From NCBI RefSeq assembly GCF_002208115.1, contig NZ_CP020946.1, positions 2,728,001 to 2,792,000 on the forward strand: 64,000 bases of DNA. Reading direction: 5' to 3'. This DNA comes from Bdellovibrio bacteriovorus. Lineage in GTDB: Bacteria; Bdellovibrionota; Bdellovibrionia; Bdellovibrionales; Bdellovibrionaceae. Shown one piece after another: positions 1 to 64,000 of the stretch; positions within the stretch are counted from its first letter, which is position 1, and each line of letters begins with the position of its first letter. The notes beneath the pieces are model-generated. The model was not told the origin of the DNA. It saw nothing but the letters and a program-made list of their open reading frames with translations, and did no database searches. The translations under genes were made by a program, and so were the position numbers.

Positions 1-42
1 GGACCAAACTCAATGTTAAAAGTCTCCTCATGAGTCCTCCGA

Positions 43-68
43 CTGAGTTTTCAGGCTACAAAACTCAG
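43..68. repeat. short intergenic hairpin downstream of slt
   Basis: A 9-bp inverted repeat (CTGAGTTTT at 43-51, AAAACTCAG at 60-68) with an 8-nt loop lies just past the stop of the lytic transglycosylase gene. Neither side has a proper U-tract in the minus orientation, so a terminator role is uncertain. The remaining bases 1-94 hold no gene I can support. Confidence 0.35.
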
Positions 69-94
69 AGGGATTTTTCAATCAAACATCGCCC

Positions 95-2323
95 TTATTT
101 TGCCTTTTTGTTGAGCAAATCCTGCCATAAGACGGGATTTACCTCGTAATTGCCCTTCTCTGACAGTCGATACAGCAGGACGTTGCGAAGAATGGCCTTC
201 ACGTAAAAGCTTGTTTCCGTCCAGGGAAGCTCATCAAACCACAGTTCATCCACTGGTGCGGAGCTGGGTTTGGCAAGTAGTTCGCTGACCTCAGCTCTTG
301 CATCGATCCACAGCTTCATGCGATAGGGTCCTGCGTTATAAGCCGCCAGAGCGAAAGGAACGCTTCCCTGGAACTGGTCTAACATCTGGGAGACATAGTA
401 AGACCCCATCGGGATGTTCACTTCGGGACGGAACATATCATCGGGAAGCTCCACCTTCATGCCCAGTTTCTTGGACACTTCTTGAGCGGTCGGCGGAATC
501 ATCTGCATCAGCCCCAGGGCATTTGAAGTGGACACCGCTTTCAGATTGAAGGCACTTTCCTGACGAGTCAGACTTTTAAACAAAACCGCGTCGACTCCGT
601 AACGGTCCGCCTCAACCTGATACAAGCTGGCAAAGGCTTCAGGGTAGCCGATCTTCACAAACTGCTCGCGACGCAGACGCGGATCCGCTTCCAGGGCCTC
701 ATTGATCCAGCGAATGGCGGTCACGTACTGATGACGCTCCACCAGCTTTTCTGCCAACTGAACTTTGAGCGTGGCATCTTTCAGGAATGGCACGGAAGAC
801 AATTCCTCCTGCGCCTCGCTCACCCAACCGGCCTCAGACAAAATCTTGAACCGGTGCCACGCACTTTTTTGTGCACCCACAACAAAGAATTCATTCCCCA
901 ATGCGGGTGCCTTGTCTTTGTTATCCGGCCAGGACAGTTTGCCCTTTTGTGATTCTGCGCGAAGACGAAGACCATAATAAGAAAACGGATAGCGCTCAAT
1001 CAGATCGGCCGCCGCTTGCGTTGCCCGCTCGGACTTGCTTTCCTGCAAAGAGCGCACAAGCCAGTACTGCCCATTCAGATCATAGCGATCCCGTCCCTGC
1101 TGCAACAGACGCTCCAGCAAGGCCGAAGAGCTTGTATAGTCCTGCTTGCGGAAATAAATCAGACTTGCGCGGAACAAGGCTTCGGCGGCTTCATCCGAAC
1201 CCAGATGATAGGTGTAAAGCTTTTTATAAAGTTCCAAAGCCTTGTCGTACTGACCCAGGAAATGCGCGGAACGGCTGGCAATCCAAAGTGCCGAGGTCGT
1301 GGAAGGCGCCTGGGGACTCTTATCCAAAGCCTTCATCGCCAACGACAGAGAACCGGAATAATCCGCCCGACGATGCATGTTGTGCGCCCACTCCATTAAC
1401 CGTGTGGTGTCAGCTTCTTCCATTTCATTCAAAGCTTTGACCTTGACCAGTTTTTCGCTCAGGGAATTGTAAATTTCCAGCGGCTTGTCTTTCAGGCGAC
1501 GGGCGGCGCGACTGCCCGGGTATTCGTTCAGAATCTGCACGCTGTCTTTAAGAGCGGCGATCGGATCGTTCTGCTTTTGCGCAAGCTTGATGCGCTCTTC
1601 AATCTTCGCCTCATCTCCCGCCATTTCTGGCGCGGCGGTCGCGGTTTTTGCCGGAGGCATCACCGTTGTTTTGGTCTTCGCGATGAAATCCAGTTTTTCC
1701 TGAAGATATTTGGAGTCTTTCTGATCCTGTGCCTGTTCAAAGAAGAACTGCGCTTCGTTGTAGTTGTTATCAAGCATCGCCAGATCACCCAGCAACTGAT
1801 AAGCCTTGGATTTCTGTTCACGATTCAGCACAGCCGCGCCGGACAACAAGGCATCAATACCGACAGCCGCCTTTTTGTTCTTGCGGGTCACCTGATCTTC
1901 CAGTTGCACCATCTTAAAATCCAGATAGTACTTTTCAAGATTTGCAGACCACGGTCCATTGCGGAAAAGATCCTTGTGCGACTCCATCGTGGTCAAGGCA
2001 CGATCCACGGCCGCGCGGTCCTTCACTTTCTTCTGGGACTCATCCAGGCAGTGCAGCCAGGTTACCCCTACCCAGCCACGCAGGTCTTTGTTGGCTGTGA
2101 AAACCTGAGGCGCCAAACGCGCGCACTCGGCCCACTTCAAATGAATTTCATAATCCTTCAACTGAGACAAGGGCGAAAGCTTTGCTGTTTTTTTGGTGTC
2201 GGCAATGCGGTAAAGATCCACCACCGGAGCTTTCGGCAGTTCTTTTTTTACATCCACCTTTTGCACCTGGGCAAAAGCAACACTTCCCACAAGAAGGCCA
2301 CCGGCCATGATCATATTCTTCAC
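95..2323 (-). CDS. soluble-type lytic murein transglycosylase (Slt family)
   Basis: Periplasmic peptidoglycan-cleaving enzyme that would cut the glycan strand between MurNAc and GlcNAc, forming 1,6-anhydro ends. The protein (about 742 aa) opens with a signal peptide ending near AFAQ. The long helical middle has TPR-like repeats, as in the Slt70 superhelical ring. A C-terminal SLT domain holds the catalytic Glu of 'QESAF' (about residue 587), then 'GLMQMIPPTA' and 'AAYNAGP', all hallmarks of the goose-lysozyme-like fold. The start is GTG at 2323, overlapping the stop of the upstream gene (GTGA) and preceded by GGAGGAG, so the two genes are translationally coupled. In a predator such enzymes can serve its own wall or the prey's; the sequence does not tell which. 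Confidence 0.93.
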   Translation of the reverse strand: MKNMIMAGGLLVGSVAFAQVQKVDVKKELPKAPVVDLYRIADTKKTAKLSPLSQLKDYEIHLKWAECARLAPQVFTANKDLRGWVGVTWLHCLDESQKKVKDRAAVDRALTTMESHKDLFRNGPWSANLEKYYLDFKMVQLEDQVTRKNKKAAVGIDALLSGAAVLNREQKSKAYQLLGDLAMLDNNYNEAQFFFEQAQDQKDSKYLQEKLDFIAKTKTTVMPPAKTATAAPEMAGDEAKIEERIKLAQKQNDPIAALKDSVQILNEYPGSRAARRLKDKPLEIYNSLSEKLVKVKALNEMEEADTTRLMEWAHNMHRRADYSGSLSLAMKALDKSPQAPSTTSALWIASRSAHFLGQYDKALELYKKLYTYHLGSDEAAEALFRASLIYFRKQDYTSSSALLERLLQQGRDRYDLNGQYWLVRSLQESKSERATQAAADLIERYPFSYYGLRLRAESQKGKLSWPDNKDKAPALGNEFFVVGAQKSAWHRFKILSEAGWVSEAQEELSSVPFLKDATLKVQLAEKLVERHQYVTAIRWINEALEADPRLRREQFVKIGYPEAFASLYQVEADRYGVDAVLFKSLTRQESAFNLKAVSTSNALGLMQMIPPTAQEVSKKLGMKVELPDDMFRPEVNIPMGSYYVSQMLDQFQGSVPFALAAYNAGPYRMKLWIDARAEVSELLAKPSSAPVDELWFDELPWTETSFYVKAILRNVLLYRLSEKGNYEVNPVLWQDLLNKKAK

Positions 2324-3840
2324 GGAGACTCCTCCAACTCAGGCCCCACGATGTGCTTGGGCCCCTTGTAATCACTCAAATCAAAATCAGCCTTGCGCAG
2401 GTAAATCAAAGAAGGCTCCCGCGACTGACGGAAGACCACTTCCAGCTTCCAGTACGGCTCATTCAGCAGACGCTCAACATATTCGCCCACATTGTAATCA
2501 CAGAAATAGACGGATGCGTCTTCCAGAATGCGCTTGCTGCAAAGCTCATAAGAAAGATTATTTGAATAACGCAGAAGCCACGGCCATGGCCACTGTTCTT
2601 TCATGCCGACTTGCATTCTTTGTTGGGCCAACGAAGGTTTTTTCAGGATGTTTCCGGTGATCAGGTCTGAAACCTGCACCAGCTCATAGGTGGAATTGAC
2701 ATAAACATAAGGATGCGTCAAATCGATCGGTCTTTGGTACACAGATATCCAGGCACTGCGAAGTCCCAGGGCCGCCAAAATCAAAGCCACCCCGGCCAGC
2801 ACGTGACGCCCCAGAAAGCGGGATTCGAAAGCATTCACCAGGGTCATGGCCAGCACAAAGTAAAAGCCCCACACCAGCGACAGCACACACCACACGGTCT
2901 TGTAGGGAATCAGCGAATACACCGCCAGTTGCACCAACGAAAACACACTGACCGCACGCAGCTCTTTGCGTTTAGAGAAAACACCGGCAACCGCGAGCGC
3001 GCCTCCGAACAAAACCAAAGGCTCGGCCGTGTACAGCACCTGCACCCAGTACCACACGCTCTTTTCATGACCGTGCCCATGCACTCCGGTTTTCAGCCAC
3101 GGCAGCACGGCTTTAAAGAAATCAACAATGCCCGAAAGATTCTGGTAAAAGCCGGTGAACAACTGCAGGAAGATCAAAAGCAGCAACACCGTCAGCACAG
3201 TCAACCGACCGCTCCACGCCAGACGGATGGTTTCCGGGGAAAACATCGTGCGAAGATGACTCCAGCCCAGAATCAAAAAAGCGACCACCCACGCAAACAT
3301 CGTGATCACGAAGGTTTCTTTCAACGCCATCATGCCCCACAACCCGATCAGAAAAAGCCCCAAAGCTTTTTCATCCTGACGGCCGATCCAGCGCAAAATT
3401 CCCATCCCTGCCACCAGTTGGAAGAACACAAACGGCATTTCGTGGATCCCGGACCGGCCGAAAAAGATAAACGCCGGACTGATCAGCACCAGCACCGCCA
3501 TCACCATGTTCACCGCCTTGGGACGAAGAGCCCCCCAGGCCAGGATAACCACACTGAGCACACTGAACATGGCTGGCACCGTCCGCAGGGTTTCAAGACT
3601 GCGGCCCCACAGGGTTTCAAAGCCCTGCAGCAAATAAAAATACATCGGTCCATGATAGTTATTCGGATCGTATTTGTAGTATCCCAGCTTTGACATCTGC
3701 ATCACGAACCAGCCGTTGATGCTTTCATCAAAGTGAATGGGTTTATTGGTCAAAAGAGCAAAACGGCTGATCAGAGCCAGCAGGAAAAGCCCCGCCCAGA
3801 AAGCCGCATGAGAGAAGTTCGTGACCTTGAAAGATTTCAT
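2320..3840 (-). CDS. GT-C type polytopic membrane glycosyltransferase (GT39/ArnT-like, TIGR03663-like)
   Basis: About 506 aa with roughly ten hydrophobic segments. An N-terminal first loop carries the motif 'HFDES' (about residues 37-41). This acidic pair is the usual catalytic and metal-binding position of GT-C enzymes that take sugars from polyprenyl-phosphate donors and act on the periplasmic face. No specific substrate can be read. The ATG start is at 3840. Its stop overlaps the lytic transglycosylase start (GTGA), making a two-gene operon. It diverges from the small glycosyltransferase at 3858, which is a plausible producer of its lipid-linked donor sugar (inference). Confidence 0.75.
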   Translation of the reverse strand: MKSFKVTNFSHAAFWAGLFLLALISRFALLTNKPIHFDESINGWFVMQMSKLGYYKYDPNNYHGPMYFYLLQGFETLWGRSLETLRTVPAMFSVLSVVILAWGALRPKAVNMVMAVLVLISPAFIFFGRSGIHEMPFVFFQLVAGMGILRWIGRQDEKALGLFLIGLWGMMALKETFVITMFAWVVAFLILGWSHLRTMFSPETIRLAWSGRLTVLTVLLLLIFLQLFTGFYQNLSGIVDFFKAVLPWLKTGVHGHGHEKSVWYWVQVLYTAEPLVLFGGALAVAGVFSKRKELRAVSVFSLVQLAVYSLIPYKTVWCVLSLVWGFYFVLAMTLVNAFESRFLGRHVLAGVALILAALGLRSAWISVYQRPIDLTHPYVYVNSTYELVQVSDLITGNILKKPSLAQQRMQVGMKEQWPWPWLLRYSNNLSYELCSKRILEDASVYFCDYNVGEYVERLLNEPYWKLEVVFRQSREPSLIYLRKADFDLSDYKGPKHIVGPELEESP

Positions 3841-3857
3841 TGTTAACTATCGTAAAG

Positions 3858-4556
3858 ATGGAATCTTCTGTGTCAACCCCGCACTGCTCACTGATTGTAT
3901 ATTTGGAACATCCTGAAATGCTTCCGGCCTACCTGCGTGACTTGCGCGGTTTTTTTGCCAAGTTTCCATTAAACTATGAAGTGGTCGTTGTGGCAGAAAA
4001 AGGCTGCGCGGTGCCCCCAACCGAAGGCCCCGTGCGCGTTCTGCAAAATTCCAAGAAGCTGGGCCGTGCGGCCAGTTTGTGGCGGGGCCTGCAAAGCAGC
4101 CAAGCCCCTTTTTCAGCCATCACCTCTGTCGACATGAACACCCCTCTGGGCGACTACTTCAAACTGCTGCAAAATCTGATGACCGAAGAAAATTTCGAAC
4201 TTTGCTGGGGCGATCGCTACAAGAAAAAAGACAGTCCCTTCCTGAAAGGACCTCACCCCCGTCAGCAGATGGAGGACGGATTCAACCGCATTTTGCGTGA
4301 AAAATTCCCGCAGGGCCCGAACGATCCTTTAAGCGAAATTCTGCTGTTCAAGAAAACTGCCATTGAAAAACTGGCCGCCGAACCTCGTAAATTCACGGGT
4401 TGGTATCTGGGACCACAACTGCTGGGGGGACTTCGTCGTCAGCAGCTTCGTGTTTTGGAAATTCCGGTATTTGAATCAGGACAGACGCTGCCAGGGTTCT
4501 CACTTTGGAGACAGCGCTGGAACCTTTTCATTGAGTGTGCCTTCAAGACCTCTTAA
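3858..4556 (+). CDS. small GT2-like glycosyltransferase
   Basis: A soluble protein of about 232 aa resembling the GT-A fold of polyprenyl-phosphate sugar synthases. It has an N-terminal beta strand ('CSLIVYLEHPE'), then 'YEVVVVAEKG', then an 'LGRAASLWRGLQSS' segment typical of this family just before the donor site. The expected acidic metal motif is degenerate ('SVDMN'). ATG 3858 was chosen over an upstream TTG at 3840 because the TTG overlaps the divergent gene's start codon. No Shine-Dalgarno sequence is visible before either, so a leaderless or weakly translated message is possible. It ends tail to tail with the YheT-like gene, overlapping it by 57 bp. Substrate unknown. Confidence 0.62.
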   Translation: MESSVSTPHCSLIVYLEHPEMLPAYLRDLRGFFAKFPLNYEVVVVAEKGCAVPPTEGPVRVLQNSKKLGRAASLWRGLQSSQAPFSAITSVDMNTPLGDYFKLLQNLMTEENFELCWGDRYKKKDSPFLKGPHPRQQMEDGFNRILREKFPQGPNDPLSEILLFKKTAIEKLAAEPRKFTGWYLGPQLLGGLRRQQLRVLEIPVFESGQTLPGFSLWRQRWNLFIECAFKTS

Positions 4557-5504
4557 GGCCTCGTGCAGATAGTAATCCAGCCAGCGCGTTCCACCGACTG
4601 GCAAGGACTGACGGTGCAGGTAGCCCATGTGGCCACCGCGCTTTTCAATATGCAACTGTACATGTTTGGAAAAAGGCGCGCGCAGGTAATCACCGACATC
4701 CACAAACGGATCATCCGCAGAAGTCAGGGTGTAGGTCGGCACATCAATGCCTGAAACATACTGAATCGATGAACAGCGCTGATAATAGTCCTCGCGACTG
4801 GCAAAGCCCGACGCCGGAGCCGTGTAAATCTGATCCATATCCCACACCGTGGCCCACTTGGGAATTTCATATTTTTCTGTGATCAAACCCAGGCGGTGTT
4901 TTTCTTCCACCAGCTTGCGCAGGCGCAAAACAAAACGCATGTCATAAACGCGATTAAAGCCCGACTTCAAAAGCAAAGAACCGGATTGCAGGTTTAACGG
5001 TGCATTGACGGTGATCGCTCCATCAGGCTTGTTCTTGCCGCCATATCCACCGAGCAGGCACAGCATGATATTGCCGCTCAGGGAATATCCGACCGATATG
5101 TGCTTTTTATGGGGGAACATCTGACGAAGCTGACCCAGCACCACAGACACATCCTCGGCGCTGCCGGAATGATAAGGGCGCTTGGCGAAGGGCGCGCCCT
5201 CACCGGCACCGCGATGGTTTACCAGAACCACCGTATGTCCCAGTTGCTGACAGATCAGCGCGGTTCTTTGCATATAGTCCGAAGTGACATCCCCGGAAAG
5301 ACCATGAAAAAGACTGACCACCAGATTGGTGTGTCCCTCGATCCAGGAACAAAAAAGTCGATCCCCGTCAGGAAGATCGACTTCAAATTTTTTACCGAAA
5401 TGCGAAAGCTCTGCGGACTTTAGAAAGTGAGCCCACAATGTCTGACCGTGACCGCTGTCGGCCCAAAAAGGCGCTGCACATGGAATCAGGTTCAGTCGTT
5501 GCAA
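4500..5504 (-). CDS. alpha/beta-fold hydrolase, YheT family
   Basis: Predicted cytoplasmic esterase of about 334 aa. Its start 'PFWADSGHGQTL' matches the characteristic YheT N-terminus. 'HGLSGD' is the oxyanion-hole region and 'GYSLSGN' is the nucleophile elbow with Ser near residue 140. The acid ('DDPF') and His ('KRGGHMGY') follow near the C-terminus, so the triad appears complete. The start is TTG at 5504, justified by AAGGAG five bases upstream; that ribosome-binding site lies inside the last codons of the DUF3465 gene, so the two are co-translated. The true substrate of this family is poorly known. The 3' end overlaps the opposing glycosyltransferase by 57 bp. Confidence 0.85.
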   Translation of the reverse strand: MQRLNLIPCAAPFWADSGHGQTLWAHFLKSAELSHFGKKFEVDLPDGDRLFCSWIEGHTNLVVSLFHGLSGDVTSDYMQRTALICQQLGHTVVLVNHRGAGEGAPFAKRPYHSGSAEDVSVVLGQLRQMFPHKKHISVGYSLSGNIMLCLLGGYGGKNKPDGAITVNAPLNLQSGSLLLKSGFNRVYDMRFVLRLRKLVEEKHRLGLITEKYEIPKWATVWDMDQIYTAPASGFASREDYYQRCSSIQYVSGIDVPTYTLTSADDPFVDVGDYLRAPFSKHVQLHIEKRGGHMGYLHRQSLPVGGTRWLDYYLHEALRGLEGTLNEKVPALSPK

Positions 5505-5506
5505 GT

Positions 5507-6052
5507 CTACTCCTTACAGTAGTACTGCCCGTTCACGTACACATATCCGTCCGGGCGTCTGCCGCGGGGATCGTGGTGAAGCCAGTGAAGCAGTCCACCC
5601 TTGTTCGTCCAGATAAATTGCCCGCCCATGGCGATAACGTCGCCGACTTTCAAAGGCACACGCGGGCACATATCCAGATTATACACAGCCTGCATCAGCT
5701 CGCCATTGGAAAGACGAACCACCCATTTTTGATGCTCCAGCCCGCTGTTGTCGTCCGGCAGGACCTTCACGACTGTCAGGCTGCCACCTTCAACGAAGTC
5801 CTCGCGACGACGATCATTCACCGCGCGTACCAGATCGGAATCACTGGCAGTTTCATCCAAAGACGCGGACGGCTCGTAACTAGAGTCTTCGCTCTGGCGG
5901 TTTTGTTTTTGTTGTTTGTTCTGCTTCTGACGACCTTCAGAATCCCAGGATTCCTCACGATTGTTGCGGCGCTTGGCTTCAACTGTTTCAACGTGGGCGA
6001 AAACAACGGCGAAGGCGAAAAGATAAATGCTGACTTTAGTGATGAATTTCAT
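5507..6052 (-). CDS. secreted DUF3465-family protein
   Basis: About 181 aa: a signal peptide (hydrophobic 'VSIYLFAFAVVFA'), then a charged low-complexity linker rich in Gln, Lys and Arg to about residue 75, then a DUF3465 domain. The domain shows 'VVKVLPDDNSG', 'HQKWVVRL', 'GDVIAMGGQF' and 'LHWLHHDPRGRRPDGY', which are the family's most conserved elements. The fold is probably OB-like; no activity is known. I chose ATG 6052 over an upstream ATG because GGGGAG precedes it and the signal peptide begins there. It is the first gene of a pair with the YheT-like hydrolase. Confidence 0.8.
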   Translation of the reverse strand: MKFITKVSIYLFAFAVVFAHVETVEAKRRNNREESWDSEGRQKQNKQQKQNRQSEDSSYEPSASLDETASDSDLVRAVNDRRREDFVEGGSLTVVKVLPDDNSGLEHQKWVVRLSNGELMQAVYNLDMCPRVPLKVGDVIAMGGQFIWTNKGGLLHWLHHDPRGRRPDGYVYVNGQYYCKE

Positions 6053-6105
6053 AGCTCCCCCTGCTATGCGCGGGAGTTTGCTAAAATGTGCGGACAAAGA
6101 CAACC

Positions 6106-6137
6106 ACTAAAAAAGGGATGCCATTGAAACATCCCTT
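6106..6137 (-). terminator. rho-independent terminator of greB
   Basis: Stem AAGGGATG (6113-6120) and CATCCCTT (6130-6137), with a run of A on the plus strand at 6109-6114 that reads as a U-tract on the minus strand. It lies 40 bases after greB and separates it from the DUF3465 operon. Confidence 0.85.
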
Positions 6138-6178
6138 CGAAGATTCGTTTGAATCTGATCTGACAGAATCTGTAAATT

Positions 6179-6655
6179 TTACTTAAACTCCACGTTCTCG
6201 ATAGTTACGAACTCTTCGCCGGCCGGCTTGACGATTCGTACTTCATCTCCCAATTTTTTTCCAAGAAGCGCACGCGCCACCGGGGACTTCCACGAGATCT
6301 TACCCACTTTCGGATCAAACTCATCTTCACCGACGATCTGATACACGACTTCATCACCCTCTTCATTGACCAACGTCACCGTGGCACTGAAAAGAACCGT
6401 GGTGCCTTTCATCTGTTTTGGATCGACAAGTTCGGCATCTTCAATTCGCTTTGTCAGAAAATGCACACGACGGTCGATTTCGCGCAATCGGCGTTTGCCA
6501 TACTGGTAGTCCGCGTTTTCGGAGCGGTCCCCGTTGCTGGCGGCCCAGGCAACAACTTCCACCAATTTGGGGCGCTCGACGTGCATCAGCGCGTGATATT
6601 CCGCCTTCAATTTAGCCAGACCTTCGGGGGTGATGTAGTTCTTGTTGTTATCCAT
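6179..6655 (-). CDS. greB: transcription elongation factor GreB
   Basis: A 158-aa protein that inserts into the RNA polymerase secondary channel and stimulates cleavage of backtracked transcripts. It has the N-terminal coiled coil with the acidic tip inside 'DRSENADYQYGKRRLREIDRR', followed by the C-terminal FKBP-like domain ('GKISWKSPVARALLGK'). 'YQYGKRRLREIDRRV' and 'FLTKRIE' are diagnostic of GreB rather than GreA. ATG at 6655; no strong ribosome-binding site is seen. It is a single-gene unit ending at its own terminator. Confidence 0.95.
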   Translation of the reverse strand: MDNNKNYITPEGLAKLKAEYHALMHVERPKLVEVVAWAASNGDRSENADYQYGKRRLREIDRRVHFLTKRIEDAELVDPKQMKGTTVLFSATVTLVNEEGDEVVYQIVGEDEFDPKVGKISWKSPVARALLGKKLGDEVRIVKPAGEEFVTIENVEFK

Positions 6656-6791
6656 ATGGCAAGACTCTAGACCATCTTCCAGAACCCTTCCAGCAAACTT
6701 TCCACAATTTCTTTACATCATCCTCGGACCTAGACTTTAGCTCCCTTTAATACTGAGACAATAACTCCGAAAAAAGTATGAGGAGGAATCG

Positions 6792-8603
6792 ATGAAAAAA
6801 CAGTGGAAACGTCTGCTTATCGCTGCATTAAGCTCGTCGTCCGTTTTTGCTGCAACGTGGTTCTGGTATCAGTCCACGGCTGACACACGGTCCTCCAATT
6901 CCAATGAAAAACCGCTGGCCTACGTCGGAAAAGTTGTTGAAGACATTCAACGCCGTCCCGCTTCACGTCTGTTGTGGCAGCTCGTCAATTCGGGTGAGCC
7001 CCTGTACAACGGCGAAGCGATTCGCACCAGTGAACGCGGTGAAGTGCGCATTCAGTTTGTGGATTCAGATCGTTATCTGGATCTGGAACCGGAATCCCTG
7101 ATCGTGATCAAAAAATCCGAAGGCGAAATCGCTTTGGATTTGATGGAAGGTAGTTTGTTCGTTAACGCCAAGACCGGAACCGCGGAAGGTAACGCTCCCG
7201 GCCTGGTGCTTAACTCTGCCAACGGTAAAGTCGATCTGTCTCAGGCTTCCGCTAGTCTTTCCAAGGGCCGCGGCGATTCCGTCGATGTTCAGGTCTTGGA
7301 AGGTAAGGCCTCCATCAAGAGATCTGACGGTCAAAGCAAAGATCTGACCACACGTGAAGAAGTCAAAATCCTGACTCCCCTGCCGCAAAAACCGGTGGCG
7401 ATGGATGCGGAAAATCCTGAAGCCGTGCCATTCCAGTGGCAGGGCTTCCCGGCCAACTCCAACGTCACTTTGTGGGTTGGGCCCAGCCGAAAACAATTGA
7501 AACCGCTGATGAAGGCGGCTCCGAATGCAAATCAACTTATGGCTTCACTGCCCTTCGGTCGTCACTACTGGAAACTTGTAGCGACAAATCCGCAAGGGTC
7601 GGTGGCTGCCGAAAGTGCTATCTATAAAACAGAAATCCTGGCCCGCTATGCGCCCACGATGGTCTTCCCGACGGCGGATGCCGAAGTGCCAGCAGTGCAG
7701 ACTCCTTATGATATGACCTTTAAATGGCAAAAGGGCGATGACACCCGACAAATGACCTTGGAACTGTGGGCGGATGAACAACTGAAAAATAAAATCTCCT
7801 CCAACACCTTCACCAAAGAAGAAAGCTTCACCGCTCCTGGCCTGAAAGGCGGCACCTATTTCTGGCGGATGACCACTTATTTTGTCGACACTGAAAAACC
7901 GGCTCTGGGGAAGGTACAAAAATTCACCATCAAACCGGCCAATCAGGTTCAGGCCAAAGTTGAATTCGTTCCCGTGCAAATCAACTTCACCATGCCTGAA
8001 AAAGACATGGTTCAGTACTACGTTGAAAAGCCCCGCCTGGGTCTTTCCTGGAAAGCGGACAAGGCCGAGAATGTCTCTGCATGGCGCGTGAAATATCACA
8101 CCGAAGAAGAAGACCCCGCCCTGGCTCAAAGCTTTGACGTCAAAGAAGTTCAAAACACTCAGGTGCAGGCGCCCGTGGCCCGTCCGGGTCGCTACATTGC
8201 TTCTATCGAGGCACTGAATAAGGACGGAAAGGTTCTGGGCACAACAAGTTCCCAGATTCTGACAGTCAGTCCCCTGCCTTTGCTGGAAGCTCCAAGCTTC
8301 ACACCCGCCGAAGGCACTTTGCAGGCTTCAATGGACGGTCGCACGCAGTTGACCTGGAATCCCGTGGAAGGTGCCAAAGAATACTGGCTGACCATTCGTA
8401 AGGATGGCAAGGAACTGAAACGCAGCAAATACATGCAAAACTCCACGGCATTAAAAAATCTTTTGCCGGGTGAATATGAAGTGGAACTGATCGCGGTGGA
8501 CACCTATGGCAGAAACAGCCAGGCCGGTCCGGCCAGAAAACTGCTGGTACCGGACAAGTCCAATGTGCGAGCCCCTACTTTAAAGAAGATCAAGGTTAAT
8601 TGA
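6792..8603 (+). CDS. FecR-domain protein with fibronectin-like repeats
   Basis: About 603 aa. The N-terminal hydrophobic segment (residues 8-27, 'LLIAALSSSSVFAATWFWYQ') may be an uncleaved anchor or a signal peptide. A FecR-like beta domain (about 45-165) carries 'LYNGEAIRTSERGEVRIQF', 'LDLMEGSLFVN' and 'VQVLEGKASIK'. The rest is made of beta-sandwich, fibronectin-III-like units with recurring 'FQWQGF', 'FKWQKGD', 'YFWRMTT' and 'LTWNPVEGAKEYWLTI'. AGGAGGA precedes the ATG. It is translationally coupled (TGATG) to the next gene and is first in a three-gene unit ending with an adenylate cyclase. FecR domains usually relay envelope signals; here no sigma/anti-sigma pair is adjacent. Partner and ligand are unknown. 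Confidence 0.8.
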   Translation: MKKQWKRLLIAALSSSSVFAATWFWYQSTADTRSSNSNEKPLAYVGKVVEDIQRRPASRLLWQLVNSGEPLYNGEAIRTSERGEVRIQFVDSDRYLDLEPESLIVIKKSEGEIALDLMEGSLFVNAKTGTAEGNAPGLVLNSANGKVDLSQASASLSKGRGDSVDVQVLEGKASIKRSDGQSKDLTTREEVKILTPLPQKPVAMDAENPEAVPFQWQGFPANSNVTLWVGPSRKQLKPLMKAAPNANQLMASLPFGRHYWKLVATNPQGSVAAESAIYKTEILARYAPTMVFPTADAEVPAVQTPYDMTFKWQKGDDTRQMTLELWADEQLKNKISSNTFTKEESFTAPGLKGGTYFWRMTTYFVDTEKPALGKVQKFTIKPANQVQAKVEFVPVQINFTMPEKDMVQYYVEKPRLGLSWKADKAENVSAWRVKYHTEEEDPALAQSFDVKEVQNTQVQAPVARPGRYIASIEALNKDGKVLGTTSSQILTVSPLPLLEAPSFTPAEGTLQASMDGRTQLTWNPVEGAKEYWLTIRKDGKELKRSKYMQNSTALKNLLPGEYEVELIAVDTYGRNSQAGPARKLLVPDKSNVRAPTLKKIKVN

Positions 8604-10219
8604 TGAAGTTAGGCAGTGCGTTCATTTTATTAATGATCTCTTTCTGGACCTCGATGGTTCTGGCGGCGCCTTATCGCCGTTTGGTGAACTTCGAGTGGGA
8701 GGCCATTGAGAACGCCAAGTCCTATGAAATCGAACTGAAACAAGTCAAATCCAGCAAAGAAGAAGAAGCCAAAACCTTCACCTTCAAAGTGACCGAAGCC
8801 GCCTGGAATGGTCGACTGACACCGGGCAAGTACATGATGAAACTTCGTTCCCGGGACTATCGTGGTGTGCCGGGTGACTGGAGTGAGCCAAGTGAATTCA
8901 ACGTCGGTCTTGAAACGGCCGTGCTGAAATTCCCAGGGGCCCGGGTGAAAATGGCGACGAAAGAAACCGACACCACGTCCCTTGAGTTCAAATGGGCTCC
9001 GGTCGGCGGCGCGGATCAGTATCATTTCGTGCTGACATCTGATGACGGCAAAACCCAGATCACGGAAACTTTGAAAGAGCCTTCTTTCAAAGTAAAAGTT
9101 CCGGTGGCTTCACACTATACGTGGAAAGTTTCATCCAGTAACAACGAAGGCATCACCAGTGATGCCACAGCCGTGGGGCAGTTCACCCTGCTGGGTAAAC
9201 CAATTGAAAATCCGCGCATTGAAAAGCCGGAAAGCGATTTCGTGCGTGAACTAAAATGGTCCCGACCGGATCATGTTTCCAGCTATGACGTTTACCTGTT
9301 GAAATACAACACGGCCGATAAAAAATGGGAAAAGCTGAAAGTTTATGAAAACTACCAGCAAGACACCCTGCCATTTGATGACAATCTTCCCGGTGGTAAA
9401 TACCAGGTGGTGGTCCGCGCAAAATCAGACCTGCGCCCGTCGGCCCCTCTTGCAAAACAATCCTTCTCGGTGCGCAGCGGGGATCGATCTCCAGCGGCGG
9501 AATACACGGCCTTGGTTCGTAAATCCATCGAACGCGTCACCGGCTGGTATGCAGTGGCAAGCTATCTGATCACTGAAATGTCCTATCAGGGTGTGAATCC
9601 GGAAAAGAACTCCTCTGTGGCTTACAAAGCCCTGGGCGGTACGGGCCGCCTGGGTGTGGGCTGGTTCAGTCCTCACACTCCTTGGGGTTTCCTGGGAATC
9701 ATCGACATGAGCGGCTTCACCTTCAATGGCAAAACCCAGACATTCGCTTCGGCTGAAGCCAATGCGGTTTACAGAAAATCCCTGGGGGACCGTGGAGAAG
9801 TGCGTTTCCAGGCAGGTCCTTATTACAAGGAACTTCCTGAGACCGTGGGCGATCCTTTCTCGGGTTCATCCGAAGATCTGAAAATCAGCTCTGCCGGTCC
9901 GCATTTTGGTGCTGAATACTGGTATTCCCTGACGCCGAAACTGGGCATTCAGGTGAATGCGCATCTATATATGTCTTTGATGAAAATCAGCACACCCAAT
10001 GGTGAGCCGATGGAACCCAAGATGTCGACTCAAATAGGCTTCCTGGGAAGTTATCGCTTCACGCCGCGATTTACAGGATTGATTGGTTATGCCATGCGTG
10101 AAGACAAGATGTCCTACAAGGCGAAAACCGGAACGGACAGCTTTGCCTCTGACGGAGATGTCAACGAGTTCACCATTATTGGTAACTATCTAAACGTTTT
10201 TGCCGAGTGGAGCTTCTGA
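8603..10219 (+). CDS. fibronectin-like repeat protein with C-terminal outer-membrane beta-barrel
   Basis: About 538 aa with a signal peptide ending near 'VLAAPY'. The first half has fibronectin-like units similar to those of the preceding protein ('VNFEWEAIENAKSYEIELKQ', 'LEFKWAPVGGADQYHF', 'RELKWSRPDHVSSYDVYL'). From about residue 315 the sequence alternates as membrane beta-strands and ends in 'EWSF', the C-terminal aromatic signature of BAM-assembled barrels. ATG 8603 overlaps the stop of the FecR gene by one base. The gene lies 13 bases before the cyclase. The matching domains suggest the two proteins interact or arose by duplication, bridging outer membrane and periplasm (inference). Confidence 0.72.
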   Translation: MKLGSAFILLMISFWTSMVLAAPYRRLVNFEWEAIENAKSYEIELKQVKSSKEEEAKTFTFKVTEAAWNGRLTPGKYMMKLRSRDYRGVPGDWSEPSEFNVGLETAVLKFPGARVKMATKETDTTSLEFKWAPVGGADQYHFVLTSDDGKTQITETLKEPSFKVKVPVASHYTWKVSSSNNEGITSDATAVGQFTLLGKPIENPRIEKPESDFVRELKWSRPDHVSSYDVYLLKYNTADKKWEKLKVYENYQQDTLPFDDNLPGGKYQVVVRAKSDLRPSAPLAKQSFSVRSGDRSPAAEYTALVRKSIERVTGWYAVASYLITEMSYQGVNPEKNSSVAYKALGGTGRLGVGWFSPHTPWGFLGIIDMSGFTFNGKTQTFASAEANAVYRKSLGDRGEVRFQAGPYYKELPETVGDPFSGSSEDLKISSAGPHFGAEYWYSLTPKLGIQVNAHLYMSLMKISTPNGEPMEPKMSTQIGFLGSYRFTPRFTGLIGYAMREDKMSYKAKTGTDSFASDGDVNEFTIIGNYLNVFAEWSF

Positions 10220-10232
10220 TCAGGAGAGAACT

Positions 10233-12062
10233 ATGAGAATACCGATTTCGACAAAACTCATTACAGTCACAATCCTGATCCTGGTTGCCGCCACCGGGAC
10301 CATCACCTGGATTTCGTCGTCTTACTTTGAGAAGAAAGCCGCAGAGCAGGTCGATATCGCGAACCTTGAATCTGCCGCAGCCAAAGCCAAAGAGATCGAA
10401 AACATCATCGCCAATCTGGTGGACAAAACCCGTGTCACCGCGTCCCTGCTGACCAAGGGCGCAAACTCTCAAGTACAAACCGGCGATGACTTTGACTTCA
10501 ACTTTACCAAAGACAAAAACTTTATTTCTCTGGAAGTTCTGAAGCTGGACGGCACCAGTGTGGAAACCGTGGCCCGCAGGGTGAAAGAAGACCTGCTGAA
10601 ACCCTATGGTCTTAACTCCACCTACATGATCCATGTGCGTTCATGGCAGAAATTCCCCATCCGCTCGGTGGCTCAAGGAAGCATTGAAATCAAAAATGCC
10701 ACTTACCCGAAAGCTCCGGCGATGATCACAATTGGCATCCCGCTGATCCGCGATGAACAAGGTAAAATCACCCACGTGGCTCTGGCCGATGTGACTTTGG
10801 CACCGTTTGAAAAACCCTTCACGGACCCGTCTGAACGCACCCAGTACCTGATTGACCGTCAGGGAGAGCTTCTCGCCCACAAGGACGAACAAAAAGCCAT
10901 GGCGCGATTGAACATGGCAAAGTATCCGATCGTGCAGAAGGCTCTGACACAAAAGTCACCACAGTTCCAAACCAAGTTCCTGAATCCTGACAACGACAAG
11001 GATTACTTCGGGGCTTCTGTAAAAACCTCTTACGGCGCCACGGTGATCTCCCAGACATCCGAAGAAACCATCCTGGAGGTTTCCCGCGAAGTAAAACGCC
11101 GGGCGATCTTCGTCGCCGGTTCCGCGATCTCGATGGCGATCTTCTTTATCTTCCTGTTCTCTATGACCCTGACCTCCCCGATTGAAAAACTGGCGGAGAT
11201 GATCAATCTCGTGTCCAAGGGTAACTTCAATGTGAAGGCCCGTGCCCAGGTGAAATCCCATGACGAAGTGGGCGATCTGGCCGAGGCCTTTGATCACATG
11301 ACCGAGGGTCTAAAAGAACGCGACAAGGTGAAAAGCCTGTTCTCGAAGTTCCACGGCTCTTCCGTTGCCGAGGACTTGATCAACAAGGACATCGGGGTTG
11401 GCGGTCAGACCAAAGACGTTGTTGTCTTCTTCTCGGATATTCGTGGTTTCACGGCGTTCTCGGAAAAACGATCTCCGGAAGAGGTCGTAGAGATGCTGAA
11501 TGAATACTTTGGTGTGATGGTTAAAATCATCAACTCCCATGGCGGGGTTGTGGATAAATTCATCGGGGATGCGATCATGGCGGTCTGGGGTGCGCCGAAG
11601 AGCTCGGACAAAGACGCCCATCAGGCCGTGCGTGCGTGTCTTGAAATGCGCCGCGCTTTGGAAGGCCTGAATGAACGCCGTATTGCCCGCGAACAGCCGC
11701 CGATCAACATCGGTATGGGCCTGCACGCCGGAAAAGCAATTTCCGGAACGATCGGTTCAGATGAGCGCATGGAGTACACGGTGATCGGAAACACGGTGAA
11801 TACGGCTTCGCGAATTGAAGCCTCCACCAAGGCTTTCGGTGCGGATCTGCTGATTTCAGACACCGTCATCGAAAAAATCGGTGAAGACTTCAAGACCGAA
11901 CTTGCCGGTGCCGCCGAGGTCAAAGGACGCTCGGAGGCTTTGAAAATGTTCAAGGTTCGTGGTTATCGAGCGGAAGATGGCTCGATGGTGGAAGTGCGCA
12001 CTGCCTATTCTGACTATGAAGCGGAAGCCGCTGACAAGGTCAAAATCAAAGACGCAGCTTAA
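10233..12062 (+). CDS. membrane-bound class III adenylate cyclase with extracytoplasmic sensor and HAMP
   Basis: About 609 aa: TM1 (about 7-27), a periplasmic sensor of roughly 260 residues with a Cache-like 'YLIDRQGELLAH' stretch, TM2 (about 291-315), HAMP ('SPIEKLAEMINLVSKGNF'), and a C-terminal cyclase domain. Metal-binding Asp residues are in 'FFSDIRGF' (about 401) and 'FIGDAIMAVWG' (about 446). The purine-specifying Lys ('DKFIG', about 441) and Thr ('EYTVIG', about 516) predict ATP rather than GTP. The transition-state pair is in 'NTVNTASRIE'. All catalytic residues are present, so cAMP synthesis is expected. Start ATG 10233 follows AGGAGAG; an upstream in-frame start lies inside the barrel gene. 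It probably reads out the state of the envelope proteins encoded before it. Confidence 0.9.
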   Translation: MRIPISTKLITVTILILVAATGTITWISSSYFEKKAAEQVDIANLESAAAKAKEIENIIANLVDKTRVTASLLTKGANSQVQTGDDFDFNFTKDKNFISLEVLKLDGTSVETVARRVKEDLLKPYGLNSTYMIHVRSWQKFPIRSVAQGSIEIKNATYPKAPAMITIGIPLIRDEQGKITHVALADVTLAPFEKPFTDPSERTQYLIDRQGELLAHKDEQKAMARLNMAKYPIVQKALTQKSPQFQTKFLNPDNDKDYFGASVKTSYGATVISQTSEETILEVSREVKRRAIFVAGSAISMAIFFIFLFSMTLTSPIEKLAEMINLVSKGNFNVKARAQVKSHDEVGDLAEAFDHMTEGLKERDKVKSLFSKFHGSSVAEDLINKDIGVGGQTKDVVVFFSDIRGFTAFSEKRSPEEVVEMLNEYFGVMVKIINSHGGVVDKFIGDAIMAVWGAPKSSDKDAHQAVRACLEMRRALEGLNERRIAREQPPINIGMGLHAGKAISGTIGSDERMEYTVIGNTVNTASRIEASTKAFGADLLISDTVIEKIGEDFKTELAGAAEVKGRSEALKMFKVRGYRAEDGSMVEVRTAYSDYEAEAADKVKIKDAA

Positions 12063-12274
12063 GGCACGCTGGCGGGAGCGCGTGAAGTGCCTGCCGCCGC
12101 GACCTGCTTGCGGCTGAATTCTTCTGCCACAGCAACAGTCTGTCTATATTCCGGATATATAAAGGCTTCAGTGACGTGAACCTGCTTGGTGGGATCTTTT
12201 GGTCCCACGCTGGCGCAGGATACGACATTAATAAGCAACAGACACAAAAGCACTAGCTTTAGATTGATACGCAT
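12059..12274 (-). CDS. small lipoprotein
   Basis: A 71-aa protein with a lipoprotein signal ending in the lipobox 'NVVSC', so the mature chain is about 50 residues. No known domain; the C-terminus is Ala/Ser/Pro-rich. ATG 12274 is preceded by GGGGGG, the same G-run type of ribosome-binding site as at 12588 and 12910. It runs tail to tail into the cyclase gene, sharing stop-codon bases. Confidence 0.65.
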   Translation of the reverse strand: MRINLKLVLLCLLLINVVSCASVGPKDPTKQVHVTEAFIYPEYRQTVAVAEEFSRKQVAAAGTSRAPASVP

Positions 12275-12587
12275 GATTCCCCCCGGAATCCACTACCCTT
12301 GCATTTCCCTTGCCGCCTTTAAAGCAACCTATTGCTTATCGCCGTTGATACCCTGGTCACTGTCTAAAAGCTGGTTGACGTTCCCCACCCCCTGTTAGCG
12401 GACTGTACACGCAATTCCCATGTTTAAACACTGGGCGGTTTTCAGGTTTATCCCAGACAAATCAAGCATTCACAGAGATTAAGGAACGGTAACGCCACCA
12501 AAACGTGAACAGCGCCCTTCACACGATTTCAATCACTTAAGTGCTGGCCTGACCGTTGCTTTAGGAAAATTCCCACGGGGGGATGCT
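12275..12587. other. divergent intergenic region
   Basis: 313 bases between the small lipoprotein and the divergent secreted protein. It presumably holds promoters for both directions. A TTGACG at 12373-12378 resembles a -35 box but has no good -10 at normal spacing. I see no RNA gene or strong hairpin in it. Confidence 0.5.
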
Positions 12588-12872
12588 ATGACGAAGGTAA
12601 TGGGTGGACTTTTACTATTCACACTGATCGCACCAGTAAAAAGCTTTGCTAAAGATGGTATCGGCACCGGCGACTTTAATCAGATGATTGAAGAAAACAA
12701 CGCTGCTGCCAGGAATCTGAACAACACCATCACACGCAATGTCAGTTCAGAAAACACCTTTAAAGGTGAAGTGATCACCGTCGTGCAAAGCACGCGCAAT
12801 CCGGTGAAATACAATCCGTTCCTGCTGGAGGACGAAGTCGAAGTGAAATCACTGCGCGATCAGAATCACTAG
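12588..12872 (+). CDS. small secreted protein of unknown function
   Basis: A 94-aa protein with a signal peptide (cleavage probably after 'VKSFA'). The mature part is hydrophilic and Asn-rich ('ENNAAARNLNNTITRN') with no recognisable domain. The ATG is preceded by a GGGGGGA ribosome-binding site. It stands 37 bases before the large lipoprotein gene with a like-type site, so the two are probably one transcript. Confidence 0.65.
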   Translation: MTKVMGGLLLFTLIAPVKSFAKDGIGTGDFNQMIEENNAAARNLNNTITRNVSSENTFKGEVITVVQSTRNPVKYNPFLLEDEVEVKSLRDQNH

Positions 12873-12909
12873 TTCGCAAGTATTCAGTTTTAAATCCGGG
12901 GGGATTTTC

Positions 12910-14814
12910 GTGAATAAAGTAACTAAACTTTCAAAAATTGTTCTGTGTGGAGCGCTTGTTGAGGCTGTCGTAGGTTGCAGCCAACCTGTACGTTTTGCCC
13001 CCTCAGTCCTTGAACAAAGCTCATTGACGGACAACGTTTTCGGTCAGACGCCGGTGATCCCGGAAGTTGAAGAACCTAAAGTCGATCCGTTCAATCCATA
13101 TAAACACATGTCTGACATCAGTCAGGGTGACGATTCCATGACACCCAACATTGCCGCTGACGAAGGCTTGAACGGTAAAGCCGTTTCAAACTGCGAGCGT
13201 CAACGTGCTGACGGCAGTGACCGTTATGAAGAAGAACGCCTGGCAGCCCTGGCGGCGGCAAAAGCGGACACTTCTTTGATTCCCGTGCGCTTTTCCGTGT
13301 CTGCCGGCAGCGCCGAAGACGCGATTGCCCAGTGGTCCCACGAAAGATCCATTCTGCGTAAAGAATCCAATGGTGTGACACCGTTCTATGTGGGCGCGGC
13401 TAAAAAAGACAGCGCTGCGGATGCCTGCAAATGGTCCACGAACTGCAACAAAGCAGCGGTAAAAACCAATCACTTCCACTATATCGCTGACCACCAGCAA
13501 GCCCGCCGTGAATTCATCGCGGGTGAAAAATGCTTCTTCAGCACCGTGCGCGCGATTGCCAGTGTTGATGACGTGGGTGCCGTGACTGTCTTTGCAGAAG
13601 GCGCCGCCGCTCCAGCAGACGTACTGGCCGTGCAAAACCATTCCCTGCGTAACTTGTACTATGGTGAATCCTATGAAGACATCGTTGATTCCGGCAGTCC
13701 CCGTCTGTTTAAAAAACTAGGCGATGGAACTCCGAACATCGTGTCCCTTTATGTTGCCGACCTTCGTGAAAACGTCGTCGATAAATCCGGCAAGACCGTC
13801 AGCATTCTGACGCCGGAGTTTATTAAATTGAGTAAAGGCCTGACCCGCGGTGATGAAGTCCGTTTGACCTTCAAAGAAATCTTCTCTTTGAGAACCCTTT
13901 GGACCGAGCGTGAATTCGTGACCAATGTGCTGTCCTCGCAGCGCACTTCCAAAGCCGGCACCCTGTCAGCTTACGAAGGTGTGCCACAGCTGATCCAGTG
14001 GCTGGTTCATTCCGGTGTCGAAGGCACGGCGATGAGCACCAAGTACACTCCGCTGGTTCTGGATTTGGGTGTAAAAAACGTTCGCACTTCCAGCCTTGAG
14101 GGCGGAAGCTTCTTCAACCTTGCTAACATCCAGGCGCCGGTGACTCACATGACGGCATGGTTGGGTGGTAACCTGGTTGTGCGCGAGTCCACAAACAGCG
14201 TGAACAAAACCCACTTCAGTCGTGAAATTGATGACGGCTTCCTGGTGGTTCCGAATGCGGATGGCAGCATCACAAGTTCTCAGAACCTGTTTGGTTCTCA
14301 GATGAAGGTGTCTGTGAACGGTGAAGAAAAAACTTTTGCCAACGGTTTTGAAACTTTGGCGGCGCTGGCGGCAAAAGACTGTCAGTCCGAAGATCCAAAG
14401 AAGCATTACCTGGGCCCTTGGGATGGTGAACTGTACAGCCAGAAAATCAAAGTCTGGGTGGACAAAAACCGCAATGCGGTGGCGGATGCCGGTGAAGTCA
14501 TCAGTCTGGCCGATGCGAAAGTGGCTGCGATCAATGCCTGCCACGTGGTTTATGCCAATGAAAAAGACAAGTACGGCAACAGCACTGAATTGCGCTCTCC
14601 GTTCCTTATGTTCAAACAGGGCGAATCAGATCTGGCGGAAGAGGAACTGCTGACCCGTCTGGCAACAGGTAAAGACAAAGACGGTCAGGATGTCGAGTTC
14701 CGTCTGATGGTGGATATTTTCTTTAAAGCGAAACCAGGCGTGATCCTGGAAAACATTGATACGACGGGCCTTCCGGCTGTAGGAGGTGCCCAGCTCGCAC
14801 AAATTGTTCAGTAG
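12910..14814 (+). CDS. large lipoprotein of unknown function
   Basis: About 634 aa, starting with GTG at 12910 behind CGGGGGGA. The signal ends in a lipobox 'VVGC', so the mature N-terminal Cys should be lipidated. The following 50 residues are Pro- and acid-rich, as in a tether. Several Cys pairs ('CKWSTNC', 'ACHVV') fit an oxidising compartment. A segment near the C-terminus ('DKNRNAVADAGEVISLADA') looks like an EF-hand-like, dockerin-type calcium loop. No enzyme family was recognised. It ends at a strong terminator and is probably co-transcribed with the 94-aa secreted protein. Confidence 0.7.
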   Translation: MNKVTKLSKIVLCGALVEAVVGCSQPVRFAPSVLEQSSLTDNVFGQTPVIPEVEEPKVDPFNPYKHMSDISQGDDSMTPNIAADEGLNGKAVSNCERQRADGSDRYEEERLAALAAAKADTSLIPVRFSVSAGSAEDAIAQWSHERSILRKESNGVTPFYVGAAKKDSAADACKWSTNCNKAAVKTNHFHYIADHQQARREFIAGEKCFFSTVRAIASVDDVGAVTVFAEGAAAPADVLAVQNHSLRNLYYGESYEDIVDSGSPRLFKKLGDGTPNIVSLYVADLRENVVDKSGKTVSILTPEFIKLSKGLTRGDEVRLTFKEIFSLRTLWTEREFVTNVLSSQRTSKAGTLSAYEGVPQLIQWLVHSGVEGTAMSTKYTPLVLDLGVKNVRTSSLEGGSFFNLANIQAPVTHMTAWLGGNLVVRESTNSVNKTHFSREIDDGFLVVPNADGSITSSQNLFGSQMKVSVNGEEKTFANGFETLAALAAKDCQSEDPKKHYLGPWDGELYSQKIKVWVDKNRNAVADAGEVISLADAKVAAINACHVVYANEKDKYGNSTELRSPFLMFKQGESDLAEEELLTRLATGKDKDGQDVEFRLMVDIFFKAKPGVILENIDTTGLPAVGGAQLAQIVQ

Positions 14815-14840
14815 ATAATTCCGAAACCTAAGAGACATGA

Positions 14841-14872
14841 AACCGCAGGTCGCAACACCTGCGGTTTTTTTT
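14841..14872 (+). terminator. rho-independent terminator
   Basis: Stem AACCGCAGGT/ACCTGCGGTT around a short CGCAAC loop, followed by a run of T at 14865-14872. It ends the lipoprotein transcript. The opposing permease gene ends inside its T-run. Confidence 0.9.
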
Positions 14873-16146
14873 AAATACGAACGCTCAGTCCGTCTTTCAA
14901 GGCCAGCTTCTGCGCACGCAAAGCCGGAATCAAACCAATCAGCGTCCCGCCAACCAGAGTGATGATCAGATACATCAATTCATAACGAGTGACCCAAGGG
15001 CCGACAAGATACAGACCGAACTCGGTTTCAATCCACGGTTTCAACACCGCGATCAAACCCCAGGAGGTCACCAGTCCCAACGCCACACCCACCGCAGTCA
15101 AAAGTGCGGACTCGAACACCAAAAGACCCAGAATCTGGTTGGACTTCGCCCCCACAGCACGCAGGATCGCCATTTCACGCCGGCGTTCGTTCAGTGTCGT
15201 CGTCAAGGCAATCAGCATCGCCATAAAGCCCACGGCCACAACCATCCAGGAAATCATGCGAAGCACACCTTCAACATAAGACAATCCATTCCAAAGTTCG
15301 CTCAAAGTCGCCCCCGGAATGATCGCCAGCAAAGGTTCACCTTCAAAATTATTGATCTCGCGCTGAAGTTTCAGGGTTTCGATGCGGGACTTTGCGCCTA
15401 CAAAGAACGCCGTGATGGTGTGAACCTTCAGATCATTCGTCAGTTGTTCACGAGGAATAACCTTATCCATCGCCGGAGCTGCGCCATCCTGCCAGTCCAC
15501 GTGCAAAGCCTCCATGCCCTGCAAGGACATGTAAACTGCACGGTCCAGTGGCGTGCCAGTCGGCTCAAGAATACCGGAAATCACGAACGGACGATCATCG
15601 TGCTGCAAGATGCCTTCGCCCTTGGTCACACCGTGAGCAACCACAATACGACCACCCAGAGAATAGTTTAGCTTGCGGGCCACATCAGCCCCGATAACCA
15701 CATCCCAGATGTCGGCGAACTCTTTGCCGTGAGCAAACTTCACCTGCTGGTCACCACGATAGTGATAATGCTTGAAGAAGTCTTGAGTCGTGCCCACCAC
15801 GCGGAAACCGCGATGCCCATCACCCAAAGAATAAGGAATCGTCCATTCAATCGCCGGGTGCGCTTTTACTTTTTCATAAGTTTCATAGGAGATATTATGG
15901 GGAGATATTATGGGTGGCATTTCCCATATTGAACACTGTATACAGAATCAACTGCAGCGGACCACTGCGCGCACCGACGATCAGGTCGGTCTTGCTGATG
16001 GTTTGTGTGAAGCCCTCTTCCGCGGCCCGTTTGGCGCGCTCGACAGTCAGAAGCAAAGCCACACTCAATGCAATGGAGATCACCGTCAGCGTTGTTGCGA
16101 ACGCCCGATTCTTCAGGGATTTGATTGCCAACTTCAAAAAGACCAT
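14871..16146 (-). pseudogene. frameshifted ABC transporter permease (MacB/FtsX type)
   Basis: Two pieces of one permease. The upstream piece (16146 to 15895, about 83 aa) starts at ATG 16146, overlapping the ATPase stop, and holds TM1 ('FATTLTVISIALSVALLL'). It stops after 'GNATHNISP'. The downstream piece (from 15920 or 15908 to 14871) resumes with 'HNISYETYEKV' and holds the periplasmic domain and three C-terminal TMs with the family motif 'LNERRREMAILRAVGAK'. The break is exactly at a 13-bp tandem duplication (15888-15913). Deleting one copy restores 'GNATHNISYETYEKV' and one intact reading frame of about 420 codons. ATG 15920 lies 25 bases before the premature stop, so reinitiation could yield a split permease. 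It may be a true mutation, a phase variant or an assembly error. Confidence 0.88.
15888..15914. repeat. 13-bp tandem duplication causing a frameshift
   Basis: GGAGATATTATGG occurs twice in direct succession (15888-15900 and 15901-15913), with one further matching base at 15914. Thirteen is not a multiple of three, so the extra copy shifts the permease frame. The perfect identity of the copies points to a recent event. Confidence 0.97.
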
Positions 16147-16835
16147 CACACAACCTTGTTAATGGATTCTAAGGAGATTGAACGCGTAAAGAGTTTTTCA
16201 ATGCTGCGGTCATGAGACACAAATACGACAGTCGTTCCATAAAGCTCGGAAAGTTCAAACAAAAGCTTCAGAAACTTTTCGCGGTGATCTGCATCCAGTG
16301 CCGAGGTCGGTTCGTCGGCCAAGAGCAGATCCGGCTTCCCCAGAAGAGCGCGGGCCACGGCCACACGCTGCTGCTGTCCGACACTCAGTTCGGTGACACC
16401 TTTTTCCAGCAGATCAGAAATTCCCAGGTTGCCGCACAAAGCGCGGATCACCATTTCGGTGTCCACACTGCCCAAGCGAGCCTTGCGGGCCGGGCTCAGG
16501 TGCAACGGAAGCTCGATGTTTTCACGCACGGACAGATAAGGAATCAGATTGAAGCTTTGGAAAACATAGCCCATGTGTTCGGCGCGGAAAGAGTCGCGCT
16601 CGGAATCGGACATTTTAACAAAGTCACGTCCCAGAATCTGCACAGTCCCGCTGGTCGGACGAAGCACGCCCGCCAGAATCTCTAACAACGTCGTTTTACC
16701 TGTGCCACTGGGACCGTAAAGAAACAGCTCTTCGCCCTTTTTCACCGTAAATTCAGGAACGTGCAGCGTGGGATTTCTCTGACCTTCATAGGTGTAAGAC
16801 AAATCCCTGATGGTGATCAGATCATTTGAGCTCAA
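16146..16835 (-). CDS. ABC transporter ATP-binding protein (LolD/MacB-like)
   Basis: About 229 aa with all nucleotide-binding motifs: Walker A 'GPSGTGKTT', Q-loop 'YVFQSFNLIP', a signature variant 'LSVGQQQRVAVARAL', Walker B 'LLLADEP' and the H-loop 'FVSHD'. The best start is TTG 16835: GGAG lies seven bases upstream and it overlaps the end of the ZrgA-like gene by 14 bases. A longer ATG start at 16895 would run deep into that gene out of frame. The stop overlaps the permease start (TGATG). It would energise the permease whose gene is frameshifted here. Confidence 0.9.
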   Translation of the reverse strand: MSSNDLITIRDLSYTYEGQRNPTLHVPEFTVKKGEELFLYGPSGTGKTTLLEILAGVLRPTSGTVQILGRDFVKMSDSERDSFRAEHMGYVFQSFNLIPYLSVRENIELPLHLSPARKARLGSVDTEMVIRALCGNLGISDLLEKGVTELSVGQQQRVAVARALLGKPDLLLADEPTSALDADHREKFLKLLFELSELYGTTVVFVSHDRSIEKLFTRSISLESINKVV

Positions 16836-17319
16836 GAGTTTCTCCGTTCTTGCCAACCTCCAAGGACTTTTGCACCTGATCGGCCAGCACTTCAACCTGC
16901 ACCTTTTTCAGGCGCGGGAAGACTTTCTGGAAATTGAACGTCATGGTACTGCCTGCCACCGGCGCTTCACAGGAGATATTGAACTCCCCTTCCACGTCGG
17001 AATGGTTTTTCTTTTCGATGACTTCGTACATGTCCAGCTTGATTTCACACTTCAAAGACGGATCCAAAACAACCATCTCGGCCATTTTTTCGCCGAGCTT
17101 GGCCAGAGCCTCATCTTTTTTCTGCTTGTCCTTTTTGGATTTGGCCGCGTGTTCGAATCCGTAGATGGATTCTGCCGGAGCATGGAACTCCAATTTTCCT
17201 TTTTTGCCATCAAAGGCCAGACTGACTTTGCCAGCGCCGTGAACGTGTGCCGCCTGATTATGGGCAGCGTGATCGGAGTGCGCCATGGCCATCAGGGAAA
17301 ACAGAAGAACTTTCAACAT
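16822..17319 (-). CDS. ZrgA/DUF2796-family periplasmic metal-binding protein
   Basis: About 165 aa with a short signal peptide ('VLLFSLMAMA') and a His-rich mature N-terminus ('HSDHAAHNQAAHVHGAG') suited to binding zinc. The DUF2796 pattern follows: 'LEFHAPAESIYGFEHAAKS', a Lys-rich helix, and 'FNISCEAP' with a conserved Cys. In Vibrio cholerae, ZrgA belongs to a zinc-uptake operon (established knowledge). The same gene set here, DUF3299 protein, this protein, ATPase and FtsX-type permease, supports the same job. Confidence 0.82.
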   Translation of the reverse strand: MLKVLLFSLMAMAHSDHAAHNQAAHVHGAGKVSLAFDGKKGKLEFHAPAESIYGFEHAAKSKKDKQKKDEALAKLGEKMAEMVVLDPSLKCEIKLDMYEVIEKKNHSDVEGEFNISCEAPVAGSTMTFNFQKVFPRLKKVQVEVLADQVQKSLEVGKNGETLELK

Positions 17320-17336
17320 AAAGACCTCCTTGAAAG

Positions 17337-17786
17337 TTATTTGTAGGGTTCGATCGCCTCACCGATGAGTTCGAACGAGGCGTCCCCGTACATAGACTTC
17401 TTAGTCACTAGATTCAAAGTTCCGTGGACCCAAATCGGCCCTACAGCCGCATCGGTTCCGCGTTTCATCTTAACGTACACCATTTGGTTCGGCGGCGGTG
17501 GTGGAACGTGGATGCAAGCCTGCGGGCTTGGCACCAGAAGAAACTCCACGACCTCGCGCTGGTTGTCTTCAAGGGGAACCATGAAGCCAGGGATCTTCAC
17601 CCCTTTGCCGTCCAGCGCTTTCAGTTCTGAAGAAGAGCTGCCCGTGACATAGTCCATCTCACCCAGCAGACGCCAGTCGACCTCCACACCATTCAATGCG
17701 GCGCCACCGGATCCGGCAAACTGATAAATGACGGCAGCTAAAACAGCCACCAGTATGAACGCTCCTGCTAATACCCAGTTCTTCAT
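17337..17786 (-). CDS. DUF3299-family envelope protein
   Basis: About 149 aa with one N-terminal membrane segment ('[19 protein letters not shown]'). The periplasmic domain shows the family pattern '[11 protein letters not shown]', '[24 protein letters not shown]' and 'IWVHGTL'. The Cys/His in '[12 protein letters not shown]' could bind metal. ATG 17786 was chosen over an ATG 48 bases upstream because the membrane segment follows directly. First gene of the metal-transport operon. Confidence 0.82.
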
Positions 17787-17826
17787 AATCCCATTAAAGA
17801 CGCTCCCCCCTTTAAAAGCAATAGCT

Positions 17827-17855
17827 TTGCGCACCGCCCTTGCCTCTGATATAAC
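17827..17855 (+). promoter_or_regulatory. sigma70-type promoter of hisS
   Basis: TTGCGC at 17827-17832, a 17-base spacer and TATAAC at 17850-17855, preceded by TG at 17847-17848 (one base off the usual extended -10 position). Predicted transcription would start about 25 bases before the hisS ATG. It overlaps the divergent metal operon's leader. Confidence 0.6.
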
Positions 17856-17886
17856 GATGTTTTGTAGTCAAAAAAGGGCCAATTCC

Positions 17887-19137
17887 ATGAGCAACAAAAT
17901 CCAACGCGTCCGCGGCACTCGAGACCTGCTTCCTGAAGACAGCATTCTTTTCCGTTTTGTCGAAGAATCAGCCTATGAAAAGGCACTTTTGTACGGATAC
18001 GGAGAGATCGAAACCCCTATTTTCGAGTTTTCTGACGTTTTTCACCGCACTTTGGGCGAAACTTCCGACGTTGTGAATAAAGAGACTTATGATTTTACAG
18101 ATCGTGGAGGCGAAAGTCTGACGCTCAGACCCGAGGGCACTGCGGGTGTGGCTCGCGCTTTTATTTCAGAAGGCATGATGCAGAATCTTCCACTGAAGTT
18201 CTATTATTCCGGCCCGATGTTTCGTTATGAGCGACCACAAAAAGGACGATATCGCCAATTTTACCAATTGGGCGCAGAGTGTTTAGGTTATGAATCCCCA
18301 TTGGCGGATGTGGAAACCATCTCTTTGGCGTGGGATCTGCTGAAAAAAATCGGCATCTCTGACGACTGCACCTTGGAAATCAACACCCTGGGCGATGCGG
18401 AAAGCCGTGCGGCTTACCGCGATACTTTGGTGAACTACTTCACCGCCCATAAAGATCAGCTTTCTGAAGACAGCAAAATGCGTCTGGAGAAAAACCCGCT
18501 GCGCATTCTGGATTCCAAAGACGAAGGCGACAAAAAGCTGAATGCCAATGCACCAAAACTTGAACAATCCTTGAATCAGACCTCCCAGGACTTCTTCAAG
18601 AAGGTCATCGCGGGCATCGAAAAGCTGGGCATCCCGTACAAGATTAATGATCATCTAGTTCGTGGACTTGATTATTATTGCCACACTGTCTTTGAATTCA
18701 CGACCACCAAGCTGGGGGCTCAGGGCACCGTGCTTGCGGGAGGGCGTTATGACGGCTTGATTGAAACCATGGGCGGACCGAAAACTCCGGGCGTGGGCTG
18801 GGCTGCCGGCATCGACCGTTTGGCTGATCTGACCCCGAAAGAACTGGCGACAAAAAAGGAAGTCATCATCGCCGTAGTTGGTGCTGACGAACAGGGCGAG
18901 GACGAAAGCGTGAAAGTCGCTCATGAAATGCGCGTGCGTGGCTTTAAGACGGAAAACTTCCTGTCGGGCAAAATGGGCAAGAAGATGCAAAAAGCCAACA
19001 AACTGGGTGCTCACTATGCCTTGATTTTGGGCGGCAACGAAGTGACCAATAAAACGGTCACAGTGAAGAACTTCACGACGGGCGAACAAAAAGAAATCAC
19101 CCGCGCAGAACTTCAGACCTACCCGTTTTCAATCTAA
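17887..19137 (+). CDS. hisS: histidine--tRNA ligase
   Basis: About 416 aa, normal for bacterial HisRS. Class II motif 2 is in '[16 protein letters not shown]' (around residue 115-130). The HisRS-specific '[14 protein letters not shown]' is near residue 256, and motif 3 is in '[11 protein letters not shown]' near 300. The C-terminal anticodon-binding domain ends 'ELQTYPFSI'. ATG 17887, '[16 protein letters not shown]', is the standard N-terminus; the open frame continues upstream but through the promoter and divergent leader. Confidence 0.97.
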
Positions 19138-19162
19138 TTTTTCAGACGTGATTTAAAAACAA

Positions 19163-19195
19163 AAAACCCGCTTCGAAAGAGCGGGTTTTGTTTTT
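19163..19195 (+). terminator. rho-independent terminator after hisS
   Basis: AAAACCCGCT and AGCGGGTTTT arms around a short loop, followed by GTTTTT. The A-run on the left also lets it act for the opposing 205-aa gene. Confidence 0.88.
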
Positions 19196-19221
19196 CAGAA
19201 ATGACCTGGCAGAACAAAAAA

Positions 19222-19839
19222 CTATTGGATATTACGCAGCTTGAATTCCATTTTCGGGAAGACAATCCCGCCGCCAAAGCCCAGCTTCACCGCGACGTGA
19301 AACAGATCATTCACTCGGTTTTGCGCCGGCAGCCAAGAGCCCTCAAGGCCCAGGAAAGCCTCGGCCACGACCCCGACGCCACGGCCATAAACCGCACCAT
19401 TGAGCTCGCTTAAAGAAACCCCGCTTGGAATAAAGCTGAACATCCACTTGTAAGCGACCTCAAACTTCAGGCCGCCGTTTTTGAAATCACAAAGATACAA
19501 ACCCGGAACACGCACAACTTCATCCGTGCCCGGCACCAGGAAAGCCGCATCAAAAGCCCACACGTCGTGATCCACAAACAGACCGACATTCATGCCGTGA
19601 GCATACAGATAACCCTTAATAGGAATTTTATCTCCCGGCTGCACATTGAACTGATTTTGCAAAGTAACAACCAGTTGATCGATCTGCTCTTGATTCAAAC
19701 GAGTGTTCTTTTTCAAAGACTCCACCAGAACCTCTCGCGACATCCCGGCATCTTTGTCAAAATCCAAAGCCCACGCCGTAGCCGATCCCAGCGAAAGACA
19801 ACCCAACAACAACGCGGACAGAGCAAGTCTGAAGATCAT
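19222..19839 (-). CDS. secreted protein of unknown function
   Basis: About 205 aa with a signal peptide ending near 'ATAWA'. A short helical part follows ('DAGMSREVLVESLKKNTRLNQEQIDQLV'). Then comes a Gly-rich, beta-rich domain with alternating hydrophobics and ends 'FPKMEFKLRNIQ', which could be a small barrel or lipid-binding sandwich. No family was recognised. ATG 19839 is preceded by AGGAGA. Single-gene unit flanked by terminator and repeat region. Confidence 0.65.
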   Translation of the reverse strand: MIFRLALSALLLGCLSLGSATAWALDFDKDAGMSREVLVESLKKNTRLNQEQIDQLVVTLQNQFNVQPGDKIPIKGYLYAHGMNVGLFVDHDVWAFDAAFLVPGTDEVVRVPGLYLCDFKNGGLKFEVAYKWMFSFIPSGVSLSELNGAVYGRGVGVVAEAFLGLEGSWLPAQNRVNDLFHVAVKLGFGGGIVFPKMEFKLRNIQ

Positions 19840-19978
19840 GGCCTTTTCTCCTGTTGGGAAAAGGCTACCGCTTATTTGAAAAAATCAGTAACAAAAAATT
19901 TGGAGTGCAGCCACCCCACCCTCAACATGCAAACCGTCCTGTACCCCTACAAAATAAACGCACCGCTTCGGAAAAAGT

Positions 19979-20050
19979 AAGCAGGTACCTTTTCCGCCAA
20001 CGCAGAGCTTCTGCAAAAGTAAGCAGGTACCTTTTAAGCAGGTACCTTTT
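19979..20050. repeat. triple 15-bp repeat AAGCAGGTACCTTTT
   Basis: Three exact copies at 19979-19993, 20021-20035 and 20036-20050, the last two adjacent. The first two share a longer left flank (AAAAGTAAGCAGGTACC). Each is centred on the palindrome AGGTACCT. They lie in the 19840-20255 region that holds no gene. Confidence 0.9.
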
Positions 20051-20066
20051 AGATAAGCCGGTATGA

Positions 20067-20238
20067 GGGGGAATGGTTGGGGGCTTTGCAGCCTCCAACC
20101 GAGTTCCGCAGCGCTAAGAAAAGCCTGCGATGGCAATCAGAAAACAAAAAAGCCACCCATAAGGCGGCCTTCACAAAACAAACAGAGCGCGAGGACTGTC
20201 CGAGCGTTGGAGGCTGCAAAGCCCCCAGCCATTCCCCC
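20067..20238. repeat. long inverted repeat, 33-bp arms
   Basis: Left arm 20067-20099 and right arm 20206-20238 are reverse complements over 33 bases with a single mismatch, enclosing about 106 bases. The loop contains the lgt terminator. The arms are rich in G and C. This could be a MITE-like or dispersed palindromic element; no transposase ORF is inside. Confidence 0.9.
20141..20167 (-). terminator. rho-independent terminator of lgt
   Basis: On the minus strand GCCGCC TTATG GGTGGC, with one G-U pair, runs into TTTTTTG. It lies 89 bases past the lgt stop, within the loop of the inverted repeat. Confidence 0.7.
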
Positions 20239-20255
20239 GGGCGTACCGGCGCGAT

Positions 20256-21314
20256 CTATTTACGGTTCAACTTAATGGAGTGCCCTCTCTGCCAGCCCGG
20301 AATTTTCAGGGAGGCAGCGCGAGTCCATACGACCATCAGGATCAAGCCGACAACGAACATGGCAACGCTCAGCCACTGCCCTCGGGTCAGACCCAAAGCC
20401 TGGAATCCGATGTGAGCATCTGGCATACGGAAGTGTTCATCAACAACACGAACCACCGCATAGATCAGCACGAAACAAGCGGCGATAAAGCCCGGCTTGC
20501 GTGGTTTTCTCCATAGGAAGAACAAGAACATAAAGATCAGCAGACCTTCACCGAAGGCTGCGAACAACTGAGACGGATAGCGCGGAGTCAACAAAGGTGC
20601 AATCGCCTCTTTGGCTGCAGTGTTGCCGTCTTGGATGGATTCAATCACTTTGTTCAAAGTAGAATATAGCTGCTCACGAGCTGTCAGATCGAAGCGGAAC
20701 TTATCTACAAGTTCCAGCCACTGCTCACGACCCACGCCGACTTTTTCAACAACCGGAACAAGCTCCGTCAGTTTCGCGGCTTCCTGACCTGGCCAGGAAA
20801 CGATGTCTTGAGGAAACTTCACCGCCAGCGGATACGTCGGATCGCAAGGACGACCGACAAGTTCACCGTTGATGAAGTTGGCGATACGACCAAAGAACAC
20901 ACCGATCGGACCGGTTACCGCGACCAGATCGAGCAAGTACAAAGAGTTCACAGAATACTTGCGCGCATACAGTAAGCACGCAATCACGATCCCGATGATA
21001 CCACCGTGACTTGCCATGCCGCCTTCGTTGACAGCAAGCACACCCCAGTACGGGAATTCAGATTTGAACTTCATGAAAAGATCCGGGCCATAGAAAAGCA
21101 CATACCCCAGACGACCGCCCACCAAAGTACCGATGGCTGCATAAGTGATAAAATCGCCGACCATTTGGACAGACAAACCCGCACGTTGTCTTTTTGCCAG
21201 CCAAGTGATCAGGATGTAGGCGCAGATAAAGCCCATCATGTAAGAGAGGCCGTACCAACGGACTCCGAAATCACCGGAAATTCTTAAAGCAAATGGATCG
21301 AAATCATGAACCAC
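20256..21314 (-). CDS. lgt: prolipoprotein diacylglyceryl transferase
   Basis: Inner-membrane enzyme that moves diacylglycerol from phosphatidylglycerol onto the lipobox Cys of prolipoproteins. The N-terminus 'VHDFDPFALRI' and 'GVRWYGLSYMMGF' match Lgt. The family signature is 'RIANFINGELVGR', and 'HGGIIG' holds the essential His. The start is GTG 21314 (AAGAAGGA seven bases upstream); an upstream TTG at 21341 lacks such a site. At about 352 aa it is longer than the usual 260-300: an insert of some 70 hydrophilic, helical residues lies between the signature and 'PRYPSQLF'. Bdellovibrio carries many lipoproteins, several in this window. Confidence 0.95.
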   Translation of the reverse strand: MVHDFDPFALRISGDFGVRWYGLSYMMGFICAYILITWLAKRQRAGLSVQMVGDFITYAAIGTLVGGRLGYVLFYGPDLFMKFKSEFPYWGVLAVNEGGMASHGGIIGIVIACLLYARKYSVNSLYLLDLVAVTGPIGVFFGRIANFINGELVGRPCDPTYPLAVKFPQDIVSWPGQEAAKLTELVPVVEKVGVGREQWLELVDKFRFDLTAREQLYSTLNKVIESIQDGNTAAKEAIAPLLTPRYPSQLFAAFGEGLLIFMFLFFLWRKPRKPGFIAACFVLIYAVVRVVDEHFRMPDAHIGFQALGLTRGQWLSVAMFVVGLILMVVWTRAASLKIPGWQRGHSIKLNRK

Positions 21315-21397
21315 AGACGCATCCTTCTTTGAGACATACAAGGGTCTCGATAAGAGAATTTTTGGACCTTATGGTAATAAAGCGAGAAAATGGGGGT

Positions 21398-22153
21398 ATG
21401 TCCAGATTTTCGTCTCTACTTCTACTGTGCATTATTTTGACCGCGAGTCTGTCTCAGGCTCAATCCGGCAGTCGCTGGGGCAGCGGTATTGATTTCACCA
21501 AACGCGCCACCGCCCGCGAAGGCAGCCGGTGGTCTCTTTCTGAGTGGCTCGAAATGAAGAACCGCAACCGCATGATGGATATGTGGCTGTCGGTGAACTC
21601 TCCGTCGCCCTACGAGTTTTCACTCGCTGCCTCGTACAACTCGTTCAAAACCGAGGACCCCGACAACACGTCCGTGAGCGATTCTCATGTGTCGTACATG
21701 GGTGAGCTTTCCGCCTATGCCCAGTTCGTCGGGCTGACCGCGGAATATGAAAACAACAGCGAAGAGGAGTTCAACGACCTGACCGGCATGCTGAACATCC
21801 GCGTTCTGGGAAATTCGATCCAGAACACCTCGCTAACCCTGCACTACGGACTGCGCACCCGCGAGGCCGATCAACGGCTGTCGCAGCAGTTTGGCCAGGT
21901 GTCGCTGCAGGTATATTTGACCAAGTATTTTGGAATTGACGGGAAATATCGCTATTACCTTCCCACCTCCACGGATGAATTGGGAGATGTCGAAGGCAAT
22001 CGCACCGAAGCCGGGCTTTTTATAGACTTTAAAGCCGTACGGATCTTCGGAAACTGGTACAAGGAGAGCCAGAAAACAAAAATCCCTGCTGCTGCCGATG
22101 ACACAGTCACCGATCGCACAGGGATCAGGTCAGGACTTAAGATCTTCTTCTAG
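21398..22153 (+). CDS. outer-membrane beta-barrel-like protein
   Basis: About 251 aa with a signal peptide ending near 'SLSQA'. After a Trp/Arg-rich start ('SGSRWGSGIDFTKRATAREG') the protein is a series of amphipathic strands ending 'GLKIFF', as in outer-membrane barrels. ATG 21398 is chosen because the signal peptide begins there; an open frame of 35 codons upstream overlaps lgt. No specific family recognised. Confidence 0.65.
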   Translation: MSRFSSLLLLCIILTASLSQAQSGSRWGSGIDFTKRATAREGSRWSLSEWLEMKNRNRMMDMWLSVNSPSPYEFSLAASYNSFKTEDPDNTSVSDSHVSYMGELSAYAQFVGLTAEYENNSEEEFNDLTGMLNIRVLGNSIQNTSLTLHYGLRTREADQRLSQQFGQVSLQVYLTKYFGIDGKYRYYLPTSTDELGDVEGNRTEAGLFIDFKAVRIFGNWYKESQKTKIPAAADDTVTDRTGIRSGLKIFF

Positions 22154-22159
22154 AGAAGA

Positions 22160-22191
22160 CAAAAGGCCCGGTTTTGCCGGGCCTTTTTTTA
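22160..22191. terminator. bidirectional rho-independent terminator
   Basis: AAAAGGCCCGG TTTTG CCGGGCCTTTTTTT between two convergent genes; A-run on one side and T-run on the other let it serve both. Confidence 0.92.
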
Positions 22192-22197
22192 TTTAAA

Positions 22198-22938
22198 CTA
22201 CTCGAGTTCGATCAGTTTGTTTTCGCCGCTTACGAAGTAAGACTCTGTCGCTTGCTCGTGAGCCATTGGAGAAGTCACTTTCCACTCCATGTTCATTTGC
22301 ATACCAGCTACAGGATCACGCTTGGAGCCTGTGTTGAACACAGACGGGATGACTGCGTTAGCATCGAAGTTGAAGCCCCATGCAACAGACAGGTTCGCTG
22401 GCATGAAGGTCGCGTTAGTGATGTATTTACCAACACCATCAGCAGAACCACCTGCAGTGTAAGTCACGCGGTAAGAGAAATCGACAACAGACATACCGAA
22501 GCCGTTTTCATAAGTTACGTTGTAAACTTTGGACTGAGGAATGTTCCAGCCAGCAAGGTCAGACCAGCAAGTCAAACCAGCAGGAAGAGCATTTGCAGTG
22601 TCCAATTTCACGTTAACAACAGATTTACCTGCGTTGATAACTGCGAAGATTTTTTTACCGATGTTGATGATTTGATCCACGATCAATTCGATCGCGTTCA
22701 GTGGGTTCACGTCATTAGCGATAGCTGGCTCGCCAGTGAACTTCACGCGCAATGGGCGCTGAGAGTTGCAATCCTGAGAAAGACCGTTTGCACCTTTTGC
22801 ATACGTTTCCATCTGTGGATATTGAGCAGTTACGTCGCGAACGATAACTCTCTTGATTTCGAAGTAAGCTTTGTCAGTAGCGAATGCGGATGACGCCATA
22901 CCCAGTGTCAACGCAGCTGCGATAATAGAACGAATCAT
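22198..22938 (-). CDS. secreted protein of unknown function
   Basis: About 246 aa with a signal peptide ending at 'SSAFA'. The mature protein is beta-rich with two Cys ('SQDCNSQ', 'LTCWSDL') that could form a disulphide. No family was recognised. ATG 22938 follows an AAGGGGG site. Codon use is strongly biased to a few codons (for example GTT, GCA, AAC), suggesting high expression compared with neighbours. Confidence 0.65.
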   Translation of the reverse strand: MIRSIIAAALTLGMASSAFATDKAYFEIKRVIVRDVTAQYPQMETYAKGANGLSQDCNSQRPLRVKFTGEPAIANDVNPLNAIELIVDQIINIGKKIFAVINAGKSVVNVKLDTANALPAGLTCWSDLAGWNIPQSKVYNVTYENGFGMSVVDFSYRVTYTAGGSADGVGKYITNATFMPANLSVAWGFNFDANAVIPSVFNTGSKRDPVAGMQMNMEWKVTSPMAHEQATESYFVSGENKLIELE

Positions 22939-23037
22939 TTGGACCCCCTTGTTTCGTTGGCAGGGGTCATATCAAGGCAAATACGAGCTTTCAAATGAAA
23001 AAGCCCCGATGCTGACTATTTAACCTTTCGCAAGGCG

Positions 23038-23586
23038 TCACCATTCTTTGGTGAGCGTAAGCATTGGGAAAATCCAGGATTTCGAGTTGGACGAGTTGGT
23101 TTCAGTGCCGTCGACGGTCTTCTTTGTATAATTTGCCAGGTAATAGTTCAAAGACGCCCCGATATGGAAGCCCTCTTTGAACTCGGGCATGACCCCGAAC
23201 TGAAACCACATGCTGGTCCCCGTCCACCTTTCAGCCTCGCCATCGTTGGAGAAAGTCCCGGTGCTCAGGATATTGTAAGCCATGCTGACACTGTAAAGTT
23301 CGTTGCGCCCAAACTGCCACTTCACGTAAGGGCCGGTATCGGTCGAGGCAAAATCGATCGTCACGTCATCTTTGTCGGTGTGGGAAATTCCAGAGTAGTT
23401 CCACCCGCCCCAGATGTGTTTTTTCAGACTGAACAGCAGGCCGATGTTATAGAAGTATTTGGCGGAGGTTCGGGTTTCGTCGGTGGTCAGATTGTCTGAC
23501 ATGTAGGTGCCACCCAGCTCCAGCAAAAAGCCGGCATGGGCATTCATGGAAAACAGCACTAAGAGGACCACCAATAGTTTCTTCAC
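23038..23586 (-). CDS. small outer-membrane beta-barrel protein
   Basis: About 182 aa starting at GTG 23586, with a signal peptide ending 'MNAHA'. Eight or so amphipathic strands such as 'FLLELGGTYMSDNL' and 'FHIGASLNYYLANY' follow, and the chain ends 'LTLTKEW' with an aromatic last residue. The size fits an 8-stranded barrel. It follows the RNA methyltransferase by 62 bases on the same strand and may share its transcript. Confidence 0.68.
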   Translation of the reverse strand: MKKLLVVLLVLFSMNAHAGFLLELGGTYMSDNLTTDETRTSAKYFYNIGLLFSLKKHIWGGWNYSGISHTDKDDVTIDFASTDTGPYVKWQFGRNELYSVSMAYNILSTGTFSNDGEAERWTGTSMWFQFGVMPEFKEGFHIGASLNYYLANYTKKTVDGTETNSSNSKSWIFPMLTLTKEW

Positions 23587-23648
23587 AGAATCTTTATCGG
23601 CGTGTTTACTTAGGACCCCGAGGCCAGCCGAGGTCCAGTTGCAGAATA

Positions 23649-24836
23649 TTAATTCCTTTTCAAAAGCGCAGCGTAGAAGCCATCATAGCCTTCTTTATCC
23701 GGGCGCACATGAATCTGCTTGAGCAAAGTCCAGTCCTTGCCATGTTCGGCCAGGAACTTTTCAACCTGCTTTTCGTTTTCACTCGGCAACAGGCTGCAGG
23801 TCGCATAGACCATCTGCCCGCCTTTTTTGGTCATGTTGCAGTAGGTGCTTAAAATCTCGTACTGCAAGCCATGCAGACGGTCGATCTCTTCGTTGCTCAG
23901 TTTCCATTTGGTGTCAGGATTACGGCGCAAAACGCCCATTCCCGAACAAGGCACATCCAGAAGGACGCGGTCCGCGGTGTCGTACAGGCGCTTGATCACT
24001 TTGTTGGAGTCAATCAAACGCGTTTCGATCACATCGACCCCGTCACGGCGGGCACGGACTTTCAGCTCTTTCAATTTCCATTCATGAATATCCAGGGAAA
24101 TGATCTTGCCCTTGTTCTTCATCATGGAAGCCATGTGCAAGCTCTTGCCGCCAGCACCGGCACAGGCGTCGATCACGCGGTGACCCGGCTCAATGCCCAA
24201 CAATGGCGCAACCATCTGGGAAGCGGCATCCTGAACCTCGAACAGACCCTGTTTGAAGGATTCGGTGATAAACACGTTTTTACGTTCCACCAGACGAAGA
24301 GCGTTTGGCAGATCCGGAGAAACTTTCGTGGCGTTGATGCCGTCTTTTTCCAAAGTTTTGATCAGCTCATCCGGCGTGGTTTTCAAAGTATTGGTGCGCA
24401 GGAACACTTCCGCGGGCTTGTTCAAAGCGCGCATCGCATCCTTCCACTCTTCACCCAACTCTTTGGTGCCACGCTCGTGCATCCAGTCTGGAATGGACTG
24501 AGCAATCGCGAACGACGACACGTTCTTTTCACGGGCGATGACTTCTTTCGGATCAAGACCGTCAAGCTCTTCCCAGTCAGGAAGTTCGTTTCCGCCGCGC
24601 ACCCAGTACGCGCCCCACACTTTCCAAAGATCGTTGTCATCAGCAAGATGGGACAGCAGACGCTCCCAGCGCACGATTTCGTAAACAGATTCAGCAAAGA
24701 AACGGCGGTCGCGGGAACCCCAGCGGGTGTTGGCCTTCAAATGGCGCTGGATGACTTTGTCGGCATAGAAACCCTGTTCAAAGATTTCATCCAGAGCGGT
24801 GACGATTTCAGATACGAGATGCTTGTGAATTTTCAA
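23649..24836 (-). CDS. RNA cytosine-C5 methyltransferase, NOL1/NOP2/Sun (RsmB-like)
   Basis: About 395 aa. The N-terminal part resembles the NusB-like region of RsmB enzymes ('HLKANTRWGSRDRRFFAESVYEIVRW'). The SAM-binding domain shows 'VQDAASQMVAPLLG', motif I 'VIDACAGAGGKS', the catalytic 'DVPCSGMGVLRRNP' and 'YATCSLLPSENE', giving the two expected Cys. The target, 16S rRNA C967-type or another m5C site, cannot be fixed. The start is a TTG overlapping the stop of the upstream gene (TTTTGA) without a clear ribosome-binding site, so the start is less sure. Confidence 0.9.
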   Translation of the reverse strand: MKIHKHLVSEIVTALDEIFEQGFYADKVIQRHLKANTRWGSRDRRFFAESVYEIVRWERLLSHLADDNDLWKVWGAYWVRGGNELPDWEELDGLDPKEVIAREKNVSSFAIAQSIPDWMHERGTKELGEEWKDAMRALNKPAEVFLRTNTLKTTPDELIKTLEKDGINATKVSPDLPNALRLVERKNVFITESFKQGLFEVQDAASQMVAPLLGIEPGHRVIDACAGAGGKSLHMASMMKNKGKIISLDIHEWKLKELKVRARRDGVDVIETRLIDSNKVIKRLYDTADRVLLDVPCSGMGVLRRNPDTKWKLSNEEIDRLHGLQYEILSTYCNMTKKGGQMVYATCSLLPSENEKQVEKFLAEHGKDWTLLKQIHVRPDKEGYDGFYAALLKRN

Positions 24837-25462
24837 AATGTAAACACCAGGCCAGTGGCCAAAAAGGTTCCGTTGAACTGCCCAGAGGACAGAATAAGAA
24901 GGTGGTTTTTTAAACCAGCTTCAATGAAGAATCCAGTGTTTTCAAAGATATTGAAGAATCGTGCCCCGGCGACAACCTGATAATCCAGGGACAGTGCAGA
25001 TTTTCCAGAGGCCTGTTTAAAGAACACTCCCAAACCGGCACCCGCGCCAAAATACAGCGGGAAACGTGAGGTCGCATCCGGGAACATGATCATCGGAACA
25101 AACGCCAGTTTATTCGGAGTTTCGCCACCCAGGTCGTATTCGGAGTAATCAATTCTCAGCAGCATGTCCATGGAGTTGTACCACTCGCCCACCCGGTAAG
25201 TGACGCCGAACTGATTTTTCCCCACGTCATCTTCCTGACCGTTCTTGCCCCAGTCATAGGATTGCGACGCCATGTAACGGCCAAAATGCAAAGCCAGATA
25301 GTGATCCGACGGACCGCCTCCGGTGTTGAAGGAGGACGATGCCGTGTCACGGGGCTGGAAGTACTTCGCAGCGGCCTCGCGGCCCACCACGGGCTGGGAG
25401 TCTTGGGCTGTGGCAATGGAGCTTAAAAACAAGGGCAAAATCAACGATAGAAAAGTCTTCAC
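24833..25462 (-). CDS. outer-membrane beta-barrel protein
   Basis: About 209 aa. GTG 25462 is preferred over GTG 25468 because a GAGG site sits five bases before it. The signal peptide ends near 'SIATA'. Strand-like segments follow and the chain ends 'ATGLVFTF', with the terminal Phe typical of outer-membrane proteins. Its stop overlaps the methyltransferase start, so the two genes are coupled although functionally unrelated. Confidence 0.7.
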   Translation of the reverse strand: MKTFLSLILPLFLSSIATAQDSQPVVGREAAAKYFQPRDTASSSFNTGGGPSDHYLALHFGRYMASQSYDWGKNGQEDDVGKNQFGVTYRVGEWYNSMDMLLRIDYSEYDLGGETPNKLAFVPMIMFPDATSRFPLYFGAGAGLGVFFKQASGKSALSLDYQVVAGARFFNIFENTGFFIEAGLKNHLLILSSGQFNGTFLATGLVFTF

Positions 25463-25609
25463 ACGCACCTCAATTCTGGCTTCTATTCTATTCAGTTTTC
25501 CCTCTGGCGAGGAAGTTGTTGACGCGCTAGGTCGTTAACACTAGACCCATTGACTCAAGACAGGCGCCTCCCTAATCTCCGGCTAGCTTTTTGGACGGGA
25601 CTAAAGACT

Positions 25610-26194
25610 ATGAAATGCCCTTTTTGCGGACATGCTGATGACAGAGTTTTGGATACCCGAGTGCAGAAGGACGGAAGCATCCGCCGCCGTCGTGAGTGCC
25701 TCGAGTGCAAAGCCCGTTTCTCGACTGTAGAAACGATCATGCTGGCGTTCCCGTTCATCATCAAAAAAGACGGCCGCCGCGAACCGTTCAGCAAAGAAAA
25801 AATTCTCAAAGGTCTTCAGGCCTCCTGTCAAAAGCGTCCTGTCAGTCTGGCGCAGATCGATGCGGTGGTTGAAAAAATCTCTGCCTGGGTGATCAATCGT
25901 GGTGAATCCGAGATCTCTTCCCGTCTGATCGGGAAAAAGGTCATGGCTGAACTAAAACAACTGGATGACGTTGCCTATATTCGCTTTGCAAGTGTATACA
26001 GAACCTTCAAAGACGTTCAGGAATTTGTGGAGACTCTGGAAGACGCCGAACTTCTTGATTTTGTCGATGCAAGTAATCCACAATTAAGCCTCACGGCCAT
26101 GACATTTGTTGAAAGCGAGAAAAGTACGAACCATGAAACTGACAGCAAGACGCCAAGCCCGCGAACTCGCCCTCCAGGTCCTCTTTCAAACTGA
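25610..26194 (+). CDS. nrdR: transcriptional repressor NrdR
   Basis: Nucleotide-sensing repressor of ribonucleotide reductase genes. The N-terminal zinc ribbon has 'CPFCG' and 'CLECKARF' with the linking 'VLDTRVQKDGSIRRRREC'. An ATP-cone follows ('FIIKKDGRREPFSKEKILKGL' region). Start ATG 25610 gives the standard 'MKCPFCGH'. The protein, about 194 aa, is longer than the usual 150-160 because a C-terminal tail of some 35 residues continues over the start of nusB. The overlap is 62 bases in a different frame. Confidence 0.95.
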   Translation: MKCPFCGHADDRVLDTRVQKDGSIRRRRECLECKARFSTVETIMLAFPFIIKKDGRREPFSKEKILKGLQASCQKRPVSLAQIDAVVEKISAWVINRGESEISSRLIGKKVMAELKQLDDVAYIRFASVYRTFKDVQEFVETLEDAELLDFVDASNPQLSLTAMTFVESEKSTNHETDSKTPSPRTRPPGPLSN

Positions 26195-26540
26195 GTTTGC
26201 TCCGCAGATCAGCTACCAAACATTCCTAGAGGTGTTTGAGCAGAGTCTTGACCCCGAAGTGATCACTTATGCTGATCTTCTCGTGACCGGTGTGAAATCC
26301 AACAAAGAAAAGATTGATTCCAAGATTCAGGCGTCCAGCGCCCACTGGAAAGTGGAACGCATGGCGACCATCGACCGCAACATCCTGCGCATTGCCGTTT
26401 ACGAAATGCGTTTTGCGGCAGATCCGATCAAAGAAAACATCGTCATCAATGAAGCGGTGGAAATCGCCAAAAAATACGGAACTTCCGATTCTGGCAGCTT
26501 CGTTAACGGACTTCTAGATCAAGTCGGCAAGGCTCACTAA
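26133..26540 (+). CDS. nusB: transcription antitermination factor NusB
   Basis: A 135-aa all-helical protein that with NusE/S10 binds boxA RNA in rRNA antitermination complexes. 'KLTARRQARELALQVLFQTE' is the conserved RNA-binding N-terminus. 'ATIDRNILRIAVYEMRF' and 'VINEAVEIAKKYGTSDSGSFVNGLLD' are its other signatures. ATG 26133 begins inside the end of nrdR. The nrdR-nusB pairing is common in bacteria. Its stop overlaps the next start (TAATGG). Confidence 0.96.
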   Translation: MKLTARRQARELALQVLFQTEFAPQISYQTFLEVFEQSLDPEVITYADLLVTGVKSNKEKIDSKIQASSAHWKVERMATIDRNILRIAVYEMRFAADPIKENIVINEAVEIAKKYGTSDSGSFVNGLLDQVGKAH

Positions 26541-26992
26541 TGGCTCTTAGCGTACTTTCCCAGGCCAGCGCTCTAAACCCGGGTTCCGACCTGTGGATTG
26601 TGCCTGATCTGGAAAAGTCGCCGTGGACCGCGAAGCTGGATTGGTACCTGAACTTTCAGGTGTGCAAATCCTCGCGCCACCAGTCCCCGGCACTGCCTGA
26701 GTTCTTGGGCAGTGTATTGGAACAGACCGAACTGAACAAACCCGCGATCCCTGCGGTGTCTGATCAGCCGCTGATGATCGCCTCGGACAAACTTCTGCCC
26801 AACAAATGGGTCGTGATCCTTCCCTGGAACGAAGACCTTACCCAGTGGACCGCCGAAATCTTCCGCATCTGGAAGAATCTGAACAAACCCACTTTGCGCA
26901 TTTTCATGCCACCTGGACAAAGTACCGGGAACCTGCAGATCGCCTGGCAGACCCACCACCCGGTTCAGGAATTCACAGTCGTCCTTGATTAA
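26540..26992 (+). CDS. conserved cytoplasmic protein of unknown function
   Basis: About 150 aa with no signal peptide and no domain I can name. Trp- and Pro-rich, with a beta-strand pattern ('WVVILPWNED', 'LRIFMPPGQS'). ATG 26540 overlaps the nusB stop, so it is co-translated with nusB. Position inside the nrdR-nusB unit suggests a housekeeping role, but nothing more can be read. Confidence 0.6.
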   Translation: MALSVLSQASALNPGSDLWIVPDLEKSPWTAKLDWYLNFQVCKSSRHQSPALPEFLGSVLEQTELNKPAIPAVSDQPLMIASDKLLPNKWVVILPWNEDLTQWTAEIFRIWKNLNKPTLRIFMPPGQSTGNLQIAWQTHHPVQEFTVVLD

Positions 26993-27071
26993 ACAAACGT
27001 TTCTCCCCACAATTAAATAAACCGCCAGCACCAACATCATCATTTGGCGGAGCATCTTAGTGGGAGCGTTC

Positions 27072-27626
27072 ATGGAGAAATTTTCGCAGTCTTTGGTGTC
27101 AACAATCACAAACCTTCAGAAACGACTTGAGTCTGTTCTGGAAAATGATTTTGAAGCCAAGGTGGAAGCGTCAGAGCGCCATGCGCACTTTGAACCTTCC
27201 CGCGATCTGTCTTTGGTGCGCGGCCTTTCTTTGGGTCTGCCGGAAGATCATATTGATCGTGCGATTGTGGTGTTCTCGCGTCTGGCCTTGTTGTTTGATG
27301 CCGGCGTTATGCTGGAAAATCACGACGGTCAGTGGAAAGCGCAGGCTTATTTCCATAAAGGTGCGACTCACCTTTTGAAAAACAACTCCAAGTCCTTTGT
27401 TAAAATCCCTCAGATGAATCTATTGTCAGTGCTTTCCACGGCGTCCCAGCCGATGCTGGAAAAACTGCAGTTACAGCATCTGGATCCGGACAATAAAACG
27501 TCCTGCCTTTTGATCAAAGCCAGCCCTGACTTTGCCTTTATTCTTTTCTCGGGCATGGCCGACCTGTGGCTGAAAGAACATGTCGAAAACGTGCGTCGCG
27601 CCCTGATCAACGGACTTGCTGACTGA
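27072..27626 (+). CDS. cytoplasmic protein of unknown function
   Basis: About 184 aa. ATG 27072 is chosen because GGAG lies five bases upstream; a longer start at 27060 would overlap that site. N-terminal helical half ('LVSTITNLQKRLESVLENDFEAKV'), then a mixed alpha/beta part resembling a small GAF- or PAS-like sensory fold ('LALLFDAGVMLENHDGQWKAQAYFH', 'FAFILFSGMADLWLKEHVENVRRAL'), a weak impression only. It overlaps the PEP-synthase regulator start, suggesting a link to that kinase. Confidence 0.6.
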   Translation: MEKFSQSLVSTITNLQKRLESVLENDFEAKVEASERHAHFEPSRDLSLVRGLSLGLPEDHIDRAIVVFSRLALLFDAGVMLENHDGQWKAQAYFHKGATHLLKNNSKSFVKIPQMNLLSVLSTASQPMLEKLQLQHLDPDNKTSCLLIKASPDFAFILFSGMADLWLKEHVENVRRALINGLAD

Positions 27627-28471
27627 TGGACGGCGACAACAAAACCTACACCATCTATATCCTTTCTGACAGCACGGGTGAAACCGCCGCAACGATGATC
27701 CGGGCGGCTTTGGTTCAATACACCACCAAAGACGTTAACATCATCCGCTGTAAAAACGTGCGCACCGAAACCCAGGCCGAGGCCGTCATCGAAGAATGCT
27801 TCGAGCGCCGTGGAATGCTGGCCTACACCGTTGCCAGCCAGGGCCTGCGCGCCAAGATCCGCGAAATGGCTTCCGGCAAAGGCATTCCCTACTTTGACCT
27901 TCTGGGCCCGCTGCTTTCCACCTTGGACACTTTCTTTGGTCAGCATTCCGAAGACACCGTGGGTGCCTTGCGTGCGGTCGATGAAAGATACTTCAAACGC
28001 ATTGAAGCCATCGAATACACCGTCAAACACGATGACGGCAAAACCTTTGCCGAACTGGACAAGGCTGACATCGTTCTTGTCGGAATTTCCCGCACCAGTA
28101 AAACGCCGCTTTCCATCTTCCTGTCCCACAAGGGCTGGAAGGTCGCAAACGTCCCGCTGGTATTGGACACTCCCCTGCCGGAAGAATTGTTCAAGATCGA
28201 TCAGCGCCGCATTGTGGGTTTGATCATCGATATGGATTCCCTGCAAAGAATCCGCAAAAGCCGCTTGGAAAAATTCGGTCAGGATCCGGGTGGTTCTTAC
28301 GCTTCAATGTCTCATATCGCCAAAGAAATCGAATACGCTGAAAAGATCTTTAAGGTGAATCGCCGCTGGCCGGTCTTCAACGTCACCGAACGTGCGTTGG
28401 AAGAAACAGCCAGTGAGATCGTGCGAATCATCGCCGCCCGTCTGGGCCTTCCTGACAGCGTTATCTTTTAA
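27626..28471 (+). CDS. pyruvate,phosphate dikinase / PEP synthase regulatory protein (bifunctional kinase-phosphotransferase)
   Basis: About 281 aa of the PPSR/PDRP family, which switches PEP synthase or pyruvate,phosphate dikinase off by ADP-dependent Thr phosphorylation and on by Pi-dependent dephosphorylation. Family marks: 'IYILSDSTGETAATMIRAAL', the P-loop-like 'GISRTSKTPLSIFL' (about residue 152) and 'GLIIDMDSLQRIRKSRL'. The target enzyme is not in the window, so PpsA versus PPDK is open. ATG 27626 overlaps the previous stop (TGATG). Last gene of the nrdR-nusB cluster. Confidence 0.93.
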   Translation: MDGDNKTYTIYILSDSTGETAATMIRAALVQYTTKDVNIIRCKNVRTETQAEAVIEECFERRGMLAYTVASQGLRAKIREMASGKGIPYFDLLGPLLSTLDTFFGQHSEDTVGALRAVDERYFKRIEAIEYTVKHDDGKTFAELDKADIVLVGISRTSKTPLSIFLSHKGWKVANVPLVLDTPLPEELFKIDQRRIVGLIIDMDSLQRIRKSRLEKFGQDPGGSYASMSHIAKEIEYAEKIFKVNRRWPVFNVTERALEETASEIVRIIAARLGLPDSVIF

Positions 28472-28474
28472 TAC

Positions 28475-28650
28475 GACGGCCGGGCTGCCTTGGCCCCGTC
28501 GGCCTGCTGCCGTCAACTCCGCGACACGCCGTCCGGGCTCTGCCGTGGCCCGCGCTTCCGCGCGGGTGCGCGCCGTCGTGGCGCCCACGGAGGTCGCTGC
28601 GTTGCTGGCAGCTGTCCGCCGGGTCCAAGACATCCCAGCCTCGCTCGGGT
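28475..28650. repeat. GC-rich structured intergenic element
   Basis: About 175 bases far richer in G+C than the flanking genes. It contains the perfect hairpin CCCGCGC TTCC GCGCGGG (28549-28566) nested near GCCGTGG (28542-28548) and CCACGG (28585-28590). The in-frame open stretch here is Ala/Arg-rich and looks non-coding. It might be a dispersed repeat or a structured RNA. Confidence 0.55.
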
Positions 28651-28713
28651 TAATACGCCTTCTCTCGACCTTTGCGCCAAAACTAAGAAGAGCCTGTGGC
28701 ATAGCAATTGTAT

Positions 28714-28729
28714 CTCTGTTTATACAGAG
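28714..28729 (+). promoter_or_regulatory. hairpin covering the ribosome-binding site of the HEYGH peptidase
   Basis: CTCTGT TTAT ACAGAG forms a 6-bp stem ending seven bases before the ATG at 28737. Its right arm contains the only purine-rich site (AGAGG), so folding would hide it. Speculative control of translation. Confidence 0.35.
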
Positions 28730-28736
28730 GTTGCCT

Positions 28737-29780
28737 ATGAGATCATCTGCTCTTAAATTCTTTATGCCTTTCCTTTCCTGTCTAGTGTCTGTACAGGTAC
28801 AGGCGCAAAGTGTTGAGTCGGACTTTATGGCGAATCAATGTCCCGGGATCTCTTCCTTTTCCTCAGTGAATTTATGGCAAGACGGTAATGATTTATCTGT
28901 CTCATCTTGCGGGTTCGCGCAAAAGCTGGCTGGTGTTGTCGATTCGATTTCTGATTGGGCTCCCGTCTCTGAGAAAATCATGCTGTCATTAAAGCATTCT
29001 GCCAGCGGGGCTTCCTATGATGGTGTGAAAGTACTTTCAGCCGCAGAGTTTCTTTACATTGAAGGCTCAAACCACAAAGAAAAACATCTGCGCAATGAAC
29101 AGGGCAATCTAACGACCTTTGCACACGAATACGGTCACGTAATCCTAACTGACTGGCTGACTCGCGACATTCCTGAATTCAAAGCCATCCGCGAAGGCAT
29201 CGCTTCACCCATGATCGCAAACCAAAAAGTCTACTTCCTCGCAAATCAACGGGGCTTGATTGAAAAGCGCATCATTGCAGCACCCACCCCGTCCCACCAA
29301 GAGCGCCTTCTGAAAAAGAAACAGGACATCGAACGCCAGTTGGCGCAAGCCTACTTTGAAGGGGGTGAATTTTCTGCGGAACAAAACCGCATACTGAATT
29401 TGCTTGCGCCCTATCACGAACTTTTTGCTGACGTGGTGGCCGTGCTTTATGCCGAAGACCCCCAAGCCATGCGCAAGGCCGTGGAACTTCCCAGCAGCTC
29501 TGACAAAGATATCTATATGGCTGAAGCCCGTGATTTCACCATCAGACACTCCCACGAGCATTGGAATGACTCCACCCCGCACTACAGGCTTTCACCAGTT
29601 CGCAGCAGGCTGTTTGCAGGCCATTGGATCAAGGGATATTCGTCGACAGAAAAACGTGAATATCTTGAAAAAGTCTATAACCTATTGCGCGACGATATAC
29701 TGTCTCGCTGGCATCAAGAAACGCCCTCAGTTCAAGACGCTAACAAAACGCTGATCGAAAAGATCAATTCAAGGCTTTAA
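28737..29780 (+). CDS. secreted HExxH zinc metallopeptidase-like protein
   Basis: About 347 aa with a signal peptide ending near 'VQVQA'. A zinc-binding 'HEYGH' lies at about residue 130. A later helix 'HELFADVVAVL' could give the third (Glu) ligand as in gluzincins, about 105 residues on. Two Cys ('NQCPG', 'SSCGF') suggest a disulphide. No exact family recognised; substrate unknown. Start ATG 28737 is the signal-peptide start; the open frame upstream runs through the GC-rich element and is not credible. Confidence 0.7.
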   Translation: MRSSALKFFMPFLSCLVSVQVQAQSVESDFMANQCPGISSFSSVNLWQDGNDLSVSSCGFAQKLAGVVDSISDWAPVSEKIMLSLKHSASGASYDGVKVLSAAEFLYIEGSNHKEKHLRNEQGNLTTFAHEYGHVILTDWLTRDIPEFKAIREGIASPMIANQKVYFLANQRGLIEKRIIAAPTPSHQERLLKKKQDIERQLAQAYFEGGEFSAEQNRILNLLAPYHELFADVVAVLYAEDPQAMRKAVELPSSSDKDIYMAEARDFTIRHSHEHWNDSTPHYRLSPVRSRLFAGHWIKGYSSTEKREYLEKVYNLLRDDILSRWHQETPSVQDANKTLIEKINSRL

Positions 29781-30166
29781 AATTTGAACTTGATGGTTTG
29801 GATTTTGGCGGCGCTGTTTTCTTTTACAAAGACGACATAGCCGTGGGATTCTTTTTTCAGACCCGTCAGTTTCATACAGTAAGAGGTTTCGCGGGATTGC
29901 AGACGCATGGGTTGTACCGGCGCATTTTCTTCGCATTCGCCTATGTCAGAAAAAGAAATTCCCTGATCCAGGAATCGAATCAGAGCGGCCTTTTCCGGCG
30001 CAGACAGCTTTTCTGAAAGCTCGGTGTTGGCGCAGCGTAAAAGATCGGACTCGTTAACTCTGAGCTTTTCGCAGGCACGGAAAATCTTCCATGTTTGGCG
30101 GGCTTGGAGCAGGTCGACTTTCTCCGCTGCCGACCAGGCCAGGGACATCAACAACAGATAAATCAT
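29777..30166 (-). CDS. small secreted protein of unknown function
   Basis: About 129 aa, signal peptide 'IYLLLMSLAWSAA'. Four Cys in the mature part ('FRACEK', 'LRCANT', 'GECEEN', 'SYCMKL') suggest two disulphides. It starts in the stop of the preceding gene (TAATG), so the pair is co-translated. The stop overlaps the opposing peptidase stop. Confidence 0.6.
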   Translation of the reverse strand: MIYLLLMSLAWSAAEKVDLLQARQTWKIFRACEKLRVNESDLLRCANTELSEKLSAPEKAALIRFLDQGISFSDIGECEENAPVQPMRLQSRETSYCMKLTGLKKESHGYVVFVKENSAAKIQTIKFKF

Positions 30167-31158
30167 TACTGTGCCCCTTTCTTTTGTTTTTCACCGAAAA
30201 GTTTAAACAACAGATAGTCCCCACCACCCGACATCGCCGCCTGGGCGGTATCAATGACATCTTTAGTGGTCATCGGCGAGGCTTTTTCAATTTGGGAAGT
30301 TCCTGTACCGCGACACTTCGGATGCAGCAGCAAGGCGGCTTTGTCCGCATGGACTTTTTTGGCCGTTTCGCAGGCATTTGCATCCACCGGGCAATTCATA
30401 TTCCATTTTTTTGTGACCGCGGTGATACGGTCATGAATTTCCTGGGTGGCGAAGCTGCTGCAATTGATGGTTTCATCCATCGCCGGTTCAAAGTAATTGG
30501 CCAGATCAAATTCGCGGTTTTGCACAAACTTTCCGTCTTTGCACACGATCAAGGGCGGAGCTCCATCAAACAGATCACGCCAGAAATAAAGGCCTTTATA
30601 GTTGGCCATCAGATCGGCATAGGATTTCACACCGGGACGCTGCAACCCCCACGTCGCATTTTCCTGCATGATCCCAACTTCCAGCGCCTTTTTCACTTTG
30701 TCAGCCGGGAGCTTCGGATCCTGCCCGACCATGTCCCAATACATGGAACCGTGAGAAAAGAAGTGATCGATCTTATCAAACCCCACAAAAAAGATTTGAC
30801 CCTTCACTTGTACTTTGGCGCTTTGGGAAAAGTAAAGCTGCGTGTACGGCTTGCCGGATCCATAAGGGACCTCGGTGTGAACTTTCGGCCCCGCCTGCGG
30901 CACATTGAAATACAACGCTTTGGTGATTTGTGGAAGGTTGCGATCCAGATCGTCTTCCAGATATTTCAAAAATCTTTTGCGATCACAGGATTTGCTGCTG
31001 TAGTTGTAATTATCAAGTGCCATCGTCAACAGAGCGTTCACCACGCGGTTGATTTCAGCATTGGCCACCACCGCATTCTTGTCACGACGGGCGGAAAAGT
31101 TGTCAGGCTCTCCAGCAAAGACATTCCAGGAAAATAAGAAGACTAAAAAAAATGCCAT
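30166..31158 (-). CDS. secreted protein of unknown function
   Basis: About 330 aa with a signal peptide ending 'WNVFAG'. Five Cys, Trp/Tyr-rich middle ('GSMYWDMVGQD', 'NYKGLYFWRDLFDGAPP'), and 'KIDHFFSHGSMYW' with neighbouring His residues. No family recognised. Coupled to the 129-aa gene downstream. It follows the 143-aa gene by 80 bases on the same strand, so a three-gene secreted-protein unit is likely. Confidence 0.62.
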   Translation of the reverse strand: MAFFLVFLFSWNVFAGEPDNFSARRDKNAVVANAEINRVVNALLTMALDNYNYSSKSCDRKRFLKYLEDDLDRNLPQITKALYFNVPQAGPKVHTEVPYGSGKPYTQLYFSQSAKVQVKGQIFFVGFDKIDHFFSHGSMYWDMVGQDPKLPADKVKKALEVGIMQENATWGLQRPGVKSYADLMANYKGLYFWRDLFDGAPPLIVCKDGKFVQNREFDLANYFEPAMDETINCSSFATQEIHDRITAVTKKWNMNCPVDANACETAKKVHADKAALLLHPKCRGTGTSQIEKASPMTTKDVIDTAQAAMSGGGDYLLFKLFGEKQKKGAQ

Positions 31159-31238
31159 TGGTTTTATTATCCAATGGCATCGTCATTTTGCCCAGTTTGT
31201 TGAAAGGCCCTAAACAGAATCAGACCTTGGTACTACGG

Positions 31239-31670
31239 CTAGGGCTGCTGGCCACGCTTTCCGGCCCACAGTTCAATTCCTTCAGGGGACAAAATCAGAT
31301 TGAAGCGGTCCTCCATAGAGCTTTCAAAGGCCATCTCAAAGGACTGTGGGAACTCCTTCGTCGCCACAAAAGCCTTCACGCTGCGGCCTTGGATTTTCAC
31401 GATCTCAGACGGCAGGAAACGGATGGTGCAAGTGGCTCTGACATCTTCGCGGGCGCACTCGATTTTTACACTTTCATCGGCACTCAGCCAGCGATAGCGG
31501 CCCTCAGCTCCCACGGCATCCATGAACTGCTGGATTCGCCCGTAAGCGCCACGCTCGTTCAGCAGAACGCCGACCTTTTCTGCGCGATGAAACACCGCCA
31601 CCGAGTCCGCCGCGGCCTGGGCCCCTGCTCCTGCCAATAACATCAAAATCACAACCATCAATGCCTTCAT
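31239..31670 (-). CDS. small secreted protein of unknown function
   Basis: About 143 aa. ATG 31670 is preferred over 31685 because AAAGGA stands seven bases before it. Signal peptide 'LMVVILMLLAGAGAQA'. Mature part is mixed alpha/beta with a Cys pair ('IECAREDVRATCTI'). Function unknown. Confidence 0.6.
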   Translation of the reverse strand: MKALMVVILMLLAGAGAQAAADSVAVFHRAEKVGVLLNERGAYGRIQQFMDAVGAEGRYRWLSADESVKIECAREDVRATCTIRFLPSEIVKIQGRSVKAFVATKEFPQSFEMAFESSMEDRFNLILSPEGIELWAGKRGQQP

Positions 31671-31854
31671 ACAGAGTCCTTTCATTTAGGTGACCTTACA
31701 GATCCACCTGAGGAATACGAGAAAAATCACTGAACCACATAAAAACCCGTCAGACACCATAGAATGCCCCGTCACAATCCTGACAGTTATGGTAATTTTG
31801 CCTATCAAGCCCCCACCGCTTTACACCGGCCCCTGGCTTCTTTATGTTCGGCCC

Positions 31855-32310
31855 ATGCTTAGATATTTGATTTTATTGCTTTTGTTTACACCCACGATCG
31901 CTCAGGCCACCTGTGTGCCCAGCGATAATTCCTGTGAATTTTATGCCTGCAAAGAGCGCGAACACGCCTGTGGTAAAAAAGGATACTGGCAAGACTTCGG
32001 CTACCCCTACTGTGAGAAGTTCTTAGTGGACGAAGAACGGTTCTCTGCCCGTTCTCAGATCTGGCTTCAGGATGTGCGCTATTGTCTGCAGGAACGGGTC
32101 CAAGAGGTTTCTGAAGGCACAAGCTGCAAAAACCTTCATACGCAAGCGATGGACAGTCACGTCAGTTGTTATGTCGACACCGGCTTTTGCGATCTGACCT
32201 ATATGGAGCAAGTCCGAATCTATTGGTATCTCAAGGGGGCTTTGCGCAGCAAGGACACCTGGCGCGAGGCTTATCTGCTGAAGCAGGCCTGTGCCAACAG
32301 ATTCAACTAG
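31855..32310 (+). CDS. Cys-rich secreted protein of unknown function
   Basis: About 151 aa with signal peptide 'YLILLLLFTPTIAQA'. The mature chain has about ten Cys ('TCVPSDNSCEFYACKEREHACG', 'PYCEKF', 'VRYCLQE', 'TSCKNL', 'VSCYVDTGFCDL', 'QACANR'), implying a compact disulphide-bonded protein. ATG 31855 begins the signal peptide; the upstream in-frame stretch is unlikely to be translated. No family recognised. Confidence 0.65.
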   Translation: MLRYLILLLLFTPTIAQATCVPSDNSCEFYACKEREHACGKKGYWQDFGYPYCEKFLVDEERFSARSQIWLQDVRYCLQERVQEVSEGTSCKNLHTQAMDSHVSCYVDTGFCDLTYMEQVRIYWYLKGALRSKDTWREAYLLKQACANRFN

Positions 32311-32318
32311 GCTGAAGC

Positions 32319-32687
32319 TTACTCTGCCCGTCGCTCCCAGATAAACGACAGATCCTCTTCCCCCATCAGAACTTTCAGATACAAGCGACCGTTCATCTCC
32401 CGAAGGACGGTCCAGCTTTCAAAGCCCAAACGCATGTCAGAATCCTGAGAACACCAGGGTGCATTGTCAGGATGAACTTCAACCACCTTCTGATAAAGCT
32501 GATCCTGACTCAATGAGTACTGAGCCCGTCTTTCACAAAACCCCTGCTCCCCTTCGCGCCAGTAGCGCAAGGTGTTTTCAGTGTTAGAACTGAAGTGATA
32601 GACGATCTGCAACGCCGGATTCGGCGGCGGCAACTCTTGCCCCTGATACAGAAGACCCACAAAAATCCAAATTCCCAGCAGGCTCAT
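32319..32687 (-). CDS. small membrane-anchored protein of unknown function
   Basis: About 122 aa with an N-terminal hydrophobic helix ('SLLGIWIFVGLLYQG') and a soluble domain of strand-like character with two Cys. ATG 32687 overlaps the stop of the lipoprotein peptidase gene (ATGA) and has GAGG six bases upstream. Likely works with that peptidase because of the coupling; no direct evidence. Confidence 0.58.
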   Translation of the reverse strand: MSLLGIWIFVGLLYQGQELPPPNPALQIVYHFSSNTENTLRYWREGEQGFCERRAQYSLSQDQLYQKVVEVHPDNAPWCSQDSDMRLGFESWTVLREMNGRLYLKVLMGEEDLSFIWERRAE

Positions 32688-34039
32688 AACCATCCTCGCT
32701 TGGAAAGAATCCCATTCACTTTTCGCGCGTCCTCCATCGACAGACCTTCAGCACAAACCTCTTTCAATGTGCCGCCAAAATCAGCGAAGTCACTGCCTGG
32801 CACCAGGCGATTCAAAACCGCCATGGAAAAATCCAGGCCCTTTTTAAAACCCAGTTGCTCAGAGATTTCCCACAAGGTGCCGCTGACAATTCCGGAATCG
32901 TGATACAATCCCCCATTTCGGTCCGCCACCGTAAGATCATTCAAGACGGTCCGGCGAAAAGGGGCTTTCTTGTAAGAGGCTTCGCCCATACGGGGACTTC
33001 CCAGTTGCATAGCTGTGAAATAGTCGGCAAAGCCCTCGTTCAGGGATCCACCTTCCCCTTCAAAGGGAAGTTTCGCCAGCACATCAATCACCGCGTGAGC
33101 ACTTTCATGCACTACAATGGACGGATCGCGCGGAATGTTCTGATAGAATTCCCCGTCGCCCTGGCCCAAACGAATTTTCCCCTGGTAATAGAAGGCCGAA
33201 TTGGTTTTTTCAGGATAGCCCACAAACACTTCGGCCTGCACCTGAAACGGCATTTTGAATCCCAAACGGTTTTGAAACCAGTTGAACGATTCATTCAAAT
33301 ATACAAACGCCTGCGCTTGATCAAAGCGATGGTCCTGCGTTGAAAACTTCAACGGACCTGCCACTTTGTCGATCTTGTCGGGGGCCTGCGAACTTACATA
33401 CACCCAATGATTGGCCAGAGTGGGTTCCAGATAAAGACCTTTTAAGGGAACCTCTTGCACAGATCCCAACAAGGGGCCGCGCGGATACACCCAGGCGCTG
33501 GTATCAATAAACTGAGAACCCGCAGGCCTGATAGAGCGTACTTCCAGATTTTGATTCAACTTCAGTGTCCACATCTGGCCTTTGAGATCCATATAGTCCA
33601 CCTGCCAGATGACTTCATAAAAACCACCTCGCTGGGTAATCACCGGAGTCACGCTTTGCGGGGGACGCTTGCGAAACAAAGGAAAAGCCGATTGAAGTTT
33701 CCGATGAATTCCTGAGGATTGCTCCGCGACAGAAGCCAAATCCAAGTGGGCAAAAGCGATCTCCGGTTTGACAGCACCGGCCCGGACACGCTTTAAAACA
33801 CCATCGGTGGCAAGGATCTCTTTTTTGTAGGCAGATTCAACCACCAGCCCTTGATAAATCTGAGGTTGCAGACGAACCCATTCCCGAGCGGAGAGGTTCT
33901 TTTCTGCCGGAGCGAATTCGAAGCCCGCAAGCTGCGCAGTGATCTTAGTCTTGTCGCCCTCTTTCCAATCGTAAGTATAAAATGACGCCTTGGTGCAGCC
34001 GACAAAAATTAAGGAAAGTAAAATCAGGATTACGTGCAT
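32684..34039 (-). CDS. lipoprotein zinc metallopeptidase (gluzincin type)
   Basis: About 451 aa with a lipobox 'IFVGC'. The N-terminal 200 residues resemble a propeptide-like region. The catalytic part has 'VVHESAHAVIDVL' (HExxH near residue 310) and 'GGSLNEGFADYFTAM', whose Glu is the third zinc ligand; together these are the M4/M36-like arrangement. 'GGLYHDSGIVSGTLWEI' matches the later conserved His/Asp region of such enzymes. Expected to be a lipid-anchored protease of the envelope. ATG 34039 with AAGGGA upstream. Confidence 0.8.
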   Translation of the reverse strand: MHVILILLSLIFVGCTKASFYTYDWKEGDKTKITAQLAGFEFAPAEKNLSAREWVRLQPQIYQGLVVESAYKKEILATDGVLKRVRAGAVKPEIAFAHLDLASVAEQSSGIHRKLQSAFPLFRKRPPQSVTPVITQRGGFYEVIWQVDYMDLKGQMWTLKLNQNLEVRSIRPAGSQFIDTSAWVYPRGPLLGSVQEVPLKGLYLEPTLANHWVYVSSQAPDKIDKVAGPLKFSTQDHRFDQAQAFVYLNESFNWFQNRLGFKMPFQVQAEVFVGYPEKTNSAFYYQGKIRLGQGDGEFYQNIPRDPSIVVHESAHAVIDVLAKLPFEGEGGSLNEGFADYFTAMQLGSPRMGEASYKKAPFRRTVLNDLTVADRNGGLYHDSGIVSGTLWEISEQLGFKKGLDFSMAVLNRLVPGSDFADFGGTLKEVCAEGLSMEDARKVNGILSKRGWL

Positions 34040-34052
34040 GGCAGCGATCCCT

Positions 34053-34084
34053 TCAAAAAAAAGAGGGCTTTAAAAAGCCCTCTT
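34053..34084 (-). terminator. rho-independent terminator of the 130-aa gene
   Basis: AAGAGGGCTT and AAGCCCTCTT arms (34061-34084) with a T-run of eight on the minus strand. It sits between the 130-aa gene and the lipoprotein peptidase, so the latter needs its own promoter. Confidence 0.88.
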
Positions 34085-34098
34085 TTGGGTGCAAGTTC

Positions 34099-34491
34099 TT
34101 ACTCGATCATCACTGATTTTTCGATGTAAGTGCCATCCCCATTTTCAAAGTGCAAAGTGTGTTTTCCCGGGGCAAAACGGCCCAGACGGACTTCTTTCTG
34201 GAAAGGAATCAGAACCATCAGGCACATGCCCGGGCTCACTGTCGCGATGGATTTGACACTATGATAGTAAGTGTCTTTGTGATCAATTTCAGCGCTCTTC
34301 CATTTGTAACAGCCATTTTGGAAGATGCCGTTCACCACAACATAAACATCAGATGCGGAATCAAAACCACCCGGAACATAAACACCACTGATGCCAATCT
34401 GAACATCTTTGGCCACACCCTGTTCCTGGGATGCCATTGCTGAAGAACCAAGACCTAACAAAGCTGCCATAATCAGAGAAACGAATTTCAT
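34099..34491 (-). CDS. small secreted protein of unknown function
   Basis: About 130 aa with signal peptide 'FVSLIMAALLGLGSSAMA'. The mature part is a beta-sandwich-like sequence ('VYVPGGFDSASDVYVVVNGIF', 'FAPGKHTLHFENGDGTY') with two Cys. ATG 34491 was chosen as the signal-peptide start over an upstream ATG. Function unknown; single-gene unit. Confidence 0.62.
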   Translation of the reverse strand: MKFVSLIMAALLGLGSSAMASQEQGVAKDVQIGISGVYVPGGFDSASDVYVVVNGIFQNGCYKWKSAEIDHKDTYYHSVKSIATVSPGMCLMVLIPFQKEVRLGRFAPGKHTLHFENGDGTYIEKSVMIE

Positions 34492-34560
34492 AGTGACTCC
34501 TTGAACTCTGCCGGTCATCGGCAGGGACCCGTGCTTGGGTGATTGCACTGTATGCCCGCC

Positions 34561-34593
34561 AAAAAAAAACAAGCATGACCATGATCATGCTTG
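34561..34593 (-). terminator. rho-independent terminator of the chemoreceptor gene
   Basis: Stem CAAGCATGA/TCATGCTTG with a nine-base T-run on the minus strand (34561-34569). It lies about 50 bases past the chemoreceptor stop. Confidence 0.9.
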
Positions 34594-34644
34594 ATTCTAT
34601 GAGTTATAGGAATCCATCCCCCGAGTGGAGAGATTCATTTCAAA

Positions 34645-36549
34645 TTAAGCTGCTTTCCAGCCTTCTTCGTCCATGTCAGAGTGCGAACTTGTCCCTGATG
34701 CCAGTTTGGCGACAGGTGCTTCAACGCCTCTGTCCCCGTACACAACATTGTTCAGCTCATCAACGACATTTTTCATAATGGCTGCCTGAGTATTGATCTC
34801 TTGAGCCGTGCCCGCGATTTCTTCAGAAGAAGCCGCATTGGACTGCACCGACTGATCCAGTTGGTTCATCGCTTTTGAAATCTGAGAAATACCTGTGGAC
34901 TGCTCTTCGCTGGCCATGGAAATCTCGTTGTTCAAATCAGAAACCTTCTTCACAGACGTCACGATGGCCTTCAGCATTTCACCGGATTTGGCGGATTTGT
35001 GTGTTCCGCGCTCGATCTTTTCAACGGATTCCTTGATCAGACCCGTGATGTCTTTGGCCGCCGATGCAGATCTTTGCGCCAAAGTACGAACCGCTTCCGC
35101 AACCACGGCGAAACCTTTACCGTGTTCACCGGCACGTGCCGCCTCGACCGAGGCATTCAGGGCCAGCAAGTTTGTCTGGAAGGCGATATCATCAATCACG
35201 TTGATGATTTCTTCGATTTGTTTGGACGATGCTGAAATCTCATTCATGGAAGACAGCAACTCGCCCATCTCTTTTTCACCCTGAACCGCCGTTTCAGAAG
35301 ACTGCGCGGAAAGCGCCGCCGCCTGTTTCGCATTGTCTGAATTCATTTTCACCATGGAAGTCATTTCTTCCAAAGCTGCCACCGTTTCTTCCAACGAAGC
35401 TGCGGAAGAACTTGAAGATTCAGAAAGGGACTGACCTGCAATGGACAACTGATGGATCGCAGAAGAAACCAGATCACCGGAGTTCTGCAATTTTTCAGCA
35501 AGACCGCTGACGGACTTGGAGATATAGCGCGCAATCATCATCACTGCCGCCAACAGCACAAAGATGCCGGTCAAAGAAATGATGATTTGAGTCCATACCG
35601 CCGCACTGGCTTCCGCCAAAACAGTCTTGGTCGGAGTTCTAACGATCAATGCCCAAGGCTCTTCTGTTGCGCCCACGTTCATTGGAGACACCACATACAG
35701 GTACTCAAGGCTGTCTTTCGGATCAACGCCGGTGATAACCAGTTCTTCACCTTTACTGATAGCCGCTTTGAATTTATCCGCTTCAAACGGGTATTCCGCC
35801 GCTTTGGTGATCAATGCTTCATCCGGATGGGAAACATAGTTCCCTTGGGCCGTCACCAGGAAGGCTTGTGAAGTTTCAAACGGCTTGATTCCCGCCGCTT
35901 TTTTCTGAAGGTCCTTCAGCGGCAGATCCACACCCGCCACGCCGACGAATTTACCATCAATCACGATAGGCACAACCGCAGAAGTCATCAACACCTGCAC
36001 CCCATCAATTGGGTACAGATAAGGCTCCACCATGGTTTCTTTCAAACGCTGTTTTGGCACAAGATAATAGTCACCCTCACCCTGCTTGGCGTAACCCACC
36101 AGCGGCGTCAATGAGGACTTGCCCTTTTCCCAGTTCAGGTACGGAACAAAACGACCGGTTTCATCGTGGCCTTGCACAGACACGTATTCAGAGTCCTTGC
36201 CATCCCAGGCATTCGGCTCCCAGCCCGTCCATGTACCGATCACGAATTTGTTTTTTTCCAGAATCTCGCGCAAAGCTTCAGCGACCTGGGAGCGGCCGGT
36301 GTTACCGCGCTTTTTGAAGGACTCAAGAATGTGAGCCACGTTGCGGGAAATATCCAGGCCGCGTTCCACTTCCAAACGCATTTCCGTGGCATACGCCCTT
36401 CCCATGGCCACCGTCTTTTCCGTTGCGGCTTTTTCCGCATTGTCATGACTGTTGCGAGCCATCAGGAATGTCATCGTTCCCAACACCAGCAAGGCGATAA
36501 GAATGATCGGCACTGCCAGCTTCACCTGAATTGAATAGCTTTTTTTCAT
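34645..36549 (-). CDS. methyl-accepting chemotaxis protein with periplasmic Cache domain
   Basis: About 634 aa: TM1 (about 10-30), a periplasmic ligand-binding region of roughly 270 residues of dCache type ('[19 protein letters not shown]', '[15 protein letters not shown]', '[18 protein letters not shown]'), TM2 ('[22 protein letters not shown]'), a short linker without a clear HAMP, and a cytoplasmic signalling coiled coil. The signalling tip is '[40 protein letters not shown]'-like (key part [20 protein letters not shown]). It would feed CheA/CheW and so steer swimming; ligand unknown. ATG preceded by AAGGGA. Confidence 0.93.
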
Positions 36550-36624
36550 GGACGTCCCTTCTGACGAAAAAAGATCTGAGAATCTCTTCGGTCAAAAGGG
36601 CTCACATATTAATGGGACCTTAGA

Positions 36625-37530
36625 TCAGCCTTTTTCCTGCTGGGCCAAGGTCTGATAGAACACCTCGACCAAAGCACGGCTGTCCGAGTTCTTCTTATAA
36701 TAGAACATCAGATCGATTTCATAGTGCATGTCTTTGACGTACACCCGATTCAAACGGCCTGAACGCACCTGTTTCTTGATGGAGTGAGCCGGCAGGAACC
36801 CCCAGCCCAACCCCGCCTCGATCACGCGCTTCAAAGTTCCGACGTTGGATGATTCAAAGATCGAATTGACCTTCGCCCCTTGGGTCTGGATCTTTCCGTG
36901 CAGTTCACTGTAAAAAGCCGGGAACTCTTCAGTAAAATCCACCAGCGGGAAAGATCCCATGTCCTTCACCATGATTTGTTGGGGCATTTTTTCGTCTTTG
37001 CTTGAACCCACAAGCCACATTTCTTCTTTTAACAAGAAACGCTGCTCACTGCTTTCAAGCTCGGAAGCAAACTCGGTTTGGACATCCGGCAGAATCAGCA
37101 CGTCGTACTGGCCTTTTTTGTATCCCTTGATCAGCTCTTCCCCACGATCGTACTCAATCTTCAGGGTCAGTTCCGGGTTGTGGCGCATCAGACGTCCCAC
37201 AATGGGACTCATCACGTGCAAGCCCAAAGAGTTCAGTGTCCCAATTCGCAACTGTCCCTTCATTTGATTACCGATGGATTTAATCGCGATTTCAGCCTGT
37301 TGGGTCAGATGAATGATCTTCTTGGCATACTCATAAAGCACCTCCCCTTGAGGAGTGGCCTTGATTGAGCGCACGCCCCTTACCAGGAGCTCCACACCTA
37401 GATCTTCCTCCAGATTGCGAATCTGCTGAGACACCGCAGGTTGAGTCAGATAGAGCTTATCTGCCGCAGCAGTCATGCTCCCTTCGCTGATGACAGTCAC
37501 AAAGGTGGTCAGCTGATAAAGGTTCTTCAC
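36625..37530 (-). CDS. LysR-family transcriptional regulator
   Basis: About 301 aa. The N-terminal winged helix 'FVTVISEGSMTAAADKLYLTQPAVSQQIRNLEEDLG' region is classic LysR (key part LTQPAVSQQIRNLEE). The C-terminal domain is a periplasmic-binding-like effector fold. GTG 37530 is used, with AGGGAGA upstream. It is divergent from the type I membrane protein gene at 37644 and might regulate it or itself; no target is evident. Effector unknown. Confidence 0.92.
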   Translation of the reverse strand: MKNLYQLTTFVTVISEGSMTAAADKLYLTQPAVSQQIRNLEEDLGVELLVRGVRSIKATPQGEVLYEYAKKIIHLTQQAEIAIKSIGNQMKGQLRIGTLNSLGLHVMSPIVGRLMRHNPELTLKIEYDRGEELIKGYKKGQYDVLILPDVQTEFASELESSEQRFLLKEEMWLVGSSKDEKMPQQIMVKDMGSFPLVDFTEEFPAFYSELHGKIQTQGAKVNSIFESSNVGTLKRVIEAGLGWGFLPAHSIKKQVRSGRLNRVYVKDMHYEIDLMFYYKKNSDSRALVEVFYQTLAQQEKG

Positions 37531-37643
37531 AAGAAAATCTCCCTTTTGCTCTTTGATCCGAGAGGAAATTGTTATTATACTTGAACTTCAAACGCCTATT
37601 CCGGCAAAGCCGGAGTACCAATGGTCAACCAGCCGAGGTCTGC

Positions 37644-38363
37644 ATGAAGTTACGTTTGTTCGCATCACTCGCCGTTATTCTACTCAGTTTTAGCGCCCAT
37701 GCAAAAGTCTTTCGTAATGCTTATATAGCTTTCGAAATGCCGGAAACCTGGAAGTGCAACCTGGAACAAACCGAGTGGGTCTGCCGAAGCGAACAAACCA
37801 AGGAAGCCAAAGAGGCCATCATCATCCTGACCGCCAAAGAAGTCGGTCCGACGGACACCTTTGCGCTGTATGAGTCTCACCTGAATGCGCCGATCTCTGT
37901 GGCCCTGAAGGGTGGCGGCGCCTCTGAATCAAAAATTGTCTATAAATCCAAATCCGTTCAAATCAATGACCAGACCTGGATTGACTCTCTTCACTTGGGT
38001 TCTGAAGTTCCCAACTACTTCACCCGCTATCTGGCGACCATCAAAGACAAAATCGCCATCCTGATCACCTTCAGTGCTCATAAGCAGTACTATACCAAGT
38101 ACAGCCAGGACTTCTTCAAGGCCGTGATGAGCTTGCGTGTGATCGCTTCCAAAAACCTTCTGGCAAAACCAGAGCTGGGCCCAATCCGCCCAGGATCTGA
38201 AACCCTGGGAGCACCGATCAGTTCCGCGATGCCGGCAGACATGCTTCAGGGCGAGGAAGAAGGCGGCAAAGGCAATAACAAAGCCCTGCTGCTGGGCGGA
38301 GCGGTTCTGCTGGCAGCCCTGGGAGCTTACATCTTCCTGAAAGCCCGCAAAAGAAAACGCTAA
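37644..38363 (+). CDS. envelope protein with C-terminal membrane anchor
   Basis: About 239 aa: signal peptide ending 'FSAHA', an extracytoplasmic domain that begins 'KVFRNAYIAFEMPETWKCNLEQTEWVC' (the first residues resemble PsbP/DUF1795-type folds, weakly), a Pro/Gly/Glu linker, and a C-terminal membrane helix ('ALLLGGAVLLAALGAYIFL') followed by 'KARKRKR'. So it is anchored with the domain outside the cytoplasm. ATG 37644 starts the signal peptide. A small hairpin (TCCGGCAAAGCCGGA, about 37600-37614) lies in its leader. Function unknown. Confidence 0.66.
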   Translation: MKLRLFASLAVILLSFSAHAKVFRNAYIAFEMPETWKCNLEQTEWVCRSEQTKEAKEAIIILTAKEVGPTDTFALYESHLNAPISVALKGGGASESKIVYKSKSVQINDQTWIDSLHLGSEVPNYFTRYLATIKDKIAILITFSAHKQYYTKYSQDFFKAVMSLRVIASKNLLAKPELGPIRPGSETLGAPISSAMPADMLQGEEEGGKGNNKALLLGGAVLLAALGAYIFLKARKRKR

Positions 38364-38387
38364 GAGTTCACTTAAAGACTTAAAACA

Positions 38388-38421
38388 AAAAAACCCGCTC
38401 TGTCTTCAGAGCGGGTTTTTT
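38388..38421. terminator. bidirectional rho-independent terminator
   Basis: AAACCCGCTCTG TCTT CAGAGCGGGTTTTTT between convergent genes; serves both the 239-aa gene and the M16-like gene. Confidence 0.92.
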
Positions 38422-38442
38422 ATTTGTACTGTTTGTTCTGTC

Positions 38443-39864
38443 TTATTTGATTCGCTCAATGGTCGGCTTGTACTTTTCAAACTGTGGAATGATCTTTTCA
38501 TCCCCATAGACCAGAACCTTGAACTTCGCCGGTTCCACCGCTTTTTTGAAGGCGGCGTTGGCATCCTTCGGTTTGATGTTCCCGACTGTTTTATTATAGT
38601 CCGTCAGGTAATCCACCGGAATGCCATAAAAGTCCAAGGCCAGAAGGTTGTAAGCCAATCGGTCGGCCGTTTCAATGGCCCGTGGGAACTGCCCGATCAA
38701 CTGGTTGCGACCCGCTGCCACTTCCTGTTCGGTGGCGCCACTGGAGGCAAAGTCAGAAACCACCTTCAGAGCCTCTTCCATGGTCTTTGCCGCCGTTTCA
38801 TTTTTCGTAAACGTCGTCACATCGTAACTGCCGCGTTCTTTACGCACATCAAAGTAGGAATAGATCGAATAAGTCAGCCCCTGATCGTCACGCACTTTCT
38901 GATTCAGGCGGCTGGCAAAGCTGCCACCCACAGTCTCATTGGCCAGACGCAGGCGCAGGAAATCGTCATTTTTGCGGGCAATACCCAACTGCCCCATGCG
39001 AATCTGAGTCTGCTGCAGACCCTTTTTGACAATAAGTTTGACCTGCAGGGACTCATTTACTGGCGGCGCATCCACGGCCACTTCCGGAATAGTGCGTTTG
39101 GTCCACTTGCCGAAAACCTCCTGAATTCTGTTTTCAAAAGCCAGATCGAAGCTTCCCACCACTGCCAGGGAGGCATTGTTCGGACGATAGAATGTCAGAT
39201 AATGCTTGATGATGTCCTGCTTGTTGATAGAACGCAAACCGTCGGGGGTGCCATTGGTATCCCGTCCATAGGGATGGCTGCCAAAAATAAACTGATCCAT
39301 TTTTTCATCAGCAAACGAAGAAGGATTGTCGATCTTCTTTTGCAATGCCGCCAGCATCTGCGAACGCATACGCCCGATTTCAGCATCTTTAAATGCCGGA
39401 TTCATCGCGACATCCGCAAACAGACTTAGTAAAGTGTCAGCACCGGCGGACAATGAATCGGCATACACCGTCGTCACGTCCGCTCCCGGGGAAACATCCA
39501 CCGAAGAGCCCAACTGACCAAATTCATCCGCCAGCTTCAGGGCATCACGGCTTTGTGTTCCCTGCTCGAGCAAATAAGCTGTCAGCGCATTCAGGCCTGG
39601 CTTCTGAGACCCTTCCTGCATGCTGCCGGTTTTCATCATCAGGGTCAGACTGACCCGAGGCAACGAACTGTCATGAATGAAGAACACCTTCAGACCGTTT
39701 GAAAGTGTGATTTCCTTGTAGGGCTGAAGTTTGAAAGAACCATTCCCCTTGGTCACATAGCCATCAGATGGCGGCTTGCTGACCGTTTTTTTACCGGAAC
39801 TGGAGCAGGAAACAACCGCAGTGCACACCAAAGGCAAAGTCAAAGCTAAGGCTAAATTTCTCAT
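38443..39864 (-). CDS. M16-family peptidase-like lipoprotein, catalytically inactive subunit
   Basis: About 473 aa with a lipobox 'AVVSC'. It has the two-lobed M16 fold ('EITLSNGLKVFFIHDSSLPRVSLTLMM') but the zinc motif HxxEH is absent: the aligned stretch reads 'LNALTAYLLEQGT'. The C-terminal substrate-binding Arg/Tyr region is kept ('GLTYSIYSYFDVRKERGSYDV'). This is the usual non-catalytic partner in M16B heterodimers. It starts three bases after the active subunit's stop codon region (39867), with AAGGA upstream, so both form one operon. Confidence 0.88.
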   Translation of the reverse strand: MRNLALALTLPLVCTAVVSCSSSGKKTVSKPPSDGYVTKGNGSFKLQPYKEITLSNGLKVFFIHDSSLPRVSLTLMMKTGSMQEGSQKPGLNALTAYLLEQGTQSRDALKLADEFGQLGSSVDVSPGADVTTVYADSLSAGADTLLSLFADVAMNPAFKDAEIGRMRSQMLAALQKKIDNPSSFADEKMDQFIFGSHPYGRDTNGTPDGLRSINKQDIIKHYLTFYRPNNASLAVVGSFDLAFENRIQEVFGKWTKRTIPEVAVDAPPVNESLQVKLIVKKGLQQTQIRMGQLGIARKNDDFLRLRLANETVGGSFASRLNQKVRDDQGLTYSIYSYFDVRKERGSYDVTTFTKNETAAKTMEEALKVVSDFASSGATEQEVAAGRNQLIGQFPRAIETADRLAYNLLALDFYGIPVDYLTDYNKTVGNIKPKDANAAFKKAVEPAKFKVLVYGDEKIIPQFEKYKPTIERIK

Positions 39865-39866
39865 GT

Positions 39867-41267
39867 CTACTGTTCCTTTTTCACTTTGGGTTCAAGGGTG
39901 ATGATCGAGCGCTGTGTTTGTTGGGTGTATTTGTCGGCCACTCGTTTAATGTCATCCGCTGTCACGGCCTGGTATTTTTCCAGATCTGTGAACAGGCTTT
40001 CATAGCTGCCAGTCACAATCTCGTTCACGGCCAGGGCGCGCGCTTTGCCGTCCATGGTTTTCAAAGAATCCACAAGATCCTTCATCACCTGGGTTTTGGC
40101 TTTTTCCAGCTCGGCTTCAGAAACTTTCTGATTACGCAGTTTCCAGATTTCGTTGTAGACGATATCCAAAGACTCCTGAGAGGTCTGGCCCGGCTTCAGG
40201 TTTACACCCACCGCGAACATACCTTCATCCTGCATGGCATAGTTATAGGCATAGGCTGAGGTGGCGGCCTGTTTCTGATACACCAGACGCTTGTGCAAAC
40301 GGCTGGAAGTGCCATAGCCCAGAATGTTGGCCGCCAAATCAAGAGCATACATATCAGGCTGACCCTGCTTCGGGCTCTTGAAAGCAACCACGAACGAAGT
40401 GTTTTGAACGTCTTTGCGCAAAGTTGCGTTCTGCTGAACTTTCTGTGCAGGTTCGGAAGGGTATTTTCTTTCCGGCAAAGGACGGGACGGCAGTTTGCCA
40501 TAGTATTTTTCAATCAGGCTTTTCACTTTGGAGGTATTGAAATCCCCCACCACCACCAGCACCGCATTGTTCGGCACATAGAAAGTGTTATAGAAGTAGC
40601 GAAGCTTTTCAGAATCATAAGCCTCGATGTCCTTCATATAGCCAATCACCGGCCATTTATAAGGATGCACTTTGAAGATCGTTCCCATCATCAACTCACG
40701 CAGCAGGCCCATGGGATTGTTGTCGACTCTCCAGCGGCGTTCTTCTTTCACGACTTCTTTTTCGCTTTTCAGATCTTCCGGGCTGATCAGCAGTGAACTC
40801 ATGCGATCCACTTCCATGTCCATGACCAGCTCCAGCTTGGAGCTTGGCAGGTTTTCATAAAAGCCCGTGTAGTCATTGGTGGTGAATGCATTATTGGTGA
40901 TGCCATTTTCGTGGAAGATACGGTCAAAGGACTTACCGTCATACTTCTTAGCACCCTTAAACATCATATGTTCCAGCATGTGTGCGGCCCCCGTCACTCC
41001 CGGGGATTCATCGCGGGAACCCACGCGATACCAGGTGTGATAGCTGACCATCGGAACGGCGTGGTCTTCCAAAAGAAGCACTGTCAGACCGTTTTCCAGC
41101 GTGAACTTTGTCACTGGCAGGGAAATCTTCATGTCGTTTTTCGGAGCCCATCCTTGAATGGTTCCGATAACGTCTTTTTCCGGAGCTTTCGGTGCAGGGG
41201 TTGGGTCCACGGCGTAAGCAGACAGGGACAGGCTCAGCCCCAGGAGCAAAGTTGAAATCCGTTTCAT
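39867..41267 (-). CDS. M16-family zinc peptidase, active subunit
   Basis: About 466 aa with a signal peptide ending 'SLSAYA'. The inverted zinc motif is present as 'AAHMLEHMMFKG' (HMLEH), with the distal Glu in 'EKEVVKEERR'. 'ILGYGTSSRLHKRLVYQKQAA' is the C-lobe signature. It should cleave short peptides in the periplasm together with the inactive lipoprotein partner encoded next, comparable to PqqL/YmxG-type pairs. Substrates unknown. Confidence 0.92.
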   Translation of the reverse strand: MKRISTLLLGLSLSLSAYAVDPTPAPKAPEKDVIGTIQGWAPKNDMKISLPVTKFTLENGLTVLLLEDHAVPMVSYHTWYRVGSRDESPGVTGAAHMLEHMMFKGAKKYDGKSFDRIFHENGITNNAFTTNDYTGFYENLPSSKLELVMDMEVDRMSSLLISPEDLKSEKEVVKEERRWRVDNNPMGLLRELMMGTIFKVHPYKWPVIGYMKDIEAYDSEKLRYFYNTFYVPNNAVLVVVGDFNTSKVKSLIEKYYGKLPSRPLPERKYPSEPAQKVQQNATLRKDVQNTSFVVAFKSPKQGQPDMYALDLAANILGYGTSSRLHKRLVYQKQAATSAYAYNYAMQDEGMFAVGVNLKPGQTSQESLDIVYNEIWKLRNQKVSEAELEKAKTQVMKDLVDSLKTMDGKARALAVNEIVTGSYESLFTDLEKYQAVTADDIKRVADKYTQQTQRSIITLEPKVKKEQ

Positions 41268-41402
41268 AGATGCTTCTTTCGTTGGTTATGCAATAGCCCC
41301 TAGTTTGAAACTGAGGGGCTATGAATACAACGACCTTGAGGACTTTTAAGACTTTTGGCAGATATTGCCGCAGGAACTACGGAATCAAACTATTGCACCT
41401 GA

Positions 41403-41909
41403 TTATTGAACGACGAAGTCAGAGAAGAAAACATCCTTCACAACACCACGACGAAGAATACCATTCACTTCACCGGCAATCTTGTCTTTCAGGAACAGCT
41501 TGCCCTGAATGCTGTCGAGGTCTGAAAACGGTTTTTCATTGAGCAGGCGGACAATGCGGTCACGGGCTTTGGCGCGGTTTTCCGGCTCCATCACCTCTTC
41601 AAAACCCTCTTTACCCAGCATCTGCAGGTTGATCTCCAGACGGATGGTGCGCTTTGGCTCGCCGCCCAGATTCACCGTGAACTTATCCATGGTATAAACC
41701 AAAGGCGCCAGATCCGCTTCATCAGAAACAGAGGCCAGTTCGCGATCGGCATCTTCTTCGGTGATTTTGGGACTTTCCCATCCCATCGTCGAGGCATAGA
41801 CCATGTAACCACCCGCGCCCATCACAGCCAAATTCAGGACTGCGAAGACAATCTGAAATAGCATGGCGGTATTCTTTGGTTTTGCAGACGTCTCTTGTGC
41901 TTCAGCCAT
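41403..41909 (-). CDS. fliL: flagellar basal body-associated protein FliL
   Basis: About 168 aa: a cytoplasmic N-terminal tail, one TM helix (about 16-38, 'FQIVFAVLNLAVMGAGGYMVY'), and a periplasmic FliL domain ('YTMDKFTVNLGGEPKRTIRLEINLQM', ending 'VVKDVFFSDFVVQ'). FliL surrounds the stators and supports motor torque. ATG 41909 is chosen over 41966 since AGAGGG lies just upstream and the N-terminus is then hydrophilic. It stands alone here, away from other flagellar genes; a second copy elsewhere is possible. Confidence 0.85.
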   Translation of the reverse strand: MAEAQETSAKPKNTAMLFQIVFAVLNLAVMGAGGYMVYASTMGWESPKITEEDADRELASVSDEADLAPLVYTMDKFTVNLGGEPKRTIRLEINLQMLGKEGFEEVMEPENRAKARDRIVRLLNEKPFSDLDSIQGKLFLKDKIAGEVNGILRRGVVKDVFFSDFVVQ

Positions 41910-42033
41910 TTGTAACCCTCTGTTCATTGAAACTATCGGTGAAACAGGCTTAGGTCTTAATATCAAAGGCCACTTTATTTACATTTTAATTACACGGAAA
42001 ACGTTTAACCTCTGGACACCCGAGGACAGGCAC

Positions 42034-42064
42034 TTGACAAGTTTAAGCCCTATTCGGGCATAAT
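42034..42064 (+). promoter_or_regulatory. promoter for a likely leaderless mRNA
   Basis: TTGACA (42034-42039) and CATAAT (42059-42064) with a 19-base spacer, which contains a small hairpin (GCCCTATTCGGGC). The ATG of the L,D-transpeptidase gene starts only seven bases after the -10 box and has no Shine-Dalgarno site, so transcription probably begins at or next to the start codon. Confidence 0.55.
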
Positions 42065-42071
42065 AGTATTT

Positions 42072-43070
42072 ATGAGACTATTGCTCACGGGCTGTGCTTT
42101 ATTTGCGTTGAGTCTGCCGGTTATGGCGGGCCCTGCTGTCGCGCCGTCTTCTCAAATTGAAACAGACCTGCTGCCTGCTTCCCTGCTTCAGATTTCTGAA
42201 ACCGAAGCCTTTTCCCGCTATGTGTTCCTGGTGGATAAAGAGCAGCGCAAACTTTCTGTGTTTGAGCGCAATGGTGAATTGATTCAAAAAATCACCGAGT
42301 ACCCTGCTGACATCGGCAAAATGGGTGGCAACAAAACCAAACGTGATGATCATAAAACTCCGGAAGGCATTTACTTCCTGCAAGAGCGTTTGAGCCAGCC
42401 AAAAATTCCGTTCAGTCTTTACGGGGCTTTGGCCTTCACGACGAACTATCCAAATCTTTTCGACAAACGCGAAAACAAAACCGGTTCCGGAATCTGGTTG
42501 CATGCGATTCCCGACTCGGTGCCTTTGACCCGCGGCTCTCGTGGCTGTGTCGTTGTTCGCAACGACGTGATCAAGAAGCTTGCGGACTATATCAAATTGG
42601 GTGAAACACCTATTTTGATTTTTGATCACGTGAACTATGTTTCCAAATCTGAACACGACAAGCGCCGCCAGGATCTAAGCCGCTTCGTGGAAAGCTGGAG
42701 ACAGGCCTGGGAAAATCAGGACATTGAAAAATACCAGACCTTCTATGACGAAGGCTTCAAGGCTCCGGGCTTCAATTACAAGTCCTGGATGAGCCACAAA
42801 AAGAATCTGAAGTCCAAATACGAGTACATCAAAGTTCACCTGTCCCAACCGTACATCGTTCAACACAACGATCAGTTGCTGGTGAAAACTCTGCAGCGCT
42901 ATGAATCCGACAAACACGTCGATTATGGTGTGAAGACAATCTATGCCCTCAAGTCCGGTGACACTTATAAAATCATCCGAGAAGAGTGGGCTCCGTTCAG
43001 TCAGCAGGAAGTGGCGGCCGCGATTGCTCGCGAAAACTCCATGACAGCTTCCTCCCAAAAAACCCAATAG
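42072..43070 (+). CDS. L,D-transpeptidase (YkuD) with C-terminal NTF2-like domain
   Basis: About 332 aa with signal peptide ending 'LPVMA'. The YkuD domain (about 48-195) has 'DHKTPEGIYFL', the His of 'GSGIWLHAIP' (about 144) and the nucleophile Cys of 'SRGCVVV' (about 159). It would form 3-3 cross-links, attach proteins or swap D-amino acids in peptidoglycan. From about 210 a cone-shaped NTF2-like domain follows ('VESWRQAWENQDIEKYQTFYDEGF'). Bdellovibrio uses such enzymes on prey walls (established for the genus), but this gene's role is unproven. Confidence 0.92.
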   Translation: MRLLLTGCALFALSLPVMAGPAVAPSSQIETDLLPASLLQISETEAFSRYVFLVDKEQRKLSVFERNGELIQKITEYPADIGKMGGNKTKRDDHKTPEGIYFLQERLSQPKIPFSLYGALAFTTNYPNLFDKRENKTGSGIWLHAIPDSVPLTRGSRGCVVVRNDVIKKLADYIKLGETPILIFDHVNYVSKSEHDKRRQDLSRFVESWRQAWENQDIEKYQTFYDEGFKAPGFNYKSWMSHKKNLKSKYEYIKVHLSQPYIVQHNDQLLVKTLQRYESDKHVDYGVKTIYALKSGDTYKIIREEWAPFSQQEVAAAIARENSMTASSQKTQ

Positions 43071-43085
43071 CCGGTTCTAAAAACA

Positions 43086-43118
43086 AAAAAGCCACCCTTA
43101 TCAGGTGGCTTTTTTTTA
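43086..43118. terminator. bidirectional rho-independent terminator
   Basis: AAAAAAGCCACC CTTATCA GGTGGCTTTTTTTT between convergent genes. Confidence 0.92.
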
Positions 43119-43134
43119 TTTCGATCAGTTGAAA

Positions 43135-44127
43135 CTATTTGTAACCCGCTTTTTTCATCAGCTCGATGCCTGCTGGCACAAGCTCAGAAACCGCATTTAC
43201 GTTGGTCATGTCTTCAGCAAAACCACCGAACTCTTTCAGGATTGGCGCCATGTCGGCTTCTTTGCTGGCAGGGTACTGACTGAAACCACCAGCAACCGCT
43301 TCCTGAACCGGCTTGGAAACCATGAATTCAAGGAACGCATTGGCTGCCGCCGTATTTTTGGAGGACTTGGTGATACCGATACCCACACCGTTGATGTGCG
43401 CACCAACTTTGTCCTGCTCAAGGAAACGAACGCCCACTGGATAATTCACATCATCACGAACAATCGGCGCCAGATAGTACGTGTTGGCAACACCGATCGC
43501 GCAAGTGCCGTTGGCGATAGCCGCGATCACGTCACGGTCACCTTTCAAAGGCTCTACGGCAAAGTTTTTCACCCATGATTCAAGCAGCGCTGTTGCCTGG
43601 ATTTCACCGAAGTGTTTGATGAAGTAAGCAGCCATTGCTTCGTTATAGCTGTTTTTGGAGGTTCTTACGCACAACTGACCTTTCCATTTAGGATCGCCCA
43701 GGTCCGCATAGGTTTTCAGATCTTCCGGATTCACTTTCTGGGTGTTGTACATCACCGTGCGTGCACGATAGAACAACAGGAACCAGTTCTTGTCGTCAGA
43801 GATCAAATGAGAAGGAACTTTTTCAGTCACACCCTGGGATGTGAAGGACTGCAGGAAACCTTTGCGGTTCGCCTCACCCATGTAAACGATGTCTTTATCC
43901 AGATAAAGATCCGCGCGGGAGTTCAAACCTTCAGTTTCAAGTTGTTTCAAAAGATCAGTCGAGGATGCAAACACCACTTCCACTTCAATGCCCGTGGCTT
44001 GAGTGAATGGTTGCAGGATTGGCGCAAGTCTTTCGCCGTCATAAGAGGAATAAAGTACCAACTTGTCAGTTTTAGCCTGAACGGACACAGCCGCCAACAG
44101 AGTCACGATTGCGCTCAAAATTCTCAT
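43135..44127 (-). CDS. periplasmic iron(III)-type ABC substrate-binding protein (FbpA/FutA-like)
   Basis: About 330 aa with signal peptide ending 'AVSVQA'. The mature start 'KLVLYSSYDGERLAPILQPFTQATGIEVEVVF' and 'RADLYLDKD', 'FLLFYRARTVMYNT' and 'GDRDVIAAIANGTCAIGVANTYYLA' are typical of ferric-ion binding proteins; the paired Tyr in 'NTYYL' are usual iron ligands. ATG 44127 follows AAAGGAG. No permease or ATPase gene is next to it, so it must work with components elsewhere. No clear Fur box was seen upstream. Confidence 0.9.
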   Translation of the reverse strand: MRILSAIVTLLAAVSVQAKTDKLVLYSSYDGERLAPILQPFTQATGIEVEVVFASSTDLLKQLETEGLNSRADLYLDKDIVYMGEANRKGFLQSFTSQGVTEKVPSHLISDDKNWFLLFYRARTVMYNTQKVNPEDLKTYADLGDPKWKGQLCVRTSKNSYNEAMAAYFIKHFGEIQATALLESWVKNFAVEPLKGDRDVIAAIANGTCAIGVANTYYLAPIVRDDVNYPVGVRFLEQDKVGAHINGVGIGITKSSKNTAAANAFLEFMVSKPVQEAVAGGFSQYPASKEADMAPILKEFGGFAEDMTNVNAVSELVPAGIELMKKAGYK

Positions 44128-44257
44128 CAGTTGCTCCTTTGAAATTTTGGACACAACTAAGGCATTCCACTGCAATCGTCAAATTTTTCAGGGAAATATC
44201 CGAACGAATCTCAGTACACTTTCAATGCGTTTTCGTTTAGGGAACTACGGCGGCTAA

Positions 44258-44635
44258 CTACCCCGGAACCCAGTTCACACAGTAAAAACGACTGAAAGGC
44301 ACATCATCAACCTGCACATCATTCTGCGGATGAACCAGCACAAGCTCATACACCATGTTTTTCTCCGGCACCAGATAGGCCCGAAATTGGGACCACGGAG
44401 AATCCACCACAATCTTTCCGGATGCCGAAACATACTTTTTCCAGCCGAAGTCTTTGGTCATGCGGTCGGCCTGGTAAAACATCAGACGGCTGCGCACGTT
44501 CTTCCCATCCACGGCCAAAGAGTAACGAAAGATCAGATTCGAATTTTTAAAATCGCCCCGGCATTGAAAGCTCTTTTCGGAAGCTTGGACGAGTGGAGCT
44601 GATAAAAGAACAATCAGAATAAAGAGCAGTCTCAT
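44258..44635 (-). CDS. small secreted protein of unknown function
   Basis: About 125 aa with signal peptide 'LLFILIVLLSAPLVQA'. Beta-rich mature chain with two Cys ('FQCRGD', 'FYCVNW'). ATG 44635 begins the signal peptide; an upstream in-frame ATG at 44731 overlaps a terminator and is rejected. No family recognised. Confidence 0.6.
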   Translation of the reverse strand: MRLLFILIVLLSAPLVQASEKSFQCRGDFKNSNLIFRYSLAVDGKNVRSRLMFYQADRMTKDFGWKKYVSASGKIVVDSPWSQFRAYLVPEKNMVYELVLVHPQNDVQVDDVPFSRFYCVNWVPG

Positions 44636-44720
44636 AAGACTATTAGTGACCTGGAGACAGACTCGTGCAAGCAAAAGACCCGCAAAGGACAGGATAACGT
44701 TCCACGAACCCCTGAAACGC

Positions 44721-44752
44721 AAAAAGCACAACCCCAGGGTTGTGCTTTTTTA
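44721..44752. terminator. rho-independent terminator
   Basis: AAAAAGCACAACCC CAG GGTTGTGCTTTTTT. It follows the 61-aa gene on the minus strand and has poly-A/poly-T on both sides. Confidence 0.9.
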
Positions 44753-44775
44753 GATTTCACAAGAAGTGACGAAGC

Positions 44776-44961
44776 CTAGTGGTTGTCGTCGTCTTTTGTG
44801 TTTTTGCCGTCCATAGTGAACGTCTCAACGTTGTGAGAAAGATCTGGAAGTTGCTCAAGGTGCTTTTGCCATTCTTCTTTAGTCATCTCACCCGCGTTGA
44901 TCTTGTTTTCAGTCATACGCTTGTCATACTTCAAATTTTTGTTAGCTTGAGCCAAAGACAT
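44776..44961 (-). CDS. small hydrophilic protein of unknown function
   Basis: A 61-aa cytoplasmic protein, highly charged, helical in its centre ('EMTKEEWQKHLEQLPDLSHNVETF'). The ATG has a strong AAGGGGA site and the gene is bounded by terminators on both sides, which supports a real, independently expressed gene. Codons are strongly biased (for example CAA, AAA, GTT-rich), hinting at high expression. No function inferred. Confidence 0.65.
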   Translation of the reverse strand: MSLAQANKNLKYDKRMTENKINAGEMTKEEWQKHLEQLPDLSHNVETFTMDGKNTKDDDNH

Positions 44962-45000
44962 AAATCCCCTTTTCGCAATCGAGCCCCCATTTATAGCCCA

Positions 45001-45025
45001 AAAAAAAGGCCCCGTAAAGGGGGCC
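45001..45025 (-). terminator. rho-independent terminator of the sppA-rhomboid operon
   Basis: GGCCCC/GGGGCC stem (45008-45013, 45020-45025) followed on the minus strand by a T-run of at least seven; five bases past the rhomboid stop. Confidence 0.9.
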
Positions 45026-45030
45026 GTTTG

Positions 45031-45777
45031 TTAGTTCCAGTATTTCGGAGGTTTTTCGTTCTTTTCGTTATTAACAACTAATCTCAGGTTCCGGCCCTTG
45101 CTCTTGGCCTTCTTTTTCCATTCATTCCGGTCAAACCAGCCCTTCATTTTAAGGCAGATAAAGCCGGCCACGATCCCGCCCAAGTGAGCCAGATAAGCCA
45201 CTTCCCCGCCCGCGACGCTGGAAGTCATAAGGGAGGCCAACTGCACCAGACCCATCAAAGCCACGAAATACTTGGTCTTCATCGGGAACAGCATAAAGAA
45301 GTACACGATGCGCTCGCCGAAGATCATCCCCTGCGCCAGCAAAAGACCGAAGACCGCCCCCGAAGCCCCCACCACCGGCACAATCAGACCAGTTTGAGAA
45401 CCCGTGATCAGGGCATAAACCCACACACCCAGGCAGTACAGGATCGCCGCGCCCACCCCGGCTACCAGATAGTAGATCAGGAAGAACTTGGAACCCCAGC
45501 GCTGCTCAAGCTCGGCTCCGAAGAACCACAGCATCAGCATATTAAACAGAATATGGGTCACCTGCATGGAGTGCAGGAACATGTATGTGAACGGCTGCCA
45601 GATATGGAAGTCGAACAGCACCTTACCCGGGAACAGGCCAAAGATGGACGTGAAAGGAACACGCAGGAAACCTTCCAAGATCACTTGGAAAACAAACCAG
45701 ATAGCCACATTGATGATCAGCAGCCACTTCACCACCGGAGTCATGGGAGCTGTTTGGAAAGTCACGCCTCTATTCAT
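45031..45777 (-). CDS. rhomboid-family intramembrane serine protease
   Basis: About 248 aa with six TM helices. The first loop holds 'WQPFTYMFLH', then 'HILFNMLMLWFFGAELEQRWG' (the conserved HxxxN and ER..GS elements). Catalytic Ser is in 'GASGAVFG' (about 143) and catalytic His in 'AYLAHLGGIVAG' (about 197). It would cleave membrane proteins within or near their TM segment. The C-terminal tail is cytoplasmic and basic. Start ATG 45777 overlaps the HIT-gene stop. Confidence 0.94.
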   Translation of the reverse strand: MNRGVTFQTAPMTPVVKWLLIINVAIWFVFQVILEGFLRVPFTSIFGLFPGKVLFDFHIWQPFTYMFLHSMQVTHILFNMLMLWFFGAELEQRWGSKFFLIYYLVAGVGAAILYCLGVWVYALITGSQTGLIVPVVGASGAVFGLLLAQGMIFGERIVYFFMLFPMKTKYFVALMGLVQLASLMTSSVAGGEVAYLAHLGGIVAGFICLKMKGWFDRNEWKKKAKSKGRNLRLVVNNEKNEKPPKYWN

Positions 45778-46390
45778 ATTTTCTTAAAATACTCCATACC
45801 TTCTCGTAGGTCTGCTCAAGACTTTCAACCAAGACCTTGGTCTCAGCAATCAACGGGAAGAAATTAAGGTCCCCGGTCCATCGGGGAATCACATGATAGT
45901 GCAAGTGCTCAGGAATCCCCGCCCCGGCCACCGCCCCGTGGTTCAAACCCACGTTAATGCCACCTGGCTGGTAAAGCTCATTCAAGGCCTGCATGGTCAG
46001 ACGAATGACATTTTGCAGGTCATGGTATTCTTCATCAGAAAGTTTTAACAGATCCCCACAATGGCGTTTTGGCAAAACCAAAAGGTGCCCGCTGTTATAA
46101 GGGAACTTGTTCAGAACCACCATCGAGTGCTTGGATTTAAACACGCACAGGGTCTCAAAGCTGACTTTTTCCTCTGAAGCCCGGCAAAAAACACAGCCGT
46201 CGGGTTTGATCAGTTTACGCACGTATTTCATGCGGTCCGGACGGAACAAAACATCACGCTCCATCGGCCAGACATCCTTGCCGATCTGAATTTTACCATG
46301 AGCGGCCACGGGGGCCTTGATGGGCGCTTTTCTTTTCGCAGGGGTCTTTTTCGCGGATGTTTTTTTGCGCGCCTTTTTGGCTGCTGCCAT
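45770..46390 (-). CDS. HIT-family nucleotide-binding protein with basic N-terminal tail
   Basis: About 206 aa. Residues 1-25 are a Lys/Ala/Pro tail ('KKARKKTSAKKTPAKRK') like histone H1/AlgP repeats. The HIT domain has a Cys pair ('CVFCRA'), 'FPYNSGHLLVLPKRH' and the catalytic 'PEHLHYHVIPR' (HxHxH, about 162). The size and 'NVGLNHGAVAGAGIPEHLH' fit the Ap4A-phosphorylase/ATP adenylyltransferase-like HIT branch. It may act on dinucleoside polyphosphates, and the tail could bind nucleic acid. ATG preceded by GGAG. Confidence 0.88.
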   Translation of the reverse strand: MAAAKKARKKTSAKKTPAKRKAPIKAPVAAHGKIQIGKDVWPMERDVLFRPDRMKYVRKLIKPDGCVFCRASEEKVSFETLCVFKSKHSMVVLNKFPYNSGHLLVLPKRHCGDLLKLSDEEYHDLQNVIRLTMQALNELYQPGGINVGLNHGAVAGAGIPEHLHYHVIPRWTGDLNFFPLIAETKVLVESLEQTYEKVWSILRKYE

Positions 46391-46392
46391 GC

Positions 46393-46800
46393 TTACTCCG
46401 TGCTGTCAGTGAAATAGCTGGAGGTGCCTACCAGACGGTTTTCAACAAAGAAAACCGTCACACAATTCTTGCGCATCTCGAAGCCGATTTCAGTTTTGTT
46501 ACCACCCGCAGGATTCAACAAAACCAGCTCTGTTTCAAGCTGCGGCGTCTCGCAGACCAAAGGTTTCAGTTCAAAAACAGTGACGGGAACGTAACCGCCC
46601 CCGCCCGTGATACCGACAAATTCAAATTTCTGGCCCGTTTTAAACACCACGCCCGGTGCAGGCTCCAGATCCGCGGTCAGATAGTAAATACCTTCCCAGC
46701 GGACATCAAACCAGGCTTGAGGCTGACGCGGATCCTGAGGATTCGCCCCGGCCAAAGCCGTACTAAGCACTGTCAGTAAAAACAGAGCCACATTCTTCAC
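46393..46800 (-). CDS. secreted protein of unknown function
   Basis: About 135 aa from GTG 46800 (GGAG six bases upstream), signal peptide ending 'STALAG'. Beta-rich with two Cys ('LVCETP', 'KNCVTV'). Tightly spaced after sppA (3 bases) and before the HIT gene (2 bases). No family recognised. Confidence 0.62.
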   Translation of the reverse strand: MKNVALFLLTVLSTALAGANPQDPRQPQAWFDVRWEGIYYLTADLEPAPGVVFKTGQKFEFVGITGGGGYVPVTVFELKPLVCETPQLETELVLLNPAGGNKTEIGFEMRKNCVTVFFVENRLVGTSSYFTDSTE

Positions 46801-46803
46801 GGA

Positions 46804-47772
46804 TTACTCCCAGTAACCCGGCATCAACATCAACGGCTGATTCAGATATTTCGCGCGCAGGATGTATTTCATCGCACCTTCCATATCCGCACCGAAAGAT
46901 TTGCCTTTCAGAACATCGGCGAATTCCGCCATGCTGTTCAGGTCGTCTTCCGTGTCACCGCCACCAAGATCAAAGATGCTGACTTTCTTTTTTGGAACTT
47001 CAAAGACATCGTAATTGTCGCCCAGCTTGGCGATTTCCGCTGCCAGTTTCACAGCGTCGTCATAGTAACCAACTTTGTCGGCAAAGCCCACTTTCACAGC
47101 GGTGGCACCAGTGAACACGCGCCCATCGGCGTATTCAGCCACAACTTCCTCTTTCAGTTTGCGCTCTTCAGCCACAGTGCCTTTGAACTGCGCATAGACT
47201 TCGTCGATCATGCTTTGGAACAAGGATCTTTCATCTTCACGCATCGGGCGATATTCAGCCCCCGAGTCCTTGAATTTGCCCGAGGTGATGGAATAACGGG
47301 AAATCTTAGCCCAGTCGTACAGTTTTTCCAGATTCGCAAATTCCATGATCACACCGATGGATCCAACCAGCGCCCCTGGAGCCACGACGATCTTGTCGCA
47401 GGCCACGGCGGCATAGTAGGCACCACTGGCCATCACGCCTGTGCTGACACAGACAACCGGCTTTTTGATTTCATCACGAACGCGTTTGATTTCAGCGAAC
47501 ATTTCCTGGGAAGGCCCCACAGATCCGCCCGGAGAATTGATGCTGATCAGGATCGCTTTGACCTTGTCATCATCACGGTACTTTTTAAGATTTTTAATGA
47601 ACTTCTTGCCGTTAAGAATAACGCCGTTCATTTCCAGATGCAGAATGGTGTTTTTGGCAGTGACACGTTTGTCTTCACTTCCGAAGAAGTCCCCGCTCAT
47701 TTTCAACAAGGCACCCAGGCCTACGAACACCAAAAAGATAATCACCAGTTTTTTGAAAAAGCTGCCCTTCAT
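46804..47772 (-). CDS. sppA: signal peptide peptidase SppA
   Basis: About 322 aa with one N-terminal TM ('LVIIFLVFVGLGALL'). The ClpP-like fold shows 'ISINSPGGSVGPSQEM', the nucleophile Ser in 'GVMASGAYYAA' (about 116) and the general-base Lys in 'TSGKFKDSGAEYRPM' (about 165). It is the short form, comparable to Gram-positive SppA, cleaving leftover signal peptides in the membrane. First gene of a four-gene operon ending with a rhomboid protease. Confidence 0.93.
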   Translation of the reverse strand: MKGSFFKKLVIIFLVFVGLGALLKMSGDFFGSEDKRVTAKNTILHLEMNGVILNGKKFIKNLKKYRDDDKVKAILISINSPGGSVGPSQEMFAEIKRVRDEIKKPVVCVSTGVMASGAYYAAVACDKIVVAPGALVGSIGVIMEFANLEKLYDWAKISRYSITSGKFKDSGAEYRPMREDERSLFQSMIDEVYAQFKGTVAEERKLKEEVVAEYADGRVFTGATAVKVGFADKVGYYDDAVKLAAEIAKLGDNYDVFEVPKKKVSIFDLGGGDTEDDLNSMAEFADVLKGKSFGADMEGAMKYILRAKYLNQPLMLMPGYWE

Positions 47773-47812
47773 ACCAACGCTCCCGAACGGTTTGAAATAG
47801 GTCCCTTTCCAA

Positions 47813-47841
47813 ATAAAAAAAGGGACCCTACTAGGGTCCCT
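47813..47841 (-). terminator. rho-independent terminator of rpsA
   Basis: Near-perfect palindrome AGGGACCCTACTAGGGTCCCT (47821-47841) followed on the minus strand by a T-run. It separates rpsA from the sppA operon. Confidence 0.88.
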
Positions 47842-47921
47842 CTTTAAAACTTGTCAGTCAATGCCGGGTCAGGGTCCAGTCGCGTCGTTTTGCAACGACT
47901 CGACCTTTCTCCTATTCACGA

Positions 47922-49721
47922 CTATTGCTTGTCAGTTTTTACGTTTTTCAACTGGTCAGCAAACAAGTCACCGAAAGTGGACTTGGAAGTTGCAGTCGCT
48001 TTTTTAACGTAATCGTCAACATCCGCTTTTGCTTCGCGAAGTTTAACAAGTTTTGCAGACAAGCCGATCTTACGAGCGTCTTTGTCGATAGAGATAACTT
48101 CAGCTTTTACAGACTGACCTGGCTTGATGAATTCTTCAACAGAGTTGATTTTTTCAGTAGTCAGTTCAGAAATGTGGATCAAACCTTCGATATCGGATTC
48201 AAGCTCAACGAATGCACCGAAGTCAGCTGTTTTAGTGACTTTAACATCGTGTTGAGTGCCGATAGCGTATTTGTTCTCGATGTTTGACCAAGGGTCAGAC
48301 TCAAGTTGTTTGATACCCAAAGAGAATCTTTCGTTCTCGATGTCCACGCCCAATACAACCGCGCGAACTTTTTGGCCTTTAGCATAAAGTTCATTTGGAT
48401 GATTTACACGTTTAGTCCAAGAGAAGTCAGAGATGTGAACCAAACCGTCGATGCCTTCTTCGATGCCGATGAAGATACCGAAGTCAGTTACGGATTTCAC
48501 TTCGCCTTCGATGATTGTACCTGGAGCGTATGATTCTTTCATTTCAACCCATGGGTTGGCCTGAAGTTGTTTCATACCCAAGCTGATGCGGCGGTTTTCA
48601 GTGTCTACTTCAAGAACCACTACTTCAACTTCTTGATCAACAGTCACGATCTGAGAAGGGTGTTTTACACGTTTAGTCCAGGACATTTCAGAAACGTGGA
48701 TCAGACCTTCAATGCCTTCACCAAGCTCAACGAATGCACCGTACTCAGCCAAAGATACAACTTTGCCTTTCAGTTTAGTGCCTGGAGGGTAAGAAGCTTT
48801 TACGGATTCCCAAGGATCTGCGTGAAGCTGTTTCATGCCCAAAGATACGCGTTCTTTTTCTTTGTCATACTTAAGAACTTTAACTTGGATTTCGTCACCA
48901 ACGTTCAACATCTCAGAAGGATGTTTTACGCGGCCCCAAGACATATCAGTGATGTGCAACAAACCGTCCATGCCACCAAGGTCGATGAACGCACCGTAGT
49001 CAGTGATGTTTTTAACAACACCAGTAACAACAGAACCTTCTGCCATAGTGTCAAGAGTTTGAGAGCGCAAGCTGTCACGTTCTTCTTCAAGAAGCGCGCG
49101 GCGGGAAAGAACGATGTTGCCACGTTTCTTGTTGAACTTGATAACTTTGAATTTGAACTTCTTGCCCAGGTATACGTCCATGTTGCGAACCGGACGCAGG
49201 TCGATTTGAGAACCTGGAAGGAATGCTTTAACGCCGATATCAACGCTCAAGCCGCCTTTAACTTTAGCAACAACAGTACCTTCGATAACTTCTTCGTTTT
49301 CTGCTGCTTTAGAGATGTCTGTCCAAGCACGAAGCATGTCTGCTTTGTCTTTGGAAAGAACGATCATGCCGTTTTCGTTTTCGATACGGTCGATCAAAAC
49401 TTCTACTTTGTCTCCAGCTTTCACATCGCGTACGCCGTCAACAATACGGAATTCGTTGATCGCGATCAAACCTTCAGACTTGTAGTTGATATCAACAAGA
49501 ACGTAGTCAGACTGAACTTCAACTACAGTACCTGTTACAACGTCGCCGACTTTGAAGTCTTGTTCTTTCATGGAAGCTTCGAATAGAGAGTCGAAGTCGC
49601 CACCTTTGTCAGCTTTCGCATTCAAAATGCCAGGATTTGCTGGAACCTTTGCGTCTTCAGCATCCAAGAAAGCAAGAACTTTCTGTTTCTCCAATGCGGC
49701 TTTGTTCAATTGTTTTGTCAT
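47922..49721 (-). CDS. rpsA: 30S ribosomal protein S1
   Basis: About 599 aa with six S1 (OB-fold) repeats in order from about residue 55. The recurring marks are 'GDVVTGTVVEV', 'VEGTVVAKVKGGLSVDIG', 'GVVKNITDYGAFIDLGGMDGLLHITDMSW', 'GKVVSLAEYGAFVELGEGIEGLIHVSEMSW', 'GEVKSVTDFGIFIGIEEGIDGLVHISDFSW' and 'VTKTADFGAFVELESDIEGLIHISEL'. It unfolds mRNA for initiation. Codon use is strongly biased, as for a highly expressed gene. Unlike in many proteobacteria cmk is not directly upstream but 4 kb away. Confidence 0.97.
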   Translation of the reverse strand: MTKQLNKAALEKQKVLAFLDAEDAKVPANPGILNAKADKGGDFDSLFEASMKEQDFKVGDVVTGTVVEVQSDYVLVDINYKSEGLIAINEFRIVDGVRDVKAGDKVEVLIDRIENENGMIVLSKDKADMLRAWTDISKAAENEEVIEGTVVAKVKGGLSVDIGVKAFLPGSQIDLRPVRNMDVYLGKKFKFKVIKFNKKRGNIVLSRRALLEEERDSLRSQTLDTMAEGSVVTGVVKNITDYGAFIDLGGMDGLLHITDMSWGRVKHPSEMLNVGDEIQVKVLKYDKEKERVSLGMKQLHADPWESVKASYPPGTKLKGKVVSLAEYGAFVELGEGIEGLIHVSEMSWTKRVKHPSQIVTVDQEVEVVVLEVDTENRRISLGMKQLQANPWVEMKESYAPGTIIEGEVKSVTDFGIFIGIEEGIDGLVHISDFSWTKRVNHPNELYAKGQKVRAVVLGVDIENERFSLGIKQLESDPWSNIENKYAIGTQHDVKVTKTADFGAFVELESDIEGLIHISELTTEKINSVEEFIKPGQSVKAEVISIDKDARKIGLSAKLVKLREAKADVDDYVKKATATSKSTFGDLFADQLKNVKTDKQ

Positions 49722-49894
49722 ATCGTTTTTTGTAAACCTCCCACGTAGTAAGACCTCTTGGATCCTACCCGTAACCTTTCTTCGCTCTTAAGGCGAATCA
49801 CTGGTTTAGCGACCTAAGGGGTCGGAAGTCAAAGGTTTTACGCACGCCAGCGAGGTTTTCGTGGTCCTGTGTTATTTGAGGTAAACTTGGGACG

Positions 49895-49919
49895 CAAAAA
49901 AGGCCCTCGAAAGGGCCTC
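49895..49919 (-). terminator. rho-independent terminator of the 170-aa lipoprotein gene
   Basis: GAGGCCCTTTCGAGGGCCTTTTTT on the minus strand. The rest of 49722-49894 is the long rpsA leader, in which I see no distinct element. Confidence 0.88.
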
Positions 49920-49942
49920 AAGTCGCATATATTTCAATACAG

Positions 49943-50455
49943 CTATTCCCGCTGAGACTGCCTGCAGGCTTGGATTTCACTGTCAAACCACTCTTCCTGC
50001 TTCTCATAAGAGGCTTTATAGCCTTCAAAGCGCTTCAGACGCTTATTCAGATCCTCTTCCCGCAGGGTGATCAGGGTGCCGGATTCATCCACTCCGGTCT
50101 GCCGGGCGAGCTTGTTTTCTTCTTCTGTCAGGATGTTTTTCGGAATCATGTCGACCTTGCCACCGGCTTGCGGGCTGGTCTCCATTTTACAGTCGCGCAG
50201 AACGCCGTACTTGCCCTTGTTTCCCAGATCACGGTTGCCATAGATGTTTTCCTCCATCGTATAGACATCCGTCTGCACCTCCTGAAGGTGCTGAATCAGA
50301 TTCTTCTTTTCCTGCACGACATAGCTGTCATCGCGCTTGCCGACGGTTTCCTGCCCCATAAGCTGCGCGTCCTCAAGCTCGGTATCCAGCTTGTCTTTGG
50401 AGGAACAACCCACCAGGCTTGCGACCACAAGCCCCGCCAGCCAAATTGTTTTCAT
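49943..50455 (-). CDS. lipoprotein of unknown function
   Basis: About 170 aa with lipobox 'SLVGC'. The mature chain is hydrophilic and largely helical, probably coiled ('EEENKLARQTGVDESGTLITLREEDLNKRLKRFEGYKASYEKQEEW' region). Two further Cys ('LRDCKM', 'QACRQS'). ATG preceded by GAGG. No family recognised. Confidence 0.68.
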   Translation of the reverse strand: MKTIWLAGLVVASLVGCSSKDKLDTELEDAQLMGQETVGKRDDSYVVQEKKNLIQHLQEVQTDVYTMEENIYGNRDLGNKGKYGVLRDCKMETSPQAGGKVDMIPKNILTEEENKLARQTGVDESGTLITLREEDLNKRLKRFEGYKASYEKQEEWFDSEIQACRQSQRE

Positions 50456-50574
50456 AATTCACCTCGCCCTTCCAGAATACCGTGCGGAACGAAAAAACCA
50501 GCTTGTACTTTTACAAGGCCCGCTGACAGCCCTGGTCCTGTCCTGATTTCATGGTCTGATTCGGAGGCAATCCC

Positions 50575-51867
50575 ATGAAGTACCTGCTGTTTTTGCTGGG
50601 GCTGATCAGTGCGACCGCACAGGCCCGTTATGAAAAACACATCGACTCGGCCCTGGATTTTCTGGCGCACTATCAGACGACAGGCCGCGAAGGCTATGAG
50701 CCCGGTCAGTGGCGATCGCGGGTGACGTCCTATGTCCCCAGCGCGATCGGCGTGGGCAGGTTTGGTGTCGCTTACGATGAGCCCAGCGCCTTTTCAGCCG
50801 CCGCCACCTCCAACGTTCTGGCAGAGACCTATTTTTACAATCCCCGTCTTGGCAAGATCCCACCCATGGTACGCAAAACCGCCCTGGGGCTGGCCCCCTA
50901 TCGCTGGGGAAACCTGTTTAATTTCTACCCACCCTCCAGTTTCAAAGGCGTTCCGACCCGCGGGCCGCGCAACATGTATCTGGCCCCGCAGTGGAAAGGT
51001 TTTGCCAACATCCCGCCGGACGCCGACACCACCTCGGTCACTCACACCTATTTGCATTTGCTAAAAAGCCTGGAGGCCGGCCAATCCCCGCGCCACAAGG
51101 CCGCGGCCCTGCCTGAAGAGGTGATCGACGCCTTTTCTTCAGCCCGCGACCTGTCCCGCCTTCCCCACACTTACAATGCCGCGCAACTGCACGTGAACAC
51201 CGGGGCCTTCATGACGTGGCTGTGGGACGAAAAAGATCCGGACATGCCACGCAATATCTTTGCAGCCCCTCATCGAGGCACGCGGATTCCGTTCAACGTC
51301 AACGACGTCGACTGCGTCGTAAATGCCAATGTGCTGAAACTTCTGACCTACGCCAGGAAAACCGAAGGACCCGGTTATCAGGCCAGTTGCCGGCACCTGA
51401 ACCGCGTTGTTGAAAAAAGACAGTTCTATTTCTGCGGAATGTACTATCCCAGCCGCTATGCTCTGCCCTATGCGATGGCTGCCACGATCAATGCCGGGGC
51501 TTCGTGTCTGGAGCCCTCGCGACAAAAGCTGCTGAACTATATTCTGGCCCTGCAACACAAAGACGGTTCCTGGCGAAACAGCTTTATGGCAAGGCCGGAT
51601 TATGCCCATTCCACCGCCTGGGCACTGAACACATTGTTAATTCTAGGCGACCCCAAAAATGAATGGCATCGGGAGCGTGTGCGCCGGGGGGTGAATTTCC
51701 TGCTGTCGCAGGCCCAAAAAGATTCCACCGGAAAGCTGTTCTGGAGTGGTCAGGTGTTCTTTGCCGCCACATTTGTGGCAAGATTTCCGGTGGTGTGGAG
51801 GTCAACTGGTTACACCACGGCCCTGGCCGTGAAAGCCCTGACCCTGGCTGATTTGCGCTGGAATTAA
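50575..51867 (+). CDS. secreted alpha/alpha-toroid protein (terpene cyclase / prenyltransferase-like)
   Basis: About 430 aa with signal peptide ending 'SATAQA'. The rest is a series of helical hairpins like the alpha/alpha barrel of squalene-hopene cyclases and prenyltransferase beta subunits. QW-like motifs are 'ALQHKDGSWRNSF' and 'YTTALAVKALTLADL', and 'STAWALNTLLILG' repeats. At the place of the class II DxDD acid motif stands 'NDVDCVVNANVLKLL': the middle Asp is kept, the last is Cys. Export by a signal peptide is odd for a cyclase; the fold may have been taken for a binding role. GGAGG precedes the ATG. Confidence 0.6.
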   Translation: MKYLLFLLGLISATAQARYEKHIDSALDFLAHYQTTGREGYEPGQWRSRVTSYVPSAIGVGRFGVAYDEPSAFSAAATSNVLAETYFYNPRLGKIPPMVRKTALGLAPYRWGNLFNFYPPSSFKGVPTRGPRNMYLAPQWKGFANIPPDADTTSVTHTYLHLLKSLEAGQSPRHKAAALPEEVIDAFSSARDLSRLPHTYNAAQLHVNTGAFMTWLWDEKDPDMPRNIFAAPHRGTRIPFNVNDVDCVVNANVLKLLTYARKTEGPGYQASCRHLNRVVEKRQFYFCGMYYPSRYALPYAMAATINAGASCLEPSRQKLLNYILALQHKDGSWRNSFMARPDYAHSTAWALNTLLILGDPKNEWHRERVRRGVNFLLSQAQKDSTGKLFWSGQVFFAATFVARFPVVWRSTGYTTALAVKALTLADLRWN

Positions 51868-52736
51868 GGTGGAGTGTCGTACAGATCCCGATAACTTTTC
51901 TTCATGTCCGGCGGAAGCTCCTGCATGAAGTACTTATAGATTTTGCCCTTCACATTTTTTTCACGCACGGCGCGGGTCAGATCTTTCAAAATCTGTTCGC
52001 CGCGCAGGGATTTTTCACAGGACGCCCACACCGAAATATGGTTGGGCATGTTTTTGACATTCAAAAATTTCAGCGCAGGCACGGCGATATTGTTGCGCTC
52101 GTAATCGGTTTTTTCCAGTGCGTAAGCCAAAACACCGTTGACCCGCTTTTTTTCCAGCATCAAAAAAAGATTTCCCATGGCACTGTCACCGACAATCTTT
52201 GTCGCATGCCCGCTGTGGGAAAGAATGTCATCAATCTGCTGGGTGTAGGCACGGCTTTGAATAACCCCCAGGCGAAATTTCCCGGTGGCCAGCAGCTCTT
52301 TTAAATCCACGTCCTTTTGATCATCCCGGATCCCCGGCGTGCCTTTGGCGTGCACCACCAGCCCCACAGGAAAAGCCCGCGCCAGTTCGTCGCCAAAAAT
52401 CAGAAATTTTTCCCGCTCTTTGGTTTTTTGCAAAAGCACCGTGCAATACCCACCCTGCCCACTGAAAAGCTTTTCCGCCCGCGTGAACGACACCCGCACA
52501 AAACGGTGCGAATAGCCCGGCAAGGCCCGTTCTATTTCCTGATAAATGCTGGCAAAAGGTCCCTTAGCTTGTGAAATATCAACCATCATCCCCTCGCCTG
52601 AAAGCACCAAAAACGGAGGGAAATCATTCACGATCCACTGAATAGCAGGCTTCTGCGGCGGCGGTTCAATCGCCCCAGCAATTTGTGGCAAGAGCCACAT
52701 TGAAAATAGAAAAAGAAAACGAAAGGTACTGTTCAT
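51864..52736 (-). CDS. periplasmic family-3 solute-binding-like protein
   Basis: About 290 aa with signal peptide ending 'IAGA'. The SBP_bac_3 type fold shows 'IQWIVNDFPPFLVL', a TRAEKLF segment ('RVSFTRAEKLFSG'), and 'LLATGKFRLGVIQSRAY'. 'VNGVLAYALEKTDYE' lies in the second lobe. No transporter genes are adjacent, so it could be a stand-alone sensor-type binding protein. ATG 52736 preferred over 52760 because the hydrophobic signal starts there. Stop overlaps that of the toroid gene. Confidence 0.75.
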   Translation of the reverse strand: MNSTFRFLFLFSMWLLPQIAGAIEPPPQKPAIQWIVNDFPPFLVLSGEGMMVDISQAKGPFASIYQEIERALPGYSHRFVRVSFTRAEKLFSGQGGYCTVLLQKTKEREKFLIFGDELARAFPVGLVVHAKGTPGIRDDQKDVDLKELLATGKFRLGVIQSRAYTQQIDDILSHSGHATKIVGDSAMGNLFLMLEKKRVNGVLAYALEKTDYERNNIAVPALKFLNVKNMPNHISVWASCEKSLRGEQILKDLTRAVREKNVKGKIYKYFMQELPPDMKKSYRDLYDTPP

Positions 52737-52834
52737 AAAGTACCTAAAGATTATCAGCAACGGCTAAATCTTCCGAAGCTACCATCAAGAGAAACTGTCA
52801 AATTACTTGAGTGCCCGACAGACCAAGGTCGCTC

Positions 52835-52940
52835 AAAACGGTTCATATGCAAGGCGGAGACATGCCCTCGCAGCGCAGGCGTGCTCCAAGCACGTCGAAG
52901 CGAGAAGGCATGCCGACAACGCAGTCAGATGAGCCGTTTT
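52835..52940. repeat. 106-bp nested palindromic element
   Basis: Ordered arms pair with each other: AAAACGGTTCAT (52835-52846) with ATGAGCCGTTTT (52929-52940, one mismatch); CATGCC (52861-52866) with GGCATG (52907-52912); CTCGC (52867-52871) with GCGAG (52900-52904); CGTGCT (52880-52885) with AGCACG (52889-52894) around a CCA loop. The whole would fold as one long hairpin. It resembles REP/MITE-type elements and may terminate the cmk transcript. Confidence 0.85.
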
Positions 52941-52951
52941 CAGCGGCCGCC

Positions 52952-53605
52952 TTAGATTTTGTTTTTTACGTATTCTACGACGGCATCAACCACTTGATTC
53001 AGGTTGAGCGCAGTTGTGTCCACAACCAAAGCATCTTCTGGCACGGCCATCGGAGCCACTTTGCGAGTGGAATCTTGCAGGTCACGCTGCTGCTGGGCTT
53101 TCACCATGTCTTCATGGTCCAGACCCAACTCTGCCGCACGGCGGGCCGCACGGTGTTCACTGTTAGCAGTCAAATAAACCTTGGCTTCCGCAGAAGGGAA
53201 TACCACGGTGCCACAATCGCGGCCTTCAGCCACCAGACCTTGAGGGCCGGCAGAACAGTTGCGTTGAGCATCCAATAGCGCCTTACGCACTTCCGGATAA
53301 TGACTGACTTTACTTGCGAAATTGCCCACGTCTTCGTGAGCGATTTGGTCGGTGACGTCCTGGTCTTTGAAGAACACACGAGTGCGTTCATCATCCATCT
53401 TCACGCTCCATACCGGATCGTGAGTCAGATTGGCCAAAGTGGAAACGTCATCCAGATCAATTTGCAATTGAAGAGCGGCAAATGCCAAACCACGATAGAA
53501 TGCACCCGTAGAAACCCACTGCCAGCCCAAACGACGAGCCAGCTCACGACTTACTGAAGATTTTCCGGAGGCCGCAGGGCCATCAATCGTAATTACCATT
53601 CCCAT
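52952..53605 (-). CDS. cmk: cytidylate kinase
   Basis: About 217 aa; phosphorylates CMP/dCMP with ATP. P-loop 'GPAASGKSSVSRELARRLG' (from residue 9), 'VSTGAFYRGLA' (substrate region), 'AEGRDCGTVVFPSAEAKVYLTA' and 'RRAAEL' are the family marks. ATG 53605 with GGAG upstream. It follows hisC by 12 bases, so the two are co-transcribed. Confidence 0.95.
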   Translation of the reverse strand: MGMVITIDGPAASGKSSVSRELARRLGWQWVSTGAFYRGLAFAALQLQIDLDDVSTLANLTHDPVWSVKMDDERTRVFFKDQDVTDQIAHEDVGNFASKVSHYPEVRKALLDAQRNCSAGPQGLVAEGRDCGTVVFPSAEAKVYLTANSEHRAARRAAELGLDHEDMVKAQQQRDLQDSTRKVAPMAVPEDALVVDTTALNLNQVVDAVVEYVKNKI

Positions 53606-53617
53606 AATTCTCCAAAA

Positions 53618-54736
53618 CTACAGCGGAGTGATTTCTTTTAAAACATCCGCCAAAGCTGACATAGCAGCTTCATTTTCATGATCGCGCCCTACACTCAAAC
53701 GCAGATGCGTCTTGAACCCATAGTTCAATAGCGGTCTCATGATAATCCCACGACGTAACAAGGCTTCGTTCACCTTGGCGGCGTCGCGGAGAGTGTCAAA
53801 CATGACAAAATTTCCCTGAGATGGAATGTACGGCAGGCCTAATTCTTCTAACTTCTTGTAGAAGTAATCAAGCCCTTTCCAGCAAATCTGCTGCGATCGC
53901 TCAATAAATTCTTTATCTTGCAGAGCCGCATTTGCAGCCACTTGCGCTAAATCGTTGACATTAAATGGTTTGCGCACACGGTTAAAGACCTCCACAACCT
54001 CGGGCGGCGCGATCATCGCCCCCAGGCGGAAACCCGCCAGGCCATAGATTTTGGAGAAAGTGCGAAGAACAATCAGGTTTTTATACTGTCCCATATAACC
54101 TTGTGCGGATGCATAGTCTTTGGCACGCACAAATTCGTTATAGGCCTCGTCGAAAATAATCATCACATCGTCGCGGTTACCGACTTTCTGAAGGAAAGCC
54201 TCCACTTCAGCTTTGGTCGCGTAGGTGCCGGTAGGATTGTTGGGATTAGAGACAAAAATCAAACGGATGTTTTTTTCCGGGTGTTTCAGGAAATAATCCG
54301 CAATCGCCGGCAGATCAAAGCGGTATCCTTCCGCCATTGGAACTTTGTGGATCACGGCACGGTTCGCCGGAGCGCTGACTTCATAGGCATTAAACGCTGC
54401 CGCAGATGTCAAAACGCCGTCATGGTGCTCACAGTAAATACGGCACAACAAATCAATCAGTTCGTCGCTGCCGTTGCCAATAGCAAGTTGTTTTGTCGGG
54501 AAGCCCCATTCTTTCGACAAAGTCTGCAAAAGCTCATAGTGGGATGGATCCGGATACAGGTGCTGATGATCCAAAGCCTGCTTCACAGCCGCCATGGCTT
54601 TCGGGCTGGGACCCAAAGGATTCTCGTTACTTGCGAGCTTGTAGACCGTTGTGAGCCCGTACTCACGTTGGGTCTCGGAAATCGGCTTTCCAGGTTTGTA
54701 GGGCACCAGATTCAAAATTTCGGGAGAAATCTTCAC
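53618..54736 (-). CDS. hisC: histidinol-phosphate aminotransferase
   Basis: About 372 aa, fold-type I PLP enzyme. 'KLASNENPLGPSPKA' at the N-terminus, 'FVSNPNNPTGTY', 'IIFDEAYNEF' (Asp to pyridine N) and the PLP-binding Lys in 'LRTFSKIYGLAGFRLG' (about 225) fit HisC; the C-terminal 'LRLSVGRDHENE' holds the carboxylate Arg. Start is GTG 54736 with AAAGGA eight bases upstream. Isolated from other his genes, so an aromatic amino acid role is also possible. Its promoter region is disturbed by the duplication just upstream. Confidence 0.92.
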   Translation of the reverse strand: MKISPEILNLVPYKPGKPISETQREYGLTTVYKLASNENPLGPSPKAMAAVKQALDHQHLYPDPSHYELLQTLSKEWGFPTKQLAIGNGSDELIDLLCRIYCEHHDGVLTSAAAFNAYEVSAPANRAVIHKVPMAEGYRFDLPAIADYFLKHPEKNIRLIFVSNPNNPTGTYATKAEVEAFLQKVGNRDDVMIIFDEAYNEFVRAKDYASAQGYMGQYKNLIVLRTFSKIYGLAGFRLGAMIAPPEVVEVFNRVRKPFNVNDLAQVAANAALQDKEFIERSQQICWKGLDYFYKKLEELGLPYIPSQGNFVMFDTLRDAAKVNEALLRRGIIMRPLLNYGFKTHLRLSVGRDHENEAAMSALADVLKEITPL

Positions 54737-54744
54737 TTTAGAAT

Positions 54745-54869
54745 CCTTTTCTTAGAGAGAATACTTTGCTATACCTGTCCGACTAAGACTTAACATTTTT
54801 AGAGTGTATAAGAGACAGCCTTTTCTTAGAGAGAATACTTTGCTATACCTGTCCGACTAAGACTTAACA
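54745..54869. repeat. 51-bp direct repeat around a Tn5 mosaic-end-like insert
   Basis: Two exact 51-bp copies (54745-54795 and 54819-54869) enclose 23 bases (54796-54818) that end in GTGTATAAGAGACAG. These 15 bases match the synthetic Tn5 mosaic end used in tagmentation libraries, and the full end matches with a single-base gap. This is most likely a library or assembly artefact; the natural sequence probably has one copy. The copies contain the probable promoters of hisC and of the hydantoinase-like pair. Confidence 0.9.
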
Positions 54870-54905
54870 ACATTCCAGTGCAATTTCAATAGAGAGCGTT
54901 CGAAA

Positions 54906-56258
54906 ATGCAAAACAGCCTCGTGCTCGGGGTGAGCGTCGGTGAATCTTTCGCCGAATTCTCACTCCTGTCAGACTCCAGTCCCCTTGCGCAAAAGAGAGT
55001 GTTTCACTCTCGTGAAAGCCTTAAATCCTCACTGTCCCAGTTCATCGCGCCCCATGGAAAAATCCAGAAGGCTTTCATCAGCCTGCGCGTTCCCAAAAAA
55101 CTTTTGGACTACAAACTGAGTGGTGCTGTGGCTCACGTCAGCACCGAAGGACTGGAACACTGGCTGGATCTTTGCGGAACTCCGGCAGCGCTGACCAGCA
55201 AGGATCTGCAATTTGCCCTGCGTGAACGCGTGCGCGCGGACGGCAGTGTGGAAACCGCATTGCAAACCGAGGAACTGGAAGCCATTGCCGCAAAGCTTGA
55301 ACTGATGAGCTGCAAAAAAGTCTGCCTGAACCTGTTGCACTCTGCGACCAATCCCGTGCACCTGAACGCGGCGACAAAATTCTTCGCCGAAAAAGGCATT
55401 GAAGTGTTTGCTCCGGCCAGCAGCGACAACCCTCACGAAGTCACTCGCTGGACTCAGAATGCCCTGAACGCCACTCTTTCCGGCGTTTTTGCGGACCTGA
55501 AAAAAGACGTGTATGCGGGCCTTGAGTCCGCGCTGGATAAAAAAGACATTCACTTCCTGGATGCCGGCGGTGAACTTTTCCAGGAGGAATCCGGAAAAGA
55601 AATCAGCAGCCAGTTTGCCGCTTCCACCGCCCTGGGGCTTTGGAACAAGTCCTTGGGGTCTGATGTTCTGTATCTGGGCCTTGAATACTTCACTTTGATT
55701 TCTCCGACCCGCTGGGCAGCCCAATGGAACAGTTGCTGGGGACCGGTGGAGCTACGCCACGTAAAAGTAAAAAATCTGGGCATTCAACCCACTTTGGGAA
55801 TTGGTTTGAATGGCTTTGAGCGTTTTGACTTCCTGACTCAGGAAGAAGGCTGGGAACCGGGGCCGATGTTCCTGGGTCGCGGGCAAAAAATGAGTCTTTT
55901 GGATCTGTGGTCCGAAAATCCAAAGCTTTCCAAACTGGAAGGCCTGGAAGACCGTGTTTCCGCCCAGGGAATTCAGCGCTTTAAAACCTCCCTGCTGACT
56001 CTTTCCAAAATCAGCACGTTCAAAGACAATGACTTCAATCATCTGACCAAAGAACTGCAAAGCCTGTCCGTGCAAAGACTGGCGGTGGAATCCTTCCTGC
56101 AGCGTGATCAGCAAAAGTTATTGGTGACGGGTCCTTTGGCGGCGCTGTTTGCCAATATCTTCAAAAAAGATCCGCACACAACAGTGGCAGCTGATGAATT
56201 CTGTGAATCCGCAGCCACGGCCCTGTGGGGCATGAAAGCCCTGAAGGAGTCCAAATGA
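54906..56258 (+). CDS. degenerate hydantoinase/oxoprolinase A-like protein
   Basis: About 450 aa (HyuA proteins are usually near 690). The N-terminal nucleotide-loop 'DIGGTFTD' of the family is replaced by 'LGVSVGESFAEFSLL'. The second phosphate motif ('DMGGTSTDV') appears as 'FLDAGGELFQEES'. 'AFISLRVPKKLLDY' and 'LNATLSGVFADLKKDV' retain the domain order. 'LRERVRADGSVETALQTEE' resembles the family's 'RERVDADG' stretch. So ATP-dependent activity is doubtful. The stop overlaps the B-like gene by ATGA, as for true HyuA/HyuB pairs, so the proteins probably still form a complex. Confidence 0.7.
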   Translation: MQNSLVLGVSVGESFAEFSLLSDSSPLAQKRVFHSRESLKSSLSQFIAPHGKIQKAFISLRVPKKLLDYKLSGAVAHVSTEGLEHWLDLCGTPAALTSKDLQFALRERVRADGSVETALQTEELEAIAAKLELMSCKKVCLNLLHSATNPVHLNAATKFFAEKGIEVFAPASSDNPHEVTRWTQNALNATLSGVFADLKKDVYAGLESALDKKDIHFLDAGGELFQEESGKEISSQFAASTALGLWNKSLGSDVLYLGLEYFTLISPTRWAAQWNSCWGPVELRHVKVKNLGIQPTLGIGLNGFERFDFLTQEEGWEPGPMFLGRGQKMSLLDLWSENPKLSKLEGLEDRVSAQGIQRFKTSLLTLSKISTFKDNDFNHLTKELQSLSVQRLAVESFLQRDQQKLLVTGPLAALFANIFKKDPHTTVAADEFCESAATALWGMKALKESK

Positions 56259-57655
56259 ACTATCAAATCGAACTTCTGCATTCTTTGCTGAATCAATTCC
56301 TGGTGGGTGAATCCGCACTGATGACTTTGGACGGTGATGTCCTGGGTGTGCGCGGTCAGCAACCAGTGACCTATGGCACACTGACAACCGCGGCCGGCAC
56401 TGCGGCGAAGTACCTGAAACTTCAGGAAGGCGACATCGCCCTTTTGAATGACCCTTACAGCGGCGGAAGCCTGTTGTCCGAGATGACTTTTGTCATGGCG
56501 GTTTCAGAGGATCTTCTGTGGGTTTCGCGCCGTCCTTTGGACACCCAGGTGAAAATCGTCAAATCCATCGAAGAAGAAGGCCTGCGCATTCCGCCGACAC
56601 CCCTTCGTCAGAAAAACCAGTTGAATGAAATGATTCTGGCAGCCATGCAGGCCCATCCGGCCTGCCCCGCTGATTTCGTGCCTTGGCTGAAAGCCCAAGT
56701 GGCTGATCTGACCGCCGGCGCAAAAAAACTGGTGGATGCGATTGAGCTGACGGGTTTCACTGTGACCGGCGAGCTGATCGAAGACTATCTGCGCATCTCG
56801 AAGAAAGCGGCGACGAAAAAGATTTCTGAAAGCGCTTCGGGCGAAGCCCGCGTGGATGTGGTTTTGGACAGCGGTGAACTGCTGCGCCTGAATATGGAAA
56901 TCCAGGATGGCAAGATCTCTTTGGATTTCAGCGGCACCACGGCGGCCAAAACAGTTTCCATGACTGAATCCGCGACCTATGGCGCCTGCTTCCATGCCCT
57001 GAGCCGTCATTACGGATTCACGGACCTGGCGAATTCCGGTTCATTCTCTGTTTTGCAAATCACCAAACCTTCCGGCTGCTGGCTGGTGGGTAAATATCCA
57101 GCGCCGACTTTCAAAGGGATGACCTGCGGGGTGGCGGCGTTACAGTCCGCAATTGAACTGGCGCTGGCACAAATTCACCACAAACAGGAATCCTCATTGG
57201 GCAGCCACTGTGCCCTGCAATTTGATCTTCAGTCCGGCAGCAAACATGCACTTTTGACTTTGCCAGGCGGTGAAGGCGCGAAAACGTCCCGTGACGGCGT
57301 CAGCGCGCATCTGGATACAATTTCTTTGGAACAACTGGAACGCGATTTCCCGATCAAGGTTCTGCGTGTGGATCAACGCCACTCTAACGGTGGCAAAGGC
57401 AAATTTAACGGCGGTCGTGGTGTGGTGATGAAGATCGAGGTGTGCGGAGACCTTTCCGCCACCTGGATGACCGACCTGACCTTGCATCGTCCCCGCCTGC
57501 TGAAAACCTGCAGCCATGGCGATCCAGCCGAAGTCACCCTGGAACAAGGTGAGGTGGCAAAATCACTTCCCGTTTTGGGACAGCAAAAATTTGCAGCTAA
57601 AGACATCCTGACACTTTGTTCAGGTTCTGGTGGCGGCTATGGTCGTGCAGAATAA
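56255..57655 (+). CDS. hydantoinase/oxoprolinase B-like protein
   Basis: About 466 aa. 'GDIALLNDPYSGG' is the clearest HyuB element, but the metal-binding 'THLPD' that should follow reads 'SLLSEM'. 'LDFSGTTAA', 'YPAPTFKGMTCGVAALQSAIELAL' and 'HSNGGKGKFNGGRGVVMKIEV' match the family's later conserved blocks, as does the end 'LTLCSGSGGGYG'. Hence family membership is sound but catalysis of oxoproline or hydantoin opening is uncertain. ATG 56255 overlaps the A-like gene by four bases. Confidence 0.8.
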   Translation: MNYQIELLHSLLNQFLVGESALMTLDGDVLGVRGQQPVTYGTLTTAAGTAAKYLKLQEGDIALLNDPYSGGSLLSEMTFVMAVSEDLLWVSRRPLDTQVKIVKSIEEEGLRIPPTPLRQKNQLNEMILAAMQAHPACPADFVPWLKAQVADLTAGAKKLVDAIELTGFTVTGELIEDYLRISKKAATKKISESASGEARVDVVLDSGELLRLNMEIQDGKISLDFSGTTAAKTVSMTESATYGACFHALSRHYGFTDLANSGSFSVLQITKPSGCWLVGKYPAPTFKGMTCGVAALQSAIELALAQIHHKQESSLGSHCALQFDLQSGSKHALLTLPGGEGAKTSRDGVSAHLDTISLEQLERDFPIKVLRVDQRHSNGGKGKFNGGRGVVMKIEVCGDLSATWMTDLTLHRPRLLKTCSHGDPAEVTLEQGEVAKSLPVLGQQKFAAKDILTLCSGSGGGYGRAE

Positions 57656-57681
57656 CAAAGGACTCTAGCGAGAGTCCTTTG
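57654..57681 (+). terminator. hairpin after the hydantoinase-like pair
   Basis: ACAAAGGACTCT AGCG AGAGTCCTTTGT is a perfect 12-bp stem beginning within the stop codon, without a T-run. Probably a terminator or processing hairpin before msrA. Confidence 0.6.
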
Positions 57682-57701
57682 TCGGTGATAACATATCAGG
57701 C

Positions 57702-58304
57702 ATGAAACACCTTTTTATGTTTTTCGCAGCATTGGGTTTGTTAGTGGGCCTCAACTCTGAGGCCAAGACACCCCCGTCTGCCAAGAAAGGAAACACCGTG
57801 AGTACGTCTGAAGTGGCCTATCTGGCCGGCGGCTGTTTTTGGGGCATGGAAGATTTGTTGCGCAAACTTCCGGGCGTCACCCAAACGGAAGTTGGTTACA
57901 TGGGCGGCGAAACTAAAAATGCGACCTACAATCTAGTAAAAACCGGCACGACTAATCATGCCGAAACCGTGAAGATCACCTTCAACCCGGAAAAGATCAC
58001 CTATCAGGATCTGCTGCTTTACTTCTTCAAGATTCATGATCCGACGACGAACAACCGTCAAGGCAATGACATCGGCACCCAGTATCGCAGTGCCATTTTC
58101 TATACCTCTGATAAACAAAAAGATGAGGCAGAAATTGTAAGAGCTCGCGTGGACAAGTCAGGAGCCTGGAAAAGTCCCGTGGTTACTCAGATCATCAAAG
58201 CTGCCGATTTTTGGTCTGCGGAAGAGTATCATCAGGATTATTTACAAAAGAATCCAGGTGGATACACTTGTCACTTCGAACGTAAAATCGAATTTAAGCA
58301 GTAA
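57702..58304 (+). CDS. msrA: peptide methionine sulfoxide reductase MsrA, exported
   Basis: About 200 aa. The catalytic 'AGGCFWGMEDLL' places the nucleophile Cys near residue 45; 'TEVGYMGGETKNATY', 'THAE'-like 'TNHAETVKITF', 'HDPTTNNRQGNDIGTQYRSAIFY' and 'AEEYHQDYLQKNPGGYTCHF' follow as in MsrA. An N-terminal hydrophobic stretch ('HLFMFFAALGLLVGLNSEA') is a signal peptide, so it should repair oxidised Met in the envelope. ATG 57702; a cytoplasmic product could start at an internal GTG (near 57798). Confidence 0.95.
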   Translation: MKHLFMFFAALGLLVGLNSEAKTPPSAKKGNTVSTSEVAYLAGGCFWGMEDLLRKLPGVTQTEVGYMGGETKNATYNLVKTGTTNHAETVKITFNPEKITYQDLLLYFFKIHDPTTNNRQGNDIGTQYRSAIFYTSDKQKDEAEIVRARVDKSGAWKSPVVTQIIKAADFWSAEEYHQDYLQKNPGGYTCHFERKIEFKQ

Positions 58305-58394
58305 AAGGTTACATATAAGAAAGGTCCTTCTTTTGTCCGTGCAACTTGTGGAACCGCACAGTATTGCATAAGGGTAAGTAAGGAGAGGGGCCTT

Positions 58395-59273
58395 ATGCAC
58401 CTGAGAGTTCAACAAGCACTTGTCGCATTGATTCTGTCAGCAACTGTCTTCGTGTCGGGGCACGCCCGTGCCGACGTGATCTCTTTCCGCTCTGATTTCT
58501 GGTGCCCTTACGTTTGCAATCCTGATTCTGAAACTCCCGGTTATATGGTGGAAATCGCCCGCACCGTTTTTGAAAAACACGGCCACAAGGTGCAGGTGAA
58601 ACTTTCCAACTGGGTTCGCGCCATCAAAGACACCCGCAGCAACCGCGTGCAGGGCCTGATGGGTTGCAGTGTGGTGGATGCACCGGACTTTATCTATCCC
58701 AAGAAATCTTTGGGCATCATGAAAAATGCCTACTTCGTCCCTAAGAACTCCACTTGGACTTACAAAGGCCGCCCGTCTTTGCAGGGCATGAAAATCGGCG
58801 TGATCAATGGCTATACCTATGGTGACAGTGTCGACAACCTGATCCGCTCCCGCCATCGTTCTTTCATTCCGTTTTCCGGGGATCGCCCGCTGGAGCAGGT
58901 CATTCGCATGATGCAGGCCGGACGCCTGGATGGTTTTATCGAAAATCCGGTGGTGCTGCAGTACACGTCCGTGTCCGCCAAGATCACCATGGAAAATATG
59001 AAAGTTGCAGGCTGGGTTGAAAATCACGATCCGGCGCTTTACATCTCTTTTTCGCCGAACAATCCGAAGTCGCAGGAGTACGCAGAAATTCTGACTCGTG
59101 GGGTGGAGGAACTTCGCCGCAGCGGAGAGCTGCAGCGGATTCTTCAGAAGTACAACCTGAAGGACTGGGAACAGCCCTCAGGGATTTCATTAGGTGCTTT
59201 GGACAACCTTGGCTCCAGTTTCCTCAAGAGCCCGCTTAATCCGTTCAACATGTTCAATGCTCGTAGTCTCTAG
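58395..59273 (+). CDS. periplasmic family-3 solute-binding protein
   Basis: About 292 aa with signal peptide ending 'GHARA'. SBP_bac_3 features: 'DFWCPYVCNPDSETPGYMVEIARTVFEKHGHKVQVKLSNWVRAIKDT', 'LQGMKIGVINGYTYGD' and 'LDGFIENPVVLQY'. A 'CPYVC' pair near the ligand site may form a disulphide. Strong AGGAGAGGGG site. No transporter genes nearby. The end overlaps the opposing ilvA by 84 bases. Confidence 0.82.
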   Translation: MHLRVQQALVALILSATVFVSGHARADVISFRSDFWCPYVCNPDSETPGYMVEIARTVFEKHGHKVQVKLSNWVRAIKDTRSNRVQGLMGCSVVDAPDFIYPKKSLGIMKNAYFVPKNSTWTYKGRPSLQGMKIGVINGYTYGDSVDNLIRSRHRSFIPFSGDRPLEQVIRMMQAGRLDGFIENPVVLQYTSVSAKITMENMKVAGWVENHDPALYISFSPNNPKSQEYAEILTRGVEELRRSGELQRILQKYNLKDWEQPSGISLGALDNLGSSFLKSPLNPFNMFNARSL

Positions 59274-60401
59274 AACGAAGTCGATGCGGGTTTCACGCAA
59301 GGAAAGCCCCTTCGACACACGGTCATGACGAACTTCCAGGATATTGGCTTTTTGGGAAGCAATCGCCTGGGTCAAACGGCTCAGATTCCCCGGCAGGTCA
59401 TCCACGATCACGGACAATTCACACAGTCTTCCACGCAGAATCTGACCGCGGTCGATGATCTTGGAAACGATATTCAAATCGATGTTACCACCGCTGATAA
59501 TCACGCAGGTCTTTTTACCTAGATCCAGGCCGCGGGACATGGCTGCGGCCATCGCGGCGGCACCGGACCCTTCGGCCACGGTTTTGGCTCTTTCCATCAG
59601 GAACACGATCGCTTCTGCGATTTCGTCATCACTGACGGTCACAACCTGATCGACATATTTGGAAATGAAATTATCCAGCATCACCTGCGACGGATTTTTG
59701 ATCGCAATGCCGTCAGCAATCGTTGCCGCCCGTTTGATCTGGGACAGCGGCTGTTTGTTATAAAGATGCGCCATTCCCGGTGAACGGTCACTTTGCACGC
59801 CGATCACCCGGATTTTTGGATTGATGGCCTTCACCGCCAACGCCACACCACTGATCAGACCGCCCCCACCGATGGGAACAATCACCGTGTCCAGATCCGG
59901 AACCTTTTCCAGGATTTCGATCCCGATAGTTCCCTGACCTGCGATCACATGCGGATCCTGGTACGGATGAACAAAGGTATAGCCGTGTTCTTTTTCAAGT
60001 TTCTGAGCGTGCTCGAAAGCCTCGTCGTAAATTTCGCCCTTCAGCACAACATTGGCGCCGTAATCCCGGGTCGCAGAGGCTTTGCTGATCGAGGCTGTTT
60101 CCGGCATCACGATGGTGGATTTAACCCCGGCCAGTTTTGCTGAAAGTGCCACGCCCTGAGCGTGATTTCCGGCAGAGCTTGCCACCACACCACGGGCTTT
60201 TTCATCGGCCGTCAGATTCGAGATCTTGTTATAGGCCCCGCGGAATTTAAAACTGCCCGTGCGCTGAGTGTTTTCAAACTTCAGATACACTTCGCTTTTA
60301 AGCAGGTTGCTGGCACTGATGGAATGGCTCATTTCTGTGGGACAGATGATGTCTTTCAGAAGTTCACGGGCTTTTTGGATGTCTGCAAAGCTGACTTTCA
60401 T
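59190..60401 (-). CDS. ilvA: threonine dehydratase (threonine ammonia-lyase) with ACT domain
   Basis: About 403 aa. Fold-type II PLP enzyme giving 2-oxobutanoate from threonine. PLP Lys in 'GSFKFRGAYNK' (about 52), 'SSAGNHAQGVA' and the phosphate loop 'IGGGGLISG'. A C-terminal ACT domain (from about 325, 'CELSVIVDDLPGNLSRLTQAIASQKANILEVRHDR') gives amino-acid feedback control, as in the short TdcB/IlvA form with one ACT. ATG 60401. It follows the zinc-ribbon gene by six bases. Confidence 0.93.
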   Translation of the reverse strand: MKVSFADIQKARELLKDIICPTEMSHSISASNLLKSEVYLKFENTQRTGSFKFRGAYNKISNLTADEKARGVVASSAGNHAQGVALSAKLAGVKSTIVMPETASISKASATRDYGANVVLKGEIYDEAFEHAQKLEKEHGYTFVHPYQDPHVIAGQGTIGIEILEKVPDLDTVIVPIGGGGLISGVALAVKAINPKIRVIGVQSDRSPGMAHLYNKQPLSQIKRAATIADGIAIKNPSQVMLDNFISKYVDQVVTVSDDEIAEAIVFLMERAKTVAEGSGAAAMAAAMSRGLDLGKKTCVIISGGNIDLNIVSKIIDRGQILRGRLCELSVIVDDLPGNLSRLTQAIASQKANILEVRHDRVSKGLSLRETRIDFVLETTSIEHVERIKRALEETGAKVVQST

Positions 60402-60407
60402 TTTGGA

Positions 60408-60659
60408 TCAGGACTCCCAATACACAGTTAATCCCCACACCGGAGGATACTCTTTATGGGGCAAACGATCGGACGACACCCTTACTCCAAGGCTGGAGTA
60501 AAAATTCGAATCGGTCATGCCCATGGCCCTACTCTCGTCGAAAAAATAGAAGGGTGCAAGGTGCTTTCCACAGCATTCACAGGTCGTCACAAGCTCCCCG
60601 TCAGCCGAGTTTACGGTGTCGCAGCGGTGGCAGCGACGAAAGTGTGTAGAGTCCGACAT
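60408..60659 (-). CDS. small zinc-ribbon protein
   Basis: About 83 aa with two Cys pairs, 'CHRC' and 'CECC', in the first 35 residues, forming a rubredoxin-like zinc knuckle. The rest has no known motif ('DESRAMGMTDSNFYSSLG'). ATG 60659 is used because AAAGGAG precedes it at the right distance; upstream in-frame ATGs lack one. Likely co-transcribed with ilvA; function unknown. Confidence 0.75.
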   Translation of the reverse strand: MSDSTHFRRCHRCDTVNSADGELVTTCECCGKHLAPFYFFDESRAMGMTDSNFYSSLGVRVSSDRLPHKEYPPVWGLTVYWES

Positions 60660-60928
60660 ACGTGCTCCTTTGAAAGATTCATTCATCTTAGGCCCGTCCA
60701 CAGACCCCAGCAAGGGGCGGTCTCAATTTAAGCTATTGAAATGACGTCACAAAATGACTAATGACTTTTCGCGTTATGCGCAATTTGAGGCCGTTTACAA
60801 GCATCCCGAGGCTGTGTCGCGAAGTCGCCCCAATTCTGGACTGCAAAGGCACCAAGGGAATTTGCGCGCGTCTGTTAGACAAGCATGCGAAAGAACGATA
60901 TTTTAATCGGACTGTTGAAAGGGTCCCT

Positions 60929-62320
60929 ATGAAAACCACACTCGTAAAATCGCTATTCAGAGAAACAGAAAAGCATCTGGACAAAGAAGTCTATCTTTCC
61001 GGATGGGTTCGCAAAATCCGCGACCAAAAGAATTTCGGCTTCATCGAACTGAATGACGGCACCTTCTTCAAAGGTGTGCAGGTGGTTTTTGATACTCATC
61101 TGGCAAACTTCGCTGACGTTGCAGCTCTTTCCATCTCCAGCTCGGTACTGGTGACTGGCAAGGTTGTAAAATCCCAGGGCGCGGGTCAAACATTTGAAGT
61201 CATGGCTTCCAAAATCGAGATCGTGCAAAAAGCCGATCTGGAATACCCGCTGCAAAACAAACGTCACAGCATGGAATTCCTGCGCGAGATCGCACACCTT
61301 CGCCCGCGCACCAACACCTTCAGCGCGGTCTTCCGCGTGCGCTCTGTTTTGGCTTACGCAATTCACAAGTTCTTCAACGAACAGAACTTTGTGTACGTGA
61401 ACACGCCGATCATCACCGGCTCTGATGCGGAAGGTGCGGGCGAGATGTTCCGCGTGACCACACTGAAACTGGACAAACCACCGCGCAAAGAAGACGGCAG
61501 CATTGACGCCAGCCAGGACTTCTTCGGCAAGGAAACCAACCTGACTGTGTCCGGTCAGTTGAACGGTGAAACTTTCTGTGCGGCTTTCCGCAACATTTAC
61601 ACGTTCGGCCCGACATTCCGTGCGGAAAACTCCAACACCTCCCGCCACGCGGCCGAGTTCTGGATGATCGAACCCGAGATCGCCTTTGCTGATTTGACGG
61701 CGAACATGGAACTGGCGGAAGACATGATCAAGTACATCATCCGCTACGTGATGGAGCAATGCCCGGAAGAAATGGAGTTCTTCAACCAGTTCATCGAAAA
61801 AGGCCTGTTCGACAAACTGAACAACGTCCTGAACAACAACTTTGCGCGCGTGACTTACACCGAAGCCATCGAGATCCTGCAAAAATGCGGGAAGAAATTC
61901 GAGTATCCGGTTCAGTGGGGCATCGACATGCAGTCTGAACATGAACGTTACCTGGCTGAAGAGCACTTCAAAAAGCCGGTGTTTGTGACGGATTATCCGA
62001 AGGACATCAAGGCTTTCTATATGAAGCTGAACGAAGACGGCAAAACTGTTCGCGCCATGGACTTGCTGGCTCCGGGCATTGGCGAAATCATTGGCGGATC
62101 CCAGCGTGAAGACAATCTGGAAAAACTGGAATCCCGCATGAAGCAAGTGGGCCTGCATCCGGAAGAGTATTCCTTCTATACGGATCTGCGCCGCTATGGC
62201 AGCTTCCCGCACGCGGGCTACGGCCTGGGCTTCGAGCGCATGCTGATGTACGTGACTGGAATGGGAAATATCCGCGACGTGATTCCGTTCCCGCGCACAC
62301 CGAAGAACGCTTTGTTCTAG
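60929..62320 (+). CDS. asnS: asparagine--tRNA ligase
   Basis: About 463 aa. N-terminal OB-fold anticodon domain ('[25 protein letters not shown]'), then the class II core: '[26 protein letters not shown]', '[17 protein letters not shown]', motif 2 '[21 protein letters not shown]' and motif 3 '[16 protein letters not shown]'. The '[10 protein letters not shown]' and 'RHAAEFWM' forms mark AsnRS rather than AspRS. ATG 60929 was chosen; the frame is open 168 bases upstream but lacks homology. Confidence 0.96.
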
Positions 62321-62328
62321 TAACTTTC

Positions 62329-62357
62329 AAAGGGGATCACCGGATCCCCTTTTTTAT
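62329..62357 (+). terminator. rho-independent terminator of asnS
   Basis: AAAGGGGATC ACCG GATCCCCTTTTTT followed by more T. Confidence 0.93.
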
Positions 62358-62658
62358 TTCTGTTTCGGATCGGGAAACCGCCCCTGAAAATCTTCTTTAC
62401 GATTTCATCCACCCTGACAGTGGAAGCCCCCTCAGCCTCACCACAATCAACTTATACGCGGTACAAATATTGAAGCCTTCCTCAAGAGCCACACATTCAA
62501 CTTCAGGAAAGGTATCTCAGAGTAAGACAGCATGACCGCAACACTTCGCACGTACTTTCATTAACAATGAGTGATTTAGGCAGGACCTTCGCCCGGTTTG
62601 CGATGCAAACGCTTCACCTTTTGGACAGAAGACCGAAGAGCCCCTAAGGAGTATCAAT
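62358..62658. other. long 5' region before the 380-aa secreted protein gene
   Basis: About 300 bases with no gene. It contains a 6-bp inverted repeat GTTTGC GAT GCAAAC (62596-62610) that could be an operator or small hairpin. No clear -10/-35 pair stood out. Confidence 0.4.
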
Positions 62659-63801
62659 TTGAATTTATTGAGTCGAGCACTGCGCATCACTGTAGCCCTG
62701 ATTCTGAGCGGAAGCTCAGCGCTGGCCGATATTCCTCAAGAGCTGCAGGATGTGGTCTTCTCTGGAGACCTGAATGCCCGCTCCTCGGTTGATTTCCGCG
62801 GCAAAGCCAAAAACCTGGTGTCCGTGGTTCCCAAAGATTCTGAAGGCACCGTTTTGGAAACCCGCAAACTGAAGCGCACCGGTTCGTATGGTGTCAAGGT
62901 CCGCATCACAAAAGTGGGCGGCGGTAAAACTAAAACCAAAGAAGGCGATGAGGTCTGGGTTTATTTCTCTCAGAAAGATCCATGGCTGGCCTTTAAAGAC
63001 AAAGACGGTTCCGAGGTGCAGGATCCTGAAGTTGCACTGACTTCCCGTGCGATTCGCGATGGGGAAGGCATGCCGGTGGAAGGAACTGAAGCCCGCCCGA
63101 CTCTGCCGACCAAAGAAAGTGTCAAAGCCAATCAGATGCCGGAAGTGGATCCGAACCTGGCCAAGAACAAAGATCCTCGTCAAACCGAGGGTGGCTTTAT
63201 CACGACTTGTAAAGACTGCTCCACGACCAAACCCAGTGAAACTGCACAACGCAATCTGCAGAACCTGGATGACGTCCGCAAAGAAGTCAGCCGGTCTTCA
63301 AGCACGTCGATTCCCAAGAACCCTGCGGCCGGCAAGTGGTCCGATGATCCAATGATCATGGGTTATTCTGAAGGCAAAGAAGTCAAAAACACCATTCGTT
63401 ACGGGATGAGAAACAAACGCTCCCGTTCTACAAGTTACTGTTACCGCTATGTCAAACGTGCCCTTATGGGTGGTGACATGATTGATCGTTATCCACCTGG
63501 AGGCCATGCCCGCGATGCGGTCCGTGACCTTAAAGCCCAGGGCATGATCAATCTGATGGACAATCCCAAGTACCGCAACATGATCAAAAGTCCTGCGGAT
63601 GTTCCAAAAGGCGCAGTGATCGTCTATCATAATGGTACCAAAGAATCCGGTGACGTTCAGATCAAGACGGACTGGGGTGATAACGGTGGATTTGTCAGTG
63701 ATTTCTATTCCAACAATTCATTCCTAAGCTCTCCTAAAGCGCGTCGTTACGCGAAACAGGGTAAGCCGTACCGAATGATCGGCGTGATGATCAAACCGTA
63801 A
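62659..63801 (+). CDS. secreted protein with possible CHAP/NlpC-like C-terminal domain
   Basis: About 380 aa. TTG 62659 is preferred because AAGGAG stands seven to eight bases before it and a signal peptide ('LRITVALILSGSSALA') follows. The N-terminal part resembles an SH3-like fold ('VVFSGDLNARSSVDF', 'GSYGVKVRITKV', 'GDEVWVYFSQKDPWLAF'). A disordered linker with 'CKDC' follows. The C-terminal 130 residues have 'SYCYRYVKRALMGGDMID', 'HARDAVRDL', and 'VPKGAVIVYHNGTKESGDVQIKT', the layout of CHAP/NlpC peptidoglycan hydrolases. The catalytic His of the usual GH(V/I) motif is not evident (reads GDVQI), so activity is unsure. Confidence 0.62.
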   Translation: MNLLSRALRITVALILSGSSALADIPQELQDVVFSGDLNARSSVDFRGKAKNLVSVVPKDSEGTVLETRKLKRTGSYGVKVRITKVGGGKTKTKEGDEVWVYFSQKDPWLAFKDKDGSEVQDPEVALTSRAIRDGEGMPVEGTEARPTLPTKESVKANQMPEVDPNLAKNKDPRQTEGGFITTCKDCSTTKPSETAQRNLQNLDDVRKEVSRSSSTSIPKNPAAGKWSDDPMIMGYSEGKEVKNTIRYGMRNKRSRSTSYCYRYVKRALMGGDMIDRYPPGGHARDAVRDLKAQGMINLMDNPKYRNMIKSPADVPKGAVIVYHNGTKESGDVQIKTDWGDNGGFVSDFYSNNSFLSSPKARRYAKQGKPYRMIGVMIKP

Positions 63802-63815
63802 GAAGGGAAAGTACA

Positions 63816-64000
63816 ATGAGAAAATTCGCACTTATTGCCATCCTTTGTTCCTTCTGCGCAGCCCCTGCAATGGCGGCTGATGCGGTGACTGCTGAAGTGT
63901 CAAAACTGCAGGCTTTGAAGCTTGAAACCGTCAAAACAGCGGACGAAAACACCAAACTGACTGAAGCCGACATGAAGGCGCAGGATGAAGTGTTTGAGGC
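63816..64000 (+). CDS. secreted protein, N-terminal part (cut by window end)
   Basis: ATG 63816, 14 bases after the previous stop, with AAGGGAA upstream. About 61 residues are visible: a signal peptide ('FALIAILCSFCAAPAMA') and a hydrophilic start ('ADAVTAEVSKLQALKLETVKTADENTKLTEAD') likely helical. It continues beyond the window; function cannot be judged. Likely one operon with the preceding secreted protein. Confidence 0.7.
   Translation, partial: MRKFALIAILCSFCAAPAMAADAVTAEVSKLQALKLETVKTADENTKLTEADMKAQDEVFE

Follow-up and report, generated by a model that had tools for sequence, protein, structure and literature searches.

Do three closely packed genes in Bdellovibrio bacteriovorus encode a pathway that links the outer membrane to cAMP synthesis? 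The genes lie in a stretch of 64,000 nucleotides, here called the window, taken from a genome that consists of a single 3.77 Mb contig. They had been proposed, on inspection of the window, as a candidate new trans-envelope signalling operon, and are as follows:

6792..8603, + strand: FecR-FN3 gene, 603 aa
8603..10219, + strand: barrel-protein gene, 538 aa, with its ATG at 8603
10233..12062, + strand: Cache-HAMP adenylate cyclase gene (class III), 609 aa, with its ATG at 10233

An ORF check of the window shows that the first two genes are joined at TGATG with a 1-base overlap, and that the second and third are separated by a 13-base gap. The tight packing in the original prediction is therefore exact, coordinates included. 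Upstream of the triad, on the opposite strand, are genes for GreA and a DUF3465 protein; downstream, ~525 bases past the triad, are ORFs of 94 and 634 aa. ORF and Pfam inspection of the triad and its flanks found neither a sigma-factor gene nor a TonB-dependent receptor. Rfam and tRNA scans at the locus returned nothing useful, and a promoter and terminator scan gave counts at or below shuffled expectation.

The product of the first gene consists of an N-terminal membrane helix, a FecR-like domain and a series of FN3-like domains:

N-terminus: short and positively charged, with one membrane helix at residues ~8-30
residues ~43-190: FecR-like beta domain
residues 192-590: four FN3-like domains
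C-terminus: tail, RAPTLKKIKVN

The AF2 model of this protein has a mean pLDDT of 84 and a pTM of 0.52, and its PDB matches are tandem FN3/Ig proteins. The FecR assignment rests on the family, since the window's own protein has no match to the Pfam FecR model even at E=1, whereas 20 of 32 aligned family members match PF04773 (best 1.3e-9). An Ig/FN3-like model is matched by 26 of the 32, and the MtxA Ig-like model also by five FecR-family members. With FecR identified through the family and FN3 through the AF2 model, the gene encodes a FecR/fibronectin protein as originally proposed, and at family level it can be classed as a predicted membrane-anchored periplasmic protein with a FecR domain. 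The length of the helix and the absence of a consistent cleavage site among homologues suggest that this helix anchors the protein in the inner membrane. With only ~7 residues ahead of the helix, the protein is too short at this end to hold a cytoplasmic anti-sigma domain. Although family members do carry a FecR domain, classical FecR anti-sigma surface signalling through an unlinked ECF sigma factor, with the cyclase incidental, is very improbable given this short N-terminus and a cluster and flanks free of sigma factors and TonB-dependent receptors. An anti-sigma reading of the FecR-FN3 protein itself was rejected, as there is no cytoplasmic segment and no sigma gene in the cluster.

The product of the second gene is predicted to be secreted and has the following parts:

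N-terminus: signal-like peptide
residues ~24-290: three FN3-like domains (AF2), predicted periplasmic
residues 297-309: linker helix
residues 314-537: predicted outer-membrane barrel of ten long strands, ending at Phe538

One of the FN3 units is also matched by Pfam fn3 above threshold (3.4e-6, residues 202-283). In the AF2 model (pLDDT 85, pTM 0.50), compared with the PDB by VIA-align, the barrel is most similar to OpcA (Z 23.4, rmsd 2.7 A, 209 residues), followed by the omptins OmpT/Pla (Z ~17), which are also 10-strand barrels; the N-terminal part matches fibronectin fragments (Z ~12). Of 50 homologues, 47 end in F, L or Y. Based on the signal-like N-terminus, the ten strands that match known 10-strand barrels and this C-terminal aromatic or hydrophobic residue, the protein is predicted to be an outer-membrane beta-barrel. 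The predicted 10-strand barrel contains no plug domain and does not correspond to a 22-strand TonB-dependent receptor. A barrel ending in Phe had been anticipated, and its absence from predicted structures had been named as grounds for abandoning the proposal; instead the model carries ten strands through to Phe538, with good PDB matches, and an outer-membrane component does appear to be encoded within the cluster. The claim that the first two genes share similar fibronectin-like units also holds, in that the FN3 units of the barrel protein are matched by the FecR-family profile, at its last FN3 unit. Identity of the barrel protein is 97% in a relative (G004) and 85% in B. bacteriovorus strain kdesi.

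The third product is matched by PF00211 (3e-30) and HAMP (1.9e-10). The dCache_1 match (E 1.2e-7, residues 48-278) scores 31.9 bits against a curated cut-off of 45. D402, D446, K442, T516, N523 and R527 are invariant in 62 of 62 cyclase homologues, in keeping with the earlier observation that all catalytic residues are present. A Lys/Thr pair, here Lys442 and Thr516, is expected for the Thr subclass of class III adenylate cyclases. With the metal Asp pair, Lys and Thr, Asn and Arg all in place, the protein is classed by its sequence as a class III adenylate cyclase, and cAMP, as first suggested, is the likely output of the module. Conservation is lowest in the Cache domain (mean column identity 0.43 vs 0.73 for the catalytic domain). 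The sensor is probably a dCache-type domain with HAMP, and not CHASE2; a CHASE2 cyclase is encoded in the genome, but as a separate protein. Based on gene position and the list of four adenylate cyclases given for strain HD100 (PMC6717892), which includes bd1116, the cyclase of the window is probably the ortholog of Bd1116. In B. bacteriovorus, cAMP is tied to c-di-GMP control via the cAMP-sensing phosphodiesterase Bd1971 (PMC6717892).

Each of the three proteins was used in its own search of the order, represented by 140 genomes. Using full-length matches, and presence/absence sets compiled by hand from the search tables, barrel and cyclase are both present in 69 genomes, the cyclase only in 8, the barrel only in 5 and neither in 58 (Fisher p 2e-24, in a test that ignores phylogeny). 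Among the mapped fetched loci, the same-strand triad occurs at 30 loci in 16 genera, the window included and counting one genome (G038) in which the FecR gene comes from the protein search and is absent from the ORF map. Junctions are short or overlapping in most of these loci, and one genome (G063) contains a second complete copy. The GreA and DUF3465 neighbourhood is also conserved around the triad at the level of the genus. Elsewhere the arrangement varies. Family f9 is among those that keep the FecR and barrel genes as a pair but have the cyclase gene in convergent orientation, nearby or, in part of f9 (L078, L079, L084), elsewhere in the genome; a cyclase divergent from the pair is seen in several further lineages. 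A few genomes have FecR and cyclase together with no barrel beside them; in G025 the barrel is elsewhere in the genome, and G042 has none. G134 has a cyclase without the FecR-barrel pair, and such truly pairless cyclases are seen in few genomes only. Second copies consisting of the barrel only occur at three loci (L061, L065, L067). A cyclase with unrelated neighbours in relatives, which had been held to speak against the module, is thus confined to part of f9 and a few genomes and is not the situation in most lineages.

At the level of the phylum, 152 of the 368 Bdellovibrionota genomes searched with only the barrel alignment have a match at E 1e-8, a count that takes in FN3-only relatives; a profile search of genome contigs with a 7-member barrel alignment found 14 loci, all in Bdellovibrionia. 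Twenty class- and phylum-level loci were fetched on the basis of the barrel only. A FecR protein is found beside the barrel at 17 of the 20 and an adjacent cyclase at 16, where up to two ORFs may intervene and where the 16 include one locus (L124) with a cyclase fragment at a contig end. Two of the four distant loci that lack the cyclase (L123, L125) are on short contigs. The cyclase is mostly on the opposite strand in a divergent order, so the link between FecR, barrel and cyclase survives rearrangement. No other observation speaks as strongly for a functional unit as this linkage at distant loci. A chance cluster kept by local synteny could draw on the neighbourhood conserved within the genus, but distant families throughout the phylum have the same set in different orientations and beside different genes, making chance extremely improbable. 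The triad is a real, ancient, phylum-wide system, apparently undescribed. The neighbourhood search called for in the original prediction finds the three-protein set in 16 genera of the order and in distant Bdellovibrionota. The predicted unit of FecR/FN3 protein, barrel and Cache-HAMP cyclase stands as a conserved one, while the label of a candidate new operon understates its age and range.

A second FecR-FN3 protein in the same genome, of 727 aa, is encoded divergently from a dCache-HAMP-SpoIIE phosphatase (locus L135). This pair is conserved across the order, as indicated by matching search coordinates and by 19 further loci that were read directly. No barrel gene is found beside the SpoIIE-linked FecR proteins, with one possible exception (L153). 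The order-wide occurrence of a second pair, with a SpoIIE output, points to the Cache-HAMP receptor as the partner of FecR, and it appears from these neighbourhoods that FecR-FN3 proteins recurrently pair with Cache-HAMP receptors of differing output.

The C-terminal tail also distinguishes the two groups. The pattern AP-x-x-K-x-I-K-V, a regular expression drawn up after the sequences had been inspected, occurs in 50 of 51 and 14 of 16 barrel/cyclase-linked FecR proteins in two sets. In SpoIIE-linked FecR proteins it occurs in 2 of 20, vs 23 of 280 in the background, which is no enrichment. The tail of the FecR-FN3 proteins is conserved far across the phylum. A similar tail is found in short FecR-like proteins (178-202 aa) that pair with FN3-FN3-barrel proteins and have no cyclase. 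One tailed FecR protein lies beside a cyclase near a contig end (L165), a case that does not separate the two partners. Since SpoIIE-linked FecR proteins lack both tail and barrel, and the short tailed ones have a barrel and no cyclase, the data are most simply read as a division of roles, in which the barrel may be served by the tail together with the last FN3 domain, and the Cache-HAMP receptor by the FecR part.

The same data bear on a structural role, in which the FecR-FN3 protein and the barrel form a tether or adhesion complex and the cyclase, merely co-regulated, senses a small-molecule ligand of its own through Cache. Such a complex would be in keeping with FN3 rods and an OpcA-like barrel, the cyclase is apart from the pair in some f9 genomes, and FN3-barrel pairs without a cyclase occur (L139-L142). 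However, the cyclase is repeatedly linked to the pair in differing gene orders throughout the phylum, the presence and absence of barrel and cyclase go together, and even those FecR-FN3 proteins that have no barrel are paired with Cache-HAMP receptors. We consider a purely structural role unlikely.

A trans-envelope relay from the barrel through the FecR rod to the Cache-HAMP cyclase, without a sigma factor, has in our estimate a somewhat better than even chance of being correct. In such a relay, the barrel protein would sit in the outer membrane with its three FN3 domains in the periplasm, and the FecR-FN3 protein would be held in the inner membrane with its four FN3 domains reaching toward the outer membrane. 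The last FN3 domain and conserved tail of the latter would probably touch the barrel protein, and the FecR domain, near the inner membrane, would probably touch the cyclase at its Cache domain. A ligand, a contact or envelope strain acting at the outer membrane could then alter the FecR-Cache contact and, through HAMP, cAMP synthesis, with no sigma factor involved. All of these contacts are inferred, as are the stimulus, the direction in which the signal travels and the production of cAMP in vivo; the path from barrel through FecR rod, Cache and HAMP to cAMP is deduced from topology and linkage. The arrangement of domains is uncertain in both AF2 models (pTM 0.50-0.52). In a mirror-tree comparison that controls for the catalytic domain, distances between Cache domains still follow those between FecR proteins and between barrels to a modest degree (partial r 0.36-0.45), a suggestive result that would fit contact and equally shared fast evolution. 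The unlinked cyclase in part of f9 and the exceptions in G134, G042 and G025 were counted against the relay.

The signal need not come from outside the cell. In one version of the relay, the default effect of the FecR rod would be to keep the cyclase inactive (or active), and the barrel would report its own folding or the integrity of the outer membrane rather than an outside ligand or prey. FecR proteins of classical systems are regulators released by an outer-membrane protein, which agrees with such an envelope-state checkpoint, as does a phylum-wide module with no tie to predation here. We regard this version as somewhat doubtful. A further reading, that the barrel directly controls the cyclase via the FecR-FN3 rod without TonB or a sigma factor, as part of a phylum-wide FecR-FN3/Cache-HAMP family in which cAMP and SpoIIE phosphatase outputs have been swapped over evolutionary time, is put forward tentatively, at slightly less than an even chance. 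The module is a concrete, deletable outer-membrane-to-cyclase candidate for the sensing of prey or of a damaged envelope at the Bdellovibrio surface. The parallel SpoIIE pair suggests a general partnership of FecR-FN3 proteins with Cache-HAMP receptors which, if true, would widen the usual anti-sigma reading of FecR.

A literature search found, among the papers it covered, no description of a FecR-FN3/barrel/Cache-HAMP cyclase module, and no paper naming Bd1115-Bd1118 beyond the cyclase list. Searches combining FecR and HAMP with fibronectin, or FecR and HAMP with SpoIIE, returned nothing relevant, and those for Bdellovibrio and FecR returned nothing on the subject, judged by title and abstract.

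Several known systems share parts of this design. The FecA-FecR-FecI scheme contains an outer-membrane barrel and a FecR-domain inner-membrane protein, as does the predicted triad. However, the triad has no TonB-dependent receptor, sigma factor or cytoplasmic anti-sigma segment, and has a cyclase instead. The components of that scheme are named in a study of a Campylobacterota cAMP cluster (PMC9239204), which consists of a CHASE2 adenylate cyclase, a FecR-domain outer membrane protein, a phosphodiesterase and a TPR protein. There too a FecR-domain protein is clustered with a membrane adenylate cyclase, and a common pathway was proposed (PMC9239204). The receptor is Cache-HAMP here and CHASE2 there, neither a phosphodiesterase nor a TPR protein is seen here, and no separate FN3-armed barrel is described there, whereas a barrel gene is present here. 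The Burkholderia BiofilmReg operon encodes a LysM-FecR protein, a CHASE2 histidine kinase and a response regulator, and FecR with CHASE2 histidine kinases is found in Burkholderia and relatives (PMC5192318). As in the triad, the FecR gene adjoins an inner-membrane receptor gene and not a sigma factor; LysM, CHASE2, a histidine kinase output and the lack of a barrel set that operon apart. It was already recognized in the original prediction that FecR is coupled to CHASE2 cyclases, and this is so for kinases as well (PMC9239204, PMC5192318). In the Magnetospirillum mtxA cluster (PMC4439547), the gene for the TPR/FN3-like MtxA likewise precedes that of an adenylate cyclase with an extracytoplasmic sensor, but the cyclase is of the CHASE2 type, MtxA is a TPR protein, no FecR domain is mentioned and there is no barrel. 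The closest parallel in the same genome is the SpoIIE pair at L135, in which a FecR-FN3 protein is also found beside a dCache-HAMP receptor; the output there is a SpoIIE phosphatase, with no adjoining barrel gene and no C-terminal AP tail. The idea of a FecR or FN3 protein coupled to an inner-membrane receptor, with no sigma factor, is shared with these systems; the Cache-HAMP receptor and the encoded, FN3-armed predicted 10-strand barrel set the Bdellovibrio module apart.

The third gene of the cluster, the adenylate cyclase gene, is convergent with a 71-aa ORF, beyond which lie two larger ones:

12062-12274, minus: 71-aa ORF, lipoprotein-like sequence MRINLKLVLLCLLLINVVSC...
12588-14814, after the three-gene cluster: 94-aa ORF and 634-aa ORF

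The 71-aa ORF is restricted to the closest relatives (93% at locus L038 and 51% at L039). The other two stay together in the closest strains, and neither matched a family in searches; the 634-aa product has a lipoprotein-like start. In the relative G005 (3.0 Mb genome) the FecR and cyclase genes are both intact, and the barrel gene reads in two frames of 472 and 79 aa (L043, G005:C1:792610-794236) and may thus be broken.

FecR/FN3-like or cyclase genes also occur elsewhere in the window's genome (G000):

L135 (G000:C1:1490000-1506000): FecR-FN3 protein (7131-9311, minus) and dCache-HAMP-SpoIIE phosphatase (9388-11244, plus), divergently oriented
L136 (G000:C1:1234000-1247000), 6375-9017 and 9042-11942, minus: the genome's CHASE2 adenylate cyclase and a directly adjoining 967-aa protein
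L138 (G000:C1:858000-873000), 4817-7774, minus: 986-aa FecR/FN3-like protein

The SpoIIE pairing is kept throughout the order. Pfam searches with the 967-aa and 986-aa proteins gave no match; a 160-aa ORF adjoins the latter.

At four further loci, none with a cyclase alongside, a short membrane-anchored protein adjoins an FN3-FN3-barrel protein of 624-672 aa:

L139, 5810-8358; likewise L140, L141 and L142: short anchored protein and barrel protein

The short protein carries a single FN3-like domain and a C-terminal AP tail, similar to the AP-x-x-K-x-I-K-V tail that marks the barrel/cyclase-linked FecR proteins. This arrangement is the FecR-FN3/barrel pair in reduced form.

Follow-up and report, generated by a model that had tools for sequence, protein, structure and literature searches.

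Tn5 mosaic-end remnants in the closed chromosome record of Bdellovibrio bacteriovorus SSB218315, a very probable assembly artefact

A Split Duplication Upstream of hisC

The window analysed here is a 64,000-nt stretch of the genome of B. bacteriovorus SSB218315 (CP020946; 3,769,537 bp in one contig). It includes hisC (53618–54736, minus strand), a histidinol-phosphate transaminase gene (TIGR01141, 331.8 bits, above the cut-off), and a divergent gene (54906–56258, plus strand) with weak similarity to the hydantoinase A N-terminal domain (Hydant_A_N, 22.2 bits, below the cut-off). Both reading frames are intact, and only the upstream region of hisC is changed. There, a 51-bp sequence at 54745–54795 occurs again at 54819–54869, and the two copies are identical, as a preliminary description of this DNA had stated. 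Between them lies TTTTTAGAGTGTATAAGAGACAG (54796–54818), which consists of a TTTTT spacer (54796–54800, plus strand) followed by AGAGTGTATAAGAGACAG (54801–54818, plus strand). The spacer is neither native sequence nor a standard Nextera tail, and it is missing from related genomes.

We identified AGAGTGTATAAGAGACAG as the mosaic end (ME) of Tn5/Nextera with one T deleted. The full ME is AGATGTGTATAAGAGACAG, 18 of the 19 bases of which are kept. The preliminary description had recognized 15 of these bases, correctly, as GTGTATAAGAGACAG matches the ME exactly at 54804–54818; the preceding AGA also belongs to the ME, and the match extends further once an indel is allowed. For the same reason, a mismatch-only search of the window returned no match. 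A natural IS50 end was rejected as a candidate for it: the edit distance is 1 to the ME and 4 to each of the IS50 outside end (OE) and inside end (IE) sequences, which bears out the earlier assignment to the man-made ME. The only arrays that Tandem Repeats Finder reported in the window were three with short periods, none of them at this locus; duplications split by an insert are outside the reach of this tool. A plasmid search with the window region returned no match.

Two relatives were aligned to the locus, G006 (3,782,950 bp; presumed HD100) and G002 (3,988,594 bp; presumed Tiberius). Each has one 51-mer and no ME, and the alignment shows the window to be longer by exactly 74 bp. This is the length by which the native region had been proposed to be shorter, and the suggested comparison with other assemblies thus returned a single 51-mer without an insert. 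In 18 Bdellovibrio genomes (these two and at least 16 more), both query halves align to overlapping parts of the target, indicating that a single copy of the 51-mer is the rule. The ME remnant is likewise missing at the corresponding sites of related genomes.

Seven ME Remnants Across the Genome

We examined the whole SSB218315 genome by pattern searches on both strands. Searches with the ME halves AAGAGACAG and GATGTGTATA together cover nearly any copy with a single indel, and a search allowing three mismatches was added to cover substitutions. Seven ME-like sequences were found. Each differs from the ME by one indel event, and none is an exact ME. About 0.002 single-indel variants would be expected by chance per genome, compared with the seven observed, a figure that includes the variant with a 2-nt deletion. 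All have an edit distance of 1–2 to the ME and of 3–5 to the natural IS50 ends.

Four of the remnants lie between direct repeats. Besides the one in the window (genome position 2782801, plus strand, T deleted, 51-bp duplication), these are at 104014 (plus strand, G deleted, 34-bp duplication), 2812843 (minus strand, A inserted, 36-bp duplication) and 3667691 (plus strand, T deleted, 30-bp duplication). The remnant at 1569516–1569535 (plus strand, A inserted; L058 1501–1520) has no duplication; about 91 bases that the relatives have in a lipoprotein-like gene are missing, and the ME remnant occupies the gap. The remaining two, at 380360–380376 (plus strand, TA deleted; L036) and 2405267–2405284 (plus strand, G deleted; L047), are in strain-specific sequence and are preceded by 8–10 T. 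Neither flank of the former matches the relatives, and the latter is matched well on its right flank only. Unrelated contigs may have been joined at these two sites.

Genes Broken in the Record

At least four genes are broken on paper in this “complete” genome. The obgE gene (~103913–105029; L034 1397–2513) carries a 52-bp insert at 104014, comprising the 34-bp duplication and the ME remnant, which shifts the frame. The frame now reads MKFIDEVSISLASGRGGPGCV-MCIRDS-..., with MCIRDS encoded by the ME, and stays open for 87 aa. An internal ATG begins a 316-aa frame that lacks the start of the gene, and the gene in a relative is a single 354-aa frame. The annotated ObgE protein is probably without its N-terminus. 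As obgE is usually essential, a 52-bp insert in it would be unexpected in a living strain. In addition, a 739-aa Tad-domain protein (3667691) and a 270-aa methyltransferase (2812843) are each cut into two frames, and a lipoprotein-like frame (1569516) stops at the ME. The obgE, Tad-domain and methyltransferase genes are whole in the relatives.

Library and Assembly of SSB218315

According to the published account, SPAdes, MeDuSa and IMAGE were used to assemble the genome from 75-nt paired reads, and the trimming described there is quality trimming by Sickle only (PMC5941755). The methods describe library construction by Bioruptor shearing and SPRI-TE preparation and do not mention tagmentation (PMC5941755). 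Given this mechanical shearing, the ME remnants can be artefacts only if the work also involved a tagmented library that went undescribed, and the published methods may be incomplete.

At none of the seven sites is the ME preceded by a Nextera tail (GCAGCGTC or GGGCTCGG). Instead, runs of 2–10 T stand before the ME at five of the seven sites, one of these runs being native sequence as well. The shearing and the T runs leave room for more than one library type, but neither supports a biological origin. We also considered the TruSeq adapter, but its 13-mer AGATCGGAAGAGC had no exact match, and two matches with one mismatch are at chance level.

Origin of the Remnants

Several observations together indicate that ME-bearing reads or contig ends almost certainly entered the assembly, and that the remnants are an artefact rather than biology: the repeat-ME-repeat structure, the occurrence of seven remnants, the lack of any insert at the relatives' sites, the disruption of genes and the varied lengths of duplication and deletion. 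The preliminary description had proposed adapter sequence built into the assembly. The artefact stands, now with six further remnants, and the exact laboratory or assembly step is our inference. We suggest that a right-hand contig opened with an ME remnant followed by the repeat, and that a left-hand contig finished with the same repeat, an overlap of 30–51 bp. The adapter would have masked this overlap, so that closure to one chromosome would have butted the contigs, leaving the repeat twice with the ME remnant in the middle. The 51-bp copy 1 that goes with AGAGTGTATAAGAGACAG would accordingly be a contig overlap entered twice. Between contigs without an overlap, such joining would have left an ME remnant where native bases are missing. 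All overlaps are shorter than 55 bp. This would be compatible with a SPAdes run on the 75-nt reads in which k went up to 55, a setting that we infer. Exact and substitution-bearing adapters were presumably trimmed by a filter without indel tolerance, so that only indel copies were left.

Tn5 transposition leaves a constant 9-bp duplication. The unequal duplications and the one deletion therefore argue for the joining of adapter-bearing contig ends, and they agree with the earlier view that the locus is not a transposition product, which had set the 51-bp duplication against the expected 9 bp; the other sites have other lengths or a deletion. Engineered mini-Tn5 insertions, or their footprints, could be real in the sequenced strain, as engineered Tn5 transposons carry ME ends. 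We consider this highly improbable, given that each site has a single ME and no transposon body, with only 74 bp (window) or 52 bp (obgE) of extra DNA, that duplications of 51, 34, 36 and 30 bp and one loss of ~91 bp do not fit the 9-bp rule, and that seven sites would have been hit, obgE among them. With seven scattered copies, four of which are flanked by direct repeats, the remnants might also recall a short, naturally mobile or repetitive ME-like element native to Bdellovibrio. However, a search with the 14-base ME core found no copy in the interior of any of the other 23 Bdellovibrio genomes, the remnants resemble the synthetic ME more closely than the natural OE or IE, and repeat lengths and indels differ from copy to copy, making such an element hardly credible. 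It is just as implausible that the ME remnants are physically in the chromosome through an unrecorded transposition, in vivo or in vitro, with long and variable duplications.

A different kind of artefact deserves more weight, although we regard it as unlikely. The remnants could have been made in the library molecules, by chimeras, concatenated tagmented fragments or template switching, in which case the reads would truly contain the repeat on both sides of the ME. This challenges the contig-joining step alone and shares the verdict of an artefact. The T runs before the ME are unlike Nextera tails and might stem from some non-standard step in library preparation. On the other hand, each of seven different junctions would have had to win out over normal molecules where coverage was normal, and the varied overlaps and the ~91-bp loss resemble contig ends.

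With an assembly artefact as the source, the CP020946 record is wrong upstream of hisC, in the first codons of obgE, and in the Tad-domain, methyltransferase and lipoprotein-like genes. “Gene loss” or promoter differences at these places should thus not be interpreted, and the finding amounts to a correction of a reference record on which comparative genomics of predatory bacteria draws. More generally, indel-bearing adapter copies can survive inside a genome labelled “complete.”

Mosaic Ends in Other Genomes

A scan of a broad bacterial collection for the exact ME returned at least 87 copies in 80 loci. Among the matches listed, 80 of the 87 copies lie no more than 170 bp from a contig end; of the other seven, four adjoin N runs inside scaffolds. 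Most of the listed copies are preceded by GCAGCGTC or GGGCTCGG, the Nextera tails, and TTT directly before the ME was found in none of the 87. TTTTT followed by the ME had no match in a viral collection.

These contig-end residues are like those of SSB218315 in that a 19-nt ME faces into genomic DNA. They differ in matching the ME exactly, in lying mostly at contig ends and in having a tail before the ME, whereas the SSB218315 remnants are inside a closed chromosome, carry one indel event each, lack tails and in several cases lie between duplicated overlaps. The Streptomyces/Actinoplanes NRRL “Doro1” scaffolds (L095, L127, L148 and L164) have the adapter at an internal contig junction, as in SSB218315, but in those scaffolds N still marks the gap, whereas in SSB218315 it is closed without a mark. 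We conclude that SSB218315 is an instance of the same contamination as that seen at contig ends and N runs, after gap closing. The natural outside and inside ends of Tn5/IS50 are similar 19-bp sequences, but the SSB218315 remnants lack the 9-bp duplication and a transposon body between two ends.

A search of the other 23 Bdellovibrio genomes for the 14-base ME core TGTATAAGAGACAG gave a single match, at base 5 of a draft contig. Contig 4 of the Bdellovibrio draft G001 (L056 1–18) opens with GATGTGTATAAGAGACAG, an adapter at a contig end. Outside Bdellovibrio, contig NZ_JAELTJ010000202.1 of Achromobacter sp. ASV32 (L125) carries a long Nextera adapter at both ends.
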